Shown one piece after another: positions 1 through 64,000 of a stretch of 64,000 bases of DNA (within the stretch, counting starts at the first letter, position 1; every line of letters begins with the position of its first letter). The stretch lies in assembly GCF_000427445.1 (NCBI RefSeq), contig NZ_KE386496.1, positions 3,636,004 through 3,700,003 of the forward strand. The letters are read 5' to 3'. Under the pieces are notes generated by a model. That model worked only from the letters and a program-made list of their open reading frames with translations, did no database searches and had not been told where the DNA came from. This DNA comes from Methylocapsa acidiphila B2 (GTDB lineage: Bacteria > Pseudomonadota > Alphaproteobacteria > Rhizobiales > Beijerinckiaceae). A program made the translations under genes and the position numbers.

Positions 1-199
1 GGATGAGATAGGTGCGGCTGCCGTCGGTCCAGGACACGGAGACGTCGCCGATGGCGATTTCCTGATCCTGCACGCTATGTCCCGAGATGATATGCGTCGA
101 GCCGGCGATCGTCGTGATCTTGGTGTCGCGATGGGCGTTTTTCGCCTTGGCGACGAGCCCTTCGATCAGGCCCTTCATGATGGCGTCTTTATCACTCAT
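1..199 (-). CDS. hypothetical protein, C-terminal part cut by window edge
   Basis: An open frame runs on the minus strand from an ATG at 197-199 to the left edge. It encodes about 66 residues beginning MSDKDAIMKGLIEGL. A GAGG-like ribosome binding site lies about 7 bases before the ATG. The visible part has an amphipathic N-terminal helix, then alternating beta-type segments (KITTIAGSTHIISGHSV, EIAIGDVSVSW). There is no signal peptide and no motif I recognise. The product is probably a small cytoplasmic protein of unknown function. Confidence 0.6.
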   Translation of the reverse strand, partial: MSDKDAIMKGLIEGLVAKAKNAHRDTKITTIAGSTHIISGHSVQDQEIAIGDVSVSWTDGSRTYLI

Positions 200-441
200 T
201 GTTCGCCTCTGTTTCGCTTCGAGCCGCCGGATAGGGTTGGCAATCCGCCACGCTCGGCATCGGTTTGGTCCGTCCGACAGCGGTCCCGACGCGCAGCAAA
301 GCATTCAAGAAAGGCGCCGCTCGGCGAGGCGTCGGCGCGACGCTTCGCGCCAGATCAATAAATTGAAGCACGTTCTTTTGAGACATCGGATATTTCCGGC
401 GTCTCAATGGTGAAAAAGGCCCCCAGCTTTCGGGACATTTT

Positions 442-1173
442 TTAAGCGGCGGGCTTCGCTGCCTCCGGCGCGACATAGGGCTCGAAAAGGAAATCGCGCG
501 TCTTCATGCTGGCGAGGCGTCCGTCGGCTCGGATCGACGGGTCGCGCGCCCGCGCGGCGGCGATCGAGCGCCAATTGGTTCCGGGGGCGGGCCAAGCCGA
601 GAGGATTTGCTGGCTGTCATTGTTGCGATAGATCGCGACAAAGGGATAGATCGGATTTTGGATCTGGTGCTTGCTGACCTGCAGGAGCCGGCCGGAAATC
701 TGCGCGGGGATGCTCAGCATGTCGCCAAGGCGCTCGCCGACATAGGCTTCGGCGAACGAGGCCTGCTTGTCGAGACCGACGCTGATCAGCGAAATGAGAA
801 GGTTCTGCTGCTCCAAAGGCGTCTCGGGCGCTTCGGGCGCGCTTTGAATCGGGGAGACCGCGTCGAAAAAGGTCGGCATGATGGTCGTCTGATCGACGCA
901 ATCGGGCAGACGCAGGATCTCCTTGCTGGTCTTCACGCCATATTTTTCGGCGGCGCCATTTCGGACGGACTCAACCTCGTCGAGCTCGAAGACCGCCAGA
1001 AATTGCTGCAGGGGTCGAACGTCGATCTGGTTCGGGCCGAACGTGAATTTTTGGCCGGAGCGCATCCCCGGCAGACCGAGAACATGGTCGAAGAATTCAG
1101 CGAACCATTCATGGAAGGCCGCTTCCTTTTTCGGGACCGGATCCAATAGGACGATAAAGACGCCTTCCGACAT
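442..1173 (-). CDS. unknown protein with two ferredoxin-like (dimeric alpha/beta barrel type) halves
   Basis: The frame stays open upstream to 1197, but I place the start at the ATG at 1171-1173 (MSEGVFIVLLDPVP) because AGGAACGAG precedes it at good spacing. The product is about 243 residues. Residues 1-90 and about 125-200 both look like beta-alpha-beta units with a helix rich in acidic and aromatic residues (KEAAFHEWFAEFFDHVLGLP; then DKQASFAEAYVGERLGDML). That is the pattern of EthD/ABM-type dimeric alpha/beta barrels. It has no signal peptide or cofactor motif. A C-terminal Ala/Pro tail ends in EAAKPAA. The fold is inferred and the function is unknown. It is divergent from fixK. Confidence 0.65.
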   Translation of the reverse strand: MSEGVFIVLLDPVPKKEAAFHEWFAEFFDHVLGLPGMRSGQKFTFGPNQIDVRPLQQFLAVFELDEVESVRNGAAEKYGVKTSKEILRLPDCVDQTTIMPTFFDAVSPIQSAPEAPETPLEQQNLLISLISVGLDKQASFAEAYVGERLGDMLSIPAQISGRLLQVSKHQIQNPIYPFVAIYRNNDSQQILSAWPAPGTNWRSIAAARARDPSIRADGRLASMKTRDFLFEPYVAPEAAKPAA

Positions 1174-1481
1174 TGATCTCGTTCCTCGAAAGCTCAAAAA
1201 AATATTTCCAGCGCGGCTGACTGGTTCCCGAGCGCCGCCTGCTTCGAACGCCTGAAGTTCGGCTCGCGCGGCCCTGTTCGTCGCCGTGAAAGCCTTGCAT
1301 TCAAGAACGGCGCCGGAATTTTGTCGAAATCGACGGGGGCAGCGCCTGCGGCCAAAGGTTCCGGCGCGGATCGATTTCGGACCTCCGGTGTTCTACCTAT
1401 GGGAAAGTTCCTAAGGCATCGACCCGAATGTTTCGCCCATAAAGTTCAAGTTAACTTTCGGCGTCATCAAGGAGCGCTCAC
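1174..1481. promoter_or_regulatory. divergent intergenic region upstream of fixK
   Basis: This 308-base region separates the unknown minus-strand gene from fixK. I see no coding frame of substance and no TTGA-N6-TCAA box here, so fixK autoregulation through its own box is not supported. The region between about 1390 and 1465 is less GC-rich and probably carries the fixK promoter. AAGGAG at 1469-1474 is the fixK ribosome binding site. I could not identify a FixJ binding site with confidence. Confidence 0.4.
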
Positions 1482-2168
1482 ATGCTTATGCAGCCGGTTA
1501 CAACGAGTTCACCGCATTCCTTGCAGCGCCAGACGCATTTCGCGAACTACGATGTCGGCTTCTTCAACTGCGCGGCCGAACTCTCGGGCATGAGCTTGAA
1601 CTATGCCAGGGATGAAGAAATTTATGGCGAGGGCGAGGACGCCGAATTCGTTTACAAGGTCGCCCATGGCGCCGTGCGCACCTATAAGCTGCTGCGGGAC
1701 GGGCGCCGGCAAATCGGCGGGTTTCATCTCGCCGGGGATCTTTTCGGGCTCGACCTCGGCGGCCGACGGCATTTGACCGCGGAGGCGGTCGCCGACAGCA
1801 AGGTTCTGGTCTTCAAGCGGCGACAGGTCGAATCGGTGGTCGCGCAAAATCTCGCCGCCGCGCGCGAGCTTTGGCTGACCACAGCCAATCATCTGCAGCA
1901 TGCGGAAGAGCACATGCTCCTGCTCGGCCGCAAGACGGCCATCGAGCGGCTGGCGGCCTTTTTGCTCGAAATGGATGCGCGCAGCGGGCAGGCTGGCCGG
2001 ATCGAGCTGCCGATGCTGCGCCGCGACATCGCCGATTATCTCGGCCTGACCTTGGAGACCGTGTCGCGGAGCTTTTCCGAGCTGCAAAGCGCCGGCGTGG
2101 TTGAGCTCGACGGGGCTCGTCATGTCGTCTTGCGCAATCGCGCCGCATTGGAGGAAATGGGCGCGTAA
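1482..2168 (+). CDS. fixK: Crp/Fnr-family transcription regulator, FixK type
   Basis: The 228-residue protein has an N-terminal cyclic-nucleotide-binding-like beta roll (about 35-125), a long dimerisation helix (about 130-155) and a C-terminal winged helix-turn-helix. The helix-turn-helix is around residues 172-200, with RRDIADYLGLTLETVSRSF. The recognition helix E-x-x-S-R fits the TTGA half-site readers FNR and FixK. It lacks the N-terminal cysteine cluster of FNR (only one cysteine, in FFNCAAE), so it should not bind a [4Fe-4S] cluster itself. FixK would be controlled through FixL-FixJ, encoded 7.5 kb downstream. AAGGAG at 1469-1474 fixes the start; a second ATG lies at 1488. FixK-type boxes before 7536, 8584 and 8831 are its likely targets. 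Confidence 0.88.
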   Translation: MLMQPVTTSSPHSLQRQTHFANYDVGFFNCAAELSGMSLNYARDEEIYGEGEDAEFVYKVAHGAVRTYKLLRDGRRQIGGFHLAGDLFGLDLGGRRHLTAEAVADSKVLVFKRRQVESVVAQNLAAARELWLTTANHLQHAEEHMLLLGRKTAIERLAAFLLEMDARSGQAGRIELPMLRRDIADYLGLTLETVSRSFSELQSAGVVELDGARHVVLRNRAALEEMGA

Positions 2169-2180
2169 CGGGTATTTTCA

Positions 2181-3464
2181 TTGAAAAGGACGGCAGCGGC
2201 GCATATTTTTGCGGGCGTGTCATCGCGCCATGTGCGGCGGATTGCTCCTAGCCGTCGCCGACCTGTATTTGAGGTGGCGCGGGCATCACTCCAGGACGTG
2301 CCGAGCGTGAGCAGCCTTCCCCCTGCCGAGATCGAAACGCCGCTGTCCATCGAGGCCAAAGCCCAGCGCGGCGACGCGCTGGAGACGGGGGCCCTTCCAT
2401 CAGCTTCTCCGCCGTCGGCCGGGAAGTTGCCGGCGATTATCGACGCGCCGGCGCTCCCTGCCGAGCCGACGGGCCGCTCCTGGCTCCGTCGCGCAATTCT
2501 GGTCGTCCTCATAGGGGCTGGAGCGGCGGGCGGCTTTTTTTATTGGCGGCATTTTCGCGCGCCGCCCCTTCCCGCCGGCATCGTTTTTGGCAATGGCCGG
2601 ATCGATGCCGAGGAAATCGACATCGACACTAAATTCGCAGGCCGCGTCGCTCAGCTCTATGTCGAGGAGGGCGACATGGTGAAGGCCGGGCAGATCATCG
2701 CCCGCATGGACACGCAGGATTTCGAAGCGACGCTCAAGAAAGACGACGCCCTGGTGAGGCAAAACGAGCATTTGCTCATGGAGGCCCAGGCCAATGTGGC
2801 GCAATTGGAGAGCCAGCTGAAATTGGCTCAGCAGGAACTCGATCGGACGAGCGCCTTGCTAAAAAGGGGCTACGCCACGCGAGAACTCTATGATCAGCGT
2901 TTGCAGGCCTTCAACGGAACTAGTCAAGGCTTGATCGCTGCCAGAGCCCGCGCCATCCAGGCCTCTCACGCGCTGGAAGCGGCTCAGCACGACGTCGAAC
3001 TCGTCAAGGTCAATATCGCCGACAACACGCTCGTCGCCCCTCGCGCGGGACGTGTGCAATATCGAATCGCCGAACCGGGCGAGGTGCTCGCCGCTGGCGG
3101 CAAGGTCTTCACCATGCTCGATATCGGCGATGTCTACATGGCGATCTATCTGCCGACGCTCGACGCCGGCCGGGTCAAGATCGGCGCCGACGCGCGGATC
3201 GTGCTCGATGCTTATCCCGAGCATCCGATCCGAGCCAAAGTCACATTTCTCGCGACCCAGGCCCAGTTCACGCCAAAGGCCGTCGAGACCAAAAGCGAGC
3301 GCGACAAGCTCATGTTTCGGGTCAAGGTGCGGATTGATCCCGACATTCTGACGAAATACGCCGAGTCCCTCCGAACCGGCCTGCCTGGGAACGCCTATAT
3401 TCGCGTCGATCAGAAAGTCGAATGGCCAGATTGGCTGCGGAGCCGGCCGGCCAGTGACTCCTGA
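2181..3464 (+). CDS. HlyD/YhiI-type membrane fusion protein
   Basis: This is the periplasmic adaptor of an ABC exporter. The long proline-rich N-terminus (residues 1-100) is cytoplasmic. One membrane helix follows at about 104-121 (AILVVLIGAGAAGGFFYW). Then come a biotinyl-lipoyl half motif (NGRIDAEEIDIDTKFAGRV), a coiled-coil hairpin (about 180-280) and the second lipoyl half with a beta barrel (APRAGRVQYRIAEPGEVLAAGG). The annotated start is a TTG at 2181, only 12 bases after fixK stops, with no good ribosome binding site. An internal GTG is possible, so the first 30-45 residues are uncertain. It overlaps the next ABC gene by 11 bases. The order YhiI-RbbA-YhhJ matches the E. coli arrangement. 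Confidence 0.85.
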   Translation: MKRTAAAHIFAGVSSRHVRRIAPSRRRPVFEVARASLQDVPSVSSLPPAEIETPLSIEAKAQRGDALETGALPSASPPSAGKLPAIIDAPALPAEPTGRSWLRRAILVVLIGAGAAGGFFYWRHFRAPPLPAGIVFGNGRIDAEEIDIDTKFAGRVAQLYVEEGDMVKAGQIIARMDTQDFEATLKKDDALVRQNEHLLMEAQANVAQLESQLKLAQQELDRTSALLKRGYATRELYDQRLQAFNGTSQGLIAARARAIQASHALEAAQHDVELVKVNIADNTLVAPRAGRVQYRIAEPGEVLAAGGKVFTMLDIGDVYMAIYLPTLDAGRVKIGADARIVLDAYPEHPIRAKVTFLATQAQFTPKAVETKSERDKLMFRVKVRIDPDILTKYAESLRTGLPGNAYIRVDQKVEWPDWLRSRPASDS

Positions 3465-6213
3465 CGAGCAAAACGTCGCGCGGCTGGAAAAAGTCAGCCT
3501 ACGTTATGGCGATAAATTCGCCCTCGATAAGGTCTCGCTCGACGTGCCGGCTGGCCGTAAGATCGCCTTGATCGGGCCGGACGGCGTCGGAAAATCCTCG
3601 CTCCTGAGCTTGCTCGCGGGCGGCCGGCGGATTCAGACGGGCGATGTATGGGTCCTCGGCGGCGATATGAGCGAGGCGCGCCACAGGACGGCAGTCTGCT
3701 CGCGCATCGCCTATATGCCGCAGGGCTTGGGGAAGAACCTTTATCCTGACCTGAGCGTCAGCGAGAATATCGCCTTTTTCGGCCGCTTGTTCGGGCAGGG
3801 GAAAGCGGAGCGCGACTGGCGCATCGACGAGCTGACTAAAAGCACCGGGCTCGCGCCGTTTAAGGATCGGGCCGCCCGGAATCTGTCTGGCGGCATGCGG
3901 CAGAAGCTCGGGCTCTGTTGCGCCCTCGTCCATGATCCGACCCTTCTCGTCCTCGACGAGCCGACGACCGGCGTCGATCCCTTGTCGCGGCGCCAATTCT
4001 GGGAACTGATCGAGCGGATCCGCGAGCGGCGCGCCGACATGAGCGTCATCGTCGCCACCGCCTATATGGAGGAGGCAGAGCGCTTCGATTGGCTCGTCGC
4101 TATGGACGGCGGCAAAATCATATCGAGAGGGACTCCGCTCGAACTCAAGACGAAGACCGGCGCGTCGAGCCTGGAGGAGGCGTTCATCGCCTTGCTGCCC
4201 GCCGAGCGCCGAAGCGGCGGCGGGAGCCTCGTCATTCCGCCCCGACCGCCATCGAAGGATGGACCTGTCATCGTCGCGCGGAACCTGACCCGCCGCTTCG
4301 GCGCCTTCACCGCCGTCGACAATGTGAATTTCTCGATCGAGCGCGGCGAGATCTTCGGCTTCTTGGGCTCGAACGGGTGCGGCAAGACCACGACGATGAA
4401 AATGCTCACCGGCCTTCTGCCAGCGACCTCCGGCCAGGCCCTTCTGTTCGGCAATGCGATCGAAGCGGAAGGCATGAGCGCCCGCGCCCGCGTGGGCTAT
4501 ATGTCGCAATCCTTCTCGCTCTACACGGAACTGACCGTTAGACAGAATCTCGACTTCCACGCGCGCCTGTTTCACTTGGCTCCAGCGCGGGCGAAGGCGC
4601 GGATCGCCGCGCTCATCCGTCAGTTCAGGCTCGCCGCCTATCTCGACCAAACCGCGTCGAGCCTGCCGCTCGGCATACGCCAGCGCCTGTCGCTCGCCGT
4701 CGCGATCGTTCACGAACCGGAAATGCTCATCCTCGACGAGCCGACCTCTGGCGTTGACCCAATAGCGCGAGATGGCTTTTGGCGGCTCCTCATCGATCTG
4801 TCGCGCAATCACGGCGTCACGATCTTCATCTCGACCCATTTCATGAATGAGGCCGCGCGATGCGACCGGATCGCCCTCATGGACGCCGGCCGCGTTCTCG
4901 CGACGGGCGCGCCGTCCGCCCTGGTCGAGGCGCGGCGCGCGGCGACGCTCGAGGACGCCTTCATCTCCTATCTGGAGGAATCGATCGAAGCCCGCGGCGG
5001 CGATGACGGGCGGGAGACCATGGCCGCGGCTGCTCGGGATAGGGCGGATCGACCCGCCGTCGCCCCGGGGGCCAAGCTGAACAGGTGGTTCAGCCCGCGG
5101 CGCATGTTCGCCTATACGATCCGCGAGACCCTCGAGCTCATGCGTGATCCGATTCGCTTGGGGTTCGCGTTGCTCGGGACGGCTTTTCTCATGGGGGTGA
5201 TGGCGGCCGGCATTTCGACCGACGTGGATAGCCTCACCTTCGCTGTCCTCGATCATGACAATACGCCCGAGAGCCGCGCCTATCTCGAGGAGCTGCGCGG
5301 CTCGCGCTATTTCATTGAAAGGCCGCCGCTTTCGGACTATTCGGGCCTAGAGCAGCGACTGAAAAGCGGTGACATCAAGCTCGGAATCGAGATTCCGCCG
5401 AGCTTCGGGCGCGATGTTAGAAAAGGCGTCCCCATATCGGTCGGCGCCTGGATCGACGGCGCCATGCCCTTCCGCGCCGAAACCATTCGCGGCTATCTAC
5501 AGGCGATGCACCAACAATATCTCGTCGATCTCGCGACAAGGGAGGGATCGTCGGCGAGCCAGGCCGAGCCAGCGACGATCGAGACGAGATGGGTCTACAA
5601 TCAGGACTTTTATAGCATCTACACGATGGCGCCCTCGACCCTGGCGTTTCTGCTCATTCTCATCCCCGCCATTTTGATGGCGCTCGCGATCGTGCGTGAG
5701 AAGGAGCTCGGATCAATCACCAATCTCTATGTCACGCCGGTGACGCGGATCGAGTTTCTGCTCGGCAAGCAGCTTCCCTATATCGCCATCGGCATGGCCA
5801 ATTTCGCTGTCCTCCTGCTGATGGCCACTCTCGTCTTCGCCGTGCCGCTCAAGGGGAGCCTGTTCGCGCTCGTCGTCGGGGCTCTGCTTTACGTCGCGGC
5901 CACGACGGGCTACGGCATGTTGATCTCGTCCTTCGCCAGCTCGCAGATCGCCGCGCTGTTTGGAACCGCCATCCTCTCCTATCTGCCGGCCTTTCAATTC
6001 TCAGGCATGTTGACGCCGGTGTCCTCATTGGCCGGCGCGGCGGCTGTCATGGGGCGCATGTTCCCGATGACCTATTTCCTGCCAATCAGCGTCGGCGTCT
6101 TCACCAAGGGGCTCGGCTTCGCGGATCTCGCCGGAAATTTCCGCTCTCTCGCGATCTTCGCCGTGGTCCTTATTCTGCTAAGCTTTCTTCTCTTGCGGGA
6201 CCAGGAGAAATAG
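3454..6213 (+). CDS. RbbA-type ABC transporter: two ATPase domains fused to an ABC-2 permease
   Basis: The start is GTG at 3454, inside the end of the adaptor gene. The 919-residue protein has ATPase 1 (Walker A GPDGVGKSS at 41-49, signature NLSGGMRQK, Walker B VLDEPTTGVD) and ATPase 2 (Walker A GSNGCGKTT near 305, signature-like LPLGIRQRL, Walker B ILDEPTSGVD). An ABC-2 permease follows from about 545, with a helix near 565-585, a periplasmic loop and five or more C-terminal helices. The second signature lacks the usual SGG, which may weaken that site. In E. coli the RbbA name comes from ribosome-associated ATPase activity, but this architecture with HlyD and YhhJ partners fits an exporter. 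The substrate cannot be predicted. Confidence 0.9.
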   Translation: MTPDEQNVARLEKVSLRYGDKFALDKVSLDVPAGRKIALIGPDGVGKSSLLSLLAGGRRIQTGDVWVLGGDMSEARHRTAVCSRIAYMPQGLGKNLYPDLSVSENIAFFGRLFGQGKAERDWRIDELTKSTGLAPFKDRAARNLSGGMRQKLGLCCALVHDPTLLVLDEPTTGVDPLSRRQFWELIERIRERRADMSVIVATAYMEEAERFDWLVAMDGGKIISRGTPLELKTKTGASSLEEAFIALLPAERRSGGGSLVIPPRPPSKDGPVIVARNLTRRFGAFTAVDNVNFSIERGEIFGFLGSNGCGKTTTMKMLTGLLPATSGQALLFGNAIEAEGMSARARVGYMSQSFSLYTELTVRQNLDFHARLFHLAPARAKARIAALIRQFRLAAYLDQTASSLPLGIRQRLSLAVAIVHEPEMLILDEPTSGVDPIARDGFWRLLIDLSRNHGVTIFISTHFMNEAARCDRIALMDAGRVLATGAPSALVEARRAATLEDAFISYLEESIEARGGDDGRETMAAAARDRADRPAVAPGAKLNRWFSPRRMFAYTIRETLELMRDPIRLGFALLGTAFLMGVMAAGISTDVDSLTFAVLDHDNTPESRAYLEELRGSRYFIERPPLSDYSGLEQRLKSGDIKLGIEIPPSFGRDVRKGVPISVGAWIDGAMPFRAETIRGYLQAMHQQYLVDLATREGSSASQAEPATIETRWVYNQDFYSIYTMAPSTLAFLLILIPAILMALAIVREKELGSITNLYVTPVTRIEFLLGKQLPYIAIGMANFAVLLLMATLVFAVPLKGSLFALVVGALLYVAATTGYGMLISSFASSQIAALFGTAILSYLPAFQFSGMLTPVSSLAGAAAVMGRMFPMTYFLPISVGVFTKGLGFADLAGNFRSLAIFAVVLILLSFLLLRDQEK

Positions 6214-6255
6214 CGCCCGCACTCCCGCAATTCCGCTTAGATAGAGTTGGAGCCA

Positions 6256-7383
6256 ATGCCGTCTCTGGCCAATATATTCTGGCTCGGAACCAAGGAAATC
6301 CGCAGCTTCGCGCACGACTATGTCCTTGTCGGATTGGTCATCTGGGCCTTTTCATTCGCAGTCTATTCGATGGCGCAGAGCAAGTCGCAGGAACTCAACA
6401 ACGCTTCCATCGCGATAATCGACGAGGACAATTCGCCGCTCTCTCATCTTATCGTCGAAGGGTTCCGCTTGCCGCCCTATTTCAGGCCGCCAAAAGCGAT
6501 CGCCTTGCAGGACGTCAGTCGCCTGATGGATAATGGAACCTACACATTTATCCTGGACGTCCCCCTGCATTTCGAGCGCGACGTCCTTGCTGGCCGGCAA
6601 CCGGCGCTGCAGGTCAATGTCGACGCGACGGCCGTGGTTCAGGCCGGAATCGGCGCAAGCTACATCCAGCAGATTCTCACGACTCAAATCGCTAATTTCC
6701 TGGCCCGCTCCGAAAGATCGCAGCCGCAACGCGTGAGCCTCGACATTCGCATCGCTTTCAACCCGAACGCCACGACGTCATGGTTCACAAGCGTGATGGG
6801 CATCATCAATAATGTGACGATGTTGGCGATTATTTTGTCCGGCGCGGCGGTTATTCGCGAGCGCGAGCATGGGACCATGGATCATCTGCTCGTGATGCCG
6901 GTGACGCCGTTTGAAATCGCGATGTCGAAAATCTGGGCCAACGCTTTCGTGATCACCATCGCGGTCGGGCTTTCCTTGAGCGTGATCGTGCGCGGCCTTC
7001 TCGGGATTCCGGTGGCGGGCTCCGTGCCGCTTTTTCTTGTCGGGGTGGTGATCTATCTCTTCTTCGCCTCGGCCGTCGGCATATTCCTCGCGTCGGTGGC
7101 GCGCACCATGCCTCAACTCGGCCTTCTCTACCTGCTTGTGTCCGTGCCGATGAATGTCTTGTCGGGCAGCAACACGCCGATCGAAAGCATGCCGCGGGCG
7201 CTCCAGATCGTGATGCAAGCGTCGCCCTCGACGCATTTCGTGTCCTTCGCGCAGGCGATCCTCTACCGGGGCGCGGGACTCGACCTCGTTTGGCCCGAAT
7301 TCCTCATCGTCGCTCTCATCGGAGGGCTCTTCCTCGGCCTTGCTTTGCTGCGCTTTCGGCGGATTTCGGCCGAGACTAATTAG
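6256..7383 (+). CDS. YhhJ-type ABC-2 permease
   Basis: The 375-residue membrane protein pairs with the RbbA-type ATPase just upstream. I start at ATG 6256 (MPSLANIFWLG), with GGAG five bases before it, rather than at the in-frame TTG at 6247. It has one N-terminal helix (about 20-38), a large periplasmic domain (about 40-165) and a C-terminal block of five or six helices from about 180 (GIINNVTMLAIILSGAAVIRERE onward). RERE...GTMDHLLVMPVTPFEIAMSK is the conserved cytoplasmic ABC-2 loop. It is the last gene of the three-gene exporter operon; a FixK-type box for the next gene follows at 7438. Confidence 0.88.
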   Translation: MPSLANIFWLGTKEIRSFAHDYVLVGLVIWAFSFAVYSMAQSKSQELNNASIAIIDEDNSPLSHLIVEGFRLPPYFRPPKAIALQDVSRLMDNGTYTFILDVPLHFERDVLAGRQPALQVNVDATAVVQAGIGASYIQQILTTQIANFLARSERSQPQRVSLDIRIAFNPNATTSWFTSVMGIINNVTMLAIILSGAAVIREREHGTMDHLLVMPVTPFEIAMSKIWANAFVITIAVGLSLSVIVRGLLGIPVAGSVPLFLVGVVIYLFFASAVGIFLASVARTMPQLGLLYLLVSVPMNVLSGSNTPIESMPRALQIVMQASPSTHFVSFAQAILYRGAGLDLVWPEFLIVALIGGLFLGLALLRFRRISAETN

Positions 7384-7437
7384 GCCGCCCGCGAACGCGT
7401 GATCCTGCGGTCGCTTCATGGCGCGAGACCGCTCTGC

Positions 7438-7451
7438 TTGACCCAAATCAA
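7438..7451. promoter_or_regulatory. FixK/FNR box before the BON gene
   Basis: TTGACCCAAATCAA is a perfect TTGA-N6-TCAA palindrome in non-coding DNA. Its centre at 7444.5 predicts a start of transcription near 7486 if the protein binds at -41.5. That leaves about 50 bases of leader before the ATG at 7536. Confidence 0.75.
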
Positions 7452-7535
7452 ACGTCGTCGCGCGGTTTTCGGCCATCGTCGCCGCCATGGCTGCGGCGCT
7501 CGGACGCTGTAGTGCGAAGCTTCAGGAGGTTCGGC

Positions 7536-8183
7536 ATGGACGACAAGATATTGCGCCAATTCATCATTGACGAGCTCGATTTCGAGCCGAGCGTTCATGC
7601 GGCCAATATAGGCGTGGCTGTGGAAAAGGGCGTCGTCACGCTGACCGGCCATGTGGGCAGCTATGTCGAGAAGCTCGCGGCGGAGCATGCGGTCGAGAGG
7701 GTCAAAGGCGTGAAAGCGATCGCCGAGGAGATCGAGGTGCGTTACGGCGACCAACCGAAGCGTTCGGACGACGAGATCGCGCAGCGCGCGGTCAACATCT
7801 TGAGTTGGAGCGCGCAGGTTCCGAAAGAGTCCATCCATGTGAAGGTGCAGCGGGGATGGGTCACGCTCAGCGGGTCCGTCGAATGGCAGTTTCAACGCAT
7901 CGCCGCGGAGTCAGCCATTCACAAGCTGAGCGGCATACTCGGGGTCACCAATCTCATCGAGATCAAGCCGCATATTGACGCGCCGGACGTCAGGAAGAAA
8001 ATCATCGAGGCTTTGAAGCGCAATGCCGAGATCGAAGCCGATTCCATTCACGTGTCGGTCGAGGACAATAAGGTCATTCTCGAAGGCAAGGTCAAGGCGT
8101 GGTATGAGCGCGGCCTCGCCGAGAGGGCTGCCTGGTCGGCGCCGGGAGTGAAATCGGTGGAGGATCGGCTAACGCTCGGCTGA
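7536..8183 (+). CDS. triple BON-domain protein
   Basis: AGGAGG at 7524-7529 selects the ATG at 7536 (MDDKILRQFI). The 215-residue protein consists of three BON domains, about 1-70, 75-145 and 148-215. Each has the V-T-L-x-G-x-V core (GVVTLTGHVG, GWVTLSGSVEW, NKVILEGKVKAW). No signal peptide is visible, so this copy is probably cytoplasmic, unlike the periplasmic OsmY. BON domains bind membranes or ligands and are common in stress proteins. A perfect FixK box 85 bases upstream implies induction at low oxygen. It ends just before a strong hairpin shared with the convergent cytochrome gene. Confidence 0.88.
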   Translation: MDDKILRQFIIDELDFEPSVHAANIGVAVEKGVVTLTGHVGSYVEKLAAEHAVERVKGVKAIAEEIEVRYGDQPKRSDDEIAQRAVNILSWSAQVPKESIHVKVQRGWVTLSGSVEWQFQRIAAESAIHKLSGILGVTNLIEIKPHIDAPDVRKKIIEALKRNAEIEADSIHVSVEDNKVILEGKVKAWYERGLAERAAWSAPGVKSVEDRLTLG

Positions 8184-8191
8184 CGAAATTG

Positions 8192-8221
8192 TTGCGAGAC
8201 GCCTCAAGCGGCGTCTCGCAA
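8192..8221. terminator. 12-bp-stem hairpin between convergent genes
   Basis: Arms TTGCGAGACGCC (8192-8203) and GGCGTCTCGCAA (8210-8221) pair perfectly around a 6-base loop. The hairpin sits between the BON stop at 8183 and the cytochrome stop at 8246. No long T tract follows on either strand, so it is a hairpin or weak bidirectional terminator. Confidence 0.6.
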
Positions 8222-8245
8222 CGCGGTGAAAAGAGCGCTGTGAGC

Positions 8246-8584
8246 TCAACGCTCCAACGTCTTGAGGTAAGAAATCAGATTTTGAATCTGATCAGGGTCG
8301 AAGCGAAATTGAGGCATTGTCGGGTGCCCGACCATGATGCCCTCGGCGAAAGATTCCGCGAGATCCTCTACATTGTAGCGCTTATGCAGCTCGCGAAAGG
8401 GCGGCGCTTCCTTCAAGGAACTATCTCCGTAAAGTCCGATGGCGTGGCATTTCGCGCACCATTCTTGCGCAAGCCTTTGGCCGAGCGCGGGGTTCCCCTC
8501 TTGCGCATTGGCTGCGAGAGCGCCGAGCAAGAGGCAAGTTGCGCCAAGCGACAGGACGGGGGCGTAGCGGTTGAATCTGAACAT
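8246..8584 (-). CDS. small class I cytochrome c, periplasmic
   Basis: I start at the ATG at 8582-8584 (MFRFNRYAPVLSLG), which gives a 112-residue precursor with a clear Sec signal ending at ANA-QEG. The single haem motif CAKCH follows at about residue 43. The distal methionine is in GHPTMPQF, and a C-terminal helix (IQNLISYLKTLE) closes the fold. This is a typical c-type electron carrier of about 9 kDa. Its promoter region contains a perfect FixK box (8674-8687) 89 bases upstream, so it is probably a microaerobic carrier. An in-frame extension to 8647 is possible but would bury the signal peptide. Confidence 0.85.
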   Translation of the reverse strand: MFRFNRYAPVLSLGATCLLLGALAANAQEGNPALGQRLAQEWCAKCHAIGLYGDSSLKEAPPFRELHKRYNVEDLAESFAEGIMVGHPTMPQFRFDPDQIQNLISYLKTLER

Positions 8585-8673
8585 CGAGAACTCACATTGA
8601 ATGGCGACGGCCGCGTCACGAAGGCGCTGCCTGCGGTGATTAGCCATTGTGAGGCGTGGACGCCAGCGCGGCC

Positions 8674-8687
8674 TTGACCTTGATCAA
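8674..8687. promoter_or_regulatory. FixK/FNR box upstream of cytochrome c
   Basis: TTGACCTTGATCAA is a perfect TTGA-N6-TCAA site. Its centre at 8680.5 puts the expected minus-strand transcription start near 8639, 55 bases before the cytochrome ATG. It lies in the divergent region shared with the Hsp20 gene. Confidence 0.75.
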
Positions 8688-8743
8688 ACGCTGGTCGGAT
8701 TTGCAGTCGCGCCAAAGCGCGAATGACGCCCGATTGGGGGAGG

Positions 8744-8757
8744 TTGATTGAAATCAA
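8744..8757. promoter_or_regulatory. FixK/FNR box upstream of Hsp20
   Basis: TTGATTGAAATCAA is a perfect TTGA-N6-TCAA site and a near-perfect 14-base palindrome. Its centre at 8750.5 predicts plus-strand transcription from about 8792, 39 bases before the Hsp20 ATG at 8831. Confidence 0.78.
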
Positions 8758-8830
8758 GGCGGCGGGCCTGGCTTGATGCTCCTTTCGTTCCGGGCGCCGC
8801 TTGCCGTCCCGCCTATTGGGAGTCTCGATC

Positions 8831-9127
8831 ATGCCGTTCAAATCTCTGATCCCGAGTCCTGGCCTCGAGGAGAAGGATGTCCAAATCGATTTCACCGACG
8901 ACGTTCTGACTGGCAAGGGCGAGAAGAAATCGGAAAAAGAGGAGAAGGACGAGAACCGCCGGGTCTCGGAGCGCAGCTATGGCGCGTCCCTGCGCGCGAT
9001 TCAACTGCTGTCGGGAATCGACCCGAATTCGATCGAGGCCAATTTCGCGAAAGTCGTTCTCACGGTCAAGGCGCCCAAGCCGGCGCCTAAAGTGACTAAG
9101 AAGATCGAGATCAAAAAAGCAGGATAA
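8831..9127 (+). pseudogene. internally deleted small heat-shock protein (Hsp20/alpha-crystallin)
   Basis: The 98-residue frame starts at ATG 8831 with GGGAG upstream. It joins a typical Hsp20 N-terminus (MPFKSLIP) directly to the middle of the alpha-crystallin domain (SPGLEEKDVQIDFTDDVLT). Full-length relatives have roughly 50-70 residues in between, including the DxxE-x-VvxaeLPG part of the first strands. The later landmarks remain (GEKKSEKEEKDE, VSERSYG, GIDPNSIEANF, KKIEIKKAG). The highly conserved GVL of the A-x-x-x-n-GVL motif reads VVL. The frame is open and still sits behind a FixK box, so it may be translated. I doubt it assembles as a normal chaperone. Confidence 0.7.
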
Positions 9128-9197
9128 GAACAGACAGGAACGCGCGCGCCGGTCCTCGGCCGGCGCATGCGTTGACCGAAGTCATTCGGAGAGTCCG

Positions 9198-9665
9198 ATG
9201 TCCAAAGTGAAAATGCATGCTGGCGACTGGATCATCGTTTCGGACGCGCGCAAGGCGCTGCTGCTCGAGAATGAGGGAGACGAGATGTTTCCCAATCTGA
9301 AGACGCGGGAGGTCCGCGAGCATGAGGAGGAGCCCAATCGCGTGTTGAATGCCGATAAGCCGGGCAGGGTGCAGCAATCGGCGGCGAGCTTCCGCAGCGC
9401 GGTCGAGCCGTCGGATCGACACGAGGAGGCGGACAAGAATTTCATCAACGCCTTGGCGCAACGCCTACATGAGCTCGTGTCGAGCGGCCAAACCAAAGGC
9501 CTGTTCATCGTGGCGCCGGCGCATGCTCTTGGCCTTATTCGGAAAAGTAGCTCGCCTGCAGTGAGGTCTGCGGTTCGCGCTGAACTGGACCGGGATTTGA
9601 TCCATCTGCCGGTCTATGAGATCGAAAAGCATCTGTTGAAATGGGGCGCGGAGCAGGCCTCCTGA
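9198..9665 (+). CDS. Host_attach family protein
   Basis: The 155-residue protein resembles the family named 'protein required for attachment to host cells' (Host_attach). It begins with a short beta strand (DWIIVSDARKALLLEN). A variable region around 35-70 is followed by a helix with HEEADKNFINALAQRL. Next come the strand GLFIVAPAHALGLIRK, the helix AVRSAVRAELDRDL, and a conserved end (YEIEKHLLKW). The fold resembles archaeal release factor eRF1/baeRF-like domains. An imperfect FixK-like site (TTGACCGAAGTCAT, 9172-9185) lies just upstream. Despite the family name, nothing here implies a host; a stress role in the FixK block is inferred. Confidence 0.8.
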   Translation: MSKVKMHAGDWIIVSDARKALLLENEGDEMFPNLKTREVREHEEEPNRVLNADKPGRVQQSAASFRSAVEPSDRHEEADKNFINALAQRLHELVSSGQTKGLFIVAPAHALGLIRKSSSPAVRSAVRAELDRDLIHLPVYEIEKHLLKWGAEQAS

Positions 9666-9725
9666 GGGCATGGAGCGCTGCATCGCGCGAAACCTGACGC
9701 CTGGAAGGCACCTGACGCGCCCTCT

Positions 9726-10379
9726 TCAGAGGCGCTCGGGGGGCTCGGGTTCGAGGGCGGCGAAGCCTGCCTTGATCGCGAAACGCACCAGTTCGGAAAC
9801 GCTATCGGCTTTCATCTTGGCCATCAGCTTGGCCCTGTAGACTTCGACCGTGCGCGCGCTCAGACCATGCTCGCGCGCGATCTCCTTATTAGTCTTGCCA
9901 TACATGAGCCCGCTCAAGACTTCGGTTTCGCGGTGACTCAATGTCGCGAGTCGCGCGCTCATTTCCTCGGTCATGGCGTCCGCCGCGTGGGTCTGGCCGT
10001 CTTTTTCGATTGCGGCGCGCACGGCCGCGATGAGCACATCGCCGTCGAAGGGCTTTTCGATGAAATCGGTCGCGCCGAGCTTCATCGCCTTGACGGCGAG
10101 GGGCACGTCCCCGTGCCCGGTGATGACGATCACGGGGATGGCGTGCTTCCCCGCGCCCAAGCGGCGGGCGACCTCGAGCCCGTCCAATCCCTGCATGCGG
10201 ACGTCGGTGATGACGCATCCCCCGCCGATGGAGGGGAGCGCATGAAGAAACGCCTCCGCTGAATCGAACAGGCGCACCGCGAAACCCGCCGATCCAAGCA
10301 GGAAATCGAGCGAGTCGCGCAACGCCGGATCGTCGTCGATCACATGCACCACGTGGCATGAGCCGTTGCTAGCGCGCAT
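9726..10379 (-). CDS. fixJ: two-component response regulator FixJ
   Basis: The 217-residue protein has a receiver domain (about 8-125) with acidic pocket D15-D17, phospho-acceptor D59 in ITDVRM, and K109 in EKPF. A LuxR-type helix-turn-helix follows at about 150-210 ([28 protein letters not shown]). It lies downstream of fixL with an 11-base overlap, so the two are co-translated. Phosphorylated FixJ is expected to activate fixK at 1482. A short helical tail ends in EPEPPERL. Confidence 0.93.
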
Positions 10380-11913
10380 GGGCCTTCGCTTCCGGCGCCT
10401 TGGGGATCGTGAACCGAAATACGGTTCCTCCCGAAGGATTGGATTCCATCCAAAGGCGCCCGCCGTGCGCCTCGACGATGGTCTTGCTGATCGACAGTCC
10501 GACGCCCATGCCGGTTTCCTTGCTCGTCACGAAGGGCTCGAACAGCTTCGGCAACACGTCGGAGGAGACCCCGTGACCAGTGTCGGAGACCATGATCTCG
10601 ACAAGGTCCGTCGGAAAAGGCGTGGCTGTCACCATCAGCTCGCGGCGTGGCGCGCATTCCATTGCTTCGAGCGCGTTGCGGAAGAGATTGACGAGAACCT
10701 GCTGGATCTGCACGCCGTCAACAAGAACGAATTCGATCTCGTGATCGATATGAAGACGCAACATGACGCCTTGCTCTCGCGCGCCGACGAGAGCCAGGGC
10801 GCTCGCCTCTTCGATCAGGCGCGCGACTCTGTGGCGCGTTTTGTTTGTCTCTCTCCTTGTGACGAAGTCGCGCATGCGGCGGATGATCTCGCCTGCGCGC
10901 AAGGCTTGAGCCGCCGCTTTTTCGAGTGCGTCCTGGACGGCTTCCGCGTTTCTCTCGCGATCGGTCTGGAGGAGCCGCTGGCAGCCTTTGATGTAGTTGC
11001 TGATCGCGGCGAGAGGCTGATTCAGCTCATGCGCGAGGCTCGAGGCCATCTCGCCGAGCGCGCTCAAGCGCGAGACATGAACGAGCTTTGATTGCAGATC
11101 CTGAAGCTGGGCCTGAGTTTCCTGACGTTCGGTCAAATCGCGAATGAAGCCCGTGAAGTGGCGCCGCGCGCCCGCGCGGACCTCACCGATCGAGAGATGC
11201 ATCGGAAAGGTCGACCCGTCTTTGCGCAGGCCTGTGACTACCCTTCCGACGCCGATGATCCGCTTCTCGCCGGACTCGAGGTAGCGCCCGACATAGCCGT
11301 CGTGGCGCTCTCGGTCGGGCGCCGGCATGAGCACGCTGACATTGCGGCCGATCGCTTCATCGGCCGAATAGCCGAACAGGCGCTCGGCCGCTGCGTTGAA
11401 GGATTGCATGATGCTGTCTTCGCCGATCACGATCATGGCGTCGGGCACGGCGTTGAGCAGGAGCCGGAGATGCTCCTTGCGTCGCCGCAGTTCGTCTTCC
11501 ATCCGCTTGCGGTCGTCGATGTCGATCGTGACCCCGCTCATCCGCCTAGGGCAGGCGCCGGGATCGCGGTACGCGCGACCTTTTGAATGCAGCCATCGCA
11601 CGCGTCCGTCGGCGAGAGCGATGCGGTACTCGACGTCGAAATCGCCATGCTCCATAGCGGCGGCGAAGGCCAAGCCGACGCGTTGGCGATCATCCGGGTG
11701 GATCAGCGAATCAAAGGCCTGATAACTCATGGCGGCTTCGGGGCCGACGTCGAAAAATTGGGCGCAGATGTCCGAACAGCTGAATGCGTTGCCCTCTATA
11801 TTCCAGTCCCATGTCCCGATCCCGGCTGCTTCGATCGCGTAGCGCGCATGCTCGCTTTCGTGAAGCTGATCAGCCAATGGAGCCTCCAGCGCGGGGGGGT
11901 CGGTGAAATCCAA
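10369..11913 (-). CDS. fixL: oxygen-sensing haem-PAS histidine kinase FixL
   Basis: The 514-residue soluble kinase has a first PAS domain (about 20-135), a second haem-binding PAS (about 145-265), HisKA (about 280-350) and HATPase (about 400-505). The haem PAS keeps the proximal histidine H204 (ERHDGY) and the arginine at R224 (GVGRVV), the equivalents of B. japonicum FixL H200 and R220. H295 in LAHELNQP is the phosphorylation site; N413 and DTGHG form the ATP site. No membrane helices are visible. The longest frame starts at a TTG (11911-11913). A second TTG at 11877, with GGAGG before it, may be the true start, because a FixK box at 11920-11933 nearly touches the longer start. Confidence 0.92.
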
Positions 11914-11919
11914 CCGTCA

Positions 11920-11933
11920 TTGATCTTAGTCAA
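11920..11933. promoter_or_regulatory. FixK/FNR box at the fixL start
   Basis: TTGATCTTAGTCAA is a perfect TTGA-N6-TCAA site only 7 bases from the longest fixL start and 43 bases from the alternative TTG at 11877. If used for activation, transcription would start near 11885, favouring the shorter FixL. Otherwise it may act as a negative feedback operator. Confidence 0.65.
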
Positions 11934-12283
11934 CAACGGCTCGAATTCCTAGCGCCGCCTTTGCGGCTCTCTCAAGCTTAGGCGTCACAGGATGCAAGAG
12001 GACGATCGGAGCCGAGGCCTTGGGTCCCGTCGGGAAAAAACGATTCAAGCCCGAATGCTTGTGATCGTCTTCGCCCGTCGGGTGCCGTGGCTCGTCGAAG
12101 CTGGGGCGCCTCGAATTTGTGCTTGCCGAGCGCGACGAATTTTGGTCTCGAACAGAGCCTATTCGGACGGGATCAGGTCGGCCGGCCGCCTCGGCTCCCT
12201 GCAGATGCCAGATTTCTGAGGCTTGCCTATGAGGCCTCATGAAGCGTCGGCGAGCGGCACCGCCAAGCCGGACGAGGGTTCCA
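11934..12283. other. non-coding region between fixL and the transglutaminase gene
   Basis: About 350 bases lie between divergent genes. A minus-strand frame covers much of it (11926-12291), but it has no ribosome binding site and unconvincing composition, so I do not call it. GAGGG just before 12284 is the ribosome binding site of the next gene. No repeat or clear operator was seen. Confidence 0.4.
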
Positions 12284-15200
12284 ATGACCATTTCCGCCGC
12301 GATTCACCACGTCACGCATTACAAATATGATCGGCCGATCTCGCTCGGGCCGCAAACGATTCGCCTACGTCCGGCGCCGCATTGCCGAACCAAGGTCCTC
12401 GGCTATTCGCTCAAGGTGACGCCCGCAAACCATTTCGTGAATTGGCAGCAGGACCCGCACGGCAATTGGCAGGCGCGCTTCGTCTTTCCCGAGAAAGTGA
12501 CCGAGCTGAAGATCGAGGTCGATTTGACCGCCGCGCTGGCCGTGGTCAATCCGTTCGATTTCTTCATCGAGCCCTATGCCGAATCCTTTCCCTTCGCCTA
12601 CGATCCTGCGCTTAAGGCCGCGCTCGCCCCCTATCTCGAACTCGAGCCGCTCGGTCCTCGCCTTGCAGCCTATCTTGAGTCCTTGCCGAAGCAACCGGTC
12701 CATAGCGTCTCATTTCTCGTCGATCTCGTCGCCAAGCTGCAGCAGGCTATTCGTTACGTGATCCGGATGGAGCCGGGCGTCCAGCTCCCTGAGGAGACGC
12801 TGGAGCTCGGGTCTGGGTCCTGCCGCGATTCCGCCTGGCTGCTCGTCCAGATCCTGCGGCGGCTCGGCCTCGCCGCCCGATTCGTGTCGGGCTATCTGAT
12901 CCAGCTGCGCGCGGACATCGAGCCGCTTGAAGGGCCGAAGGGGACTCAGCAGGATTTCACCGATCTTCACGCCTGGGCGGAGGTCTATTTGCCCGGCGCC
13001 GGCTGGATCGGCATGGACGCGACCTCCGGCATGTTCTGCGGCGAAGGCCATCTCCCTTTGGCGGCGACGCCGCATTATCAGTCGGCCGCGCCGATTTCCG
13101 GCGTCGTCGAGCGGGCGAATGTCGATTTTCATTTTGACATGCAGGTCATGCGCGTCGCCGAGGCGCCGCGAATCACGCTGCCTTTCTCCGAAGAAGCCTG
13201 GGAGAGGCTCGACGCCCTGGGCGAAAGGGTCGACGCCGATCTCATAGCGCAGGACGTTCGCCTGACCATGGGCGGCGAGCCCACCTTCGTCTCCATCGAC
13301 GATTTTGAATCGGCGGAATGGAACACGGCGGCCGTCGGACCGACGAAGCGCGCCTTCGCCGACAAGCTCATCCGCCGCTTGCGCAAGCGTTTTGCGCCGG
13401 GCGGCATGCTCCATTACGGTCAGGGCAAATGGTATCCGGGCGAAAGCCTGCCGCGCTGGGGGTTTGCAGTCTATTGGCGCAGGGATGGCGAGCCGATCTG
13501 GAAGAATCCCGGCCTTATCGCGGATGTCGGAGAGACCAGGGCGGCGGAACAGGAAACGGCGGCGCGCGACGAAGCGCAGCGTCCGCTGGCGGAACGCCTG
13601 ACCGTGGGCATCGCCGAAGGACTCGGCATCGAGGCCGACTATGTGCACCCGGCCTATGAAGATCCCGCGGCTTGGCTCATCAAGGAAGGCAACCTGCCCG
13701 AGAACACGGACGCGCTCGATCCGAAGCTAGAGGATCCGGAGGAGCGCAACCGCATGATTCGCACCTTCGCGCGGGGGCTCGCCCATCCGTCCGGCTTCGT
13801 CCTGCCCGTTCAACGTTGGAACGCGCAGGCGAACGGCGTTCCGCGATCGCGCTGGCTCAGCGAGAAATGGAGCCTGCGGCGCGGCAAGCTGTTTCTCGTG
13901 CCGGGGGATTCGCCGGTCGGCTATCGCTTGCCTTTGTCGTCGCTGCCTTGGGTGCCGCCGGCGTCCTATCCCTATGTCGTGGCGCAAGATCCTTTCGCGG
14001 AACGCGCGCCGCTGCCGCCGGCGCATGAGATCGCGCAGCCGTTCGAGCGAGTCGCGGAGGAGCCTGGGGCCGGGCGGCAGGAGCGCATCGAGCAAGAAGC
14101 GATCGCCGGCGCCGTGCGCACCGCGATTTCGGTCGAGCCTCGCGACGGCGTCCTTTGCGTCTTCATGCCGCCGGTCGAGACATTGGAGGATTATCTCGAA
14201 CTCCTCGCCGCGGTCGAGGCGAGCGCGGAGGCCGCCGGCGCGCAAGTTCACATCGAAGGCTATCCGCCGCCGCAGGATCCGCGGATCAATGTCGTGAAGG
14301 TCACGCCCGACCCCGGCGTCATCGAGGTCAATGTCCATCCGGCGGAAAGCTGGCGGGCCGCGGTGGAGACGACGACCGGCCTTTACGAGGATGCGCGCCA
14401 CACGCGTCTCGGCGCCGACAAGTTCATGACGGACGGACGCCATACCGGGACCGGCGGCGGCAATCATGTCGTGCTCGGCGGCGCGACGCCCGCCGACTCG
14501 CCTTTCCTGAGGCGGCCGGATCTCCTGAAAAGCCTCATCCTCTATTGGCAGCGCCGGCCGTCCTTATCTTATCTTTTTTCCGGCCTCTTCATTGGCCCGA
14601 CAAGCCAGGCGCCGCGCGTCGACGAAGCGCGGCACGATCAACTCTACGAGCTCGAGATCGCGCTCGCCAATGTTCCAGGTCCCGGAGAGCCCGCGCCATA
14701 TTGGCTGATCGACCGCTTGCTGCGAAACCTTCTGGTCGACGTCACCGGCAATACGCATCGCTCCGAAATCTGCATCGACAAGCTTTTTTCGCCGGACGGC
14801 CCGACCGGACGTCTCGGCCTTCTCGAATTCCGATCGTTTGAAATGCCGCCGGACGCGCGCATGAGCCTCGCGCAGCAGCTTCTGCTGCGGGCGCTCGTCG
14901 CCTGGTTCTGGCGCGAGCCTCAACAAGGCAATCTGATCCGCTGGGGCACGGCGCTCCATGATCGCTTTTTATTGCCGCAATTCATCTGGGAGGATTTCCT
15001 CGGCGTTCTCGCGGATCTCGGCCGCGCCGGCTACCCTTTTGATCCGGTCTGGTTCGAGGCGCAGCGCGAGTTTCGTTTCCCGCTCTATGGCGTGGTCGAG
15101 CATGGCGGCGTGCGGCTGGAGCTGCGCCAAGCCCTCGAGCCTTGGCATGTGCTCGGTGAGCAAGGCGCGATCGGCGGCACGGTGCGCTTCGTGGATTCCT

Positions 15201-15625
15201 CGGTCGAGCGCCTACAGGTGAAGGCGTCGGGCTTTGTGGAAGGGCGTCACGTCATCGCCTGCAACGGCCGGCGCATGCCGATGACGCCGACCGGCGCCTC
15301 GGGCGAGGCTGTCGCCGGCGTGCGGTTCAAGGCGTGGCAGCCAGCTAACGGGCTGCATCCGACCATTCCCGCCCATGCGCCCTTGACCTTCGACCTCGTC
15401 GACACCTGGAGCGGGCGAGCGCTCGGCGGCTGCGTCTATCATGTCGCGCATCCCGGCGGACGCAATTACGATACGTTTCCGGTCAATTCCTATGAGGCGG
15501 AGGCGCGCCGCCTCGCGCGCTTCCAGGACTTCGGCCACACGCCCGGCCCTTGCGAGGCGCCGCCCGAGGAGCGCTCGGCGGAGTTCCCTTTGACCCTCGA
15601 TCTGCGCCGGCCGCGCGCGATTTGA
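12284..15625 (+). CDS. transglutaminase-like protein with DUF2126 C-terminus
   Basis: The frame is open from 12239, but the ATG at 12284 ([15 protein letters not shown]) has GAGGG at good spacing. The 1113-residue protein has the bacterial transglutaminase N-terminal beta domain (about 1-160). The transglutaminase core carries the triad C180 (GSCRDSAW), H229 (DLHAWAEVY) and D245 (GMDATSG). From about 300 onward it carries DUF2126, starting with [14 protein letters not shown], with H-T-G-T-G-G-G-N-H in the middle. No signal peptide is present. Such proteins usually sit beside alpha-E and further transglutaminase genes and are linked to peptide ligation or hydrolysis near ATP-grasp enzymes. Here it stands alone. 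The exact reaction is unknown. Confidence 0.85.
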
Positions 15626-15629
15626 CGGT

Positions 15630-17593
<1,964 letters not shown>

Positions 17594-18757
17594 ATGGCGC
17601 GGGACATTGCGGCGAAGCTGCGTTACGTTTTGGCGGCCGGGGCCTTGTCGCTTCTGGCTCTGACCGGTTGCAACGAAAACAAATATCAACCGCCACCCGT
17701 CCCTGACGTCACGGTTGTCAAGTCGCAGCAACGTAAGGTGACGCTTTATAGCGAGCTGACCGGCTCCACGGCGGCCTACAACAGGGTCGATCTCGTCGCC
17801 CGCGTGCAGGGCTTTCTGCAGACGCTTGGCTACAAGGACGGCGCGAGGGTCAAGAAGGGCGATCTCCTGTTCCAGATCGATCCTCAAGACTACAAGATCG
17901 CCTTGGCGATCGCCAAGGCCGCACAGGAGCAGCAGGAGGCGCTTCTCGTGCAGGCCGACGCCGATCTTAAGCGCAAGCAGGAGCTGGTCGCGCGACAATC
18001 TTCCTCGGTCGCCTCCCTCGACGAGGCCAAGGCGAAGCGCGATTCGACCTATGCGGCGCTGGCGCAGGCCAAGGGCCAGGTCGATCAGGCTCAGCGCAGT
18101 CTGGACTATACGACCATCGTCGCGCCCTTCGATGGGATCGTCTCGGCGCGCCTCGCCGACATCGGCGCCTTTGTCGGCGCAAACGGCCCGACCAAGCTCG
18201 CGACGATCGTCCAGGTCAATCCGATCTATGTCAATTTCAATGTCGACGAGCAGCAAGTGCTCAGGATCCGGCAAAGGCTCGCCGAGCTCGGCGTGACCAT
18301 GCGCGAGATCCAGCCGGTTCCGGTGGACGTTGGGCTGCAGACCGAGGCGGACTATCCGCATTCCGGCGTGATCGACTATATCGCGCCTGAGATCGATCGA
18401 AACACGGGCACGCTCCCGGTCCGGGCGGTTCTCGACAATAAGAACACGCCGCTCCTTCCCGGCCTGTTCGTGCGCGTGCGGCTGCCGATCGAGCGTGACG
18501 CCGAGGCCGTTCTCGCGCCCGAGATCGCGCTAGGCACGTCGCAAGCGGGCCAATATCTCCTGATCGTGAACGACAAGAATATTGTCGAGGAGTGCCGAGT
18601 CGACGTCGGCGATCGAGTCGATGGCGGTTTCAGGATCATCAAATCCGGGCTCAAGCCGGACGAGAAGGTCATCGTCGGCGGCTTGCAGCGCGCCATTCCC
18701 GGCAATCAGGTCCATCCGCTGGAGACTGAAGCCACGGCCTCGCGGGACCAGCCATGA
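17594..18757 (+). CDS. RND efflux periplasmic adaptor (AcrA/MexA family lipoprotein)
   Basis: The 387-residue precursor has a lipoprotein signal with lipobox LTGC at about 26-29 (LALTGCNENKY), so it is anchored to the inner membrane by a lipid. A lipoyl domain (DLVARVQGFLQTLGYKDGARVKKGDLLFQID), an alpha-hairpin (about 100-165), the second lipoyl half (IVAPFDGIVSARLADIGAFVG) and beta-barrel/membrane-proximal domains follow in order. It overlaps the pump gene by 4 bases (ATGA). No outer-membrane TolC-like gene is adjacent, so the channel must be encoded elsewhere. Confidence 0.92.
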   Translation: MARDIAAKLRYVLAAGALSLLALTGCNENKYQPPPVPDVTVVKSQQRKVTLYSELTGSTAAYNRVDLVARVQGFLQTLGYKDGARVKKGDLLFQIDPQDYKIALAIAKAAQEQQEALLVQADADLKRKQELVARQSSSVASLDEAKAKRDSTYAALAQAKGQVDQAQRSLDYTTIVAPFDGIVSARLADIGAFVGANGPTKLATIVQVNPIYVNFNVDEQQVLRIRQRLAELGVTMREIQPVPVDVGLQTEADYPHSGVIDYIAPEIDRNTGTLPVRAVLDNKNTPLLPGLFVRVRLPIERDAEAVLAPEIALGTSQAGQYLLIVNDKNIVEECRVDVGDRVDGGFRIIKSGLKPDEKVIVGGLQRAIPGNQVHPLETEATASRDQP

Positions 18758-21700
18758 TCGCGCGCTTCTTCATCGACCGGCCGGTTCTCGCCAATGTCAT
18801 CGCCTTCCTGATCGTGATCTTGGGGCTCGTCTCCCTTCTCGGCCTGCCAGTCGCGCAATATCCCGACGTTGTGCCGCCGACGGTGCAGGTGACGGCGCGC
18901 TATCCGGGCGCGAGCCCGTCCACGGTCGTGCGCGACGTCGCGCTTCCGATCGAGCAGAAGGTCAATGGCGTCGAGGGCATGATCTACATGTCGTCGATGA
19001 GCACGAGCGACGGACAATATACGCTCACCGTCACCTTCAAGATCGGCACGGATGCGGACAAGGCGCAAATCCTCGTCCAAAATCGCGTGTCGACGGCGAT
19101 GTCGACCCTGCCGCAGGCGGTGCAAGTTCAAGGCGTGCAGACCAACAAGCGCTCGACCTCCATTCTCGAGATCGTCGCGCTGAACTCGCCGGACGGCCGC
19201 TACGACAGTCTTTTCCTGTCGAATTACGCGACCATCAACCTGCTCGACGCAATCTCCCGCATCGACGGGGTCGGCAATGTGTCGATTTTCGGGGCGAGCC
19301 AATATGCGATGCGGATCTGGCTCGATCCGCAGAAATTGGAGGCGCGCAAGCTCTCGCCCTCCGACGTGACGAGCGCCGTGAACCTGCAAAGCCGCTCGAC
19401 GGTCGCAGGCCAGGTCGGCATCCCGCCGGCGCCGCCGGGACAGAATTTCCAATACACGATCAACGTCCCGAGCAATCTCGACAAAGTCGCCGAGTTCGAG
19501 AACATCATCGTCAAGGCGGCGCAGGAGAGCGGCGGCCCGGTCACGCGCCTGAAGGACGTCGCCCAGATTGAGCTCGGCGCGCAGCAATATAGCCAGGACT
19601 TCAAGCTCGACGGGCGCCCGTCGGCCGGCCTCGCCATCGTCCAGCTTCCCGAGGCCAATGCGCTTGACGTCGCCAAGCGCGTCGAGGGCCGCATGACCGA
19701 GCTTGCGGCGTCTTTTCCGCAGGGCGTGACCTGGGCCGTTCCGTTCGACACGACGAAATTCGTCGGCGCGGCCATCCATGAAGTCTATAAGACGCTGATC
19801 GAGGCGGCCTTTCTTGTGCTGGTCGTCATCCTCGTCTTCCTCCAGGACTGGCGCGCGACTCTCGTGCCGGCGACCACCGTTCCGGTCACCATCATCGGCG
19901 CCTTCGCCGCTATTGCGGCCTTCGGCTTCACCGTCAATCTTTCCACCTTGTTCGCGATTATTCTTGCGATCGGCATCGTGGTCGACGACGCGATCATCGT
20001 GGTCGAGGGCGCGGCCAAACATATCGAGCGCGGGCTCTCCTCGCATGACGCCGCGGTCAAGGCCATGGAAGAGCTGCTCGGGCCGATCATCGGCATCACG
20101 CTCGTGCTCATGGCGGTCTTCGTGCCGGCGGCCTTCCTGCCGGGCCTCAGCGGCCAGATGTATCGCCAGTTCGCGCTCGTCATCGCCGCCACCGCGTTGA
20201 TCAGCGCAATCAACGCCATGACCCTGAAGCCGACGCAATGCGCGCTCTGGCTACGGCATGTCACGCCCCCGGAGCAGCGCAATATCTTCTACCGCGGCTT
20301 CAACGCCGTTTATAACGTCTGCGAGCGCGGGTATGCGGCCTTGATCACGCGCATGGTCGAGCATGCCGGGCTCATGACGGCCGTCGTCGTCGGCCTCGTC
20401 GTGCTCTCCGGCTTCGGCCTCAGCCGCGTGCCGACGGCCTTTTTGCCGATCGAGGACCAGGGCTATTTTCTCGTGATCGTGCAATTGCCCGAGGGCGCCG
20501 CGCTCGAGCGCACCGTGCATGCGCTGGACGAAGTCCGGGAGCGGGTGAAGGCCCAGCCGGGCGTCAAGCAGGTTGTGGCGATATCGGGCGTCGCCGCGCT
20601 CAACGACAATGCGAGCCTCTCCAACGCCGGCGTCGCCTATGTCATCCTCGAGGATTGGGATAAGCGCGGTAAAGGCGAGGATCTGCTCGGTCTCTACAAC
20701 GCCCTGTCGGCGCGGGTCGCAACGCTCGAGGATGGGGTGGCCTTCGTCATGCCGCCGCCGCCGATCCAGGGCGTAGGCAATGTCGCCGGCGCGACGATGA
20801 AGGTCGAGATCCGCGACGGTAGCTTCGACTACGCTGAATTGCAGCGGCTCGCCAACGCCGTGGCGGACCGGGCCTCGCAACAGTCGATGTTCTCGCTGGC
20901 GCGCAATTATTTCCAGGCCGACGCGCCGCAGCTCGACGTCGCCTTTGATCGGGTCAAGACCGAGACGCTCGGCGTGCCGCTCGGCAGCGCGCTCGACGTG
21001 TTGAGCGCCTACATGGGCTCGAGCTATGTCGGCCAGTTCAACAGATTCGGCCGGGTGTTTCAGATCTATGTGCAGGCCGAGGCCTCGGCGCGCGTCAACG
21101 CCGAGTCGCTGCGGACCCTCCAGGTCAAGAACAGTTCCGGCGACATGGTTCCGCTCGGCACCGTCGCCGACATCAAGACGGTCGCCGGCCCGCCGCTGAT
21201 CAGTCTCTATAATCTTTATCCGGCCGCCACCGTTATGGCCAATACCGCGCAGGGTTATAGCTCCGGCCAGGGCATTTCGGTCATGGAGCAGATCGCCAAG
21301 AGCACATTGCCGCCCGGAGCCGGCTATGACTGGACGGCCATGTCCTTTCAGGAGAAGCAGGTCGGCGGGCAGATCTATTTTGTCTACGGGCTGAGCCTCC
21401 TCTTGGTCTATCTCGTCCTGGCGGGACAATATGAAAGCTGGATCGCGCCTGTGACGGTGATCGCCTCGGTGCCGCTCGCCCTGCTCGGCACCGCCGGCGC
21501 GCTCATCGGGTTGGGGGTCGCGAGCAATCTCTACACACAGATCGGTCTGATCCTGCTCATCGCCTTGTCGAGCAAGAACGCGATCCTGATCGTTGAAGTC
21601 GCCCGAGAGCTCAGGATCAAGGAAGGCCATGATATTCTGATTGCGGCGGTCGAGGCCGCGCGTTCCCGCTTCCGCCCAATCCTGATGACGTCCTTCGCCT

Positions 21701-21918
21701 TTATTCTCGGCGTCGTGCCGCTGGTGCTCGGCTCCGGCGCCGGGGCCAATGCGCAAAAGTCGATCGGCATCGCGGTCCTGACGGGCATGTTGGGATCGAC
21801 GATTCTGACCGTGACCTTCGTCCCGTCCGTCTTTGTCGTGTTGCAGCGCTTCGAGGAATGGCGGGCGCGCGCAAAAGCGGCGAAGCAAAAGCCGGAATTG
21901 GCCAAGCAGGCCCATTGA
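18754..21918 (+). CDS. RND multidrug efflux pump (AcrB/MexB, HAE1 type)
   Basis: The 1054-residue inner-membrane transporter has the normal HAE1 length and two homologous halves. It begins MIARFFIDRPVLANVIAFLI, the canonical first helix. The proton relay aspartates lie in helix 4 (AIGIVVDDAIIVVE), and the partner lysine in helix 10 (LIALSSKNAILIVE). Large periplasmic porter loops are present in both halves (PGASPSTVV; LPEGAALERT). Proton-driven export of hydrophobic or amphiphilic compounds is expected. The hairpin at 22001-22025 probably ends the transcript. Confidence 0.94.
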   Translation: MIARFFIDRPVLANVIAFLIVILGLVSLLGLPVAQYPDVVPPTVQVTARYPGASPSTVVRDVALPIEQKVNGVEGMIYMSSMSTSDGQYTLTVTFKIGTDADKAQILVQNRVSTAMSTLPQAVQVQGVQTNKRSTSILEIVALNSPDGRYDSLFLSNYATINLLDAISRIDGVGNVSIFGASQYAMRIWLDPQKLEARKLSPSDVTSAVNLQSRSTVAGQVGIPPAPPGQNFQYTINVPSNLDKVAEFENIIVKAAQESGGPVTRLKDVAQIELGAQQYSQDFKLDGRPSAGLAIVQLPEANALDVAKRVEGRMTELAASFPQGVTWAVPFDTTKFVGAAIHEVYKTLIEAAFLVLVVILVFLQDWRATLVPATTVPVTIIGAFAAIAAFGFTVNLSTLFAIILAIGIVVDDAIIVVEGAAKHIERGLSSHDAAVKAMEELLGPIIGITLVLMAVFVPAAFLPGLSGQMYRQFALVIAATALISAINAMTLKPTQCALWLRHVTPPEQRNIFYRGFNAVYNVCERGYAALITRMVEHAGLMTAVVVGLVVLSGFGLSRVPTAFLPIEDQGYFLVIVQLPEGAALERTVHALDEVRERVKAQPGVKQVVAISGVAALNDNASLSNAGVAYVILEDWDKRGKGEDLLGLYNALSARVATLEDGVAFVMPPPPIQGVGNVAGATMKVEIRDGSFDYAELQRLANAVADRASQQSMFSLARNYFQADAPQLDVAFDRVKTETLGVPLGSALDVLSAYMGSSYVGQFNRFGRVFQIYVQAEASARVNAESLRTLQVKNSSGDMVPLGTVADIKTVAGPPLISLYNLYPAATVMANTAQGYSSGQGISVMEQIAKSTLPPGAGYDWTAMSFQEKQVGGQIYFVYGLSLLLVYLVLAGQYESWIAPVTVIASVPLALLGTAGALIGLGVASNLYTQIGLILLIALSSKNAILIVEVARELRIKEGHDILIAAVEAARSRFRPILMTSFAFILGVVPLVLGSGAGANAQKSIGIAVLTGMLGSTILTVTFVPSVFVVLQRFEEWRARAKAAKQKPELAKQAH

Positions 21919-22000
21919 GGGGCGCGACAAAGCGATCTTTCGGCGCATCCCGCTTCAGCGGCGAGGCCTGCGCGACTTGGATCCAATACTGGGTAGAATA

Positions 22001-22025
22001 AAGGGCGGCGCTGCGTGCCGCCCTT
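22001..22025. terminator. bidirectional terminator hairpin
   Basis: Arms AAGGGCGGC (22001-22009) and GCCGCCCTT (22017-22025) enclose a 7-base loop. On the minus strand the stem is followed by TATTCT. It lies between the convergent RND pump gene and the small protein gene ending at 22033. Confidence 0.7.
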
Positions 22026-22032
22026 AAAAACT

Positions 22033-22266
22033 CTAACGCCAGGCGCAGACGCGCCGCCCCCTACGCCACCAACACACTCTGCGGCGCGGCCTACGCACCA
22101 CCACGACTGCGTCCTGGACGAGATTATTCGCCGGAGTCGGCGGGGCCTTCATCGTCGATAGGGGCGCCGATAAAGCGGCGCTCGACGCTGCTTCCAAGCC
22201 AAGAACAGCGATTGCGGACGCTCCGAAGAAAGTCCCGAGCATCGCGCGGCGATCCATTACAGTCAT
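22033..22266 (-). CDS. small exported protein with Arg/Trp/Cys-rich C-terminus
   Basis: CGGAGG six bases before the ATG at 22264-22266 selects MTVMDRRAMLGTFFGAS, giving 77 residues. The N-terminus looks like a Tat or Sec signal (DRRAMLGTFFGASAIAVLGLEAASSAALS). The mature part is short and ends in a basic tail with two spaced Cys-x-W units (RRRVCWWRRGRRVCAWR). Similar tiny basic-tailed proteins are frequent in Rhizobiales, but no function is known to me. It is expressed alone. Confidence 0.65.
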   Translation of the reverse strand: MTVMDRRAMLGTFFGASAIAVLGLEAASSAALSAPLSTMKAPPTPANNLVQDAVVVVRRPRRRVCWWRRGRRVCAWR

Positions 22267-22383
22267 TGGTTTCCTCCGGTTCACGGCTGTAGCGCCGGCG
22301 CGATTTAGATAGCGTCGCCGTGCGCGGAGTCCATAGGGACCGTCGCAGAATTCAAGCCGTCGTTCCTGCGAAAGCGCAGCGCT

Positions 22384-24750
22384 TTATTGCGCCTTGCGGC
22401 TTTCGAGAGCGCGGACTAGATCGCGATATTGCGCTTCGGTTGGATCGAGCGCCGCAAGCTCCCGGGCATGGGCGAGCGCAGTCGCGACATCGCCGGACTC
22501 CCGAGCCATGGATATGAGCGCCAGAAGAACGTTGCGGTCCGCGGGACGCTTCAGATGCGTCTCCGCGAGCAGCGTCATGGCCTGATCGCGCGCGCCGATG
22601 GAATGCAACGCCACCGCATAGACATAGGCGTAGCGCGCATTATCGGGAGCGAGCTCGTGGGCTTCGCGCAATTGCGGAAGCGCGTCGGCGTAATTGCGCT
22701 GCCGCACGAGCGCCAATCCTAACGAATGCCTGACGTCGGCGCTTCTAGGGTCCAGCGCCATGGCTTTGCGCAATAGATCCAGGCTCTCGTTGCGGCCTCG
22801 CATGCGGTCGAGATCGGCAAGATTGATGAGCGCCGGCGTAAAATTCGGGTCTAGGCGAAGAGCGGTACTATATTGCTCTTCCGCCTCGGCCGGATGCCGG
22901 AGGCGGATCTCCAAAAGACCGAGGTTCAGATGCGCCTCGGGCCGGTCTGCGTCGACCATTTCGGAATCGTAGAGTTCTAGATACGCTTTTGCGTAAGCGC
23001 TCTCCTGCTCTGGCGTCAGCGCGTTGTGATCGGCGCCGGCGAGCGCGCGCGCCGCCTCGATTCGGACGGCGCGAAAGGAATCTCCGAGGAGCGGCGCGAC
23101 GACCTGAACCAAGGTCGCCGGGGGCGGCGAAGGCAGCGCCCGCGGCGCCGCAGAGCGAACCAGCGGATCTGGATCAGCGATCGCCGTTTTGATCGCGCTC
23201 TCCGAAGCGGATGTGGCGTAGAGCGATAAAAGCGCGAGAGCGCTCGCTCGCGCGATCGCGGGTTGGTCTCGATCTACGACCAGCTCGATGAGGCGCTGCT
23301 CCGCATCTGCGGCGCCGGACCGGCCCGCCGCGAGAGCCTCGCCATAATGAGGCCTGGTCTGGCGTCCTGCAGGAAACCAAGCGGCGACGGCGCGCGCCGC
23401 CCAGTCGGCCGGCTTGTCGGCATGACATTTGGCGCAGGCGTTCGGCGCGCCCAGCGTCAAGGTGAGATCCGGGCGCGGGACTCGCAAGCTGTGGTCGCGC
23501 CGCGCGTCGACCTCCATGTAGGTTTTGGTCGGCATGTGGCAATTGACGCATTGCGCGCTCGCGCTTCCCGGCGCGTGGTGATGATGCGCTTCGACGTCGA
23601 ATTTCGCCGGCAAATGGCATTGAGCGCAAAGCGCATTGCCTTCCGCACGCAGCTTCGCGCCATGCGGCTCGTGACAGTTGGAGCAGGCGACGCCGGCGTG
23701 ATGCATGCGGCTTTGAAGAAACGAGCCATATTCGAAAACCTCGCCGTCGATCTGCCCATCGGCGTGATAGAGGCCGGGCTCGAGCAGGGCCGGCAGATAG
23801 CCGTCGAGGACGGCTGCGCCGACAGATGGGTCTTTCGCGATCGGCTTGCGGCGGGAATGGCAAGGCGCGCAAATCTCGAGTTCTCGTCCTGTCGCGGGGG
23901 CGACGCGCTGAGCGATGCCGGTCGTCGAATTCATGCGCCATTGGTCGAGCGCAGCGTCTTCGAGCCGCGTCGTCAATCCCATCCGCGGGCCGACGGCGCT
24001 CTCCGCTGGCGCGCCCTCGGACGGCGCCGAGGGGCCGGCATGTTCCTTGGCCCAGGCGATATGGCGCGAGCCGGGACCGTGGCAGGCCTCGCAGCCCACA
24101 TTCACATCGCTCCATGCAGTCGAATAGGCGTTTGCTGCGAGATCATAATTCTTGCGCAGATCCGTCGAATGGCAGGCGGCGCATTGATAGTTCCATGTCT
24201 GGTCGCGGCCGGTCCAATGGAGCGGATCGCCGGCACGCAAGGCTTGGTCGGGATAGAGATGGAGCCAGCGCTGGCCGCCTTGCGCCTTGGGCCTGCTGTC
24301 CCAGGCGACGCCCAGCGCCTGATAGCGTCCGCCGGGAAAGGCGATCAGATATTGCTGCAGCGGAAAAACGCCGAACGTGTAGGCGATGTCGTAATCATGC
24401 GCCACGCTGTCGGGCCCATCGGTGTGAACGATGAATTTTTCGCCGGCGCGGGAAAAATGTGTGACGACGCCGAAATGCTCGAGCCGCGCGCCGTTGAAAT
24501 CGCCGAGAACGGTCGATGGCGTAGCGTTCCGCATCGCCTGAGCGTGATGCGAGACTTTCCAGCGCTCTGTCTCGGCGGCATGGCAGGAAGCGCAAGCCGA
24601 TGCGCCGACGAAATGCGCGGGCGCCTCGGCTTGCGGTTCGGCGCGCGCGAAAAATCCAAAAGCCAGCGTGGCCAGAGCGAAGCCAGCGGCGAGCGCCGTT
24701 AAGCCGGCGCGCGCGCGGATCGATCTTCTGGCGGCGCTGGCTCCATACAT
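22384..24750 (-). CDS. octahaem cytochrome c with HEAT-like and TPR repeats
   Basis: The 788-residue precursor has an N-terminal signal/anchor helix (about 14-36). Eight CXXCH sites follow: C53, C190, C220, C294, C356, C375, C401 and C439. After the haem domain (about 45-450) come HEAT-like helices (about 490-590, ALALLSLYATSASESAIKTA). Five or so TPR units fill about 600-785 (AEEQYSTALRLDPNFTPALINLADL). The haem part resembles the cytochrome c554 / paired-CXXCH group; the repeats suggest partner binding. It starts 39 bases after the channel-like gene and is probably in its operon. No nitrogen or sulfur reductase gene is adjacent, so the electron acceptor is unknown. Confidence 0.88.
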   Translation of the reverse strand: MYGASAARRSIRARAGLTALAAGFALATLAFGFFARAEPQAEAPAHFVGASACASCHAAETERWKVSHHAQAMRNATPSTVLGDFNGARLEHFGVVTHFSRAGEKFIVHTDGPDSVAHDYDIAYTFGVFPLQQYLIAFPGGRYQALGVAWDSRPKAQGGQRWLHLYPDQALRAGDPLHWTGRDQTWNYQCAACHSTDLRKNYDLAANAYSTAWSDVNVGCEACHGPGSRHIAWAKEHAGPSAPSEGAPAESAVGPRMGLTTRLEDAALDQWRMNSTTGIAQRVAPATGRELEICAPCHSRRKPIAKDPSVGAAVLDGYLPALLEPGLYHADGQIDGEVFEYGSFLQSRMHHAGVACSNCHEPHGAKLRAEGNALCAQCHLPAKFDVEAHHHHAPGSASAQCVNCHMPTKTYMEVDARRDHSLRVPRPDLTLTLGAPNACAKCHADKPADWAARAVAAWFPAGRQTRPHYGEALAAGRSGAADAEQRLIELVVDRDQPAIARASALALLSLYATSASESAIKTAIADPDPLVRSAAPRALPSPPPATLVQVVAPLLGDSFRAVRIEAARALAGADHNALTPEQESAYAKAYLELYDSEMVDADRPEAHLNLGLLEIRLRHPAEAEEQYSTALRLDPNFTPALINLADLDRMRGRNESLDLLRKAMALDPRSADVRHSLGLALVRQRNYADALPQLREAHELAPDNARYAYVYAVALHSIGARDQAMTLLAETHLKRPADRNVLLALISMARESGDVATALAHARELAALDPTEAQYRDLVRALESRKAQ

Positions 24751-24789
24751 TCTGCTACCGTCGAGCAGTCCTCGCCGAGCCGATTGGCG

Positions 24790-25761
24790 CTAGAGAGGAA
24801 AGGAGAGGGAGGCGAAGACCGAATTGCCTTGGACGCGATTGGCCACGTCGAACTCATGGAACCATCGGCCGCTTACAGTCACCTGTTGCGCGCCCTGTTG
24901 GAATGTGTAGGTCAACAGCGGCCCGATGGACGCGACGCGCCCACGGAAGGCGCCGAGTCTATCGCCCGAGCCGCTGTCCGGCGTCACCTGCTGATAGTAA
25001 TAGCCGCCGACGCCCGCTGCGAGGCCGAAGGGCAAATGCTCCATGAGCGCCCCTTCGAAATGGAGCTCGTCTCCGCTTTGATAGTTCGTCGCGCTGTTGA
25101 CGGCGTTGATGGTTATGCCGAGCGCGGCCGAGGCTTCAAATCCGGTCTGGAGGCTCAGATAGGTGTAGCCGCCCTTGATGTCCACGCCCGGCCGATTCAA
25201 GCCGGTGAAGCTAATCGATGTGGATGAATCATAGCCTGTCGGGGCGAACCCGGTGAGGGTCGCGTTCCAATGATGCTCGCCCGAATCCCAGCCGATGAAG
25301 GCCGCATAGGCGCTGTCGCCGAGCGCATTCGTGCTCCCTGTCCGACTGCATTCGCGCTGGACGCCCAAGCGGCCGACGAATTCGAGGCTCGCCGTGGTGC
25401 GCTCAGCGATGAGAGGCAAGAGGGCGGCGAAGCCGAGCGAGCCGCCGAGAATCTTCAAGTCAGTGACCCAGGAGATTTGGCTTATGTTCGCCACTATGCT
25501 GTAGCCGATTCCGGCGTCGAGGTGTTTGCCTAAAGGAAACTTGATGGTCGGGCTTGCGCTGCCAGAGTAGAGATAAAACGTGTTCGAGTAATAGACGCCG
25601 GGCGGGGGCGTGAAGCCGGTCATGGGTAGGCTATATCCGAGGAGATAATTACCGAGGCCGTATTCGGTCGCCGCCGCTGGCTGGCTGACGGCTAGGAGCG
25701 CGCCGAGACAAAGCGTCGCTGAGAGGGATTTCGGGGCGGCGGGCCTAAACGGGCTATGCAT
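24790..25761 (-). CDS. outer-membrane channel-like protein (phenol MetA-pathway / SphA-like)
   Basis: I start at ATG 25759-25761 (MHSPFRPAAPKSLSATL), with GGAG at good spacing. The 323-residue precursor has a Sec signal ending near AAA-TEYG. The mature part consists of alternating hydrophobic/polar strands with Gly and aromatic residues, ending in a typical outer-membrane strand (SVFASLSFPL). GNYLLGYSLPMTGFTPPPGVYYSNTF is characteristic of the 'MetA-pathway of phenol degradation' / SphA-like family. These are thought to be outer-membrane transport barrels. It lies directly upstream of the octahaem cytochrome gene. Confidence 0.75.
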   Translation of the reverse strand: MHSPFRPAAPKSLSATLCLGALLAVSQPAAATEYGLGNYLLGYSLPMTGFTPPPGVYYSNTFYLYSGSASPTIKFPLGKHLDAGIGYSIVANISQISWVTDLKILGGSLGFAALLPLIAERTTASLEFVGRLGVQRECSRTGSTNALGDSAYAAFIGWDSGEHHWNATLTGFAPTGYDSSTSISFTGLNRPGVDIKGGYTYLSLQTGFEASAALGITINAVNSATNYQSGDELHFEGALMEHLPFGLAAGVGGYYYQQVTPDSGSGDRLGAFRGRVASIGPLLTYTFQQGAQQVTVSGRWFHEFDVANRVQGNSVFASLSFPL

Positions 25762-26004
25762 GCAGAACTCCAACTGCCGCTTTCGTCGAAGGCGGCGGCG
25801 CCTTCCGGGCGAAAATTAATTTGGAGCCTATTACCATCGTCGGCTACCGGTTGCGCAACCCGCACGCCTGTTTTCTGTCTTAGAGTTGCCGATTTGACAC
25901 AGGCGCGGCGGCGTCATCGGCCATGAGCTTCTCGCGAGAGTATGGTTCCGTGTCAGCGCTCGAGCGGCGACGGACGCTCCAGAGCGCGCCCGCCGCTGCG
26001 AAAT

Positions 26005-27765
26005 CTATTGCCCTTCGTGGGCTTTGATGGCTTCTTCAATTTTCTCCTTCACAGCCTGGAGATTGAACGTCGCCGGCGCCTGCATCGGCGGATAGTCGAT
26101 CGCCGTCTCGCCGAGCTTCGCCACTTCTTTCTGGACGAGCACGAAGCGCCAAAACTCGCGCGCCATGAAGTCGTTCATATAGCCGCCGCCGAGATTGTTG
26201 AGCGTTTCGCCGCGAATTGACGGCGTCCGCTCGAACGGATCCTGGCGAATGTTGATAATGGTCGGCATGTCGGTGTCGACCTTTTCGCCCGGCCAGCCAT
26301 AGGGCTGTTGGAAGAACTGGTATTTGAAGTCGTCGAGCCGCAGCGCGCCGAGATGCGGGCCGCCGAAGTAGAAGATTTCATGCCGTGCGGTCGGCCCCTT
26401 GCCCAGTAGCAAATCCGTTTGATCGTAACCGTCGAGATGATTCTTGTAGGTCCGGCCGCCGAGCTCAACGCCCTTCAGAAGCTTGTCCTTGATGTCGGGG
26501 GCGCCGGCGGCGGCGGCGAGCGTCGGCAGCCAGTCGAGACCGGAGAAGATTCCGTTCTCAACAGATCTCGGCTTGACCTTGCCCGGCCAGCGGATGATCG
26601 CCGGAACGCGGAAGCCGCCCTCATAGATCGTGCCTTTGGTCGACCTGAAGGGCGTCATGCCGCCATCCGGCCAGGTGAACACTTCCGCGCCATTGTCGGT
26701 GGTGAAAATGACGATCGTGTTGTCGGTCTCGCCCATGTCCTCGATATGCTTGAGAAGCGCGCCGACGCTGTCGTCCAATTGCGCCATGCCGGCTTCTTCG
26801 AGCCCGTAATTACCCGTCGCATTCATGCGCGCCTGATATTTCGGCGGCAGAAAAGTGAAGACATGCATGCGCGTCGTGTTGTGCCAGACGAAGAAGGGCT
26901 TTCCAGCCGTTTTCGCCTTGTCCATGAAGGCTTCGGAAGACTTGACGAGCACTTCGTCGAAAGTCTCCATGTCGTATTTCGCCTTGCGGCCTTCCTGCCA
27001 GCCCTGCATGTCCTTCATGTCGGGGAAGGGCGCGAGCGGTCCTTCGTCGATAATCTTCTGCTTGCCGATCTTGCCCCAGCGCGGCTGCTCGGTCGCATCG
27101 TCGACGTCCGATGCGAAGCTGTGCACCAGCGTGCGCGGCCCGTATTTGTCGACCCAATCCTGGGGATAGGAATACCAGTAGGGGTCCGACATGGCGTCGA
27201 GGTGATAAAGGTAGCCGAAGAACTCGTCGAACCCGTGCACGGTCGGCAGGAATTTGTTGAGGTCGCCGAGGTGGTTCTTGCCGAACTGGCCGGTGGCGTA
27301 GCCCTGCGCCTTCAGCACAGTGGCGAGCGTGACGGCCTGGTCCGGCAGGCCGACGTCGGCGCCCGCCTGACCCACGGTGGTGAGGCCGGTGCGGATAGGC
27401 AATTCGCCGGTGATGAAATTGGCGCGGCCCGCCGTGCAGCTCGCCTCTGCGTAATAATCCGTGAAGATCATGCCTTCGTCGGCGAGCTTGTCGAGGCTAG
27501 GCGTCTTGCCTGACATGATGCCGCGATGATAGGCTCCTATGTTGAACCAGCCGACGTCGTCGCCCATGATCACAAGAATATTCGGCTTCTTTTGGTTGGG
27601 AGATTTCGGCTCGGCCGGCGGCTGCGCCGGCTCTTGCGCCGGGCGTTGTTGGGGCGGCGTTGGCTTCTTGACTTGCGCCTGCGCCGCGCCGGCGAGCAAG
27701 GGGAGCGTCGCGAAAATCGTCCCTGCGGCGAGGCCGCCGAAGATGCTTCGGAAATTGGCGCGCAT
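26005..27765 (-). CDS. periplasmic arylsulfatase (formylglycine type)
   Basis: The 586-residue precursor has a Sec signal cut near AQA (about 31) and a Pro/Gln-rich linker. The alkaline-phosphatase-superfamily sulfatase domain starts PNILVIMGDDVGW, whose aspartates bind metal. C110 in CTAGR is the C-x-(A/P)-x-R site converted to formylglycine. Other landmarks are FGKNHLGD and the metal pair in IFTTDNGAE. It hydrolyses sulfate esters in the periplasm. No formylglycine-generating enzyme lies in the window, so activation depends on a gene elsewhere. It precedes the channel-like gene by 243 bases on the same strand. Confidence 0.9.
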   Translation of the reverse strand: MRANFRSIFGGLAAGTIFATLPLLAGAAQAQVKKPTPPQQRPAQEPAQPPAEPKSPNQKKPNILVIMGDDVGWFNIGAYHRGIMSGKTPSLDKLADEGMIFTDYYAEASCTAGRANFITGELPIRTGLTTVGQAGADVGLPDQAVTLATVLKAQGYATGQFGKNHLGDLNKFLPTVHGFDEFFGYLYHLDAMSDPYWYSYPQDWVDKYGPRTLVHSFASDVDDATEQPRWGKIGKQKIIDEGPLAPFPDMKDMQGWQEGRKAKYDMETFDEVLVKSSEAFMDKAKTAGKPFFVWHNTTRMHVFTFLPPKYQARMNATGNYGLEEAGMAQLDDSVGALLKHIEDMGETDNTIVIFTTDNGAEVFTWPDGGMTPFRSTKGTIYEGGFRVPAIIRWPGKVKPRSVENGIFSGLDWLPTLAAAAGAPDIKDKLLKGVELGGRTYKNHLDGYDQTDLLLGKGPTARHEIFYFGGPHLGALRLDDFKYQFFQQPYGWPGEKVDTDMPTIINIRQDPFERTPSIRGETLNNLGGGYMNDFMAREFWRFVLVQKEVAKLGETAIDYPPMQAPATFNLQAVKEKIEEAIKAHEGQ

Positions 27766-28073
27766 GAATGGTTCCTCCCATCGGTTTCTTTTTCAGAAAC
27801 GCTGCGCCCCGCGACGGAGCGGCGCCGAAGGTCCCATTATCCAAAGCCTAAGAAAAACGGCTTACGACAGATCAATTTCCGAGGGAAAGCGCGAACCGAT
27901 CGAGAACGCGGCGTTGGGCGTCTGGCGGTAGGCGCCGTCTCAGAACGATCCCATCCTTCAAAGGCTTTCATGGCGACGAGGCCGAGCTCGAGCCGGTAGG
28001 ACGTCGGCTCGAGCGCTCGCCGCATCCTTTGAGACGCTATCGCCTACGATAGGTTTCTCAGAGAGGATTCTTC
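27766..28073. other. intergenic region with a long hairpin
   Basis: This stretch separates argH and the sulfatase gene, both on the minus strand. A 10-bp inverted repeat (GCTCGAGCCG 27986-27995, CGGCTCGAGC 28005-28014) forms a strong hairpin, probably the argH transcript end, though no T tract follows. No gene is visible. Confidence 0.5.
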
Positions 28074-29453
28074 TCACTTTAATCGCGCAAGCCAATTTTC
28101 CGCCTGCGCTCGGACATTGGATGGCGCCGCGCCGCCATAGCTCGTGCGGCTCGCGACCGAGTTGTCGACGCCGAGAACGGCGTAGACGTCGTCGCGGATG
28201 TTCGGCTCGACGGATTGCATCTCGGCGAGCGTCAGCTCGTCGAGCCCGATGTTCTTCCCCGCCGCGAGGGCGACGAGCCGGCCGGTGACGTGATGCGCCT
28301 CGCGGAAAGGCAGCTTCAGCTCGCGCACCAGCCAATCGGCGAGATCGGTCGCAGTGGCGTAGCCCGCGCCGGCGGCCGCTTTCATGCGCGCGAGATCCGG
28401 CTCGAGATCGCGGACCATGCCGGTCATCGCGGCGAGGCAGAGCGAAAGCGATTGCAGTGCGTCGAAGGCGCCTTCCTTATCCTCCTGCATGTCCTTGGAA
28501 TAGGTCAGCGGCAGGCCCTTCATGACGATGAGCAGGCCACTGAGCGCACCGATGATGCGCCCCGATTTGCCGCGCACGAGCTCTGCCGCGTCGGGATTGC
28601 GCTTTTGCGGCATGATCGACGACCCGGTCGTGAATTTGTCAGAGAGAGAGGCGAAGCCGAATTGCGGCGTCGCCCAAAGCACGATCTCTTCGGCGAAGCG
28701 CGACAGATGGACGGCGCAGATCGCCGCCGCGCTCAACGTCTCCAAAACAAAATCGCGATCGGACACGCTGTCGAGCGAATTGGCCGTCGGCCGATCGAAG
28801 CCGAGCGCCGCGGCGGTCGCCTCCCGGTCGATCGGGAACGACGTCCCGGCGAGGGCCGCAGCGCCGAGTGGACATTCATTGAGGCGGACCCTGGCGTCGC
28901 GCAAGCGCGAGCGGTCGCGGGCGAGCATTTCGACATAGGCCAGAAGATGATGGCCGAAGGTGACGGGCTGGGCCGATTGCATATGAGTGAAGCCGGGCAT
29001 GACGCTGCCGGCATGGGCGAGGGCCTTCTCCGCCAGGGCCTCTTGCAAATCGCGCAATTGCAGGTCGAGCGCGTCGATCGTGTCGCGAATCCAAAGGCGG
29101 AAATCAAGCGCTACCTGATCATTGCGCGATCGCGCGGTATGAAGCCGCCCGGCCGCCGCGCCGATGAGGGTTGTCAGCCGCGACTCGACATTCATATGGA
29201 TGTCCTCGAGGGCGCGGGAAAACACGAAAGTTCCGCTTTCGATCTCGACGCGAATGGCGTCGAGCCCTTGCGCAATCGCCGCGGCGTCCGCCTCGGTCAC
29301 GATTCCCGCTTGCGCCAACATGGCCACATGGGCCTTGGAGCCCGCGATGTCCTGCAAGGCGAGGCGGTAATCGAAGCCGATCGAGGCGTTGATTTCTTCC
29401 ATGATGGCGTCGGGTCCGCTCGCGAACCGGCCGCCCCACATCTTGTTGCTCAT
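28074..29453 (-). CDS. argH: argininosuccinate lyase
   Basis: This enzyme cleaves argininosuccinate to arginine and fumarate, the last step of arginine synthesis. The 459 residues have normal length. It starts [20 protein letters not shown]. The superfamily signature [12 protein letters not shown] lies near residue 280 and includes the catalytic serine. [14 protein letters not shown] and [15 protein letters not shown] (catalytic His) are present. It is divergent from the TlpA-like gene, the usual argH-tlpA neighbourhood of alphaproteobacteria, but no lysA follows here. Confidence 0.96.
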
Positions 29454-29582
29454 TTTGATCGCGCTCTAAAAGACAATGCCGAAAAAGTGACGCTTGCGCC
29501 GCCGGCCGCTATGCATTGAAACCAGGGTCCGGTGCATGATAGCGATCAACCGAACCGCAGACGGATCGTGAAGGATGTCGGC

Positions 29583-30251
29583 ATGACGCAGCAAGTCTCT
29601 AAACAGGAGAAGCGGCCGGGTCTTCCGCGTGGCCTCTCGGTCGCGGCTGGCCTCGTTGCGGCCGCTGTAGTCGTTGTCGGGGTGCTTTACGCGATCAAGC
29701 CGCCTTCCGGCAAGGTTGCCGAAAGCGACCCGGCTTGCCAGGAGTCGGCGGCCAAGGCCGCGCGGCTTCAGCCCTTGGCTCGCGGCGAGCTTGCGGCGCT
29801 GAGCCTTGCAAAGGCGTCTCGCCCGGTTCCCGCGCTCGCCTTCAAAGGGTCGGATGGCGCGCGTGTGAGCCTCGCCGATTTCAAGGGTCGCGATCTTATC
29901 TTGAACCTATGGGCCACTTGGTGCGTGCCTTGCCGGCAAGAAATGCCGGCGCTGGACCGTCTTCAAGGGGCGCTCGGCTCCAAGGATTTTCAGGTCGTCG
30001 CGGTCAATATTGACACGGCGAAGCTCGAGCGACCGAAGGCCTTTCTGAACGAGATCGGGGTGAAGAATCTCGCCTTTTACGCTGATGAAACGGCGGATAT
30101 TTTTCAGACCTTGAAGCAGGCCGGCAAGATTTTGGGCCTGCCGACGACGATCCTTATCGGCAAGGATGGATGCGAGATCGGGACGCTCGCCGGGCCCGCG
30201 CAATGGGATTCGCCAGAGGCTTTGGCGCTGCTGAAGGCGCTTCAGGGCTAG
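29583..30251 (+). CDS. tlpA: TlpA-like membrane-anchored thiol:disulfide oxidoreductase
   Basis: I choose the ATG at 29583 (MTQQVSKQEKRPG), with AAGGA eight bases upstream, giving 222 residues. One membrane helix (about 20-40, VAAGLVAAAVVVVGVLYAI) anchors a periplasmic thioredoxin fold. The active site WATWCVPCRQEMP follows. It contains one further cysteine pair (CQESAAK near 55 and GKDGCEIG near 198), as seen in TlpA proteins. The family reduces apo-cytochrome or cytochrome-oxidase copper-site thiols in cytochrome maturation. Confidence 0.88.
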   Translation: MTQQVSKQEKRPGLPRGLSVAAGLVAAAVVVVGVLYAIKPPSGKVAESDPACQESAAKAARLQPLARGELAALSLAKASRPVPALAFKGSDGARVSLADFKGRDLILNLWATWCVPCRQEMPALDRLQGALGSKDFQVVAVNIDTAKLERPKAFLNEIGVKNLAFYADETADIFQTLKQAGKILGLPTTILIGKDGCEIGTLAGPAQWDSPEALALLKALQG

Positions 30252-30377
30252 GCCTGCTCGGAACGCGGCCAGGGCGGGCAAGCGATGCGCGGCGGAAACT
30301 TCCGAGAAGCAACGGGCTATCCGAACCGTCGAGCAGAGCGTTCCCTCTCGGCGTGGCCACGGAGCCCGGAAATGAAA

Positions 30378-30398
30378 CGCCCGGCGCGAGGCCGGGCG
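30378..30398 (-). terminator. intrinsic terminator after the glutaredoxin gene
   Basis: Arms CGCCCGGC (30378-30385) and GCCGGGCG (30391-30398) enclose a 5-base loop. On the minus strand TTTCATT follows. It lies 31 bases after the glutaredoxin stop at 30429, ending the pur-bolA-grx transcript. Confidence 0.75.
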
Positions 30399-30428
30399 GA
30401 ATATGTGCGGCTGGCCGGAGCGGCGGAC

Positions 30429-30767
30429 TCAGGCCTTGGCCGGAGCCTTGTGCTCGACGCCCTTGCCGGTCAGATGGGCAGATAGCTCGCCGGACTGGAA
30501 CATTTCGCGGACGATGTCGCAGCCGCCGACGAATTCACCCTTGATGTAAAGCTGGGGAATGGTCGGCCAGCTCGAGAATTCCTTGATGCCCTGACGGATC
30601 TCGTCATTTTCAAGGACGTTCACATGCTCATAGGGAACGTCGAGATGGGCGAGGATTTGGACGAGCTGCCCGGAAAAGCCGCATTGCGGAAAGTTCGGGG
30701 TGCCTTTCATGAACAGAACGACGTCGTTCTTGTCGATGGTCGATTGAATAATATCCTTGATGGGCAT
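30429..30767 (-). CDS. grxD: monothiol glutaredoxin, CGFS type (Grx4/GrxD)
   Basis: The 112-residue protein has the CGFS active site ([11 protein letters not shown]) near residue 29. The glutathione-binding landmarks [19 protein letters not shown] follow. CGFS glutaredoxins hold a bridging [2Fe-2S] cluster with glutathione and pair with BolA proteins in iron-sulfur trafficking; a BolA gene lies immediately upstream. The Lys/Ala tail is not conserved. It is the last gene of the operon before the terminator at 30378-30398. Confidence 0.94.
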
Positions 30768-30848
30768 TGCCGGATCCTTTCAGATAAAGCTTCGCCTCGG
30801 CCGGGGCGATTGAAGCGGTGCGACTTTGTCAGCTTTCCGACAAAAGCC

Positions 30849-31082
30849 TTATTTTGGCGCGTAGGTGGTGAGCTGCAAAGCATGGAGGGCGCCACCCATA
30901 TTGCCGCCGAGCGCCTTGTAAACGATTTGATGCTGCTGCAGTTTGGTCTTGCCGGTGAACTCGGAGGAAATCACCACCGCCGCGTAATGGTCTTTGTCGC
31001 CGACGAGATCGGTGACCTGCACCTTGGCGTCCGGGATGCCTTCCTTGATCAGGCGCTCGATATCTGCTTGTTCCATCGCCAT
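30849..31082 (-). CDS. BolA family protein
   Basis: The start ATG at 31080-31082 gives 77 residues (MAMEQADIERLIKEGIPDAK); the methionine two codons later is also possible. The BolA fold is seen as a helix, then VQVTDLVGDKDHYAAVVIS, then the class II-type loop and KLQQHQIVYKALGG. The final HALQLTTY carries the conserved histidine used with a CGFS glutaredoxin to hold [2Fe-2S]. The glutaredoxin gene lies 81 bases downstream, supporting a functional pair. Confidence 0.93.
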   Translation of the reverse strand: MAMEQADIERLIKEGIPDAKVQVTDLVGDKDHYAAVVISSEFTGKTKLQQHQIVYKALGGNMGGALHALQLTTYAPK

Positions 31083-31155
31083 GAAATTCGTCCTCGTCCT
31101 TATGATGCGCCGCGACAGGGGCGGTCTCTCGCTGCGCGGCCGCCCACCGAAGCGC

Positions 31156-33375
31156 TCAGGGATCGCCGCCGGCCATATAATCGGGCAGCCAGTTTTCGTA
31201 CCCTTGCAATAGGTCAGCCAACAATATGGCGGTCTCATCCCCAAGGGTCAACGCGTCGCCGCCGGTCGACCCGATAATTTCACAGGGGACCCCGGCCTTT
31301 GTCGCTTCATTACGGATCGCTTCGGCTTTTTCTGGCGCAGCCGTGGCGAGATAGCGCGCCTGATCCTCGCCAAAGAGGAAATTCGGCGAGGGAATGGCCT
31401 TGGGCGTCTCGATTGTCGCGCCGATCCCGCCGGCTATCGCCATTTCGGCGAGGGCGACCGCGAGCCCTCCGTCCGAGATGTCATGCGCCGCTGTGAGCGC
31501 GCGATTATTGATGAGGCCCCGGACAAAGTCGCCGTTGCGCTTCTCGGCGGCGAGATCGACGGGCGGCGGCGCGCCTTCCTCGCGCCCGCAAATCTCGCGC
31601 AAATAAAGCGATTGGCCTAGCCAGCCCTCGGTCGTTCCGAACAAAAGGATCGCGTCGCCCGGCCGCTTGATCGAGAGCGTCGCGGTGCGGCTCACGTCCT
31701 CGAGGAGCCCGACGCCGCCAATCGCGGGCGTCGGCGGGATCGCGCGCCCGCTTGTTTCATTATAGAGCGAGACATTGCCGGAGACGATGGGGAAGTCGAG
31801 CGCGCGGCAGGCCTCGGCGATCCCATCGATGCAGCCGACGAACTGGCCCATGATCTCCGGCTTTTCCGGATTGCCGAAATTGAGATTATCCGTCGCCGCG
31901 CGGGGCAGGGCGCCGACGGCGGTGAGATTGCGCCAGGCTTCGGCGACCGCCTGCTTGCCGCCTTCATAGGGATCGGCCTCGCAATAGCGCTGCGTGACGT
32001 CGGTCGTGAGCGCCAAGCCCTTAGGGCCGTCGCCGATCCGGATCACGGCCGCGTCGCCCCCGGGTCCCTGCGCTGTATTGCCGAGGATCAGATGGTCGTA
32101 TTGCTCATAAATCCAGCGCTTGGAGCAGAGATCCGGCGTAGCGACGAGTCGCAGCAGAGCCTCGGCGTTCGAGACCGGCGCCGCAATGGCTCCAAGCGGC
32201 GGCTGCTTCTGAGAGACGATATGCGGGCGATCGTAAAGCGGCGCGGCGTCGCCGAGCTCTTTGATCGGCAGATCGGCTTTCACCTCGCCCCGATGCTTGA
32301 CCACGAAGCGTAGGTTCGCCGTCGTCTTGCCGATGATCTTGAAGTCGAGGCCCCATTTATGGAAAACGGCCTCGGCCTCCTGCGCCTTGCCGGGGTCGAG
32401 CACCATCAACATGCGCTCCTGGCTCTCCGAGAGCAGCATCTCATAGGCCGACATGCCGGGCTCCCGGCAGGGCACGGCGTCGAGATCGAGCTCGATCCCC
32501 AGATCGCCCTTGGCCCCCATCTCGACCGCCGAGGAGGTGAGGCCCGCCGCGCCCATGTCCTGAATGGCGATGACGGCCCCGGTGCGCATCAGCTCGAGGC
32601 AGGCTTCGAGCAGCAGTTTCTCGGTGAACGGGTCGCCGACCTGCACGGTCGGCCGTTTTTCCTCGGCGTCCGCCTCGAAAGAGGCCGAGGCCATGGTCGC
32701 GCCATGGATTCCGTCGCGGCCCGTTTTGGAGCCGAGATAGACGATCGGATTGCCGACGCCGGTCGCCTTGGCGTAGAAAATTTCGTCCGTCCTGGCGACG
32801 CCCACGGCCATGGCGTTGACGAGAATATTGCCGTCATAGCCTTTGTGAAAATTGGTCGCGCCGCCGACGGTCGGCACGCCGAAACTATTGCCATAGCCGC
32901 CGATGCCGGCGGTGACGCCGGCGACGAGATGGCGCGTGCGCGGATGGTCCGGCGCGCCGAAGCGCAGGAGGTTCAGGCAGGCGACCGGCCGCGCGCCCAT
33001 GGTGAAGACGTCGCGCAGAATGCCGCCGACCCCCGTCGCCGCGCCCTGATAGGGCTCGATATAGGAGGGGTGGTTGTGGCTTTCCATCTTGAAGATGCAG
33101 GCGACGCCGTCGCCAATGTCGATCACGCCGGCGTTCTCGCCCGGTCCTTGGATTACCCAGGGCGCCTTGATCGGCAGCCGGCGCAAATGCAGCCGCGACG
33201 ATTTATAGGAACAATGCTCGTTCCACATGGCCGAGAATATGCCGAGCTCGGTAAAGCTCGGCGTCCGGCCGATGAGGGCGAGAATGCGCTCATATTCGTC
33301 GGGCTTGAGGCCATGCGCGGCGGCAAGCTCGGTGGTGACGGCGGGGTCGGGGTTTAGGGGCAAGGGAAAGTCCAA
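31156..33375 (-). CDS. purL: phosphoribosylformylglycinamidine synthase II
   Basis: This is the ATP-dependent synthetase subunit that converts FGAR to FGAM in purine synthesis, working with PurS and PurQ. The 739 residues match the short (Bacillus/alphaproteobacterial) PurL. Landmarks are [35 protein letters not shown] and [13 protein letters not shown]. The start is a TTG at 33373-33375 with AGGC six bases before it; no ATG fits better. It follows purQ by 68 bases on the same strand. Confidence 0.96.
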
Positions 33376-33443
33376 TTTTGGCCTGCGGCGTAATAGGCAC
33401 GCGGATCCTTCTCCCGCAAGCGGGGGAAGGGAAGGCGAGGCCT

Positions 33444-34130
33444 TCAGGCGCGCGCCGCCAAGCTCTCGAACATGCCGATTCCATCCGTCCCGCCGACCAG
33501 CGGATCGATCAGATTTTCTGGATGCGGCATGAGGCCGAGAACATTGAATCTTTCAGAATAAATCCCGGCGATGTCGTTCATCGATCCGTTCGGATTGCCG
33601 GTGCCTCCAATGGCGCCATTGGCGTCGCAATAGCGGAAGGCGACGAGACCCTCGCCCTCGAGCCGCGCGATCGTCTCGGCATCGCCGATATAATTGCCCT
33701 CGCCGTGGGCGATTGCGACCTTGATGACCTGGCCCGTCTCATAATGTGAGGCAAAAGGCGTATCCGCACGCGCGACGCTCAAATGCTGCATCCGGCAGAT
33801 GAAGCGCAAATTGGCGTTGCGCATCAGGACGCCCGGCAGAAGGCCGCTCTCGACGAGAATTTGAAAGCCGTTGCAAATGCCGAGCACGAGCCCCCCGCGC
33901 GCGGCATGGGCGCGGACCGCGTCCATTATGGGTTCGCGCGCGGCGATCGCGCCGCAGCGAAGATAATCGCCATAGGAAAAGCCGCCGGGCAGCACGACGA
34001 GATCGACGCCTTGCGGCAGCTCGCGCTCGCGATGCCAGACAATGGCGGCCTCGGCGCCAGCGGCCTTGAGGGCGCGCAAGGCGTCGCCCTCGCGATTGGA
34101 GCCGGGGAAAAGAAGTACGGCGGCCTTCAT
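33444..34130 (-). CDS. purQ: phosphoribosylformylglycinamidine synthase I (glutaminase)
   Basis: This class I glutamine amidotransferase supplies ammonia to PurL. The 228-residue protein starts [19 protein letters not shown]. The nucleophile cysteine is in [11 protein letters not shown] near residue 88. The catalytic His-Glu pair is near the end (PHPENLIDP). It is 12 bases downstream of purS. Confidence 0.96.
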
Positions 34131-34142
34131 GCTTCGATCAAC

Positions 34143-34391
34143 TCATTGCGCCGCAAGGATCTCGACATGGAAATTCTCGACGACCTGGTTCGCCAGAAGC
34201 TTCTCGCAGGCCCGGCGGAGCAGAGCTTCGGCGGCGCCGCGATCGGCGGCCGCAAGCTCGATGTCGAAGATCTTGCCCTGGCGGACGCTCTCTATCCCCT
34301 CGACCTCGAGCGATTTCAGCGCGCCCTCGATCGCCTTGCCCTGCGGATCGAGAATTCCATTCTTGAGCGTGACGGTGACGCGGGCTTTCAT
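34143..34391 (-). CDS. purS: phosphoribosylformylglycinamidine synthase subunit PurS
   Basis: The ATG at 34389-34391 gives 82 residues (MKARVTVTLKNGILDPQGKA), the usual length. KSLEVEGIESVRQGKIFDIEL is diagnostic. PurS bridges PurL and PurQ in the FGAM synthase complex. A strong intrinsic terminator lies 50 bases upstream, between purC and this gene, so purS must be reached by read-through or its own promoter. Confidence 0.95.
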   Translation of the reverse strand: MKARVTVTLKNGILDPQGKAIEGALKSLEVEGIESVRQGKIFDIELAAADRGAAEALLRRACEKLLANQVVENFHVEILAAQ

Positions 34392-34441
34392 CTCGGATCG
34401 ATCCAGCTTTTCATCTTCGCTCGAGAGCGCTCGGGATTTGC

Positions 34442-34468
34442 AAATAAAAACGGAGGCCGAAGCCTCCG
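34442..34468 (-). terminator. intrinsic terminator between purC and purS
   Basis: On the minus strand CGGAGGC pairs with GCCTCCG around a TTCG tetraloop (34451-34468). A TTTTTATTT tract follows directly (34450-34442). It is a textbook rho-independent terminator inside what would otherwise be one pur operon: 67 bases after purC stops and 50 before the purS ATG. Confidence 0.85.
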
Positions 34469-34535
34469 CATAGTTCGATTTGCGTCTGATCGCAAATCCC
34501 ACCCCAGTTCGGCCGGAGCGGGCCGATCGGCGCTT

Positions 34536-35300
34536 TTACTGAACCAGTTTAGGGCCGGCCGCGCGGGGCGCCTCGCCCTCTTGCAGGATGCCGAGGCGAC
34601 GCGCGACTTCCGTGTAGGCCTCGACAAGCCCGCCGAGATCGCGGCGGAAACGGTCCTTGTCGAGCTTGTCGTTGGACTTGATGTCCCACAGCCGGCAGGA
34701 ATCGGGGGAGATCTCGTCGGCGACGGCGATGCGCATCATGTCGCCTTCCCACAAGCGGCCGCATTCCATCTTGAAGTCGACGAGGCGAATGCCGACGCCG
34801 AGGAAGAGGCCGGACAGGAAATCGTTGACGCGAATGGCGAGGGCCATGATGTCGTCGATCTCTTGCGGGCTCGCCCAGCCGAAGGCCGTGATATGCTCTT
34901 CCGACACCATGGGGTCGTTGAGCTCGTCGTTCTTATAGTAGAATTCGATGATGGAGCGGGGGAGCTGCGTGCCCTCCTCGATGCCGAGCCGGGTCGAGAG
35001 CGAGCCAGCGGCGACATTGCGCACGACGACTTCGAGCGGCACGATCTCGACTTCGCGAATCAATTGCTCGCGCATGTTGAGGCGGCGGATGAAATGGGTG
35101 GGGACGCCGATATCGTTGAGATTTTGGAAGATGAACTCGGAGATACGGTTATTGAGCACCCCTTTGCCGTCGATCACCTCGTGCTTCTTGGCGTTGAAAG
35201 CGGTTGCGTCGTCCTTGAAGTGCTGGATGAGCGTGCCCGGCTCCGGTCCTTCATAAAGGACCTTGGCCTTGCCCTCATAAATGCGACGGCGGCGATTCAT
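34536..35300 (-). CDS. purC: phosphoribosylaminoimidazole-succinocarboxamide synthase
   Basis: This enzyme makes SAICAR from CAIR, aspartate and ATP. I start at ATG 35298-35300 ([22 protein letters not shown]), the usual N-terminus in this group, giving 254 residues. An in-frame ATG at 35330 is possible. [18 protein letters not shown] and [15 protein letters not shown] are the two family signatures. It is divergent from the zeta-like gene at 35727. Confidence 0.95.
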
Positions 35301-35726
35301 TGGGATTAACCGTGGCTTGAGATGATCCATGGGCGGCCGTGGCTCCTGTGAACGTCCTAGGCGCCGAGTCCAAACCTGCAACGGCGCTGCGGAGTCCGGA
35401 CGGGCGGGCGTAGGCTACGCATCGAGCGTCGCCGAAAACTCGGCCGAGGTCCTAGCTCTTTCCAGCCTTGGAAACAAGCTGACCGGTCGACCCTATCCGA
35501 AAGCGGACGATCGCACAATGCTGGGCCAAACGCTTGAGAAATATCTAATATTGATTCTCCCAATTCGTTGCCAGCCTCGACTTTCTAGCAGAGTTCAGCA
35601 ACCGAATACAGAAGGAAATCGAGCTTCGACCTTGCCGCGCGACGCATGGCTTTTTCGCGAAACTTCGCTAAAATAGGCCTCATCCCGCGAAGGCGGATTT
35701 CTTGACACTTCCAAATGGGGAGCCTC
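35301..35726. other. divergent promoter region, purC / zeta-like gene
   Basis: These 426 bases hold no convincing gene. The segment 35540-35600 (AAATATCTAATATTGATT) is notably AT-rich and may contain promoter elements. GGGGAG at 35717-35722 is the ribosome binding site of the plus-strand gene. I see no PurR-type palindrome. Confidence 0.4.
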
Positions 35727-36086
35727 ATGACGACTTTCGACCAGCGTGAACAGGCCTTCGAAGCCAAGCTTGCGCATGACGAGGAGCTGCGATTCAAAGC
35801 CAATGTTCGGCGCAATAAATGGCTCGGGCTCTGGGCCGCGGAGAAGCTCGGCAAGACCGGCGCAGACGCGGAAGATTACGCGACCTCGCTGATCGCCGCC
35901 GATCTCGAGGAAAATCACGCCGACGAGATTTTCAAGACCATTCGCGCCGATTTCGACAAGGCCGGCGTGGAGCAGTCCGACCATCAGATCCATCGCAAGG
36001 CCGATGAACTGTTCCAGGCGGCCGTCGAGGAGATCAAGACCGTCGCGGCGGAAGCCAAGGCGCAGGGCTTCGGTCACGGTCACTAA
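35727..36086 (+). CDS. DUF1476 / ATPase inhibitor zeta-subunit family
   Basis: ATG 35727 (MTTFDQREQAFEAKLAHDEE) follows GGGGAG and gives 119 residues. The family includes the Paracoccus F1-ATPase inhibitor zeta. The N-terminal stretch FDQREQAFEAKLAHDEELRFK is the inhibitory segment; the rest is a four-helix body (RRNKWLGLWAAEKLG). The final HGH tail is unusual. It would block ATP hydrolysis by the ATP synthase in energy stress. Its place opposite purC is conserved in Hyphomicrobiales. Confidence 0.9.
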   Translation: MTTFDQREQAFEAKLAHDEELRFKANVRRNKWLGLWAAEKLGKTGADAEDYATSLIAADLEENHADEIFKTIRADFDKAGVEQSDHQIHRKADELFQAAVEEIKTVAAEAKAQGFGHGH

Positions 36087-36215
36087 ACAACGCGGCTTCT
36101 GTTCGAGGCGCGCGTCTGGACAAGGCGGGAAAGGCCATGGCCGGACGACCTTTTCTCTGACGCCGATCCCTGTGGAATTGATAAAGTCTTAAGGGCGCGG
36201 CGCGATCCTCTCCCC

Positions 36216-37205
36216 ATGGCCGCCGCCCCTCTCCCCAGCGCTGACTCCGCAGCCCCCGCGTCGCTCGTCTTCTCGCCCGCCGATCCCGAGCTAGCGAAAG
36301 CGGCTCAGCATTGGCTTGGGCATTTGATCGGCGAGCGCCGCGTCTCCGCTCATACGATCGACTCCTATTCGCGCGATCTGCGCCAATTCCTGGCCTTCGC
36401 GGCAGTGCATTTCGGCGCCGCTCCGGGCCTCGCCACATTCGGCGCGCTTGCGCCGGGGGATGTGCGCGCCTTCATGGCCAAACGGCGGGGCGAGGGCGCG
36501 GGCAGCCGCTCGCTTCTTCGCCAACTCGCAGGCTTGCGCTCCTTCGCGCGCTATCTCGAACGCAATGGCGAGACCGCCACAAGCGCCTTCGCGCTCGCGC
36601 GGGCGCCCAAGATCCAACGTCGTCTCCCGAAGCCGCTGCCCGCAGGCGCGGCGCGCGAGGCGATGCGCCCCGAAGCCCGCGCCGGCGAGGACAAGCCGGC
36701 CTGGATTCTCGCCCGCGACGCCGCCGTTCTCGCGCTTTTATATGGCGCCGGCCTGCGCATTTCCGAGGCGCTCGGCATAAAGCGCGCGGAGGCTCCGATC
36801 GGCGAAATCGACGCGCTGACGGTTCTCGGCAAAGGGCGCAAGGCGCGCAGCGTTCCGGTCATTGCACCGGTGCGCCGCGCCATCGAGGCCTATCTAACGC
36901 TCTGCCCATATGTCCTGCCGCCGGACAAGCCGATGTTCGTCGGCGCCAAAGGCGGCCCGCTTTCGCCACGTATCGTGCAACTCGCTATGGCGGGCCTGCG
37001 CGGCGCGCTCGGCCTGCCTGAGACCGCGACGCCGCACGCCCTGCGCCATTCCTTCGCTACCCATTTGCTCGAGCGCGGCGGCGATCTCCGCGCGATCCAG
37101 GAGCTATTGGGCCACGCGTCGCTCTCGACGACGCAAATTTACACGGCGGTGGATAGCGCCCGTCTCCTCGCAGCCTATCGCGACGCGCATCCGCGGGCCA
37201 AGTAA
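36216..37205 (+). CDS. xerC: tyrosine recombinase, XerC type
   Basis: The 329-residue protein has a SAM-like core-binding domain (about 25-125, [20 protein letters not shown]) and a catalytic domain. Catalytic residues are visible: R in [12 protein letters not shown] in [11 protein letters not shown]-x-x-R in [14 protein letters not shown] in [12 protein letters not shown] and the Y of that motif. XerC with XerD resolves chromosome dimers at dif. No integrase-type neighbours, att repeats or cargo are present, so it is the housekeeping enzyme, not a mobile element. The start is the first ATG; no strong ribosome binding site is visible. Confidence 0.87.
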
Positions 37206-37307
37206 AGTTTCGTCCATGCGCGGGTTTTCGATTTTGAGCCAGGTTTCGCGGCGTGCCGCTCGACCTAAAAGTTTGACTCCAGGGACGCGCAACTTGGCCC
37301 ACAAACC

Positions 37308-39089
37308 CTAATCGACTCCGAGAATAGAAACTTTGGCGGTGGTGATTTCCGTTGGCCAAAGGATTTCGGTCAGACCCGTGGAGACGGCGACCCGTTGGGA
37401 TTGGCCAGCCAAATAGGTAATGACGCCGCCGCCGACGGCGCCGCCGATTTTCTTGCCCCATAATTTATGCCCGTCAAAGGCGTCGAGCGCATAAAAATTG
37501 CCGCCCATGTCGCCGAAAAACACGACGCCGCCAGCGGTTGGGGTCATGCCGCTCTGAATCGGATAATTCGTCCTCGCCCGCCATCGCCATTGGCCGCTAT
37601 CGGCGTCAACCGCATAGACCCAGCCGGCCCAGTCGCCGAATGGATCTTGCTTGCCCCAGACATTAAAGGGATTTAGCGACGCCTCGCCGGACCAGGGCTG
37701 TCCTGCCTTGGCGGCTTGCATTTGCTCCTTCGTTTGCAAGGTCACTGTCGTGCACCATTGCACCTCCCCGATCATCACGAGATTGGTCTGCGGATCATAA
37801 GCCGGCCCGTTCCACTCGGCGCCGCCGATCGAGCCGGGGCAAAAATGAACCGGCTGGCCGGCTGAAAATTCGACGTCGGCATTCTCGACCTTGGTCATGG
37901 GCTCACGATACAGCATCGCCTGAGTCGAGAGGTCGAAACCATAAAGATGGCCGTCTTTCGGAGCGACGACCATCAGGTTCTTGCCCGCCGCAGTCTTTAT
38001 CAGTGCCGGCGCGCCGGAGACGTCCCAATCGTGCCAATCCTTCGGCACGAGCTTGTAATGGGTCCGGTAATTTCCCGTCTTGGCGTCGAGCACGACAACC
38101 GAGCCGGTGTAAAGATTGCCGCCCTTGCGCATGTCGGCGCCGAAGTCGGGACCTGGGTTGCCGCCGGGCACATAAAGCAGGCCGCTTTCTGGATCGAGCG
38201 TGTAGGAGGTCCATGTGCCGCCGCCGCTGATTGGCGATCCGGGCGGCCTTTCCCAGGTGGAATTGTCGAGCGTCGATTTGCCCTGCGGCCCGCGCTCGAC
38301 GTCGCCGGGAGCTTTCGGGACGAGATAAAGCTCCCAGACGATCTTTCCGGTCTTCGCGTCGAGCGCATACATGCGGCCCTTGACGCCCTTTATGTCCCCG
38401 CCGGCGTTGCCGATGAAGACAAGTCCGTTCCATGCGATCGGCGCCGCAGGCGCGCTTTCGCCTTTCTTGGGGTCGGCGATGGATGTTGCCCAAAGCCGTT
38501 CGCCGGTCTTGAAATCATAGGCGAGAACGCGCCCGTCCTGCGCGCCGCGGAAAAGCGCGCCGTCGAGATAGGCGGCGCCGCGAGACACGCCTTGCGGGGT
38601 CGCCGGCTGATAGTCCTCGTGGACTCGCCAGTTCAGGGTGCAATCATTTGGATTGATGGAGAAAATATCAAATTCGGTCGTGAAGATCAGAGAGTCGCCG
38701 ATCTTCAGCAACCCGCTCGTAAATCCCGTATATTGCCCTGTGTCATAGGTGCAGAGAACCTTCAGATTTGCGGCATTGGCCGCCGTGATCTGATCGAGCG
38801 TAGAAAAGCGATTCGAGGTCAGAGTCTTATTGTAGCTCGGCCAATCCTTGTCTCCCGCGTCGGCCCCATTGGCCGGTGAAGGCGAGTTGCGTCGAGCGGG
38901 CGTCGATTGCCTGGAACTCGCCGCGACTTCGGTGGCGATGGTTCCTGCGGGGGCGCCCACATAGCGGATATAATTAACGCCCATCGATATGACTTGAACG
39001 GCTTGGTTCCAGTCCGCATAAATGACCATCGCGAGGACGGCGCCGAGGACGAGCACGCCGCCCGCGATAAATTTTTTCCATTCGCCCAT
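37308..39089 (-). CDS. membrane-anchored PQQ-type beta-propeller dehydrogenase-like protein
   Basis: I start at ATG 39087-39089 (MGEWKKFIAGGVLVLG); the 593-residue protein has one membrane helix (about 10-30). The periplasmic domain is an eight-bladed quinoprotein propeller with tryptophan-docking repeats (WPSYNKTLTSNRFSTLDQI at the start, AGWVYAVDADSGQWRW near the end). GNPGPDFGADMRKGGNLYTGSVVVLDAKTG and KDWHDWDVSGAPAL match the calcium/PQQ and catalytic-aspartate region of alcohol dehydrogenases. It lacks a CXXCH haem domain and the vicinal-cysteine ring seen in methanol dehydrogenase. It could pass electrons to a separate cytochrome or quinone; the substrate is unknown. Confidence 0.8.
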   Translation of the reverse strand: MGEWKKFIAGGVLVLGAVLAMVIYADWNQAVQVISMGVNYIRYVGAPAGTIATEVAASSRQSTPARRNSPSPANGADAGDKDWPSYNKTLTSNRFSTLDQITAANAANLKVLCTYDTGQYTGFTSGLLKIGDSLIFTTEFDIFSINPNDCTLNWRVHEDYQPATPQGVSRGAAYLDGALFRGAQDGRVLAYDFKTGERLWATSIADPKKGESAPAAPIAWNGLVFIGNAGGDIKGVKGRMYALDAKTGKIVWELYLVPKAPGDVERGPQGKSTLDNSTWERPPGSPISGGGTWTSYTLDPESGLLYVPGGNPGPDFGADMRKGGNLYTGSVVVLDAKTGNYRTHYKLVPKDWHDWDVSGAPALIKTAAGKNLMVVAPKDGHLYGFDLSTQAMLYREPMTKVENADVEFSAGQPVHFCPGSIGGAEWNGPAYDPQTNLVMIGEVQWCTTVTLQTKEQMQAAKAGQPWSGEASLNPFNVWGKQDPFGDWAGWVYAVDADSGQWRWRARTNYPIQSGMTPTAGGVVFFGDMGGNFYALDAFDGHKLWGKKIGGAVGGGVITYLAGQSQRVAVSTGLTEILWPTEITTAKVSILGVD

Positions 39090-39384
39090 GTCGACACCAT
39101 CGCGTTCATGAGAGGGGCGAGGCCGCCGCCCTAACGACTTTGCAAGTTCAGCATGAATCGACGCTGGTTGCGCGAACATAATTCATCGCGGGCGAATGGC
39201 TGCCTGCGTTTCCATGGGAGCAAGGGAGAGTGTATTAGGGAAATCAAATGGTTCAGCGCCGCCACGCGGTTCGACGAGAGAACGGGAAATCTTGTGGGTG
39301 GCGCGAAGCTGGTTTCGCGCGGTAGGTGTATGCGTCTTGATGAGTCAACCGACCAAAGGGCCGCGATGCGACTTTCATAAGAAA
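39090..39384. other. non-coding region between PQQ gene and HdeA-like operon
   Basis: About 295 bases lie here without a supportable gene. Short frames exist on both strands, but none has a ribosome binding site or recognisable product. The PQQ gene promoter should lie at its left end. Confidence 0.4.
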
Positions 39385-39410
39385 GAAGCCCGGCCTTCCG
39401 GGCGGGCTTC
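39385..39410 (-). terminator. intrinsic terminator of the HdeA-like operon
   Basis: Arms GAAGCCCG (39385-39392) and CGGGCTTC (39403-39410) enclose a 10-base loop. On the minus strand TTTCTTATG follows. The hairpin starts 6 bases after the stop of the second HdeA-like gene. Confidence 0.78.
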
Positions 39411-39415
39411 TGCTA

Positions 39416-39709
39416 TTATCGCGCGTTCTTCTGGATCGCATCCATGAAAGACGATTTCGGCAATTTCTTGCAGTAGCGGAGAATCTTTTCCGTGTTCCGC
39501 TTCACGTAACGGGAATCGATAACCGTGAGGTTGCGCTTCGCCATGAAATAGCCGCGCATCCACTCGGTGACGAAGTCTTGCGTGTCGTGGTCGTATCCCG
39601 CGAAGTCCTTGCAGGTGATCTCCGACATTTCGATCGTGACTTGCGCCGTCGCTGGCGCGACCGCGAAAAGGGTGGCGAGAGCGCCGGCAAAAAATAAATT
39701 GCGTTTCAT
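39416..39709 (-). CDS. HdeA/HdeB-like periplasmic protein
   Basis: ATG 39707-39709 gives 97 residues (MKRNLFFAGALATLF) with a Sec signal ending at ATA-QV. The mature part has the HdeA/B pattern: ITCKDFAGYD (first Cys), an acidic/aromatic helix, and the second Cys in KILRYCKK, forming one disulfide. HdeA-type proteins act as acid-activated chaperones or envelope-stress factors. The gene follows its paralogue by 21 bases. Confidence 0.82.
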   Translation of the reverse strand: MKRNLFFAGALATLFAVAPATAQVTIEMSEITCKDFAGYDHDTQDFVTEWMRGYFMAKRNLTVIDSRYVKRNTEKILRYCKKLPKSSFMDAIQKNAR

Positions 39710-39730
39710 GTCCGTCCCCAATCGTCTTTC

Positions 39731-40027
39731 TTATTTCTTCTCATAGGCGCGCTGCAGCCCGGCCATGAGCGATTCCGACTTGTTGGACTTGCACCAATCC
39801 ATCACGCTCACGACGTTCTTCTCGAACAGGCCCACGTCAACGAAAGTGCGGTTGTTCTTCTGGGCGAACCAGCCGCTGAAGAAGGCGGCGAAGTCGCTTT
39901 GATCGTCGGCGGGCATCGCAAGCACCTCGCCGCAGGTGATCTTCGACATGTCGATTTTGACTTGCGCGTTGGATTGAGCGGGCGCGAACGCCCCTGCCAA
40001 AACCAACGCAAGCACCAGATATTTCAT
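39731..40027 (-). CDS. HdeA/HdeB-like periplasmic protein, first copy
   Basis: GGAAAGG before ATG 40025-40027 selects MKYLVLALVLAGAF (98 residues). The Sec signal ends at SNA-QVKID. The mature domain has ITCGEVLAMPADDQSDFAAFFSGWF with the first cysteine and VVSVMDWCKSNK with the second. It shares the layout of the next gene but only moderate identity, so the duplication is old. An AraC-type regulator is divergent from it. Confidence 0.82.
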   Translation of the reverse strand: MKYLVLALVLAGAFAPAQSNAQVKIDMSKITCGEVLAMPADDQSDFAAFFSGWFAQKNNRTFVDVGLFEKNVVSVMDWCKSNKSESLMAGLQRAYEKK

Positions 40028-40382
40028 CAGCCTTTCCTCCGTGAATCCCATCGAGCCAAGTGTGGGAATAGGGCGCCGCCAATCTCACCGGGCGACCGCA
40101 ACGCGACAATTCCATATCGCGCCGCCGCGTCGTCTCGGCTTGGCCTTCTTCGCCGACGTCCGTTCGATGGCCAGGTCTCGTTTTGCAAATTGCTCGAACG
40201 GGCGCTTGATCTCTTTAGCTTGCAACGAAGTTGAAGTATTGCCATTTCGCGCCATTTCGACCAACCTCGCAGTTGGGCAAAAAGCCGGCAATAGGGCTGC
40301 ATCGACTTTTGCTCTCACATCATCCCAGTGCATTTGCGCCCAGAGTTTCGAACGTTCACGTGATGCGTCAGTAGGTTTTCAA
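40028..40382. other. divergent region, HdeA-like operon / AraC regulator
   Basis: These 355 bases form the shared promoter region. A plus-strand frame is open from 40041 into the regulator, but the extra residues look non-coding. I see no clear direct repeat of AraC type. Confidence 0.4.
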
Positions 40383-41405
40383 ATGTCCGATCGCTCCCCG
40401 ATTTGCGCGAGCATTCTGCACATGCTTCCGCAAGTCCTAGATCAGCGGGATGACGTGCTTGCCTTGACGTACCGGCGGGCGGGTCTTGATAGCCCGTCGG
40501 ATGGGGGACGGTGCGAATTTGTCACGAGGGCGCAGGTGCTCACCGCATTCAGCGTCTCCGGGCGGTTTCTCGGCGACGACGCTTTTTCCCTGACTTGCGC
40601 GCAAGCCGCCGACCCCGCCCGTCTCGGCTTGATCGGGCGCACGCTCATGTCCGGAGCGACCTTGCGCGAATGCTTGCAGAATCACGCGCGCGCCGTGCCT
40701 TCGTTCATGGCCGGCTCGGACGTCAAGCTCGTCGTTCAAGGCGAACAGGCTATATGGAGTCATTGTCTCGTCGGCAGCGATCCGGACGCCGCGCGGTTTT
40801 TATATGAGGCGGTGTTCTTTTTCGTTGTCCGGATGATCCGTTCGCTGGTTGGCTCGGAATGGGCGCCGAGCCTTATTGAGTTTCCGCATCGTCCTCCGCC
40901 AAAGACGCAGCGAATTGAGGAATTCTTCTTGGCTCCTGTCAAATTCGGAGTCGGGAAAGCTGCCGTCATCAAATTTCCGGCGGCCGACCTTGAGTCGAGA
41001 ATCAGCAAATTCCAATTTGAACAGCCTCACGATTGGACGTCGTCCGAACTGGCGAGGCGCAAGCTCGACTTGTTTTGCGTGGATGACGCGGTGCTCGTTC
41101 AATCGATTCAGCGCATCATTGACGTGATGACGGCGACCGGAAAAATATCTCTGCCCGCCGCGGCTCGAACGCTCGGCATGTCGGTCCGGAGCGTGCAGCG
41201 CCGTCTTTCGATGCTGGGCACAAGCTTTGAAGAGCTAACCGATCTGCGGCGGCGCAAACGCGCGATCGAAATGCTCGAAAATCCGGCTCTTCGCATAGCT
41301 GACGTCGCTCTGGCGCTCGGATATTCCGACTCGGCCCATTTCATCCGGGCCTTCTATCGGTGGCATGGCTTATCGCCCACCAAATTCAAATCTCGATCGC
41401 TTTGA
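40383..41405 (+). CDS. AraC-family regulator with Arabinose_bd-type sensor
   Basis: I start at ATG 40383 (MSDRSPICASILHMLPQVLDQ), giving 340 residues, the normal size of OruR/Arabinose_bd AraC proteins. The N-terminal domain (about 1-190) carries the pattern GLIGRTLMSGATLRECLQNHAR. The C-terminal double helix-turn-helix (about 250-338) has LPAAARTLGMSVRSVQRRL and the classic second helix IADVALALGYSDSAHFIRAF. The ligand is unknown. Its divergent position suggests control of the HdeA-like operon. This is inference. Confidence 0.87.
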   Translation: MSDRSPICASILHMLPQVLDQRDDVLALTYRRAGLDSPSDGGRCEFVTRAQVLTAFSVSGRFLGDDAFSLTCAQAADPARLGLIGRTLMSGATLRECLQNHARAVPSFMAGSDVKLVVQGEQAIWSHCLVGSDPDAARFLYEAVFFFVVRMIRSLVGSEWAPSLIEFPHRPPPKTQRIEEFFLAPVKFGVGKAAVIKFPAADLESRISKFQFEQPHDWTSSELARRKLDLFCVDDAVLVQSIQRIIDVMTATGKISLPAAARTLGMSVRSVQRRLSMLGTSFEELTDLRRRKRAIEMLENPALRIADVALALGYSDSAHFIRAFYRWHGLSPTKFKSRSL

Positions 41406-41583
41406 TCTTGCCTCCTTCGCCCGCGGCTTCGTTTTTTGCCCCGCTTTGGTCGATCAGGCGCGCCGCTCGGTCTCTTAAAGCCCAGCTTTGCCAGAAGGGA
41501 CGCGCCGACGCAGCCGCGCCGGCCTGGCCTCCCCGCGCCGGTTGTCCTTCCCTTGACCGTCCGCCCCTGCTATTTCGCAGGCC

Positions 41584-43389
41584 ATGACAACGCATCCCCT
41601 CGAAAATATCCGCAATTTCTCCATCGTCGCCCATATCGACCACGGCAAGTCGACCCTTGCCGACCGCCTGATCCAGGCGACGGGGACGGTCGCCGCGCGC
41701 GATATGGTCGAGCAGGTGCTCGATTCGATGGACATTGAGCGTGAGCGCGGCATCACGATCAAGGCTCAGACGGTTCGTCTCGAATATAAGGCGCAGGACG
41801 GCAAGACCTATATTCTGAACCTCATGGACACGCCCGGCCATGTCGACTTCGCCTATGAGGTCTCGCGGTCGCTCGCCGCCTGCGAGGGCTCGCTGCTCGT
41901 CGTCGACGCGAGCCAGGGCGTCGAGGCGCAGACGCTCGCCAATGTCTATCACGCGCTCGACGCGGGCCATGAGATCGTGCCGGTCCTGAACAAGATCGAC
42001 CTGCCCGCCGCCGAGCCGGAGCGGATCAAGCAGCAGATCGAGGACGTGATCGGCCTCGACGCCTCCGAAGCCGTGCTGATTTCCGCCAAGACCGGGCTCG
42101 GCGTCGATCTCGTGCTCGAGGCGATCGTCAAGCGCCTGCCGGCGCCCAAGGGCGATGAGGCTGCGCCCTTGAAGGCGCTGCTCGTCGACTCTTGGTATGA
42201 CGCCTATCTCGGCGTCGTCGTGCTCGTGCGGATCATCGACGGCGTCATGAAGAAGGGCCAGAAGATCAAGATGATGGGCACGGACGCCCATTATGAGATC
42301 GACAAGATCGGCGTGTTCCGGCCCAAGATGCAGGACGTCGCGGCGCTTGGGCCCGGGGAGGTCGGCTTCATCACCGCCCAGATCAAGCAAGTGGCCGACA
42401 CCCGCGTCGGCGACACGATCACCGACGAGCGCAGATCCTGCGACGCGGCTCTGCCCGGCTTCAAGCCGGCCCAGCCTGTGGTCTTCTGCGGGCTCTTTCC
42501 GGTGGACGCCGCCGATTTCGACGATCTCCGCGCCGCCATGGGGCGGCTTCGGCTCAACGACGCGAGCTTCTCCTTCGAGATGGAAAGCTCGGCCGCGCTC
42601 GGATTCGGCTTTCGGTGCGGCTTTCTCGGCCTGTTGCATCTCGAAATCATTCAGGAGCGGCTCGAGCGCGAGTTCAACCTCGACCTCATCGCGACGGCGC
42701 CCTCGGTCGTCTACAAGATCATCCAGCGCGATGGCGAGACGATCGAATTGCATAATCCGGCCGACATGCCGGACCCGACCCGGATCGAGGAGATCCAGGA
42801 GCCGTGGATTCGCGCCACCATCCTGACGCCGGACGATTATCTCGGCGCGGTGTTGAAGCTTTGCCAGGAGCGGCGCGGCGTGCAGGTCGATCTGAACTAT
42901 GTCGGCAAGCGCGCCATGGCGACCTATGACCTGCCGCTCAACGAGGTGGTGTTCGATTTTTACGATCGGCTGAAATCGCTGTCCAAAGGCTACGCCAGCT
43001 TCGATTACAACATCACCGACTACAAGCCGGGCGATCTCGTCAAAATGTCGATCCTCGTCAACGCCGAGCCGGTCGACGCCCTCTCCATGCTGGTGCATCG
43101 CGATCGGGCCGACATGCGGGGCAGGGCGATGGTGGAGAAGCTGAAGGAGCTGATCCCGCCGCATATGTTCCAGATCCCGATTCAGGCGGCGATCGGCGGC
43201 AAGATCATCGCGCGCGAGACGGTGCGGGCCTTGCGCAAGGACGTGACGGCCAAATGCTATGGCGGCGACGCGACCCGCAAGCGCAAGCTGCTGGAGAAGC
43301 AGAAGGCCGGCAAGAAGAAGATGCGGCAATTCGGGAAAGTGGAGATCCCGCAGGAGGCCTTTATTGCGGCGTTGAAGATGGATGGGTGA
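41584..43389 (+). CDS. lepA: elongation factor 4 (LepA)
   Basis: The 601-residue translational GTPase has G1 [11 protein letters not shown]2 region RGITIKAQ, G3 DTPGHVDF and G4 NKIDLPAA. Later domains follow: [14 protein letters not shown] and the LepA-specific C-terminal domain ending in [18 protein letters not shown]. It binds stalled ribosomes and back-translocates or remodels them. Length and sequence are typical. Confidence 0.96.
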
Positions 43390-43704
43390 GAAATTAGGGC
43401 GCGGCGCGGTTTGCCGTGTGCAATGTGGGAAATTGTCGGACCGCGAAGACCCGCAGCAAGCATGAGCGGTTGCGGCTCATTGAACTCCGGCGAATTTGGT
43501 CTATAACATTCTTGTGAATGACAGCCAGCGCCGACCCTGTAGGCGTGGCGCTGAATGATCAGCGGCTGATTTCACAACATAGGAAGGAAATTCTGAAATC
43601 GTCCGAAGGGCGGCGCGGGGAAAGTTCCGGCCGCCGACTTCGAACCCTTTGATGCGGCAAAAGATTGTTCCTTGCAGAATAACAAGCAAGTGGAGGAAAC
43701 GATC
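43390..43704. other. non-coding region downstream of lepA
   Basis: These 315 bases have no supportable gene. GGAGG just before 43705 is the ribosome binding site for the next gene. I see no clear terminator hairpin after lepA. Confidence 0.4.
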
Positions 43705-44229
43705 ATGTCGAAAGGCGGACGAATTCTATCCTACGCAGCGGCGCTGCTCGCTCCTGCTACAATATTGTTGGTCGCTTGGCCGATGCTCGCCAGAAATCTC
43801 TTCGCGAGAGGCTTTGGCGATGAGTCCTTCATGCCCCACGGGATGTGCTACTTGTGGGTGACGCAGCTCTATATGATGCATGTCGGCTCTGATCTCCTCA
43901 TCGGATTGTCCTATATAGCGATCTCGTCTACGCTCATCTATCTTATCTACCGCGCTCGCGAAGACATGCCCTTCTCGTGGATCTTCGTGGCCTTCGGCGT
44001 CTTCATCCTCGCCTGCGCCGCGACGCATTTCATGGAGGTCTGGACCATCTGGAATGCAACCTATTGGCTCGCCGGCTATATCAAGCTTTTGGCTGCGGCC
44101 GCCTCGGTCGCGACTGCAATCGTCCTTCCCTTCCTTGTGCCGAAAGTGCTGGCGCTAATTAAAACCGTGAAGCGCTCGGAAGATGGAAGCGCCCAGCTGG
44201 GGCATGGCCAGCCTAGTATGGCGGAATAA
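43705..44229 (+). CDS. stand-alone ethylene-receptor-like (ETR1 N-terminal type) membrane domain
   Basis: GGAGGAAACGATC before ATG 43705 (MSKGGRILSYAAALL) gives 174 residues. After an N-terminal helix comes PHGMCYLW, then three helices matching the ethylene-binding domain of ETR1 and cyanobacterial receptors. D63 (GSDLLIGLSY), C104 and H108 (CAATH) correspond to ETR1 D25, C65 and H69, which hold Cu(I) and ethylene. EVWTIWNATYWLAGYIKLLAAAASV continues the conserved third helix. Bacterial relatives are normally fused to a GAF/histidine kinase; here the protein stops after a short tail (VKRSEDG...). No kinase is adjacent. It could be an orphan sensor module or a different small-ligand/copper membrane protein. 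Confidence 0.8.
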   Translation: MSKGGRILSYAAALLAPATILLVAWPMLARNLFARGFGDESFMPHGMCYLWVTQLYMMHVGSDLLIGLSYIAISSTLIYLIYRAREDMPFSWIFVAFGVFILACAATHFMEVWTIWNATYWLAGYIKLLAAAASVATAIVLPFLVPKVLALIKTVKRSEDGSAQLGHGQPSMAE

Positions 44230-44236
44230 ATTGGCG

Positions 44237-44267
44237 GGAGGCCGAGCCGCAAAAGGAGTCGGCCTCC
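44237..44267 (+). terminator. hairpin after the ethylene-domain gene
   Basis: Arms GGAGGCCGA (44237-44245) and TCGGCCTCC (44259-44267) enclose a 13-base loop, 8 bases after the stop. Only a weak T-rich stretch (ACTTTCGGCTTT) follows. Confidence 0.55.
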
Positions 44268-44373
44268 ACTTTCGGCTTTCCCGGACGCCGAGTTTCGACG
44301 CGACTTCAGCGCAAGCTTTTGGAAGCAAGGTCGAGTATCTGCGTTGAAAGCCTCTCCGCATGACTGACCGTGG

Positions 44374-45063
44374 CTATCGCCCGCGCTTTTTCAGCGTATC
44401 GATCAGAAGCTTGGCGGTCGGGCCGGAGGAGGCCGGATTCTGGCCAGTGATCAGCTGGCCGTCGGCGACCGTGTGAACGTCCCAGTTCTTGACCTTGGAA
44501 AAAATGGCGCCGAGGCTTATGAGCTCATCCTCGACAAGGAAGGGCACGATTTTCGTCAATCCGACCGCGTCTTCCTCGCCATTGGTGAAACCGGTCACGG
44601 TCTTGCCGGCGACGAGCGGCTTGCCGTCCGGGGTCTTGACGTGGCGCAGAACTCCGGGAGCGTGGCAAACCAGCGCGAAGGTCTTGCCGGCGGCCAGGAA
44701 GGATTGGATCAGCTTGATCGAGCTCGCGTCTTCGGCGAGATCCCACATCGGCCCATGACCGCCAGGGTAGAAGACGGTGTCATAGTCTTCCTGCTTGACG
44801 CTATCGAGGCGCACGGTTCTGTCGAGCTGGGCTTCGGCGTTGGCGTCCTTCTCGAACCGCCGGGTGATGTCGGTCTGGAAGTTCGGCTCATTGCTTTTGG
44901 GATCGAGCGGCGGGCGGCCGCCCTTGGGAGATGCAAGGGTGATCTCGGCCCCAACATCCTTGAAGACGTAGTAGGGCGCCGCCAATTCCTCCAGCCAGAA
45001 GCCGGTCTTGCGGCCCGTGTCGCCGAGCTGGTCGTGGGAGGTGAGAACCATCAACACTTTCAT
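44374..45063 (-). CDS. DJ-1/PfpI superfamily protein (Hsp31-like)
   Basis: AGGAG seven bases before ATG 45061-45063 selects MKVLMVLTSHDQLG (229 residues). The nucleophile elbow ALVCHAPGVL carries the reactive cysteine with a following histidine, as in Hsp31/YDR533c-type proteins. GGHGPMWDL is the conserved oxyanion strand. Members act as glyoxalase III, deglycase or holding chaperones; which applies cannot be decided from sequence. It is transcribed alone. Confidence 0.85.
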   Translation of the reverse strand: MKVLMVLTSHDQLGDTGRKTGFWLEELAAPYYVFKDVGAEITLASPKGGRPPLDPKSNEPNFQTDITRRFEKDANAEAQLDRTVRLDSVKQEDYDTVFYPGGHGPMWDLAEDASSIKLIQSFLAAGKTFALVCHAPGVLRHVKTPDGKPLVAGKTVTGFTNGEEDAVGLTKIVPFLVEDELISLGAIFSKVKNWDVHTVADGQLITGQNPASSGPTAKLLIDTLKKRGR

Positions 45064-45212
45064 GATCCGCTCCTGTCCGTGGTCTTTTGAAGCGTGGCCC
45101 AGAGGGCTGTGCTGGATCATGATGATTTAGAGCGGGATCGGCGTAAGTTTAGGCAATCTGCGGGAACTCGATTGCGTTTAACCTCGGCTGGATCGACACA
45201 AAAAATTCTTCT

Positions 45213-45941
45213 TCAAAGAAAGTTTCTGGGCCAGATCATCGTGCGCCACATATGTGCGACGGGGGAATTGTCGAAGCCCAAGCCTTCCTTCGGCTGGCGG
45301 AAATGGCGTCCGATAATGTCGGAGAAGACCTGGAGATCGACCTTGGCGTCGGGATCAAAGGCGTAGAGATCATTGAGCGTGATGAGCCGCGCCTTGCCGT
45401 ACCATTTGTGGTTGCGCGCATAATCGTAATCGGCCCGAATATAGGGCTCCGGCTGATAATCTTCCCCGAAAAGCTCGATATAGGACTTCGGATATTCATA
45501 GCCGACTGATGCGTCGGGGAAGAAGCGCAGCGCCTGATGGTAGCGCACCGCAAAGGCGACTTCTTCGTCCACATAGGGTTCGATGAGCTGCGCGCCCCAA
45601 TAGCCGTGGTCGCTGCCGATCAACCCGCCGAGCGCGATGTCATGGAGGAGGCAGGCGAGCACGTCTTTCTCGCCCGCGCCGGACTTTAGGGCGAGGGTTG
45701 CGCTCTGCAGCAGGTGATTGACGGTGTGCGGATGGATCCTCTTCTCGAAGAATTCGAGCAATGTAGGCGCGTCCGACATTTTCGACAGGGCGGGGTCTTC
45801 CCCCATCACCACCTTGGGCTTGGGCGGCTTCCGCGTGGGGAGAATGGCGTCGAATTTGGTCAGATGATCCGGCTCGCCGATGGTCGCGATCGCCGGCTTA
45901 ATCGCAATTCTTTCGGGGAAGGCGTCAGGTCGATCGTCCAT
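45213..45941 (-). CDS. HD-domain protein (phosphohydrolase-like)
   Basis: The 242-residue protein has the HD metal pattern: a histidine in HPHTVNHLLQSATLA, the HD pair in LACLLHDIALGG, and later HGYWGAQLIEPYV and RYHQALRF. The C-terminal half is rich in aromatic residues (YIRADYDYARNHKWYG). It resembles uncharacterised HD/myo-inositol-oxygenase-like hydrolases of Proteobacteria. It lies downstream of livF on the same strand (87-base gap) and might be read from that operon. Substrate unknown. Confidence 0.75.
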   Translation of the reverse strand: MDDRPDAFPERIAIKPAIATIGEPDHLTKFDAILPTRKPPKPKVVMGEDPALSKMSDAPTLLEFFEKRIHPHTVNHLLQSATLALKSGAGEKDVLACLLHDIALGGLIGSDHGYWGAQLIEPYVDEEVAFAVRYHQALRFFPDASVGYEYPKSYIELFGEDYQPEPYIRADYDYARNHKWYGKARLITLNDLYAFDPDAKVDLQVFSDIIGRHFRQPKEGLGFDNSPVAHMWRTMIWPRNFL

Positions 45942-46028
45942 CGCAAAACTCTCGTTCCCGGCTGAAGCCTGTTTGTGATGCGCAGATAGGCGCCCTCGTC
46001 CGGCGCGGCAAGCGCGGCGTCGGGCGGT

Positions 46029-46751
46029 TTATCCGCCGAGATAGGCGTCGGCGATCTCTGGTCGCGCGAGCAATTCACGGCCGGGGCCTTCGATCGAAAC
46101 CTTCCCGGTCTCGAGCACATAGGCGTAATCGGCGAGCTCGAGCGCGGCATGGGCGTTTTGCTCGACCAGCAAGATGGTCCGGCCTTCCGCCTTGAGCGCC
46201 GCGATGGCGCGAAAAATTTCGTCCACGAAGAGCGGCGCGAGCCCCATTGAGGGCTCGTCGAGCAGAAGGAGCTTCGGATCGGCCATCAGCGCGCGTGCGA
46301 TGGCGAGCATTTGCTGCTCGCCGCCGGAGAGGAGCCCGGCCCTTTGGCGCATGCGTTCGGCGAGGCGGGGAAAGCGGGCGAGCGCGCCTTCGCGCCTTCG
46401 CGCCGTCTCGGCCTTGCTCGGCGACAGATAGGCGCCCATCGCAAGATTTTCGGAAACCGTCATCTCGCCAAAAATCTGGCGGCCTTCCGGCGCATGGGCA
46501 ATTCCGGCCCGGGCGATGCGATGCGCCGGCTTATTGGCGAGATCGGTTCTCTCGAAGAGCACCGCGCCCCGGCGCGCGCGAATGAGGCCGGACAGGCCGC
46601 GCAGGACCGTGGTTTTGCCGGCGCCATTCGCCCCGATCAGGCAGACGATCGCGCCCTCGGGAACGGACAGGTCGAGGCCCTCGACCACGGTGCTGCGGCC
46701 ATAGCCGAGCTCGAGCCCGCGAACCTCCAAAAGCGCGCCGTTCATGCTCAT
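46029..46751 (-). CDS. livF: Liv-type ABC transporter ATPase (LivF)
   Basis: The 240-residue ATPase has Walker A GANGAGKTT near 40, signature LLSGGEQQMLAIARAL, and Walker B LLLDEPSMGLAP, the LivF hallmark. It starts inside the end of livG (4-base overlap). It is one of the two cytoplasmic ATPases of a branched-chain amino acid (or related amide) importer. Confidence 0.93.
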   Translation of the reverse strand: MSMNGALLEVRGLELGYGRSTVVEGLDLSVPEGAIVCLIGANGAGKTTVLRGLSGLIRARRGAVLFERTDLANKPAHRIARAGIAHAPEGRQIFGEMTVSENLAMGAYLSPSKAETARRREGALARFPRLAERMRQRAGLLSGGEQQMLAIARALMADPKLLLLDEPSMGLAPLFVDEIFRAIAALKAEGRTILLVEQNAHAALELADYAYVLETGKVSIEGPGRELLARPEIADAYLGG

Positions 46752-47536
46752 GGCGAGGCCAGGGCGTGCGCGCTCTCGGCGCCGAGATAGGCCTCGATCA
46801 CTTGGCGATCGGCGCGGATCTCGCGCGGCGCGCCCTCGGCGATCTTGCGGCCGAAATTCAAAACGGTGATCTTGTCGCAGAGGCGCATCACGAGTCCCAT
46901 GTCATGCTCGACGAGCAGCACTGTGACGCCCCGCGCCTTCACGCGCTGCAGCAGCTCGGAGAGCGCCCGGGTCTCGGCCGGGTTCATGCCGGCGGCGGGC
47001 TCGTCGAGCAGGAGGAGCTTCGGCGCGGCGGCGAGCGCGCGGGCGATTTCCACGCGACGCTGATCGCCATAGGAAAGCTCCCCGGCGCGGCGGCGCGCGA
47101 CGGCGGCGAGTCCGACGAAATCGAGCAGCGCGCGGGCCTCTGTCACGGCGTCCCGCTCGACCCGGCGGGTTTTGTCCGGACGCAGGAGAATCTCGAAGAG
47201 CGAGCCTTTGAGGCGCGTGTGCATTCCAGCGAGGATATTCTCCAGGGCCGTCATCTCGCCGAAGAGGCGGATGTTCTGAAATGTGCGGGCGAGCCCGCGC
47301 CGCACCCTTGCATAAGGCGGCAGACCCTCAACCGGCGCGCCGTCGAGACGAATTTCGCCCGCACTGCGCCGAACCGCGCCGGCGATCAGGTTGAAGGCCG
47401 TGGTCTTGCCGGCGCCATTGGGGCCGATCAGCCCGTGGATGGCGCCGGCCTCGACCGTGAGATCGAGACGGTCAACCGCGGTGAGGCCTCCGAACCGGAC
47501 GCTGAGGCCGGAGATTTGGAGAAGCGGCCGGGTCAC
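46748..47536 (-). CDS. livG: Liv-type ABC transporter ATPase (LivG)
   Basis: The 262-residue ATPase has Walker A GPNGAGKTT near 39, signature ELSYGDQRRVEIARAL, and Walker B LLLDEPAAGMNP, typical of LivG. It overlaps livM by 4 bases. The C-terminus is EVIEAYLG-like (QVIEAYLGAES), as in the family. Confidence 0.93.
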   Translation of the reverse strand: MTRPLLQISGLSVRFGGLTAVDRLDLTVEAGAIHGLIGPNGAGKTTAFNLIAGAVRRSAGEIRLDGAPVEGLPPYARVRRGLARTFQNIRLFGEMTALENILAGMHTRLKGSLFEILLRPDKTRRVERDAVTEARALLDFVGLAAVARRRAGELSYGDQRRVEIARALAAAPKLLLLDEPAAGMNPAETRALSELLQRVKARGVTVLLVEHDMGLVMRLCDKITVLNFGRKIAEGAPREIRADRQVIEAYLGAESAHALASP

Positions 47537-48378
47537 GCCTTGGCTCCGATGCGGCCAATGGGCCAGACGAGCAGGCCATGCGGCATGAAGAGGACCGCGA
47601 AGACGATGATCAATCCGTTCACGACAAGCCGATAGTCGTGCAGCGGCCGCAACAGCTCCGGCAGAAGAGTCAGGATGAAGGCGCCGATCACGGGGCCGAA
47701 GGGCGAGCCTATGCCGCCGAGCAGGGCGAAGCTAAGGATCGTCACGGCGGCGTCGAAGCCATATTCGTTCGGGCTGATGAAGGAGGAAATATGCGCGTTG
47801 AGCGCGCCGGCGAGGCCCGCGAGCATGGCCGAGGCGACGAGCGCCGCCATCTTATAGGCCGGCAGATCGATCCCGCTCGCGCTCGCCGCGATCTCGTCTT
47901 CCCGGATCGCCTCCATGGCGCGGCCGATGCGGGAGCGGCAAATCAGCGTGAAGGCGACGAGCGCGAGGGCGAGGCAGGCGAAGATCAGAGGCAGGCCGGC
48001 TTTCTCTGGAATGCCGGAGAGGCCGAGGGCGCCGCCGGTCAGGTCGGATTCGACGAGAACGACGCGCAGGATCTCGCCGAGGCTCACCGTCGCCAGCGCG
48101 AGATAGACGCCGGAGAGACGCAAGGTCGGCGCGCCGATGACGAGCGCGACGGCCGCCGGAACCAGCATGGAGGCGGCGATGACTGCGGGAAACGGGGCGT
48201 CGAGCTTCAGAGTCAGCAGGGCTGAAGCATAGGCGCCAAGGCCCATGAAAGCCGCCTGGCCGAGGGACAATTGGCCGATGGCGAGAACGACATACATGCT
48301 CAGCGCCAAAAGCCCGTTGACGCCGAGCGAAGCGAGGAGGTTCTGATAGGTCCAGAGGAAGTCGTCGATTTGCGCCAT
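47533..48378 (-). CDS. livM: Liv-type ABC permease (LivM)
   Basis: I start at ATG 48376-48378 (MAQIDDFLWTYQNLLASL), one base after the livH stop, giving 281 residues. About eight to nine hydrophobic helices are seen. The permease motif AIREDEIAASASGID, facing the ATPase, is clear. The longer frame to 48486 lies within livH and is not used. Confidence 0.92.
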   Translation of the reverse strand: MAQIDDFLWTYQNLLASLGVNGLLALSMYVVLAIGQLSLGQAAFMGLGAYASALLTLKLDAPFPAVIAASMLVPAAVALVIGAPTLRLSGVYLALATVSLGEILRVVLVESDLTGGALGLSGIPEKAGLPLIFACLALALVAFTLICRSRIGRAMEAIREDEIAASASGIDLPAYKMAALVASAMLAGLAGALNAHISSFISPNEYGFDAAVTILSFALLGGIGSPFGPVIGAFILTLLPELLRPLHDYRLVVNGLIIVFAVLFMPHGLLVWPIGRIGAKA

Positions 48379-48379
48379 G

Positions 48380-49258
48380 TCAGGCCCGCCTCGCGCCGGG
48401 ACGCCCGAACAAGCCTTGCGGCCGCACCCAGAGCGTGAGCACCAGGAGCAGGAATCCGACCGCCTCCTTATAGACAGAGGAGACATAGCCCGCCGTCAAC
48501 GCCTCGAGCACGCCGACGAGGAGACCCGCCGCGAGCGCGCCGCCAATATTGCCGAGTCCTCCCAGGATGATGATGGCGAAGCCCTTTAAGGTCATCGCCT
48601 CGCCCATGTAAGGGGCGATGGCGTTATATTCGAGCCCGATCAGCACGCCGGCCGCGCCGCCGAGCGCGCCCGAGAGGAAGGACACGCGTCGCATGATCGC
48701 CTGCGTGTCGACGCCCATCAGCTCCGAGGCGTCGCTGTTCTCGGCGAGCGCGCGCATGGCGAGGCCGGTGCGGGTCGCGCCCATGAGGCTGACAAGGCCG
48801 AGCGAGAGCAAGACCGCCGTGCCGACGATCAGGATCTGTCCCACGGAAATCCGATAGGCTCCAAGCGCGAAGGCGCCATTGTCGAGGAGGCCGGCGGGGA
48901 AGCGGCGAATTTCCGAGCCGAGGAGGGCAGACATCGCGGAATAAAGAAAGAGCGTCGCGCCGAGGGTCACCATAAGGGAGGCGAGTTCCGGCGCGCGGGT
49001 CCGGCGCAACCGCGTCAGAAGCAGGAAATCCAGGACGACGGCGACGAGCCCGGCTAGGATCGCCGCTAGAGGCAGAGCCAGAGCGATCGGCGCGCCGGCG
49101 CCGGCCGCAAGCAAGGCGAGATAGGCGCCGACAGCGAAGTAAAAGCCATAGGTCAGGTTGACGACGCCAAGGACGCCGAACATCAAGGTCAGGCCCAATG
49201 CGAAAAGCGCATAGGCCGAGCCGGCGACGAGTCCGTTGATGATTTGCTGGCCGAGCAT
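48380..49258 (-). CDS. livH: Liv-type ABC permease (LivH)
   Basis: The 292-residue membrane protein begins MLGQQIINGLVAGSAYALFALGL, the standard LivH N-terminus. The cytoplasmic coupling helix region reads GLAMRALAENSDASELMGVD. It is tightly linked to livM and 38 bases downstream of the binding-protein gene. Confidence 0.93.
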   Translation of the reverse strand: MLGQQIINGLVAGSAYALFALGLTLMFGVLGVVNLTYGFYFAVGAYLALLAAGAGAPIALALPLAAILAGLVAVVLDFLLLTRLRRTRAPELASLMVTLGATLFLYSAMSALLGSEIRRFPAGLLDNGAFALGAYRISVGQILIVGTAVLLSLGLVSLMGATRTGLAMRALAENSDASELMGVDTQAIMRRVSFLSGALGGAAGVLIGLEYNAIAPYMGEAMTLKGFAIIILGGLGNIGGALAAGLLVGVLEALTAGYVSSVYKEAVGFLLLVLTLWVRPQGLFGRPGARRA

Positions 49259-49296
49259 GTCCGGTCTTGGCGCGAGAACTTTATCGTCTTGGTGGA

Positions 49297-50445
49297 TCAG
49301 TCGAGGATCTTGAACGCGCCATGCTCGACCTCGAGCACGAGAACGCCCGACGAATCGGCAGGGTCTCGGTCGGGCGTGAAGGACAGCGGCCCGGTGACGC
49401 CGACGATCTTCGTCTTGGTCAAGGCGTCGCGGATCGCTTCGCCGGTCACATCTTTCGCGGCGTTGATGGCCGAGGCGGCGACATGCAAGGCGTCATAGGC
49501 CTGGGCCGCGAACTGATCGGGCTCGCCGCCATATTTCGCTTTGTAGTCGGCGATGAACTTCTGGTTCGCGGCGTCGGTCTTGCCGATGAACCAAGGGCTG
49601 CCGACGAGAAGTCCGTCGGCGGCCGCGCCGGCGATCTCCAGAACCTTCGGCGAGTTCAGGCCGTTGCCGCCGATGAAGCGCACTTTGGGCGCAAAGCCCT
49701 GGGCCTCTTTGGCGAGTAAAATGCCGGCGCCGGCGTCGGCGAGCGCGGACATCACAACCGCGTCCGGGTCGAGGCTCTTGATCTTAGTGAGCTGAGCGGA
49801 GAAATCCGTGTCCTTCGCGCCGAAGGTTTCGGTCGCGAGCGTCTCCACGCCCAATTTTTCCAAGGCCGCCTTCATCACGTCATAGCCGGATTTGGTGAAG
49901 GCGTCGTCGCGGCCGTAGAGAACGGCGACCTTCTTCACCCCGAATTTCGCTTGGGCGGTCCGCAACGTGACCGGGACGACATCGGCTTCCGGCAGGGAGG
50001 TGCGGAAAACATAAGGGCCGATCGCGGTGACGCCATTGGCCGTGGTGGATGTGCCGATGATCGGAACCTTGCGCTCATTGGCGATCGGGCCGACGGCGAA
50101 CATTTCCGTCGACAGGGTCGGCCCGAGCAGCAAAGGCGCCTTGGTTCGAGCGATCAGCTGGCGCGCGGCGTTGATCGCCTGCTCCTTGCTGCCGCCGGTA
50201 TCTTCATAGGCGATCGCCAGGGGGCGGCCGCGCACGCCGCCGGCGCGATTGACCTCCTCGAGGGCGAGATCGAAGCCGTTCTTGATCGAGAAGCCATATT
50301 TGGCGTTGGGTCCGCTCAGGATCTCGATCGCGCCGATAGTGATTGGATCGGCGGCCTCCGCCCCCCGCGCCAAGACGGCAAATCCGAGCAAGGCGCAAAG
50401 AAAAACGGAGCGGCGCGACGGCGATAGTTTTGGCGCATGCGTCAT
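49297..50445 (-). CDS. livK: periplasmic amino-acid-binding protein (LivJ/LivK type)
   Basis: ATG 50443-50445 (MTHAPKLSPSRRSVF) gives 382 residues with a Sec signal ending at AEA-ADP. The type I periplasmic fold begins ITIGAIEILSGPNAKYGFSIKNGFDLA; VPIIGTSTTANGVT is the usual ligand-loop region. As the first gene of the livKHMGF operon it decides substrate choice. Branched-chain amino acids are the default guess, but amides, urea or aromatic acids are also taken by this family. Confidence 0.9.
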   Translation of the reverse strand: MTHAPKLSPSRRSVFLCALLGFAVLARGAEAADPITIGAIEILSGPNAKYGFSIKNGFDLALEEVNRAGGVRGRPLAIAYEDTGGSKEQAINAARQLIARTKAPLLLGPTLSTEMFAVGPIANERKVPIIGTSTTANGVTAIGPYVFRTSLPEADVVPVTLRTAQAKFGVKKVAVLYGRDDAFTKSGYDVMKAALEKLGVETLATETFGAKDTDFSAQLTKIKSLDPDAVVMSALADAGAGILLAKEAQGFAPKVRFIGGNGLNSPKVLEIAGAAADGLLVGSPWFIGKTDAANQKFIADYKAKYGGEPDQFAAQAYDALHVAASAINAAKDVTGEAIRDALTKTKIVGVTGPLSFTPDRDPADSSGVLVLEVEHGAFKILD

Positions 50446-50567
50446 TTGGCGTCCCACCCAATGTCAAGGTCGGGATGCTTGTCATATTTCGATGGCGGAG
50501 AAAAGCTCTCCCGCGCCGCTTCGGCCTGGGTCATTCCACGCGGCGCGGTCGCTCGGTCTCATGCGGT

Positions 50568-50593
50568 GGAACAATTTCCTTCGTCGCCGCATT
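50568..50593 (+). promoter_or_regulatory. EcfG-like promoter (one mismatch)
   Basis: GGAAC at 50568-50572 is followed after 17 bases by CATT at 50590-50593. The alphaproteobacterial general-stress sigma factor EcfG reads GGAAC-N16/17-CGTT. The element is shared with the second paralogue (51471-51496), where the -10 part is a perfect CGTT. Confidence 0.5.
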
Positions 50594-50680
50594 GAACTCA
50601 ACGCGCCCTCCGCATCACAACGGCGATTGGCCTCGAAGCATCGGGCCGCGCTCGCGGAGGGACATCAAAAGGAGGAAGCG

Positions 50681-51127
50681 ATGAGACGCATTTTTGCATT
50701 GGCGAGCGCTGCGGCGCTTGGCGTCGCTTTAACATGCAGCGGTCCGGCTTTTGCGCATGGCCCAGGCTACCGGCACGGCGGCTGGCATCATCCGCACGGC
50801 TGGCATCAGGCGTGGCGGGGTGGCTGGCGTCATCACGGCATGGCCTGGAACTACGCCTATCCCTATAATTTTGCATGGGGTTATGGCTATCCCTACAATA
50901 ACGACTGGGGATTTTCGCCTGTCGCGGCCGCTTTGACCGCGCCTTTGGCCGTCGCAGCCGCGGCGACTGCGCCACTCATGACCGGCCGGAGCGTGGCGGT
51001 CGGCGGTTACGGCAATTATTGTGCGACTGATATGAAAACCTGCCTGCTCTACGATACCGCTTACCTTGGGACTGGCTGTTCCTGCAAAGTGCCGGGCGGT
51101 CGCGCGCGCGGCCTAGTCACGAATTGA
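50681..51127 (+). CDS. secreted Trp/His/Gly-rich protein, paralogue 1
   Basis: AGGAGG precedes ATG 50681 (MRRIFALASAAALGVALTCSG). The 148-residue precursor has a Sec signal ending at AFA-HG. The mature part is rich in His, Trp, Gly and Tyr (GWHHPHGWHQAWRGGW; YPYNFAWGYGYPYNN). After a hydrophobic Ala segment (about 88-108) comes a conserved end: GRSVAVGGYGNYCAT, TCLL, GCSCKVPGGRARG, with four cysteines. The same end is found in the gene at 51587, with matching leader DNA, so they are tandem duplicates. The hydrophobic segment may insert in a membrane. Function unknown. Confidence 0.75.
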   Translation: MRRIFALASAAALGVALTCSGPAFAHGPGYRHGGWHHPHGWHQAWRGGWRHHGMAWNYAYPYNFAWGYGYPYNNDWGFSPVAAALTAPLAVAAAATAPLMTGRSVAVGGYGNYCATDMKTCLLYDTAYLGTGCSCKVPGGRARGLVTN

Positions 51128-51470
51128 CTTGAATGCATGTTCAAGCAAAGCAATTCTAATTTTGATTTAACAAAATACGTTGTTCAAGCTGCGCGAAAGC
51201 AACTTGTTTATCGGGCTAAATCGTAGTGGCCGGCGTTTATGCGAAATGCGGGGCGAATGCCTCGCGGGGACTGCGGCTGAGATCAGTTTCAGCCGCAGTT
51301 TATTTGAGCGCTACGCTCCAGCGTGGTCTGATCCGATTGAACTAATCAAATGAGTCCGTCCACCCGGAAAGCGTTCGACGGATATTAAAGAGGCGGTTCG
51401 TAAAGCTGGAGACCGGCCAAACAGCCTTCCATGCGAGATCTGCGCTCCGGCCGAACTCTGTTCGGCCTAC
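51128..51470. other. intergenic region between the two paralogues
   Basis: The region is AT-richer (about 51135-51235) than its surroundings and carries a terminator at 51271-51298. No small gene is supported. The second half repeats the leader of the first gene. Confidence 0.45.
51271..51298 (+). terminator. intrinsic terminator of paralogue 1
   Basis: Arms CTGCGGCTGA (51271-51280) and TCAGCCGCAG (51289-51298) enclose an 8-base loop, followed by TTTATTTG. It ends the transcript of the gene at 50681. Confidence 0.75.
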
Positions 51471-51496
51471 GGAACAATTTCCTTCGCCATCGCGTT
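51471..51496 (+). promoter_or_regulatory. EcfG-type general stress promoter
   Basis: GGAAC (51471-51475), 17 bases, CGTT (51493-51496): a full match to the GGAAC-N16/17-CGTT consensus of the PhyR-EcfG regulon. It is 91 bases before the ATG at 51587. Confidence 0.6.
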
Positions 51497-51586
51497 AAAT
51501 TCCGTTCTCACCCTTCGCCCCGACGTCGATGAGCGACGCTTCGAGCTTCGGCCTAAGCCAGCGGGGGGCCTCAAAAGGAGGAAGCG

Positions 51587-52177
51587 ATGAAACGCATTTA
51601 TGCATTGGCGAGCGCGGCTGTGCTCGGCGCTGGGCTGATCGCCAGCACCCCCGCCATGGCCTTCCGGGGCGGTGGTTTCCACGGCGGCGGCTTTCATGGG
51701 GGCGGTTTCCACGGCGGCGGTTTCCATGGGGTTGGCTGGGGCGGCGGCTGGCGCGGCGGATGGGGCGGCTGGCGCGGCGGCTGGAACGGCTGGCGCCATG
51801 CGGGCTGGGGCCCAGGTTGGGGCTGGCGCAACCGCTGGGGCTGGAACAATTCCTGGGGGACCGTGGGATGGCCGGCCGCGGGCCTCGGTTGGGGCTGGGG
51901 CTGGGGCACGGATTACCCCTATGACTATGCGTATGATTATCCCTATGGGTGGGACTGGGCCGCGGCGCCTTTGGTGGCGGCGGCTGTGACTGCGCCCTTG
52001 GTCGCGGCTGCGGTGACGGCGCCGGTCGTGACAGGCCGAAGCGTGGCTGTCGGCGGCTACGGCAATTATTGCGCGACGCCGGCGAGAACCTGCCTGCTCA
52101 TTGAGGCGTCGTTCATCGGAAACGGCTGCTCCTGCCGCGTGCCCGGCGGCCGCGCGCGCGGTTCGGTCACGCAGTGA
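51587..52177 (+). CDS. secreted Gly/Trp-rich protein, paralogue 2
   Basis: The same leader (TCAAAAGGAGGAAGCG) precedes ATG 51587. The 196-residue precursor has a Sec signal ending at AMA-FRGG. Four exact Gly-Gly-Gly-Phe-His-type repeats follow, then a Gly/Trp/Arg region, acidic/Tyr pairs (TDYPYDYAYDYPYG), a hydrophobic Ala/Val segment, and the same end as paralogue 1 (GRSVAVGGYGNYCAT, TCLL, GCSCRVPGGRARG). Four cysteines of the tail are conserved in both. The low-complexity part probably varies quickly. Function unknown. Confidence 0.75.
   Translation: MKRIYALASAAVLGAGLIASTPAMAFRGGGFHGGGFHGGGFHGGGFHGVGWGGGWRGGWGGWRGGWNGWRHAGWGPGWGWRNRWGWNNSWGTVGWPAAGLGWGWGWGTDYPYDYAYDYPYGWDWAAAPLVAAAVTAPLVAAAVTAPVVTGRSVAVGGYGNYCATPARTCLLIEASFIGNGCSCRVPGGRARGSVTQ
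51668..51727 (+). repeat. four tandem 15-base repeats in paralogue 2
   Basis: Four copies of a 15-base unit close to GGCGGCGGTTTCCAC run in frame, encoding Gly-Gly-Gly-Phe-His. Differences are mostly third-position changes, so the repeats are under some selection or are old. Confidence 0.8.
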
Positions 52178-52354
52178 CACGAGCGCGTTCGGTGCGAAGG
52201 TAAATTTATTTGACTTCAAAAGTTTTCGTTAAGGCGTAGAAGGCCGCCGCTTACTCGAAGCGCGCTCGGGCGTGAGTCGCGTCCGAGGCGGCGGCCGCAA
52301 AATCGGCTTTCCGGTCAGTCGCGATCGGAAAGCCGGCCCGGCGCCATCGAGGCG

Positions 52355-53365
52355 TCACAAGCCGAAATAGGCGCGATACCAGGCGATGAAGGCGTTGACG
52401 CCGTCCTGGAGCGTCGTGCGCGGGGTGAATCCGGTCAGTTGGATCAGCAGCCTCGTGTCCGCATGGGTGAGCGGAACGTCGCCCTCCTGCATGTCCATGA
52501 AATTGCACGCAGCGCGGAGGCCGGTCGCCGCCTCGATCGCCGCGACGAAATCCATGAGAGCGATCGGCGTTTGCGCGCCGATATTGACGACGCGCCACGG
52601 CGCCGTCGGAGAAAGGCTGTCGATTTCGGAGGGAGCGGATTGGCGTCGGGACGGGGCAGGCGGGACCTTCTCGAGAAGGAGGATCATCGCTTCGACGAGA
52701 TCGTCGATATAGGTGAAGTCCCGCCGCATGTCCCCCCGGTTATAGATGTCGAGGGGGCGCCCCTCGAACAATGCCGCGGCGAATTTGAACAGCGCCATGT
52801 CCGGCCGGCCCCAGGGACCGTAAACCGTGAAGAAGCGTAGCATGGTGATCGGGATCCCGAAGAGATGGCCATAGGCGTGGGCCATCTCCTCGTTCGCCTT
52901 TTTGGAGGCCGCGTAAAAGGTCAACGGGTGGTCGGCGCGGTCAATCTCGCGGAAAGGAACCGAGGCGTTCGCGCCATAGACCGAGGAGGTCGACGCCATC
53001 AAGGCGTGCGCCGGAGGCTTATGGCGCATGAGCTCCAACAGATTGAAGGTCCCGACCAGATTAGCGTCGACATAAGCGCGCGGATTCTCGAGGCTGTAGC
53101 GGACCCCGGCTTGCGCGGCGAAATGGTAGACGGCGTCGTAACCCTCGCCATATATGTCTTGCAGCGCCGGGAGGTCCTCGAGCATGGCTTCGCAGCCGGT
53201 GAAGCTCTGGCTCTGAGCCAAAATCTCGTGGCGCTTGAGCTTGAGCGTTCGGTCGTAATAGGGCGTGAATCCATCGACGCCAACGACGTCATGGCCGGCT
53301 TCGAGGAGGCGGCGAGCCAAATGAAAGCCGATGAATCCGGCGCTGCCGGTAACGAGGATGCGCAT
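52355..53365 (-). CDS. NAD-dependent epimerase (UDP-glucuronate 4-epimerase-like)
   Basis: ATG 53363-53365 (MRILVTGSAGFIGFHLARRLL) gives 336 residues. The Rossmann motif GSAGFIG, catalytic STSSVYG and YAASK, and GPWGRPDMALFKF are those of UDP-glucuronate epimerases (LpsL/capsule protein I type). FTYIDDLVEAM follows. It makes UDP-galacturonate for surface polysaccharide. An insertion of Pro/Ser residues (PAPSRRQSAPSEID, about 240-255) is usual in this group. No other polysaccharide genes adjoin it. Confidence 0.88.
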   Translation of the reverse strand: MRILVTGSAGFIGFHLARRLLEAGHDVVGVDGFTPYYDRTLKLKRHEILAQSQSFTGCEAMLEDLPALQDIYGEGYDAVYHFAAQAGVRYSLENPRAYVDANLVGTFNLLELMRHKPPAHALMASTSSVYGANASVPFREIDRADHPLTFYAASKKANEEMAHAYGHLFGIPITMLRFFTVYGPWGRPDMALFKFAAALFEGRPLDIYNRGDMRRDFTYIDDLVEAMILLLEKVPPAPSRRQSAPSEIDSLSPTAPWRVVNIGAQTPIALMDFVAAIEAATGLRAACNFMDMQEGDVPLTHADTRLLIQLTGFTPRTTLQDGVNAFIAWYRAYFGL

Positions 53366-53661
53366 GGACAATCGTTTGCGGAAGGGTGATTTGACCGCTC
53401 GCGCGAAGGTCTCTACATTTTTTCGCGACGGAGTCGGGGCGGCGCGAGTTTCCTTGCACATTTCCGGCGCGATTGCCACGCGCCAGCCGGCATGCGCGGC
53501 TGGCTGAGACCATACGCCGCCGGGGAAAGTCTTTTGGGGCCGACGAAAAAAGGATAAACGAAGGCTCGTCGTCTTAGACGAGCATCTTCGGATTTGAGCT
53601 TTGGGCGGCGTCTCAATCCGTCCATCCCGCCGCGGCGATCGGAGCCTGGGGAACGTTCAGC
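53366..53661. promoter_or_regulatory. divergent region with hairpin upstream of hemA
   Basis: A hairpin GCTCGTC (53564-53570) / GACGAGC (53577-53583) with a 6-base loop lies 79 bases before the hemA ATG. On the minus strand it is followed by a T-rich run. It could be an antisense terminator or an operator. I found no TTGA-N6-TCAA box, although hemA is often FixK/FnrN controlled in relatives. Confidence 0.4.
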
Positions 53662-54957
53662 ATGGTGTATCGGCGGATTTTCGACGATGCGATTACGCGC
53701 TTGAAGGATGAGCGCCGCTACCGGGTCTTCGTCGATCTTGAGCGCGACGCTGGCGCTTTTCCCCGCGCGCTTTGGCGGCGCGGCGAGGGACTTCCGCGCG
53801 AGGTCACGATCTGGTGCTCCAATGACTACCTTTGCATGGGGCGTCACCCAGAGGTGATCGCGGCCATGTCTGAGGCGGCGGCGCGGCATGGGGTTGGCTC
53901 CGGCGGCACGCGCAATATTTCTGGGACCAATCATCCGCTTGTCGAGCTCGAGGCGGAACTCGCCGGCCTTCACGGCAAGGAGGCGGCGCTCGTCTTCACG
54001 TCCGGCTGGATCTCCAATCTGGCGACGATCTCGACGATCGGCGATCTTCTGCCCAATTGCCTGATCCTATCGGATCAGCTCAATCACAATTCCATGATCG
54101 AGGGCGTTCGTCGCTCGAAGGCGGAGCGGCAGATTTTCCGCCACAATGATCTCGCCCATCTCGAGGAGCTGTTGGCTAAGGCCGGGCCCGAGCGCGCCAA
54201 GCTGATCGTTTTCGAGAGCCTCTACTCGATGAACGGCGACATCGCGCTCGTCGGTCAGATCGCCGATCTCGCCAAGCGCTATAACGCCATGACCTATATG
54301 GACGAAGTCCATGCGGTCGGGCTCTATGGCCCCCATGGCGGCGGCATCGCCGAGCGCGACGGCGTCATGGATCGGATCGACGTGATCGAGGGGACGCTCG
54401 CCAAGGGGTTTGGCACGCTCGGCGGCTATATCGCGGCGAGCGAGGCGATCGTCGACGCCGTGCGCTCCTATGCGCCGTCCTTCATCTTCACCACTGCGCT
54501 GCCGCCGGCGGTCGCGGCGGCGGCCAAGGCGGCGGTGGGCTTTCTCAAGCAGCGCCAAGGCGCGGAGCTTCGCGCGCAGCATCAGCGTCAATCCATGCTG
54601 ACCAAGCACGCCTTGAGCGCGGCCGGGCTGCCGGTGATGGCCAATCCCTCCCATATCGTGCCGGTCCTGGTCGGCGACGCGGAGCTTTGCAAGGCCGCGA
54701 CCGACATGCTGCTGGAGCGCCATTCGATCTATATTCAGCCGATCAACTATCCGACCGTGGCGAAGGGATCGGAACGGCTCCGCATCACGCCGACCCCGCT
54801 CCATTCGGACGCGCATGTCGCCGAACTCGTCGAAGCCTTGGTCGATGTCTGGCAGAGCTTGAAGCTGCCTTTCGTCGAGCAGCCGAAGATCATCGAATTC
54901 CGCCGCGAAGCGGAAGCGCATTGCACCTATCCGGAAATGAAGCGCGCGGCGGAGTGA
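53662..54957 (+). CDS. hemA: 5-aminolevulinate synthase
   Basis: This PLP enzyme condenses glycine with succinyl-CoA, the first step of haem synthesis by the C4 (Shemin) route found in alphaproteobacteria. The 431-residue protein has [11 protein letters not shown], the PLP lysine K248 in [23 protein letters not shown] and [12 protein letters not shown]. The C-terminus is slightly longer than average ([18 protein letters not shown]). The start is the first ATG. Confidence 0.96.
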
Positions 54958-54978
54958 CGGGCGGCGGTAGGGGTTGGC

Positions 54979-55695
54979 TCAAGCGTCGCGGCGCAATTCG
55001 CTCAAATCCTTGTCTTCGTCGATCATCGCCATTAGCCGCGGAACGTCGAGGAGGACGAGCGCGCCCCGGCTCTTGCTGAGCAGCCCTTCGCGCTCCAAGG
55101 CGCTCAGCTCCTTCGTCACGGCCTCGCGGCGCGTGCTGATTCGTCCCGCGAGATCGGCATGGCCGGGCGGCGGCGAGACGATCGCTCGGCGCGCGTCGTC
55201 GCGATCCGGGCGAGAAAGCCGAAGCAGTTCCAGATAAAGGCGATCGCGGACCGCAAGCGTCGTGAACTCATTGACGCGATTGGCGAGCATCCGAACTTGC
55301 CCGGTGACGAGCCTCAGCAGCTGCAGGCAAACGTCCGGATGAGCAGTGACGGTTTCGAGGAAGGTCGGGGCGGACATTTTCGCGATCGTCGCCTCGGTGA
55401 TCGCAAATATTCCCGCCGATCGCGTTTGTCCGTCGATTGCGGCGAGCTCGCCGAAAAACGCCCCTGCGTTGATGTCCCGCAAAATGGTCTCGCGCCCGGA
55501 TATGGCGCGAATCATGACCCGTACGACGCCGCTCACCAGAAAGAAGACGTCGGTGCCTTCCTCTTGATAGTCGAGGATCCATTCCTTCGCGTCGGCGCGC
55601 CGCCAGATGCAGCGCGTATCGAGCCGCGCGATTTCATCCGGCGTCAGCGATCGGAATAATTCCACGCGGGCAAGGGTTTCGTTATGCCTGACCAT
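54979..55695 (-). CDS. Crp-type regulator paired with the cyclase
   Basis: The 238-residue protein has a cyclic-nucleotide-binding domain (about 10-125). Its phosphate-binding cassette GAFFGELAAIDGQTRSA contains the conserved Gly-Glu-x-x and Arg-Ser/Ala contact residues. The C-terminal helix-turn-helix is at about 168-200 (HADLAGRISTRREAVTKELSAL). The cassette looks competent for cAMP, unlike that of FixK at 1482. It sits 48 bases downstream of a class III cyclase on the same strand, so producer and receptor are likely co-transcribed. Its target DNA site is unknown. Confidence 0.86.
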   Translation of the reverse strand: MVRHNETLARVELFRSLTPDEIARLDTRCIWRRADAKEWILDYQEEGTDVFFLVSGVVRVMIRAISGRETILRDINAGAFFGELAAIDGQTRSAGIFAITEATIAKMSAPTFLETVTAHPDVCLQLLRLVTGQVRMLANRVNEFTTLAVRDRLYLELLRLSRPDRDDARRAIVSPPPGHADLAGRISTRREAVTKELSALEREGLLSKSRGALVLLDVPRLMAMIDEDKDLSELRRDA

Positions 55696-55743
55696 GTCGC
55701 CGCCAGCGTTGCGCGGGCCGATGAATTGAAGGCCCCTCTCGAA

Positions 55744-57534
55744 CTATGCCGAAGTTGGGTCCTCCGGCAATCCCTTGCGGTGAAACCGTCGGCGCTGTTC
55801 AAAGACGCGTCCCGCGCGGGCGGCGAGCAGATGATCGAGGTCGTCTTGCGCGCGGAGCGCGATCATCTCGATTTCCGCGCTCACATTCCTGATCTGGACC
55901 CGATGGCTTTCCGCCGCCGTGGTCGCGAGGCCAGCCTGCTCGATCAAGGCGCGCGAGAGGAGCGCCGCGCATTCGAGTTCCTTGGTCAGGCCTTCGAGCC
56001 GCGCCGCTATATTGCCGACCTCGCCAAGGAATTGGGTCGAATGGCGGCTCGCGAGCTCGCCGACGACGGCGAGGCCGACATGGCAGCCGGCGCCGAAACG
56101 CAACTGGAAATCGAACGCGCGCTCACATTCCTCGCTGAAAGCGGCGAGCGCCCGCCATATGTCGCGCAGCGCCAATAGCGCATGTCGGCAAGCGGTCGGC
56201 GCGTCGCAGTCCGCGCCGAAGAAGCTCATGATGCCGTCGCCGGCGACGCTGGTCACCTGACCACCGTGGGTTTCGACTGCGCGACAGACAATCGAGACAT
56301 AGCGGTCCACCACGTAAAGCGAGTCATAGGGCAAGCGCCCGTCCGCGAGCCGCGTCGAATCGCGTAGATCGATGAAAAGCGCGGCGATGACGCGTTCTTC
56401 GGAAGCGGCGAAAACGGGCGGGCCGAGGCTTGGATCGAAATTTTGCGGCGAAAGCAGGGGAACGACGGCGATTGGGTTCGTTGGCCTCACCTGGCAAGCG
56501 AGGCGCACCTTATGATAGGCGCCGATCCATGCGAGCGTCCTCGTCTCGGCGGCGTTCGGCGACGGAAGCAGGTCTAGCCCCGCCAGCACGAGCACGCGAC
56601 AGGTCGAGCATCGGGCGCGTCCGCCGCACATGGACATATGCGCTATGCCCGCCCATCGGCTGGCTTCGAGAATGGAGAATCCGCGCGGCGCATTGACCTC
56701 GACGCCGCCCGGATAGCGGATCGAGACGGCGCCGAAGCGTTTCTCGCGCCATTCGCGCGCGCCTTGAAACGCGAAGACCGCTCCGACAAGGCCGAGATAG
56801 ATCAAGATCAAGCGCTCGCCAATTGCGCCCAGCGCAGCGGTTTGCGCCTTGGTCTGAACCTCGTTCCGGGCGAGAAAGCCTTTGTCCTGCGCCGCCCTCT
56901 CGTCGAAATCCCGCCCTCCGTCGACGAGCCCCACAATGGCGAGGCTCGGGATCAAAACGGCGAGCGCCGCGAGGGCCGGCAGCCTGCGTTGATACCAGGG
57001 CTTTGCGCGCAGCCAGCTGTTGAGGCCGATGCAGCCGTGAATCCAGACGACCAGCAGCAGGACGAATTGCCGCGGCAGGCTGAAATGGGGAGAGAGATCC
57101 CAATAGCGGTGAAGAATGCCCGGATAGGCGAGATCGAGGCCGAAGAGCAAATGTCCGAGCCGGACATTGGTCGCGTGAATAATGACGAGGGGAGGGATCG
57201 ACAGACCGAGAAGAAGCTGAAGCATCTCGGCTTTTGGGATCCAAAAATGGCGGCGCCGAAAGATGGCGTAGAGGCCGAGGCCGCCATGAATAATGAAAGA
57301 CCCATAGAGCGCCGCCTGTCCGACCAACGTGCGCCAGGGCCAGATGAGCACGACGCGGACTGCCTCCATGACGTCGAGGCGGAAGATCCCGAAGGCGTGA
57401 TTGAGAAAATGGCTGGCGGCGAAGGCGAACAGCGTCAAACCGGTCGCCAGCCGAAGCGGACGTTCGATCGGCGTCCCTTTTGGAGGCGCGGCGGCGCTGT
57501 CGGTCATGAGCGGTCCGTCGGAAGCGCCGGCCAT
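55744..57534 (-). CDS. membrane class III adenylate/guanylate cyclase with [2Fe-2S] domain (CyaC-like)
   Basis: The 596-residue protein has three parts. Residues 25-255 form about six membrane helices containing spaced histidines (H42, H46, H83, H120, H166) that could ligate haem b, as proposed for rhizobial CyaC. Residues 265-365 are a ferredoxin-like domain with cysteines C303-x5-C309-x2-C312 and C347. Residues 380-560 are a class III catalytic domain with metal aspartates D389 (FIDLRDST) and D433 (AGDGIMSFFG). Cyclase output may thus follow membrane redox state. The longest start is used; ATG 57505-57507 (MTDSAAAPPKG) is an alternative. The next gene is its presumed receptor. Confidence 0.88.
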   Translation of the reverse strand: MAGASDGPLMTDSAAAPPKGTPIERPLRLATGLTLFAFAASHFLNHAFGIFRLDVMEAVRVVLIWPWRTLVGQAALYGSFIIHGGLGLYAIFRRRHFWIPKAEMLQLLLGLSIPPLVIIHATNVRLGHLLFGLDLAYPGILHRYWDLSPHFSLPRQFVLLLVVWIHGCIGLNSWLRAKPWYQRRLPALAALAVLIPSLAIVGLVDGGRDFDERAAQDKGFLARNEVQTKAQTAALGAIGERLILIYLGLVGAVFAFQGAREWREKRFGAVSIRYPGGVEVNAPRGFSILEASRWAGIAHMSMCGGRARCSTCRVLVLAGLDLLPSPNAAETRTLAWIGAYHKVRLACQVRPTNPIAVVPLLSPQNFDPSLGPPVFAASEERVIAALFIDLRDSTRLADGRLPYDSLYVVDRYVSIVCRAVETHGGQVTSVAGDGIMSFFGADCDAPTACRHALLALRDIWRALAAFSEECERAFDFQLRFGAGCHVGLAVVGELASRHSTQFLGEVGNIAARLEGLTKELECAALLSRALIEQAGLATTAAESHRVQIRNVSAEIEMIALRAQDDLDHLLAARAGRVFEQRRRFHRKGLPEDPTSA

Positions 57535-57634
57535 TGGCCAACAAATGCCGTGATGCGCGGCTCACTTTCAACAAAGGCCGCCGCGCTGCAACAGGTTTGT
57601 CGGCCTTGCGCGCGGTTCGACCTCGTTGGCGAAG

Positions 57635-58354
57635 TTATAAGCTTCTGAGATCCGTTTGCTTTCGGGCGAAGCTGAGCAACCGATGCCAGCCGAATCGCGC
57701 CACTTCATGGGCGTCGTCTAGCCCTGCCGCACGAGCCTGAGATTCCAAAGTGGCGCGCGTTTCGGGCAGGTCATTGTTAACGAGATGATCGCAAATCGCC
57801 GCTTTCTCGTCTACGTTCAACCCATGCCAATCGCGGCGCAACCAATCGCAATATTTCTGGAAGTAAACCGCGAGGCTTTCATCCTCCTCGCGCGTGACGT
57901 CGGTCAGTAAAAGAATTCCGTCTTTTTCCAGCCTCTTTGCGACGCCGGCGAAGAACTCAGCCTTCCGATCCGTGGATAAATGATGAACGGCATAGCTCGA
58001 GTGAATAATGTCGTAGCGCCGATGGCCGTTATTCAGGGCCTCGACGAGATCGCAATGAGTCAGACGCACAGGACAAGACAGAGAGTTGAGATTTTGCTCC
58101 GCCAGCGCCAGGGCGGCCTCGGACAGATCTACGCCTTCATAGGTCTCAATGTTCATTTTCGCGAGAAGGGCGGCGAGGATCGACGCGTCGCCACAGCCCA
58201 AATCTAAAACGGAGAACGGCCGACCGTCGAAACGCGAACGCAGAATTCGCTCGATCGCCGCGCTGAACTCCGCGTGGTGCATATAGTTGGCGTCGACGAC
58301 CTTGCGGTATCTCTGCCAGACCGTGAAAAAATCTATCGCTGAATTTTCGGACAT
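57635..58354 (-). CDS. SAM-dependent methyltransferase
   Basis: AGGACCCTTC before ATG 58352-58354 selects MSENSAIDFFTVWQRYRKVV (239 residues). The SAM site is VLDLGCGDASIL, with acidic EGVDLSEAAL after it, and IIHSSYAVHHL marks the usual motif IV region. It resembles small class I methyltransferases; the substrate cannot be told. A perfect inverted repeat (58398-58418) lies 44 bases upstream of the start. Confidence 0.78.
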   Translation of the reverse strand: MSENSAIDFFTVWQRYRKVVDANYMHHAEFSAAIERILRSRFDGRPFSVLDLGCGDASILAALLAKMNIETYEGVDLSEAALALAEQNLNSLSCPVRLTHCDLVEALNNGHRRYDIIHSSYAVHHLSTDRKAEFFAGVAKRLEKDGILLLTDVTREEDESLAVYFQKYCDWLRRDWHGLNVDEKAAICDHLVNNDLPETRATLESQARAAGLDDAHEVARFGWHRLLSFARKQTDLRSL

Positions 58355-58397
58355 GAAGGGTCCTGCAATCAAGGGCGCCGGAAAGAGCCTAACCTCG

Positions 58398-58418
58398 ATG
58401 CGTTTAGGTTAAACGCAT
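58398..58418. repeat. perfect palindrome upstream of the methyltransferase
   Basis: ATGCGTTTA (58398-58406), GGT spacer, TAAACGCAT (58410-58418): two exact 9-base arms. Position and symmetry fit an operator for a dimeric repressor; a dispersed intergenic repeat is the alternative, since TGCGTTTAACCT also occurs at 45173-45184. Confidence 0.6.
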
Positions 58419-58493
58419 GGGAAGGTTCAAATTCTTTTTGAGGCTTGCAGTCGCTCCGGGCCCTGATCTGATCGAAAACTGTGATCGCCGCGC

Positions 58494-58853
58494 TCAAGGC
58501 GCGACGATGATCTTGCCGGTCATTTTCGGGTGCAGGCCACAAAAATACTCGTAAGTTCCGGGCTTTTCGAAGGCGAAGGAGAATGTCTCGTCGGTGTCGA
58601 GCGCGCTCGAATGGAACGACTGGTTGGACGAGACGACGCTGTGCGGAATATCGTCCCGATTGCGGAAAGTCACGGTCGCTCCTACTTTGACCGTGAGTTC
58701 GGCCGGCGCAAAGGCGAAATTGTCGATATTGACCTCCGCTTCGGCGGCTGCAAGAGGCGATGCGCTAAGGGTTGCGAGGCAGGCGGCGGAGAGGAGCGCG
58801 ACGCCGCTCTCGCGCCACCCTCGGGCGCGGCGCGCCGGGTTCAGCTTCTGCAT
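58494..58853 (-). CDS. periplasmic cupredoxin (plastocyanin/azurin-like)
   Basis: The 119-residue precursor has a Sec signal ending at AAA-EAEVNID. The type 1 copper ligands are H71 (PHSVVS), C105, H108 and M111 (CGLHPKM). FAFAPAELTVKVGATVTFRN is the usual first strand pair. It should be a small electron carrier of the pseudoazurin/amicyanin kind. It is 25 bases downstream of a Tat-exported phosphoesterase gene, in one operon. Confidence 0.9.
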   Translation of the reverse strand: MQKLNPARRARGWRESGVALLSAACLATLSASPLAAAEAEVNIDNFAFAPAELTVKVGATVTFRNRDDIPHSVVSSNQSFHSSALDTDETFSFAFEKPGTYEYFCGLHPKMTGKIIVAP

Positions 58854-58878
58854 GTTTTGTCCTTTGGCTCCTATAGGC

Positions 58879-59832
58879 TCAGCTCGAGGCGAGCGACGAA
58901 TCGGTGATGGCGAGCGCGGCCTTGCCCGGCCAATATTCGACGCGCGTCACGCCGAGCACGGAGCGGAGCTTGTCCGCCGCCACGAGCATAGGTCCGGGTG
59001 AGGGCGCGGTTCCAGGCGCCGGCTGCGGAAAAGCGGTCGACATGGCCGTGTGAAAGGCGACGTTCCCTTCCACTTTTTGCATCAATTGATGGATATGGCC
59101 ATTCAGAACTGTAACCGAGCCGAAACGCTTCAGAAGCGCCAGCGCCTTGGCGGAATCGTCGGTGCCCCAGCCCCATTCCGGATAGACGGCCCAGAGCGGA
59201 ATATGGGCGAAGACGATGATCGGGGTCGAGGCGGACTTGCCTTTGAGGTCGTCGGCAAGCCAGGCCAATTGCTCGTCGCCGAGAAAGCCCAATCCGCCGC
59301 TCTTCAGGTTCACGACATTGACGAGGCCGATGAAATGCGCCCCGCCGGCGTCGAAGGAGCGCCAGCCTGCGCCCTTCGCGCCTTTGCCGAAGCGCTCGAG
59401 ATAGGCTTGGCCATTTTGCTCGTCGATCACGTCATGCTCGCCCGGCACATAATGGACGTCGAGCTTGGCCTCGCCGATCGCCTTCTCGGCGTCGTCGAAT
59501 TGCTCCGGCTTGGAGAGATGGGTGATGTCGCCGGTGTGGATCATGAAGGCCGGCTTTTCCGGCAGGCTGTTCACCTTGTCGATCGCCTCCTGCAGGGTTC
59601 CGAGCGGATTGGGATTGGCCGGCTTGTTGAAGCCGATATGGCTGTCTGAAATCTGCAGGAAACTGAAGCCTTTCTGCGCTTTTTCCGCAGCCTGCGCCGC
59701 ACCGCCCACTGGCAAGAGCTTGGACGTCGGCACGCCGCCGTCGAGGGTCCAAAGGACGCCTGCGCCGGCCCAGACCATGCATTCGAGCGCGCCGCGGCGG
59801 TCGATCTTTTTCCCGTCGATTTCAATGGACAT
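58879..59832 (-). CDS. Tat-exported metallophosphoesterase
   Basis: GGAG six bases before ATG 59830-59832 selects MSIEIDGKKIDRRGALECMV (317 residues). DRRGALECMVWAGAGVLW is a Tat-type signal. The calcineurin-like metal motifs follow: D-x-H (ISDSHIGF), GDITH, GEHD (usual GNHD has Asn; here Glu), AHIPLW and NGHIHQ. The Asn-to-Glu change at the third motif is notable. The cupredoxin gene follows directly, a pairing suggesting a shared periplasmic role. Substrate unknown. Confidence 0.85.
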   Translation of the reverse strand: MSIEIDGKKIDRRGALECMVWAGAGVLWTLDGGVPTSKLLPVGGAAQAAEKAQKGFSFLQISDSHIGFNKPANPNPLGTLQEAIDKVNSLPEKPAFMIHTGDITHLSKPEQFDDAEKAIGEAKLDVHYVPGEHDVIDEQNGQAYLERFGKGAKGAGWRSFDAGGAHFIGLVNVVNLKSGGLGFLGDEQLAWLADDLKGKSASTPIIVFAHIPLWAVYPEWGWGTDDSAKALALLKRFGSVTVLNGHIHQLMQKVEGNVAFHTAMSTAFPQPAPGTAPSPGPMLVAADKLRSVLGVTRVEYWPGKAALAITDSSLASS

Positions 59833-60029
59833 TTGCGTCTCCATGAGCCCGGCGCATCGCGCCGCTATCGAGGAGACTTCAAGACCTACATTGTTATTCC
59901 CGCCGCTCGCTAAATTTTTTGCTCCGCCGCTGCCTTGGGTCGAAACAAAAACGCAAACGTGACGCGCCAATTAGGAGCAACCATTCATCGATCGAACAGT
60001 TGTCCTTCAACCATTGATAGGAGTTCATT

Positions 60030-60314
60030 ATGACTTGCAGGATAATCCTATATGCGGCCGCCGGAAGCTTCGCCCTCATCACAAGTGCGTCGGCCTTGAC
60101 TTTGAACAAGCTGCCGACGGACAGCGGCGTTATTGAGGCCCGCACGGTCTGTAACGACGATGGGCGATGCTGGCGTGAAGCCGATCCGGACGAAGGTGTC
60201 GCCGGCGGCGTGCTTCGCGGTTTAGAGGGCCGGAGCATCCATAGGGACGACGATTCGGATCGAGACCGCGACGACCGGCGTTTCCGCGACGATGACCGAC
60301 GCGACGAGCGCTGA
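60030..60314 (+). CDS. small secreted protein with Asp/Arg-rich tail
   Basis: AGGAG upstream of ATG 60030 (MTCRIILYAAAGSFALITSASA) supports this 94-residue frame. A Sec signal precedes a short domain with one Cys pair (TVCNDDGRCWRE). The tail alternates Asp and Arg (SDRDRDDRRFRDDDRRDE) and is probably disordered. Similar small proteins are scattered in Hyphomicrobiales; function unknown. Confidence 0.65.
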   Translation: MTCRIILYAAAGSFALITSASALTLNKLPTDSGVIEARTVCNDDGRCWREADPDEGVAGGVLRGLEGRSIHRDDDSDRDRDDRRFRDDDRRDER

Positions 60315-60591
60315 AATCGAATAGACTTAATCTTTATCTTTCTAGGTCTTCGGCGCACAGTGTCGGCCGTAAGCTGATATGTGCGGGGTTTGGCGTGTCC
60401 AACGGCCGCCGAAACGGCATCACGGCTCGAAACGAGCGCAAAACGAGGTGATTGCGGCGGCCGCGGTTTCGGAAAAGGAAATCAGGGCAACCGCCTTGTT
60501 TTTGTCGAGGCGGGTCCCGGAGTTTCCCACGCGCCGGAAAATGCGTTAGAGGGACCAGAACCTCCGGCAAACCCCGCGATTTCAGGCAAGA

Positions 60592-62409
60592 ATGGCCCCT
60601 CCTCTTCTGCTTTTGCAGAATATTTCGCTCACCCTCGGCGGCAGGCCGCTCTTGGAATCGGCCGAGATTTCCGTGTCAGCCGGAGAACGCCTGTGCCTCG
60701 TCGGGCGCAACGGCTCCGGCAAATCGACCCTTTTGAAGATCGCCGCCGGCCTGCTCGAATGCGACGGCGGGACGCGTTTCATGCAGCCGGACGCCAATGT
60801 GCGCTATCTGCCGCAGGAGCCAGACCTTTCCGGCTATGCGACCGCTTTCGCCTATGTCGAGGCGGGGCTCGGGCCGACCGACGATCCCTATCGGGCCAGA
60901 ACCCTGCTGAATGAGCTCGGCCTCAGCGGCGAGGAAGACCCGGCCCATCTTTCCGGCGGCGAGGCGCGGCGCGCCGCGCTCGCCCGCGCGCTCGCCCCCG
61001 AGCCGGACATTCTGCTCCTCGACGAGCCGACCAATCATCTCGACCTGCCCGCCATTGAATGGCTCGAGGCGGAGCTTAAGGCGACGCGCTCCGCGCTCGT
61101 GTTGATTAGCCATGACCGGAAATTCCTGCAGAATCTGTCGCGGAAAACGGTCTGGCTCGATCGCGGCCGCACCCGCGCGCTCAATCGCGGCTTCGCCGAA
61201 TTCGAGGCCTGGCGCGACGCCGAGCTCGAGGAAGAAGAGCGCCAGCAGCATAAGCTCGATCGCAAGATCGTGGCCGAGGAGCATTGGCTGCGCTATGGCG
61301 TCACCGCGCGGCGCAAGCGCAATCAGAAGCGGCTCGGCAATCTTTTGACCATGCGCACGGAGCGGCGCGAGCGCACGAAAGCCGCGGGCGAAGTGCGGCT
61401 CGTCGCGAGCGAGGGAGCGGTCTCCGGCAAGCTCGTCATCGAGGCCGAGGCCGTTGCGAAAGCCTTCGGCGAGCGCGTCATCGTCAAGGATTTCTCGACC
61501 CGCATCCTGCGCCATGACCGGCTCGGGATCATTGGCGCCAATGGCGCGGGCAAGACCACGCTCATAAAGCTCCTGACCGGCGCGCTCGCGCCGGATGCGG
61601 GCGCGATCCGCCTCGGGGCCAATCTCCAGATGGCGACGCTCGATCAGGGCCGCGCGAGCCTCGACGCCGACACGACGCTGAAGGACGCGCTCACCGGCGG
61701 CGGCAGCGATTTCGTCGAGATCAATGGCGAGCGCAAGCATGTCGTCGGCTATATGAAGGATTTTCTCTTCGGCCCCGAGCAGGCGAGGACGCCAATCGGC
61801 CGGCTTTCCGGCGGCGAGCGCGGCAGGCTCATGCTCGCCCGCGCCCTGGCGCGGCCATCGAATCTTCTTGTTCTCGACGAGCCGACCAATGATCTCGATC
61901 TCGAGACGCTCGATCTGCTGCAGGAAATGCTCGCGGACTACAAGGGCACCTTGCTGCTTGTCAGCCACGACCGCGATTTTCTCGACCGGATCGCGACCTC
62001 TGTCGTCATGAGCGAGGGCTCGGGCCGCTGGATGGAATATGCCGGCGGCTATTCGGACATGGTGGCGCAGCGCGGAGCCGGGGTGAGCGCCGCGCCGATC
62101 GCGAATGTTTCGCGCGGCGAGAAGCCCAAGGCCGAGGCGCCGGCGCGGGCGGAGAAAAAGCCGCCGGCCAAGCCCCGCCTGTCCTTCAAGGAAAAACACG
62201 CTCTGGAGACGCTTCCGAAGCGCATGGAGGAGCTGCGGGCGACGATGGCCAAGCTTCAAGCGGCGTTGGACGATCCCGGTTTATATGCGCGAGATCCAGC
62301 GAAATTTTCGGCCGCATCCGCGGCCTTCGCCAAGGCGGAGGCGGAGCTACAGGCTGCGGAAGAGGAATGGCTGGAGCTGGAAATTCGGCGCGAGGAAATC
62401 GGAGGGTAG
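60592..62409 (+). CDS. uup: ABC-F ATPase, Uup-like
   Basis: The 605-residue soluble protein has two ATPase domains: Walker A GRNGSGKST near 39 with signature HLSGGEARRAALARAL, and GANGAGKTT near 325 with RLSGGERGRLMLARAL. Walker B LLLDEPTNHLDL and VLDEPTNDLDL end in the ABC-F type. A charged linker (about 200-260) and a C-terminal coiled coil (about 530-605, LETLPKRMEELRATMAKLQ) match Uup. Such proteins act on ribosomes or on DNA branch structures; no membrane part is present. Confidence 0.9.
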   Translation: MAPPLLLLQNISLTLGGRPLLESAEISVSAGERLCLVGRNGSGKSTLLKIAAGLLECDGGTRFMQPDANVRYLPQEPDLSGYATAFAYVEAGLGPTDDPYRARTLLNELGLSGEEDPAHLSGGEARRAALARALAPEPDILLLDEPTNHLDLPAIEWLEAELKATRSALVLISHDRKFLQNLSRKTVWLDRGRTRALNRGFAEFEAWRDAELEEEERQQHKLDRKIVAEEHWLRYGVTARRKRNQKRLGNLLTMRTERRERTKAAGEVRLVASEGAVSGKLVIEAEAVAKAFGERVIVKDFSTRILRHDRLGIIGANGAGKTTLIKLLTGALAPDAGAIRLGANLQMATLDQGRASLDADTTLKDALTGGGSDFVEINGERKHVVGYMKDFLFGPEQARTPIGRLSGGERGRLMLARALARPSNLLVLDEPTNDLDLETLDLLQEMLADYKGTLLLVSHDRDFLDRIATSVVMSEGSGRWMEYAGGYSDMVAQRGAGVSAAPIANVSRGEKPKAEAPARAEKKPPAKPRLSFKEKHALETLPKRMEELRATMAKLQAALDDPGLYARDPAKFSAASAAFAKAEAELQAAEEEWLELEIRREEIGG

Positions 62410-62449
62410 GGGCGGCGAAGAGTTCGAATGTCTGGAATTGCCGGCCAAT

Positions 62450-63091
62450 TCATCTGGGCTGTTTTCGAACGATAAGATGTGCTTCCCCAACCGGAATGAG
62501 CAGAAGGGACACGCTCAGCCGGTAATCAGCCGTCCCAGATTGCATGAACACAAAGACTTCCTTGAAATCAAGGTCGTGGGTCGCGCCATCCTTCGTCGGG
62601 ACGCGGGCGCGATAGGCGATATCGATTTTATTGCCTTGCGCGCTGACCGTCGCCTGGCCGATCAGATCGGCGCGCTGACCGATGTAGCGCCCTTCGGCGA
62701 CCTTCAAGAATCTCCAGACCCTGTGCTGCTTCTGACCATCGGAATAGACCGTGTCTTCAATGAGTTTGAATGCGTTTCCTTCCGACGCCCCGCGGATGTC
62801 GACCCGAACGCCGCGCGCGGAACCATCGAGATGGTTTTGGAACTTTCCCGTAGCGGTCAGATGACCGCTGAAAAACGTCGCGAGATCACGCGATTTTTCT
62901 TGCGCCGATAAGGGAGAAGCTCCGACGGACGCGGCTAAAACGGCGGCCGTGAAACTATGACGACGGAAAAAACGTGATGCGGCGAACCATAAAACAGCAT
63001 CGCGCTTTGCAGCCTTTGTTGCCGCGCCGACGACTAAATTTGCAGTCGAGACGATTCTATTGTCGGAGCGCACATCACAACCTTCGGACAT
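62450..63091 (-). CDS. DUF3833 family protein
   Basis: The 213-residue frame contains a hydrophobic segment (FTAAVLAASVGASPLSAQ) that looks like a signal, then a lipocalin-like beta sheet (FFSGHLTATGKFQNHLDGSARGVRVDIRG; RYIGQRADLIGQATVSAQGNKIDIAYRARVP) typical of DUF3833. The first 35-40 residues do not resemble a signal peptide, so the true start is probably nearer 62975. Members are exported proteins of unknown role. Confidence 0.75.
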   Translation of the reverse strand: MSEGCDVRSDNRIVSTANLVVGAATKAAKRDAVLWFAASRFFRRHSFTAAVLAASVGASPLSAQEKSRDLATFFSGHLTATGKFQNHLDGSARGVRVDIRGASEGNAFKLIEDTVYSDGQKQHRVWRFLKVAEGRYIGQRADLIGQATVSAQGNKIDIAYRARVPTKDGATHDLDFKEVFVFMQSGTADYRLSVSLLLIPVGEAHLIVRKQPR

Positions 63092-63203
63092 CCGGCCAGG
63101 TTGACAGGCCGCTCTCTGGCCACGGGCTCAAAGGGCTTTGGTCCAATAGCCCGCCGTCGGACGAGGCCGGCAACTCAAATAACTAAAAAATGCGATGCGC
63201 CGA

Positions 63204-63225
63204 GCCGGCCCAAAGATGGGCCGGC
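63204..63225 (-). terminator. terminator-like hairpin after the CsbD gene
   Basis: Arms GCCGGCCC (63204-63211) and GGGCCGGC (63218-63225) enclose a 6-base loop. A T run (CATTTTTTAG) occurs somewhat later on the minus strand. Confidence 0.55.
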
Positions 63226-63232
63226 CAAGCGA

Positions 63233-63275
63233 CTAGAGCGATTGGCTGAGTCTATCCAATCGGAACGCGCTCTAG
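63233..63275. repeat. nested palindrome overlapping the CsbD stop codon
   Basis: CTAGAG (63233-63238) pairs with CTCTAG (63270-63275), and inside it CGATTGG (63239-63245) pairs with CCAATCG (63256-63262). The outer right arm covers the CsbD stop (63272-63274). Such CTAGAGCG...CGCTCTAG elements resemble dispersed palindromic repeats of Rhizobiales; only one copy is in the window. Confidence 0.5.
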
Positions 63276-63487
63276 AGTTTCTTGTTGACCGCATCAGCCA
63301 CCTTGTTCGCGCCGTGCTTGATTGCGTCCTTGGCTTCGCCGACAGCCTGCTGGGCTTCGCCTTTGGCTTCTTGGACAAGCCCTTCCGCCTCAAGTTTATC
63401 GGAGCCGATAACTTTGCCGACGGCCTGCTTGACATTGCCAACCGCTGTGTTGACGACGCCCGTAACTTTGTCTGTTGTGCTGCTCAT
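63272..63487 (-). CDS. CsbD-like stress protein
   Basis: The 71-residue protein (MSSTTDKVTGVVNTAVGNVKQAVGK) is a helical, Lys/Ala/Gly-rich CsbD-family member with the VIGSDKLEAEGLVQEAKGEAQQAVG core. CsbD proteins are induced by general stress. GGAAC at 63559-63555 with GATT 16 bases later is a weak EcfG-like match upstream. Confidence 0.87.
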   Translation of the reverse strand: MSSTTDKVTGVVNTAVGNVKQAVGKVIGSDKLEAEGLVQEAKGEAQQAVGEAKDAIKHGANKVADAVNKKL

Positions 63488-63669
63488 GATTTAACTCCAA
63501 TAAAAATGGGCGGCTCAAAACCAACCATTGAGAAAATCGCCATCGACCTAAAATGTTCCGAAATAAAGTTTTATATATTTTTTCGTCTTTGCAGCGATTT
63601 GTCTGTATAAATTTCCAAGCCGTCAAAAAATAGCTTGGAAAAAGAAGTTTTTAAGACCTGTTCGCCGGC

Positions 63670-63828
63670 TCATATTCGGCCGAGAATTACAAGCACAAGA
63701 ACGACGAGCAGCACCGTGCCCAGAAGGCCCGACGGACCGTAGCCCCAATTGGCGCTGTGCGGCCAGCTCGGGAAGACGCCAATGAGCATGAGGATAAGGA
63801 GGACAAGCAATATCGTTCCGAGTGACAT
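63670..63828 (-). CDS. DUF3309 small membrane protein
   Basis: ATG 63826-63828 (MSLGTILLVLLILMLIGVFP) gives 52 residues: helix, then SWPHSANWGYGPSGLLG, then a second helix (TVLLVVLVLVILG). This is the DUF3309 pattern of short stress-associated membrane proteins. Function unknown. Confidence 0.85.
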   Translation of the reverse strand: MSLGTILLVLLILMLIGVFPSWPHSANWGYGPSGLLGTVLLVVLVLVILGRI

Positions 63829-63935
63829 GGCGCTTAAACTTTCTTTTGGCATGAAAACCGAAAGCAGAGCATACTTAAACTAAGAATCCAGCGCTTGATT
63901 TGGCTCAGAATCCACACACAAAAAGGCATAAATGC

Positions 63936-64000
63936 CTAGGTCCTGTTGACAAATATGCGCATCCAGATCCTGATCGCGGCGATTTGGACGAACCCGAGAT
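63936..64000 (-). CDS. probable C-terminal end of a transposase, cut by window edge
   Basis: A minus-strand frame ends at TAG 63938-63936 and reads FVQIAAIRIWMRIFVNRT at its end. The x-x-I-A-x-I-R-I-W-x-R pattern is typical of the last helix of IS5-type DDE transposases. Only about 20 residues are inside the window, so the family is tentative. The IS end should lie between 63860 and 63935, but I see no clear inverted repeat. Confidence 0.45.
   Translation of the reverse strand, partial: LGFVQIAAIRIWMRIFVNRT

Follow-up and report, generated by a model that had tools for sequence, protein, structure and literature searches.

What could a sensor domain of the ethylene-receptor type do in a bacterium when it is not attached to a kinase? 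The question is raised by a gene on the forward strand of the window, by which we mean the whole stretch of 64,000 nucleotides from Methylocapsa acidiphila B2 that was analysed. An earlier note, made from the letters of this DNA, had described the gene as an orphan sensor domain in a methanotroph-like organism and had suggested that it may sense ethylene through a separate partner, or bind copper or another small alkene: the observation is confirmed by our analysis, whilst the interpretation is partly supported. The description of the host held up well, with a match to pmoA of 365.7 bits in the window genome (G000).

The gene, its protein and the copper/ethylene site

The reading frame (43705–44229, + strand) starts with the ATG at 43705, is closed at 44229 and encodes a protein of 174 amino acids, in which Pfam places the sensor domain of ethylene receptors (PF25487, ETR1_N; here termed EBD, for ethylene-binding domain) on residues 55–151 with E = 3.6e-32 (111 bits, compared to a cut-off of 27). 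This EBD core corresponds to 43867–44157 (+). No output domain reached the Pfam cut-off in this protein, the other listing falling far below its own cut-off, and an NCBIfam scan returned zero matches up to E = 1. Taking the ETR1_N match together with the dN/dS ratios given below, the window gene is, as far as can be judged from sequence, a real stand-alone ethylene-receptor-type sensor domain without a kinase, as had been claimed. A likely ribosome binding site (GGAGGA, 43692–43697, +) lies 7 nt 5' of the ATG and a hairpin is found 3' of the stop codon (44237–44267, +; -25.5 kcal/mol for a stretch of 59 nt, fold z = -2.17). Both elements had been reported for the gene; the hairpin, however, lacks a T-run and escaped the terminator scan, which gave one match (44369–44385) against 1.4 expected, and we regard the hairpin as a possible transcription end that would be a non-canonical terminator. 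The neighbours of the EBD gene in the window are lepA and a DJ-1/PfpI gene, the latter downstream on the opposite strand; a domain scan of these two flanking genes found neither a kinase gene adjoining the EBD gene nor copper genes beside it. The G+C content of the EBD gene is 0.563 vs 0.621 for the window, with a third-position G+C of 0.71 vs 0.87 and 0.81 for the two flanking genes, a difference from its neighbours that fits transfer from elsewhere.

The monomer was modelled using AlphaFold (43 alignment rows, mean pLDDT 81, pTM 0.64), which yielded four long helices at residues 3–36, 53–83, 91–116 and 120–166. The last three of these make up the EBD and match the three helices originally described, but an extra N-terminal helix beyond the Pfam domain brings the number to four. 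This extra helix (residues 3–36; 43711–43812, +) coincides with a hydropathy peak at residues 4–34 and is less confidently modelled than the rest of the protein, with a block pLDDT of about 63–75. Basic residues lie near the N-terminus, in the loop behind the second long helix and at the C-terminal end, a distribution that would place both termini inside the cell. A single-sequence query identified no solved structure related by sequence to the 174-aa protein (best E 0.66), and no solved fold matched the AlphaFold model at E ≤ 0.001.

The residues of the putative metal site were compared using an EBD alignment in which 130 matches were reduced to 119 distinct rows. Similarity searches supplied these rows, and one of the searches used the pattern FMPHGMCY; hence the invariance of this stretch and part of the invariance of the C and H residues stem from the selection of the rows. 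The proposed correspondence of D63, C104 and H108 with the Cu(I) site of ETR1 was borne out by the alignment, where they occupy the D25, C65 and H69 positions: D63 (43891–43893, +) lies in a column with D in 104 of the 119 rows, N in 13 and E in 2, whilst the columns of the Cu(I) ligands C104 (44014–44016, +) and H108 (44026–44028, +) contain C and H, respectively, in 119/119 rows. At the ETR1 positions Y32, I35, I62 and K91 the window protein has Y70, I73, I101 and K127, the Y32 position being invariant in 119/119 rows and the K127 position (44083–44085, +) showing K in 100 rows, R in 16, L in 2 and a gap in 1. The P36 position is occupied by S74 (43924–43926, +): here P is present in 100 of the 119 rows, T in 13, S in 4 and M and G in 1 each, with the four serine rows comprising the three orthologues described below and L028, a fused EBD protein; fused EBD proteins with T at this position (Colwellia type) also occur. 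The window protein thereby keeps six of the seven residues on which ethylene binding by ETR1 depends (Y32 included), with P36 lost, and 19 of the 119 EBD rows are also without P. The roles of D25, C65, H69 and K91 in ETR1 are treated in an excerpt of PMC11819568, and an excerpt of PMC6586836 refers to earlier mutagenesis in calling P36 essential for ethylene binding. The exchange of P36 for serine counts against full ethylene affinity and may reduce or change the affinity of the protein for ethylene.

Orthologues, the resident EBD-kinase and split gene pairs

The orphan gene is present in 3 of the 397 sampled genomes of the host family, window genome included: the orthologues show 82% identity in G580 (a Methylocapsa sp., the frame being locus L039) and 78% in G089, which belongs to another genus of the same family. 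Pairwise dN/dS for the three orthologues amounts to 0.106, 0.122 and 0.152 (NG86), ratios that are rough because dS is near or above 1; judged by them, the orphan EBD gene is under purifying selection, and its preservation is more than chance. Identical residues in all three proteins account for 96 of the 119 core positions (residues 37–155), 23 of the N-terminal 36 residues and 6 of 19 in the C-terminal tail. As to whether the ligand residues vary freely in relatives, a point raised in the earlier note, the D, C and H site residues are identical across the three orthologues, all of which have Ser at the P36 position, whereas the D25 position holds N or E in 15 of the 119 alignment rows and two of the 12 paired EBDs described below have lost C65; outside the orthologues, the variation named in the note as a refutation is thus seen in part. 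Similarity at the DNA level spans about 43696–44229 with the G089 copy, from the ribosome site to the stop, and is confined to the gene with the L039 copy. Comparison of the ORFs of L039, which covers only about 370 bases upstream of its orphan copy, and of a 20-kb stretch of G089 with the window ORFs suggested no shared gene order around the orphan. The neighbours in these genomes include a LuxR-type regulator some 900 bases downstream (L039) and a LemA gene (G089), and inspection of the ORF lists by eye revealed no kinase gene near either copy. The search for stand-alone copies that had been proposed for this locus thus returned two orthologues without shared neighbours, together with 12 paired genes from another clade that are described below.

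The product of pmoA is a copper enzyme, and pmoA is also found in G580 and G089; all three orphans seen are therefore in pMMO genomes. As a separate observation, in a host-family sample of 199 genomes an EBD occurs in 14 of 20 genomes with pmoA vs 25 of 179 without (Fisher p = 2.4e-7, ignoring relatedness); these 14 genomes belong to three genera, and an EBD is missing from 6 of the pmoA genomes. A phage or virus origin of the orphan was considered and rejected, there being no match in phages and no relative in viral contigs, and plasmid copies were likewise rejected: all 18 plasmid records fall below 60% identity and none covers 80% of the query.

The interpretation in the earlier note is weakened, besides the Ser at P36, by a second EBD in the cell: G000 also encodes a fused protein of 397 amino acids with the order EBD, HisKA, HATPase (L114:9801–10994). 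Pfam found no GAF domain between EBD and HisKA in this resident kinase: the expectation that bacterial forms are fused to a GAF and a histidine kinase was accordingly correct here for the kinase, but not for the GAF. The resident EBD-kinase gene precedes two overlapping receiver genes, of which one encodes PAS domains, and this arrangement (L114:9801–12804; G000 C2, about 1993800–1996800) is likely an ethylene-type two-component operon in a methanotroph. Three EBD proteins are present in G089 (L115, L125 and L126), namely the orphan, a kinase-type protein in a frame of 598 amino acids (assigned by eye) and a much diverged protein in a frame of 1218 amino acids, whilst in G580 (77% complete) the orphan alone was recovered in the search with the orphan protein. 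The orphan shares the sensor domain with the resident protein of G000 (42% identity over residues 37–151); unlike the orphan, the resident protein has no N-terminal extension, is fused to a kinase, holds all seven binding residues and belongs to a different EBD clade.

This last point emerges from a tree of 114 of the 119 alignment rows (L084, L094, L061 and L117 were left out and one more was lost to the duplicate/length filter), which has few columns for many rows and a weak deepest fork (60/72). The three orphans form one clade (100/99) that joins two Gemmatimonadota EBDs (97/95), whilst the resident kinase falls into a group of 37 rows (97/78) with nearly all host-family EBDs; the orphans and the diverged G089 protein (L126), which has a long branch, lie outside this group. 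Given this separation from the resident kinase, the orphan does not represent a copy of it that broke recently. A fragment or frameshift of the resident kinase had been considered as a candidate and was ruled out by the tree and dN/dS. Judging from these comparisons, the orphan is a separate EBD lineage from the resident EBD-kinase, consisting of the domain only, under selection and found in three pmoA genomes.

Stand-alone EBD genes were also found in a paired arrangement. At 12 alphaproteobacterial loci (L082, L089, L093, L122 (G712), L123 (G815), L153–L155 and L157–L160) such a gene directly precedes a second gene, and all 12 second genes have the same type of membrane sensor; HisKA is visible in 10/12, and in the two pairs without visible HisKA the frames end at the end of the locus. 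For the three Maricaulis pairs, G712 and G815, the EBD gene is followed by a membrane histidine kinase with HisKA and HATPase in 5/5 cases, and its sensor is called Cache-like because of a single weak match to dCache_1 in G815 (E = 4.1e-6, below cut-off), the other four being without a sensor match. The sensor profile was built from these five pairs, and therefore seven of the 12 pairs are independent tests: these seven loci end about 1.5 kb past the EBD and contain HisKA in five and a PAS domain in a sixth, whilst no domain is visible in the shortest. Across the order of G815 (142 genomes), the 14 EBD matches include 8 short frames, all of which (8/8) directly precede the same sensor type, and the sensor occurs in 0/6 long-frame EBD loci, a weak control given that there is little sequence 3' of those genes. 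The candidate kinase starts nearest the paired EBD range from a 14-base overlap to a 7-base gap. The paired EBD frames are short in all 12 (133–183 aa), and the three that were scanned have no output domain in Pfam. All ten checked residues are kept in 10 of the 12 paired EBDs, whilst C65 is lost in the remaining two and H69 also in one of them: L159 (G1272) has C to G at C65 and E for D25, and L160 (G1244) has D, Y, C and H all changed, both still being located beside the sensor gene. Judging by the split pairs, bacteria seem to employ EBDs as subunits in their own right, and some of these persist without the metal site. The five paired EBDs in the tree form a clade separate from the orphans (93/91 as drawn) and are therefore a precedent for the orphan rather than close relatives.

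Possible function and its alternatives

The orphan resembles ETR1/ERS from plants and SynEtr1 and AzoEtr1 from bacteria in its ETR1_N domain, the D, C and H residues of the Cu(I) site and the Y, I, I and K positions, and is unlike them in having no GAF, PAS, kinase or receiver domain, an extra N-terminal helix and Ser at P36. In being a separate small protein it is like the EBDs of the split pairs (three Maricaulis, G712, G815 and seven others), which differ by the sensor-kinase gene that follows at once and by their separate clade. The reading that we favour, although with a confidence that stays a little short of even, is that the orphan is a free-standing EBD subunit, predicted to bind Cu(I) and possibly ethylene-sensing, which modulates a kinase in trans. 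The protein would be anchored in the inner membrane, its two termini on the inner side, would bind Cu(I) and would serve a histidine kinase as sensor or modulator subunit; its likeliest partner would be the resident EBD-HisKA-HATPase protein, via mixed dimers that alter kinase output. Its likeliest ligand would be ethylene or some other small unsaturated compound that matters to a pMMO organism, although copper itself or a small molecule of a different type could also be the ligand. According to excerpts of the respective reports, EBDs without the kinase bind ethylene as GST fusions in yeast (AzoEtr1 1–130, PMC11819568; ETR1 1–128, PMC2799528), and ETR1 is a dimer whose primary contact is considered to lie in its membrane part (PMC12643061). 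Because an EBD binds alone and ETR1 dimerises by its membrane part, a free EBD with a Cu(I) site could pair with an EBD-kinase to give a mixed dimer, and the orphan does co-exist with other EBDs in G000 and G089. Counting against the favoured reading are the recovery of the orphan alone from G580, a genome that is 77% complete, and the Ser at P36 in all three orthologues.

The proposal of a separate partner in the earlier note gains indirect support from the 12 alphaproteobacterial pairs of EBD and membrane-sensor genes, but no kinase gene was found beside the window gene and the sensor was not found in G000. The related idea of a dedicated kinase partner encoded elsewhere in the genome, like that of the other-clade pairs but unlinked, we consider improbable: the 12 EBD genes that directly precede a membrane-sensor gene (HisKA in 10) speak for it, but the two EBD clades are separate and a profile search for relatives of the paired-kinase sensor found none in G000, G089 or G580. 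A CHASE-type partner (PF03924) was not found in G000 or G089, with one match in G580. We assign a similarly low probability to a sink or decoy role, in which ethylene or copper held in the membrane would tune the sensitivity of the resident EBD-kinase with no partner contact: the lack of an output domain and of a fixed neighbour would suit such a role, as would the other EBDs of G000 and G089, but nothing positive points to it, and a sink for a freely diffusing gas in the inner membrane would require high expression.

Roughly twice as credible as either of these, and still unlikely, is a Cu(I)-binding membrane protein that has given up ethylene sensing and instead binds copper, buffers it or reports on it for a pMMO organism, or has another small molecule as ligand; the loss of ethylene sensing would follow from serine standing in place of a proline that ethylene binding requires. 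This replacement in all three orthologues, at a position essential in ETR1 (PMC6586836, excerpt), and pmoA in all three genomes fit such a protein; however, the Y32, I35, I62, C65, H69, D25 and K91 positions are all kept, fused EBD proteins carry S (L028) or T (Colwellia type) too, and the scanned flanks, lepA and DJ-1/PfpI, are no copper genes. Very little credence can be given to a functionless decaying fragment of an ethylene receptor kinase: its small size, its presence in 3/397 host-family genomes and a codon and G+C make-up that differs from its neighbours might be expected of such a remnant, but dN/dS of 0.11–0.15, a frame and ligand residues intact in three species, the lack of a kinase match in the protein and its place in the tree away from the resident kinase all argue against it.

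The favoured reading of a subunit acting in trans can be extended into a broader proposal, which as a whole we hold to be rather doubtful, if slightly less so than the copper protein: a free-standing subunit for ethylene/copper sensing, having spread from one methanotroph genus to another, would act in trans on ethylene-receptor kinases and tune the response of pMMO bacteria to a gas that both blocks methane oxidation and poisons it. An excerpt of PMC11507031 reports that ethylene inhibits methanotrophs and that toxic epoxyethane arises from co-oxidation by pMMO. If true, this case would count among two or more independent separations of sensor and kinase in bacterial ethylene receptors, and it could tie a plant-type gas signal to bacteria harmed by ethylene. 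Two types of ethylene-receptor protein occur in one methanotroph, and one of the two is a naturally minimal sensor; a natural kinase-free domain of 174 amino acids could also be of use in structural studies of the Cu(I)/ethylene site. Literature searches, in part broad, gave nothing on point for stand-alone or split EBDs among the matches listed; output domains of ethylene-binding proteins are said to range 'from simple to complex' in an excerpt of PMC7700396, and a published mention of kinase-free forms may therefore exist. Within the literature on ethylene receptors with methanotroph or Methylocystis, judged by titles and abstract openings, no publication on ethylene sensing by a methanotroph was found.

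Further kinase-free EBD genes

Kinase-free EBD-type genes were seen in three sets: the 12 paired genes, the 3 orphans and a diverged set of at least three members. The latter, L117 (G093), L141 (G1134) and L124 (G584), are diverged EBD-like proteins seemingly without a kinase, and the paired-kinase sensor profile found no match in the stretches around them; pairing thus does not hold for every EBD without a kinase. Left out of the orphan and pair counts were L084, L094, L061, L037, L099 and L142 (contig or locus end, or an abrupt sequence change), L063 and L069 (sequence continuing past the EBD), L116 (a remnant of 75 amino acids) and G773 (a frame of 101 amino acids with a stop). L121/G640 (195 aa) was also not counted, possibly being a broken fused gene because of the usual linker at its end and a receiver-like gene downstream (by eye). 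In the likewise uncounted L139/G1074 and L140/G980, a diverged EBD is followed by a short tail, which by eye is like part of another kinase type, and then by a stop.
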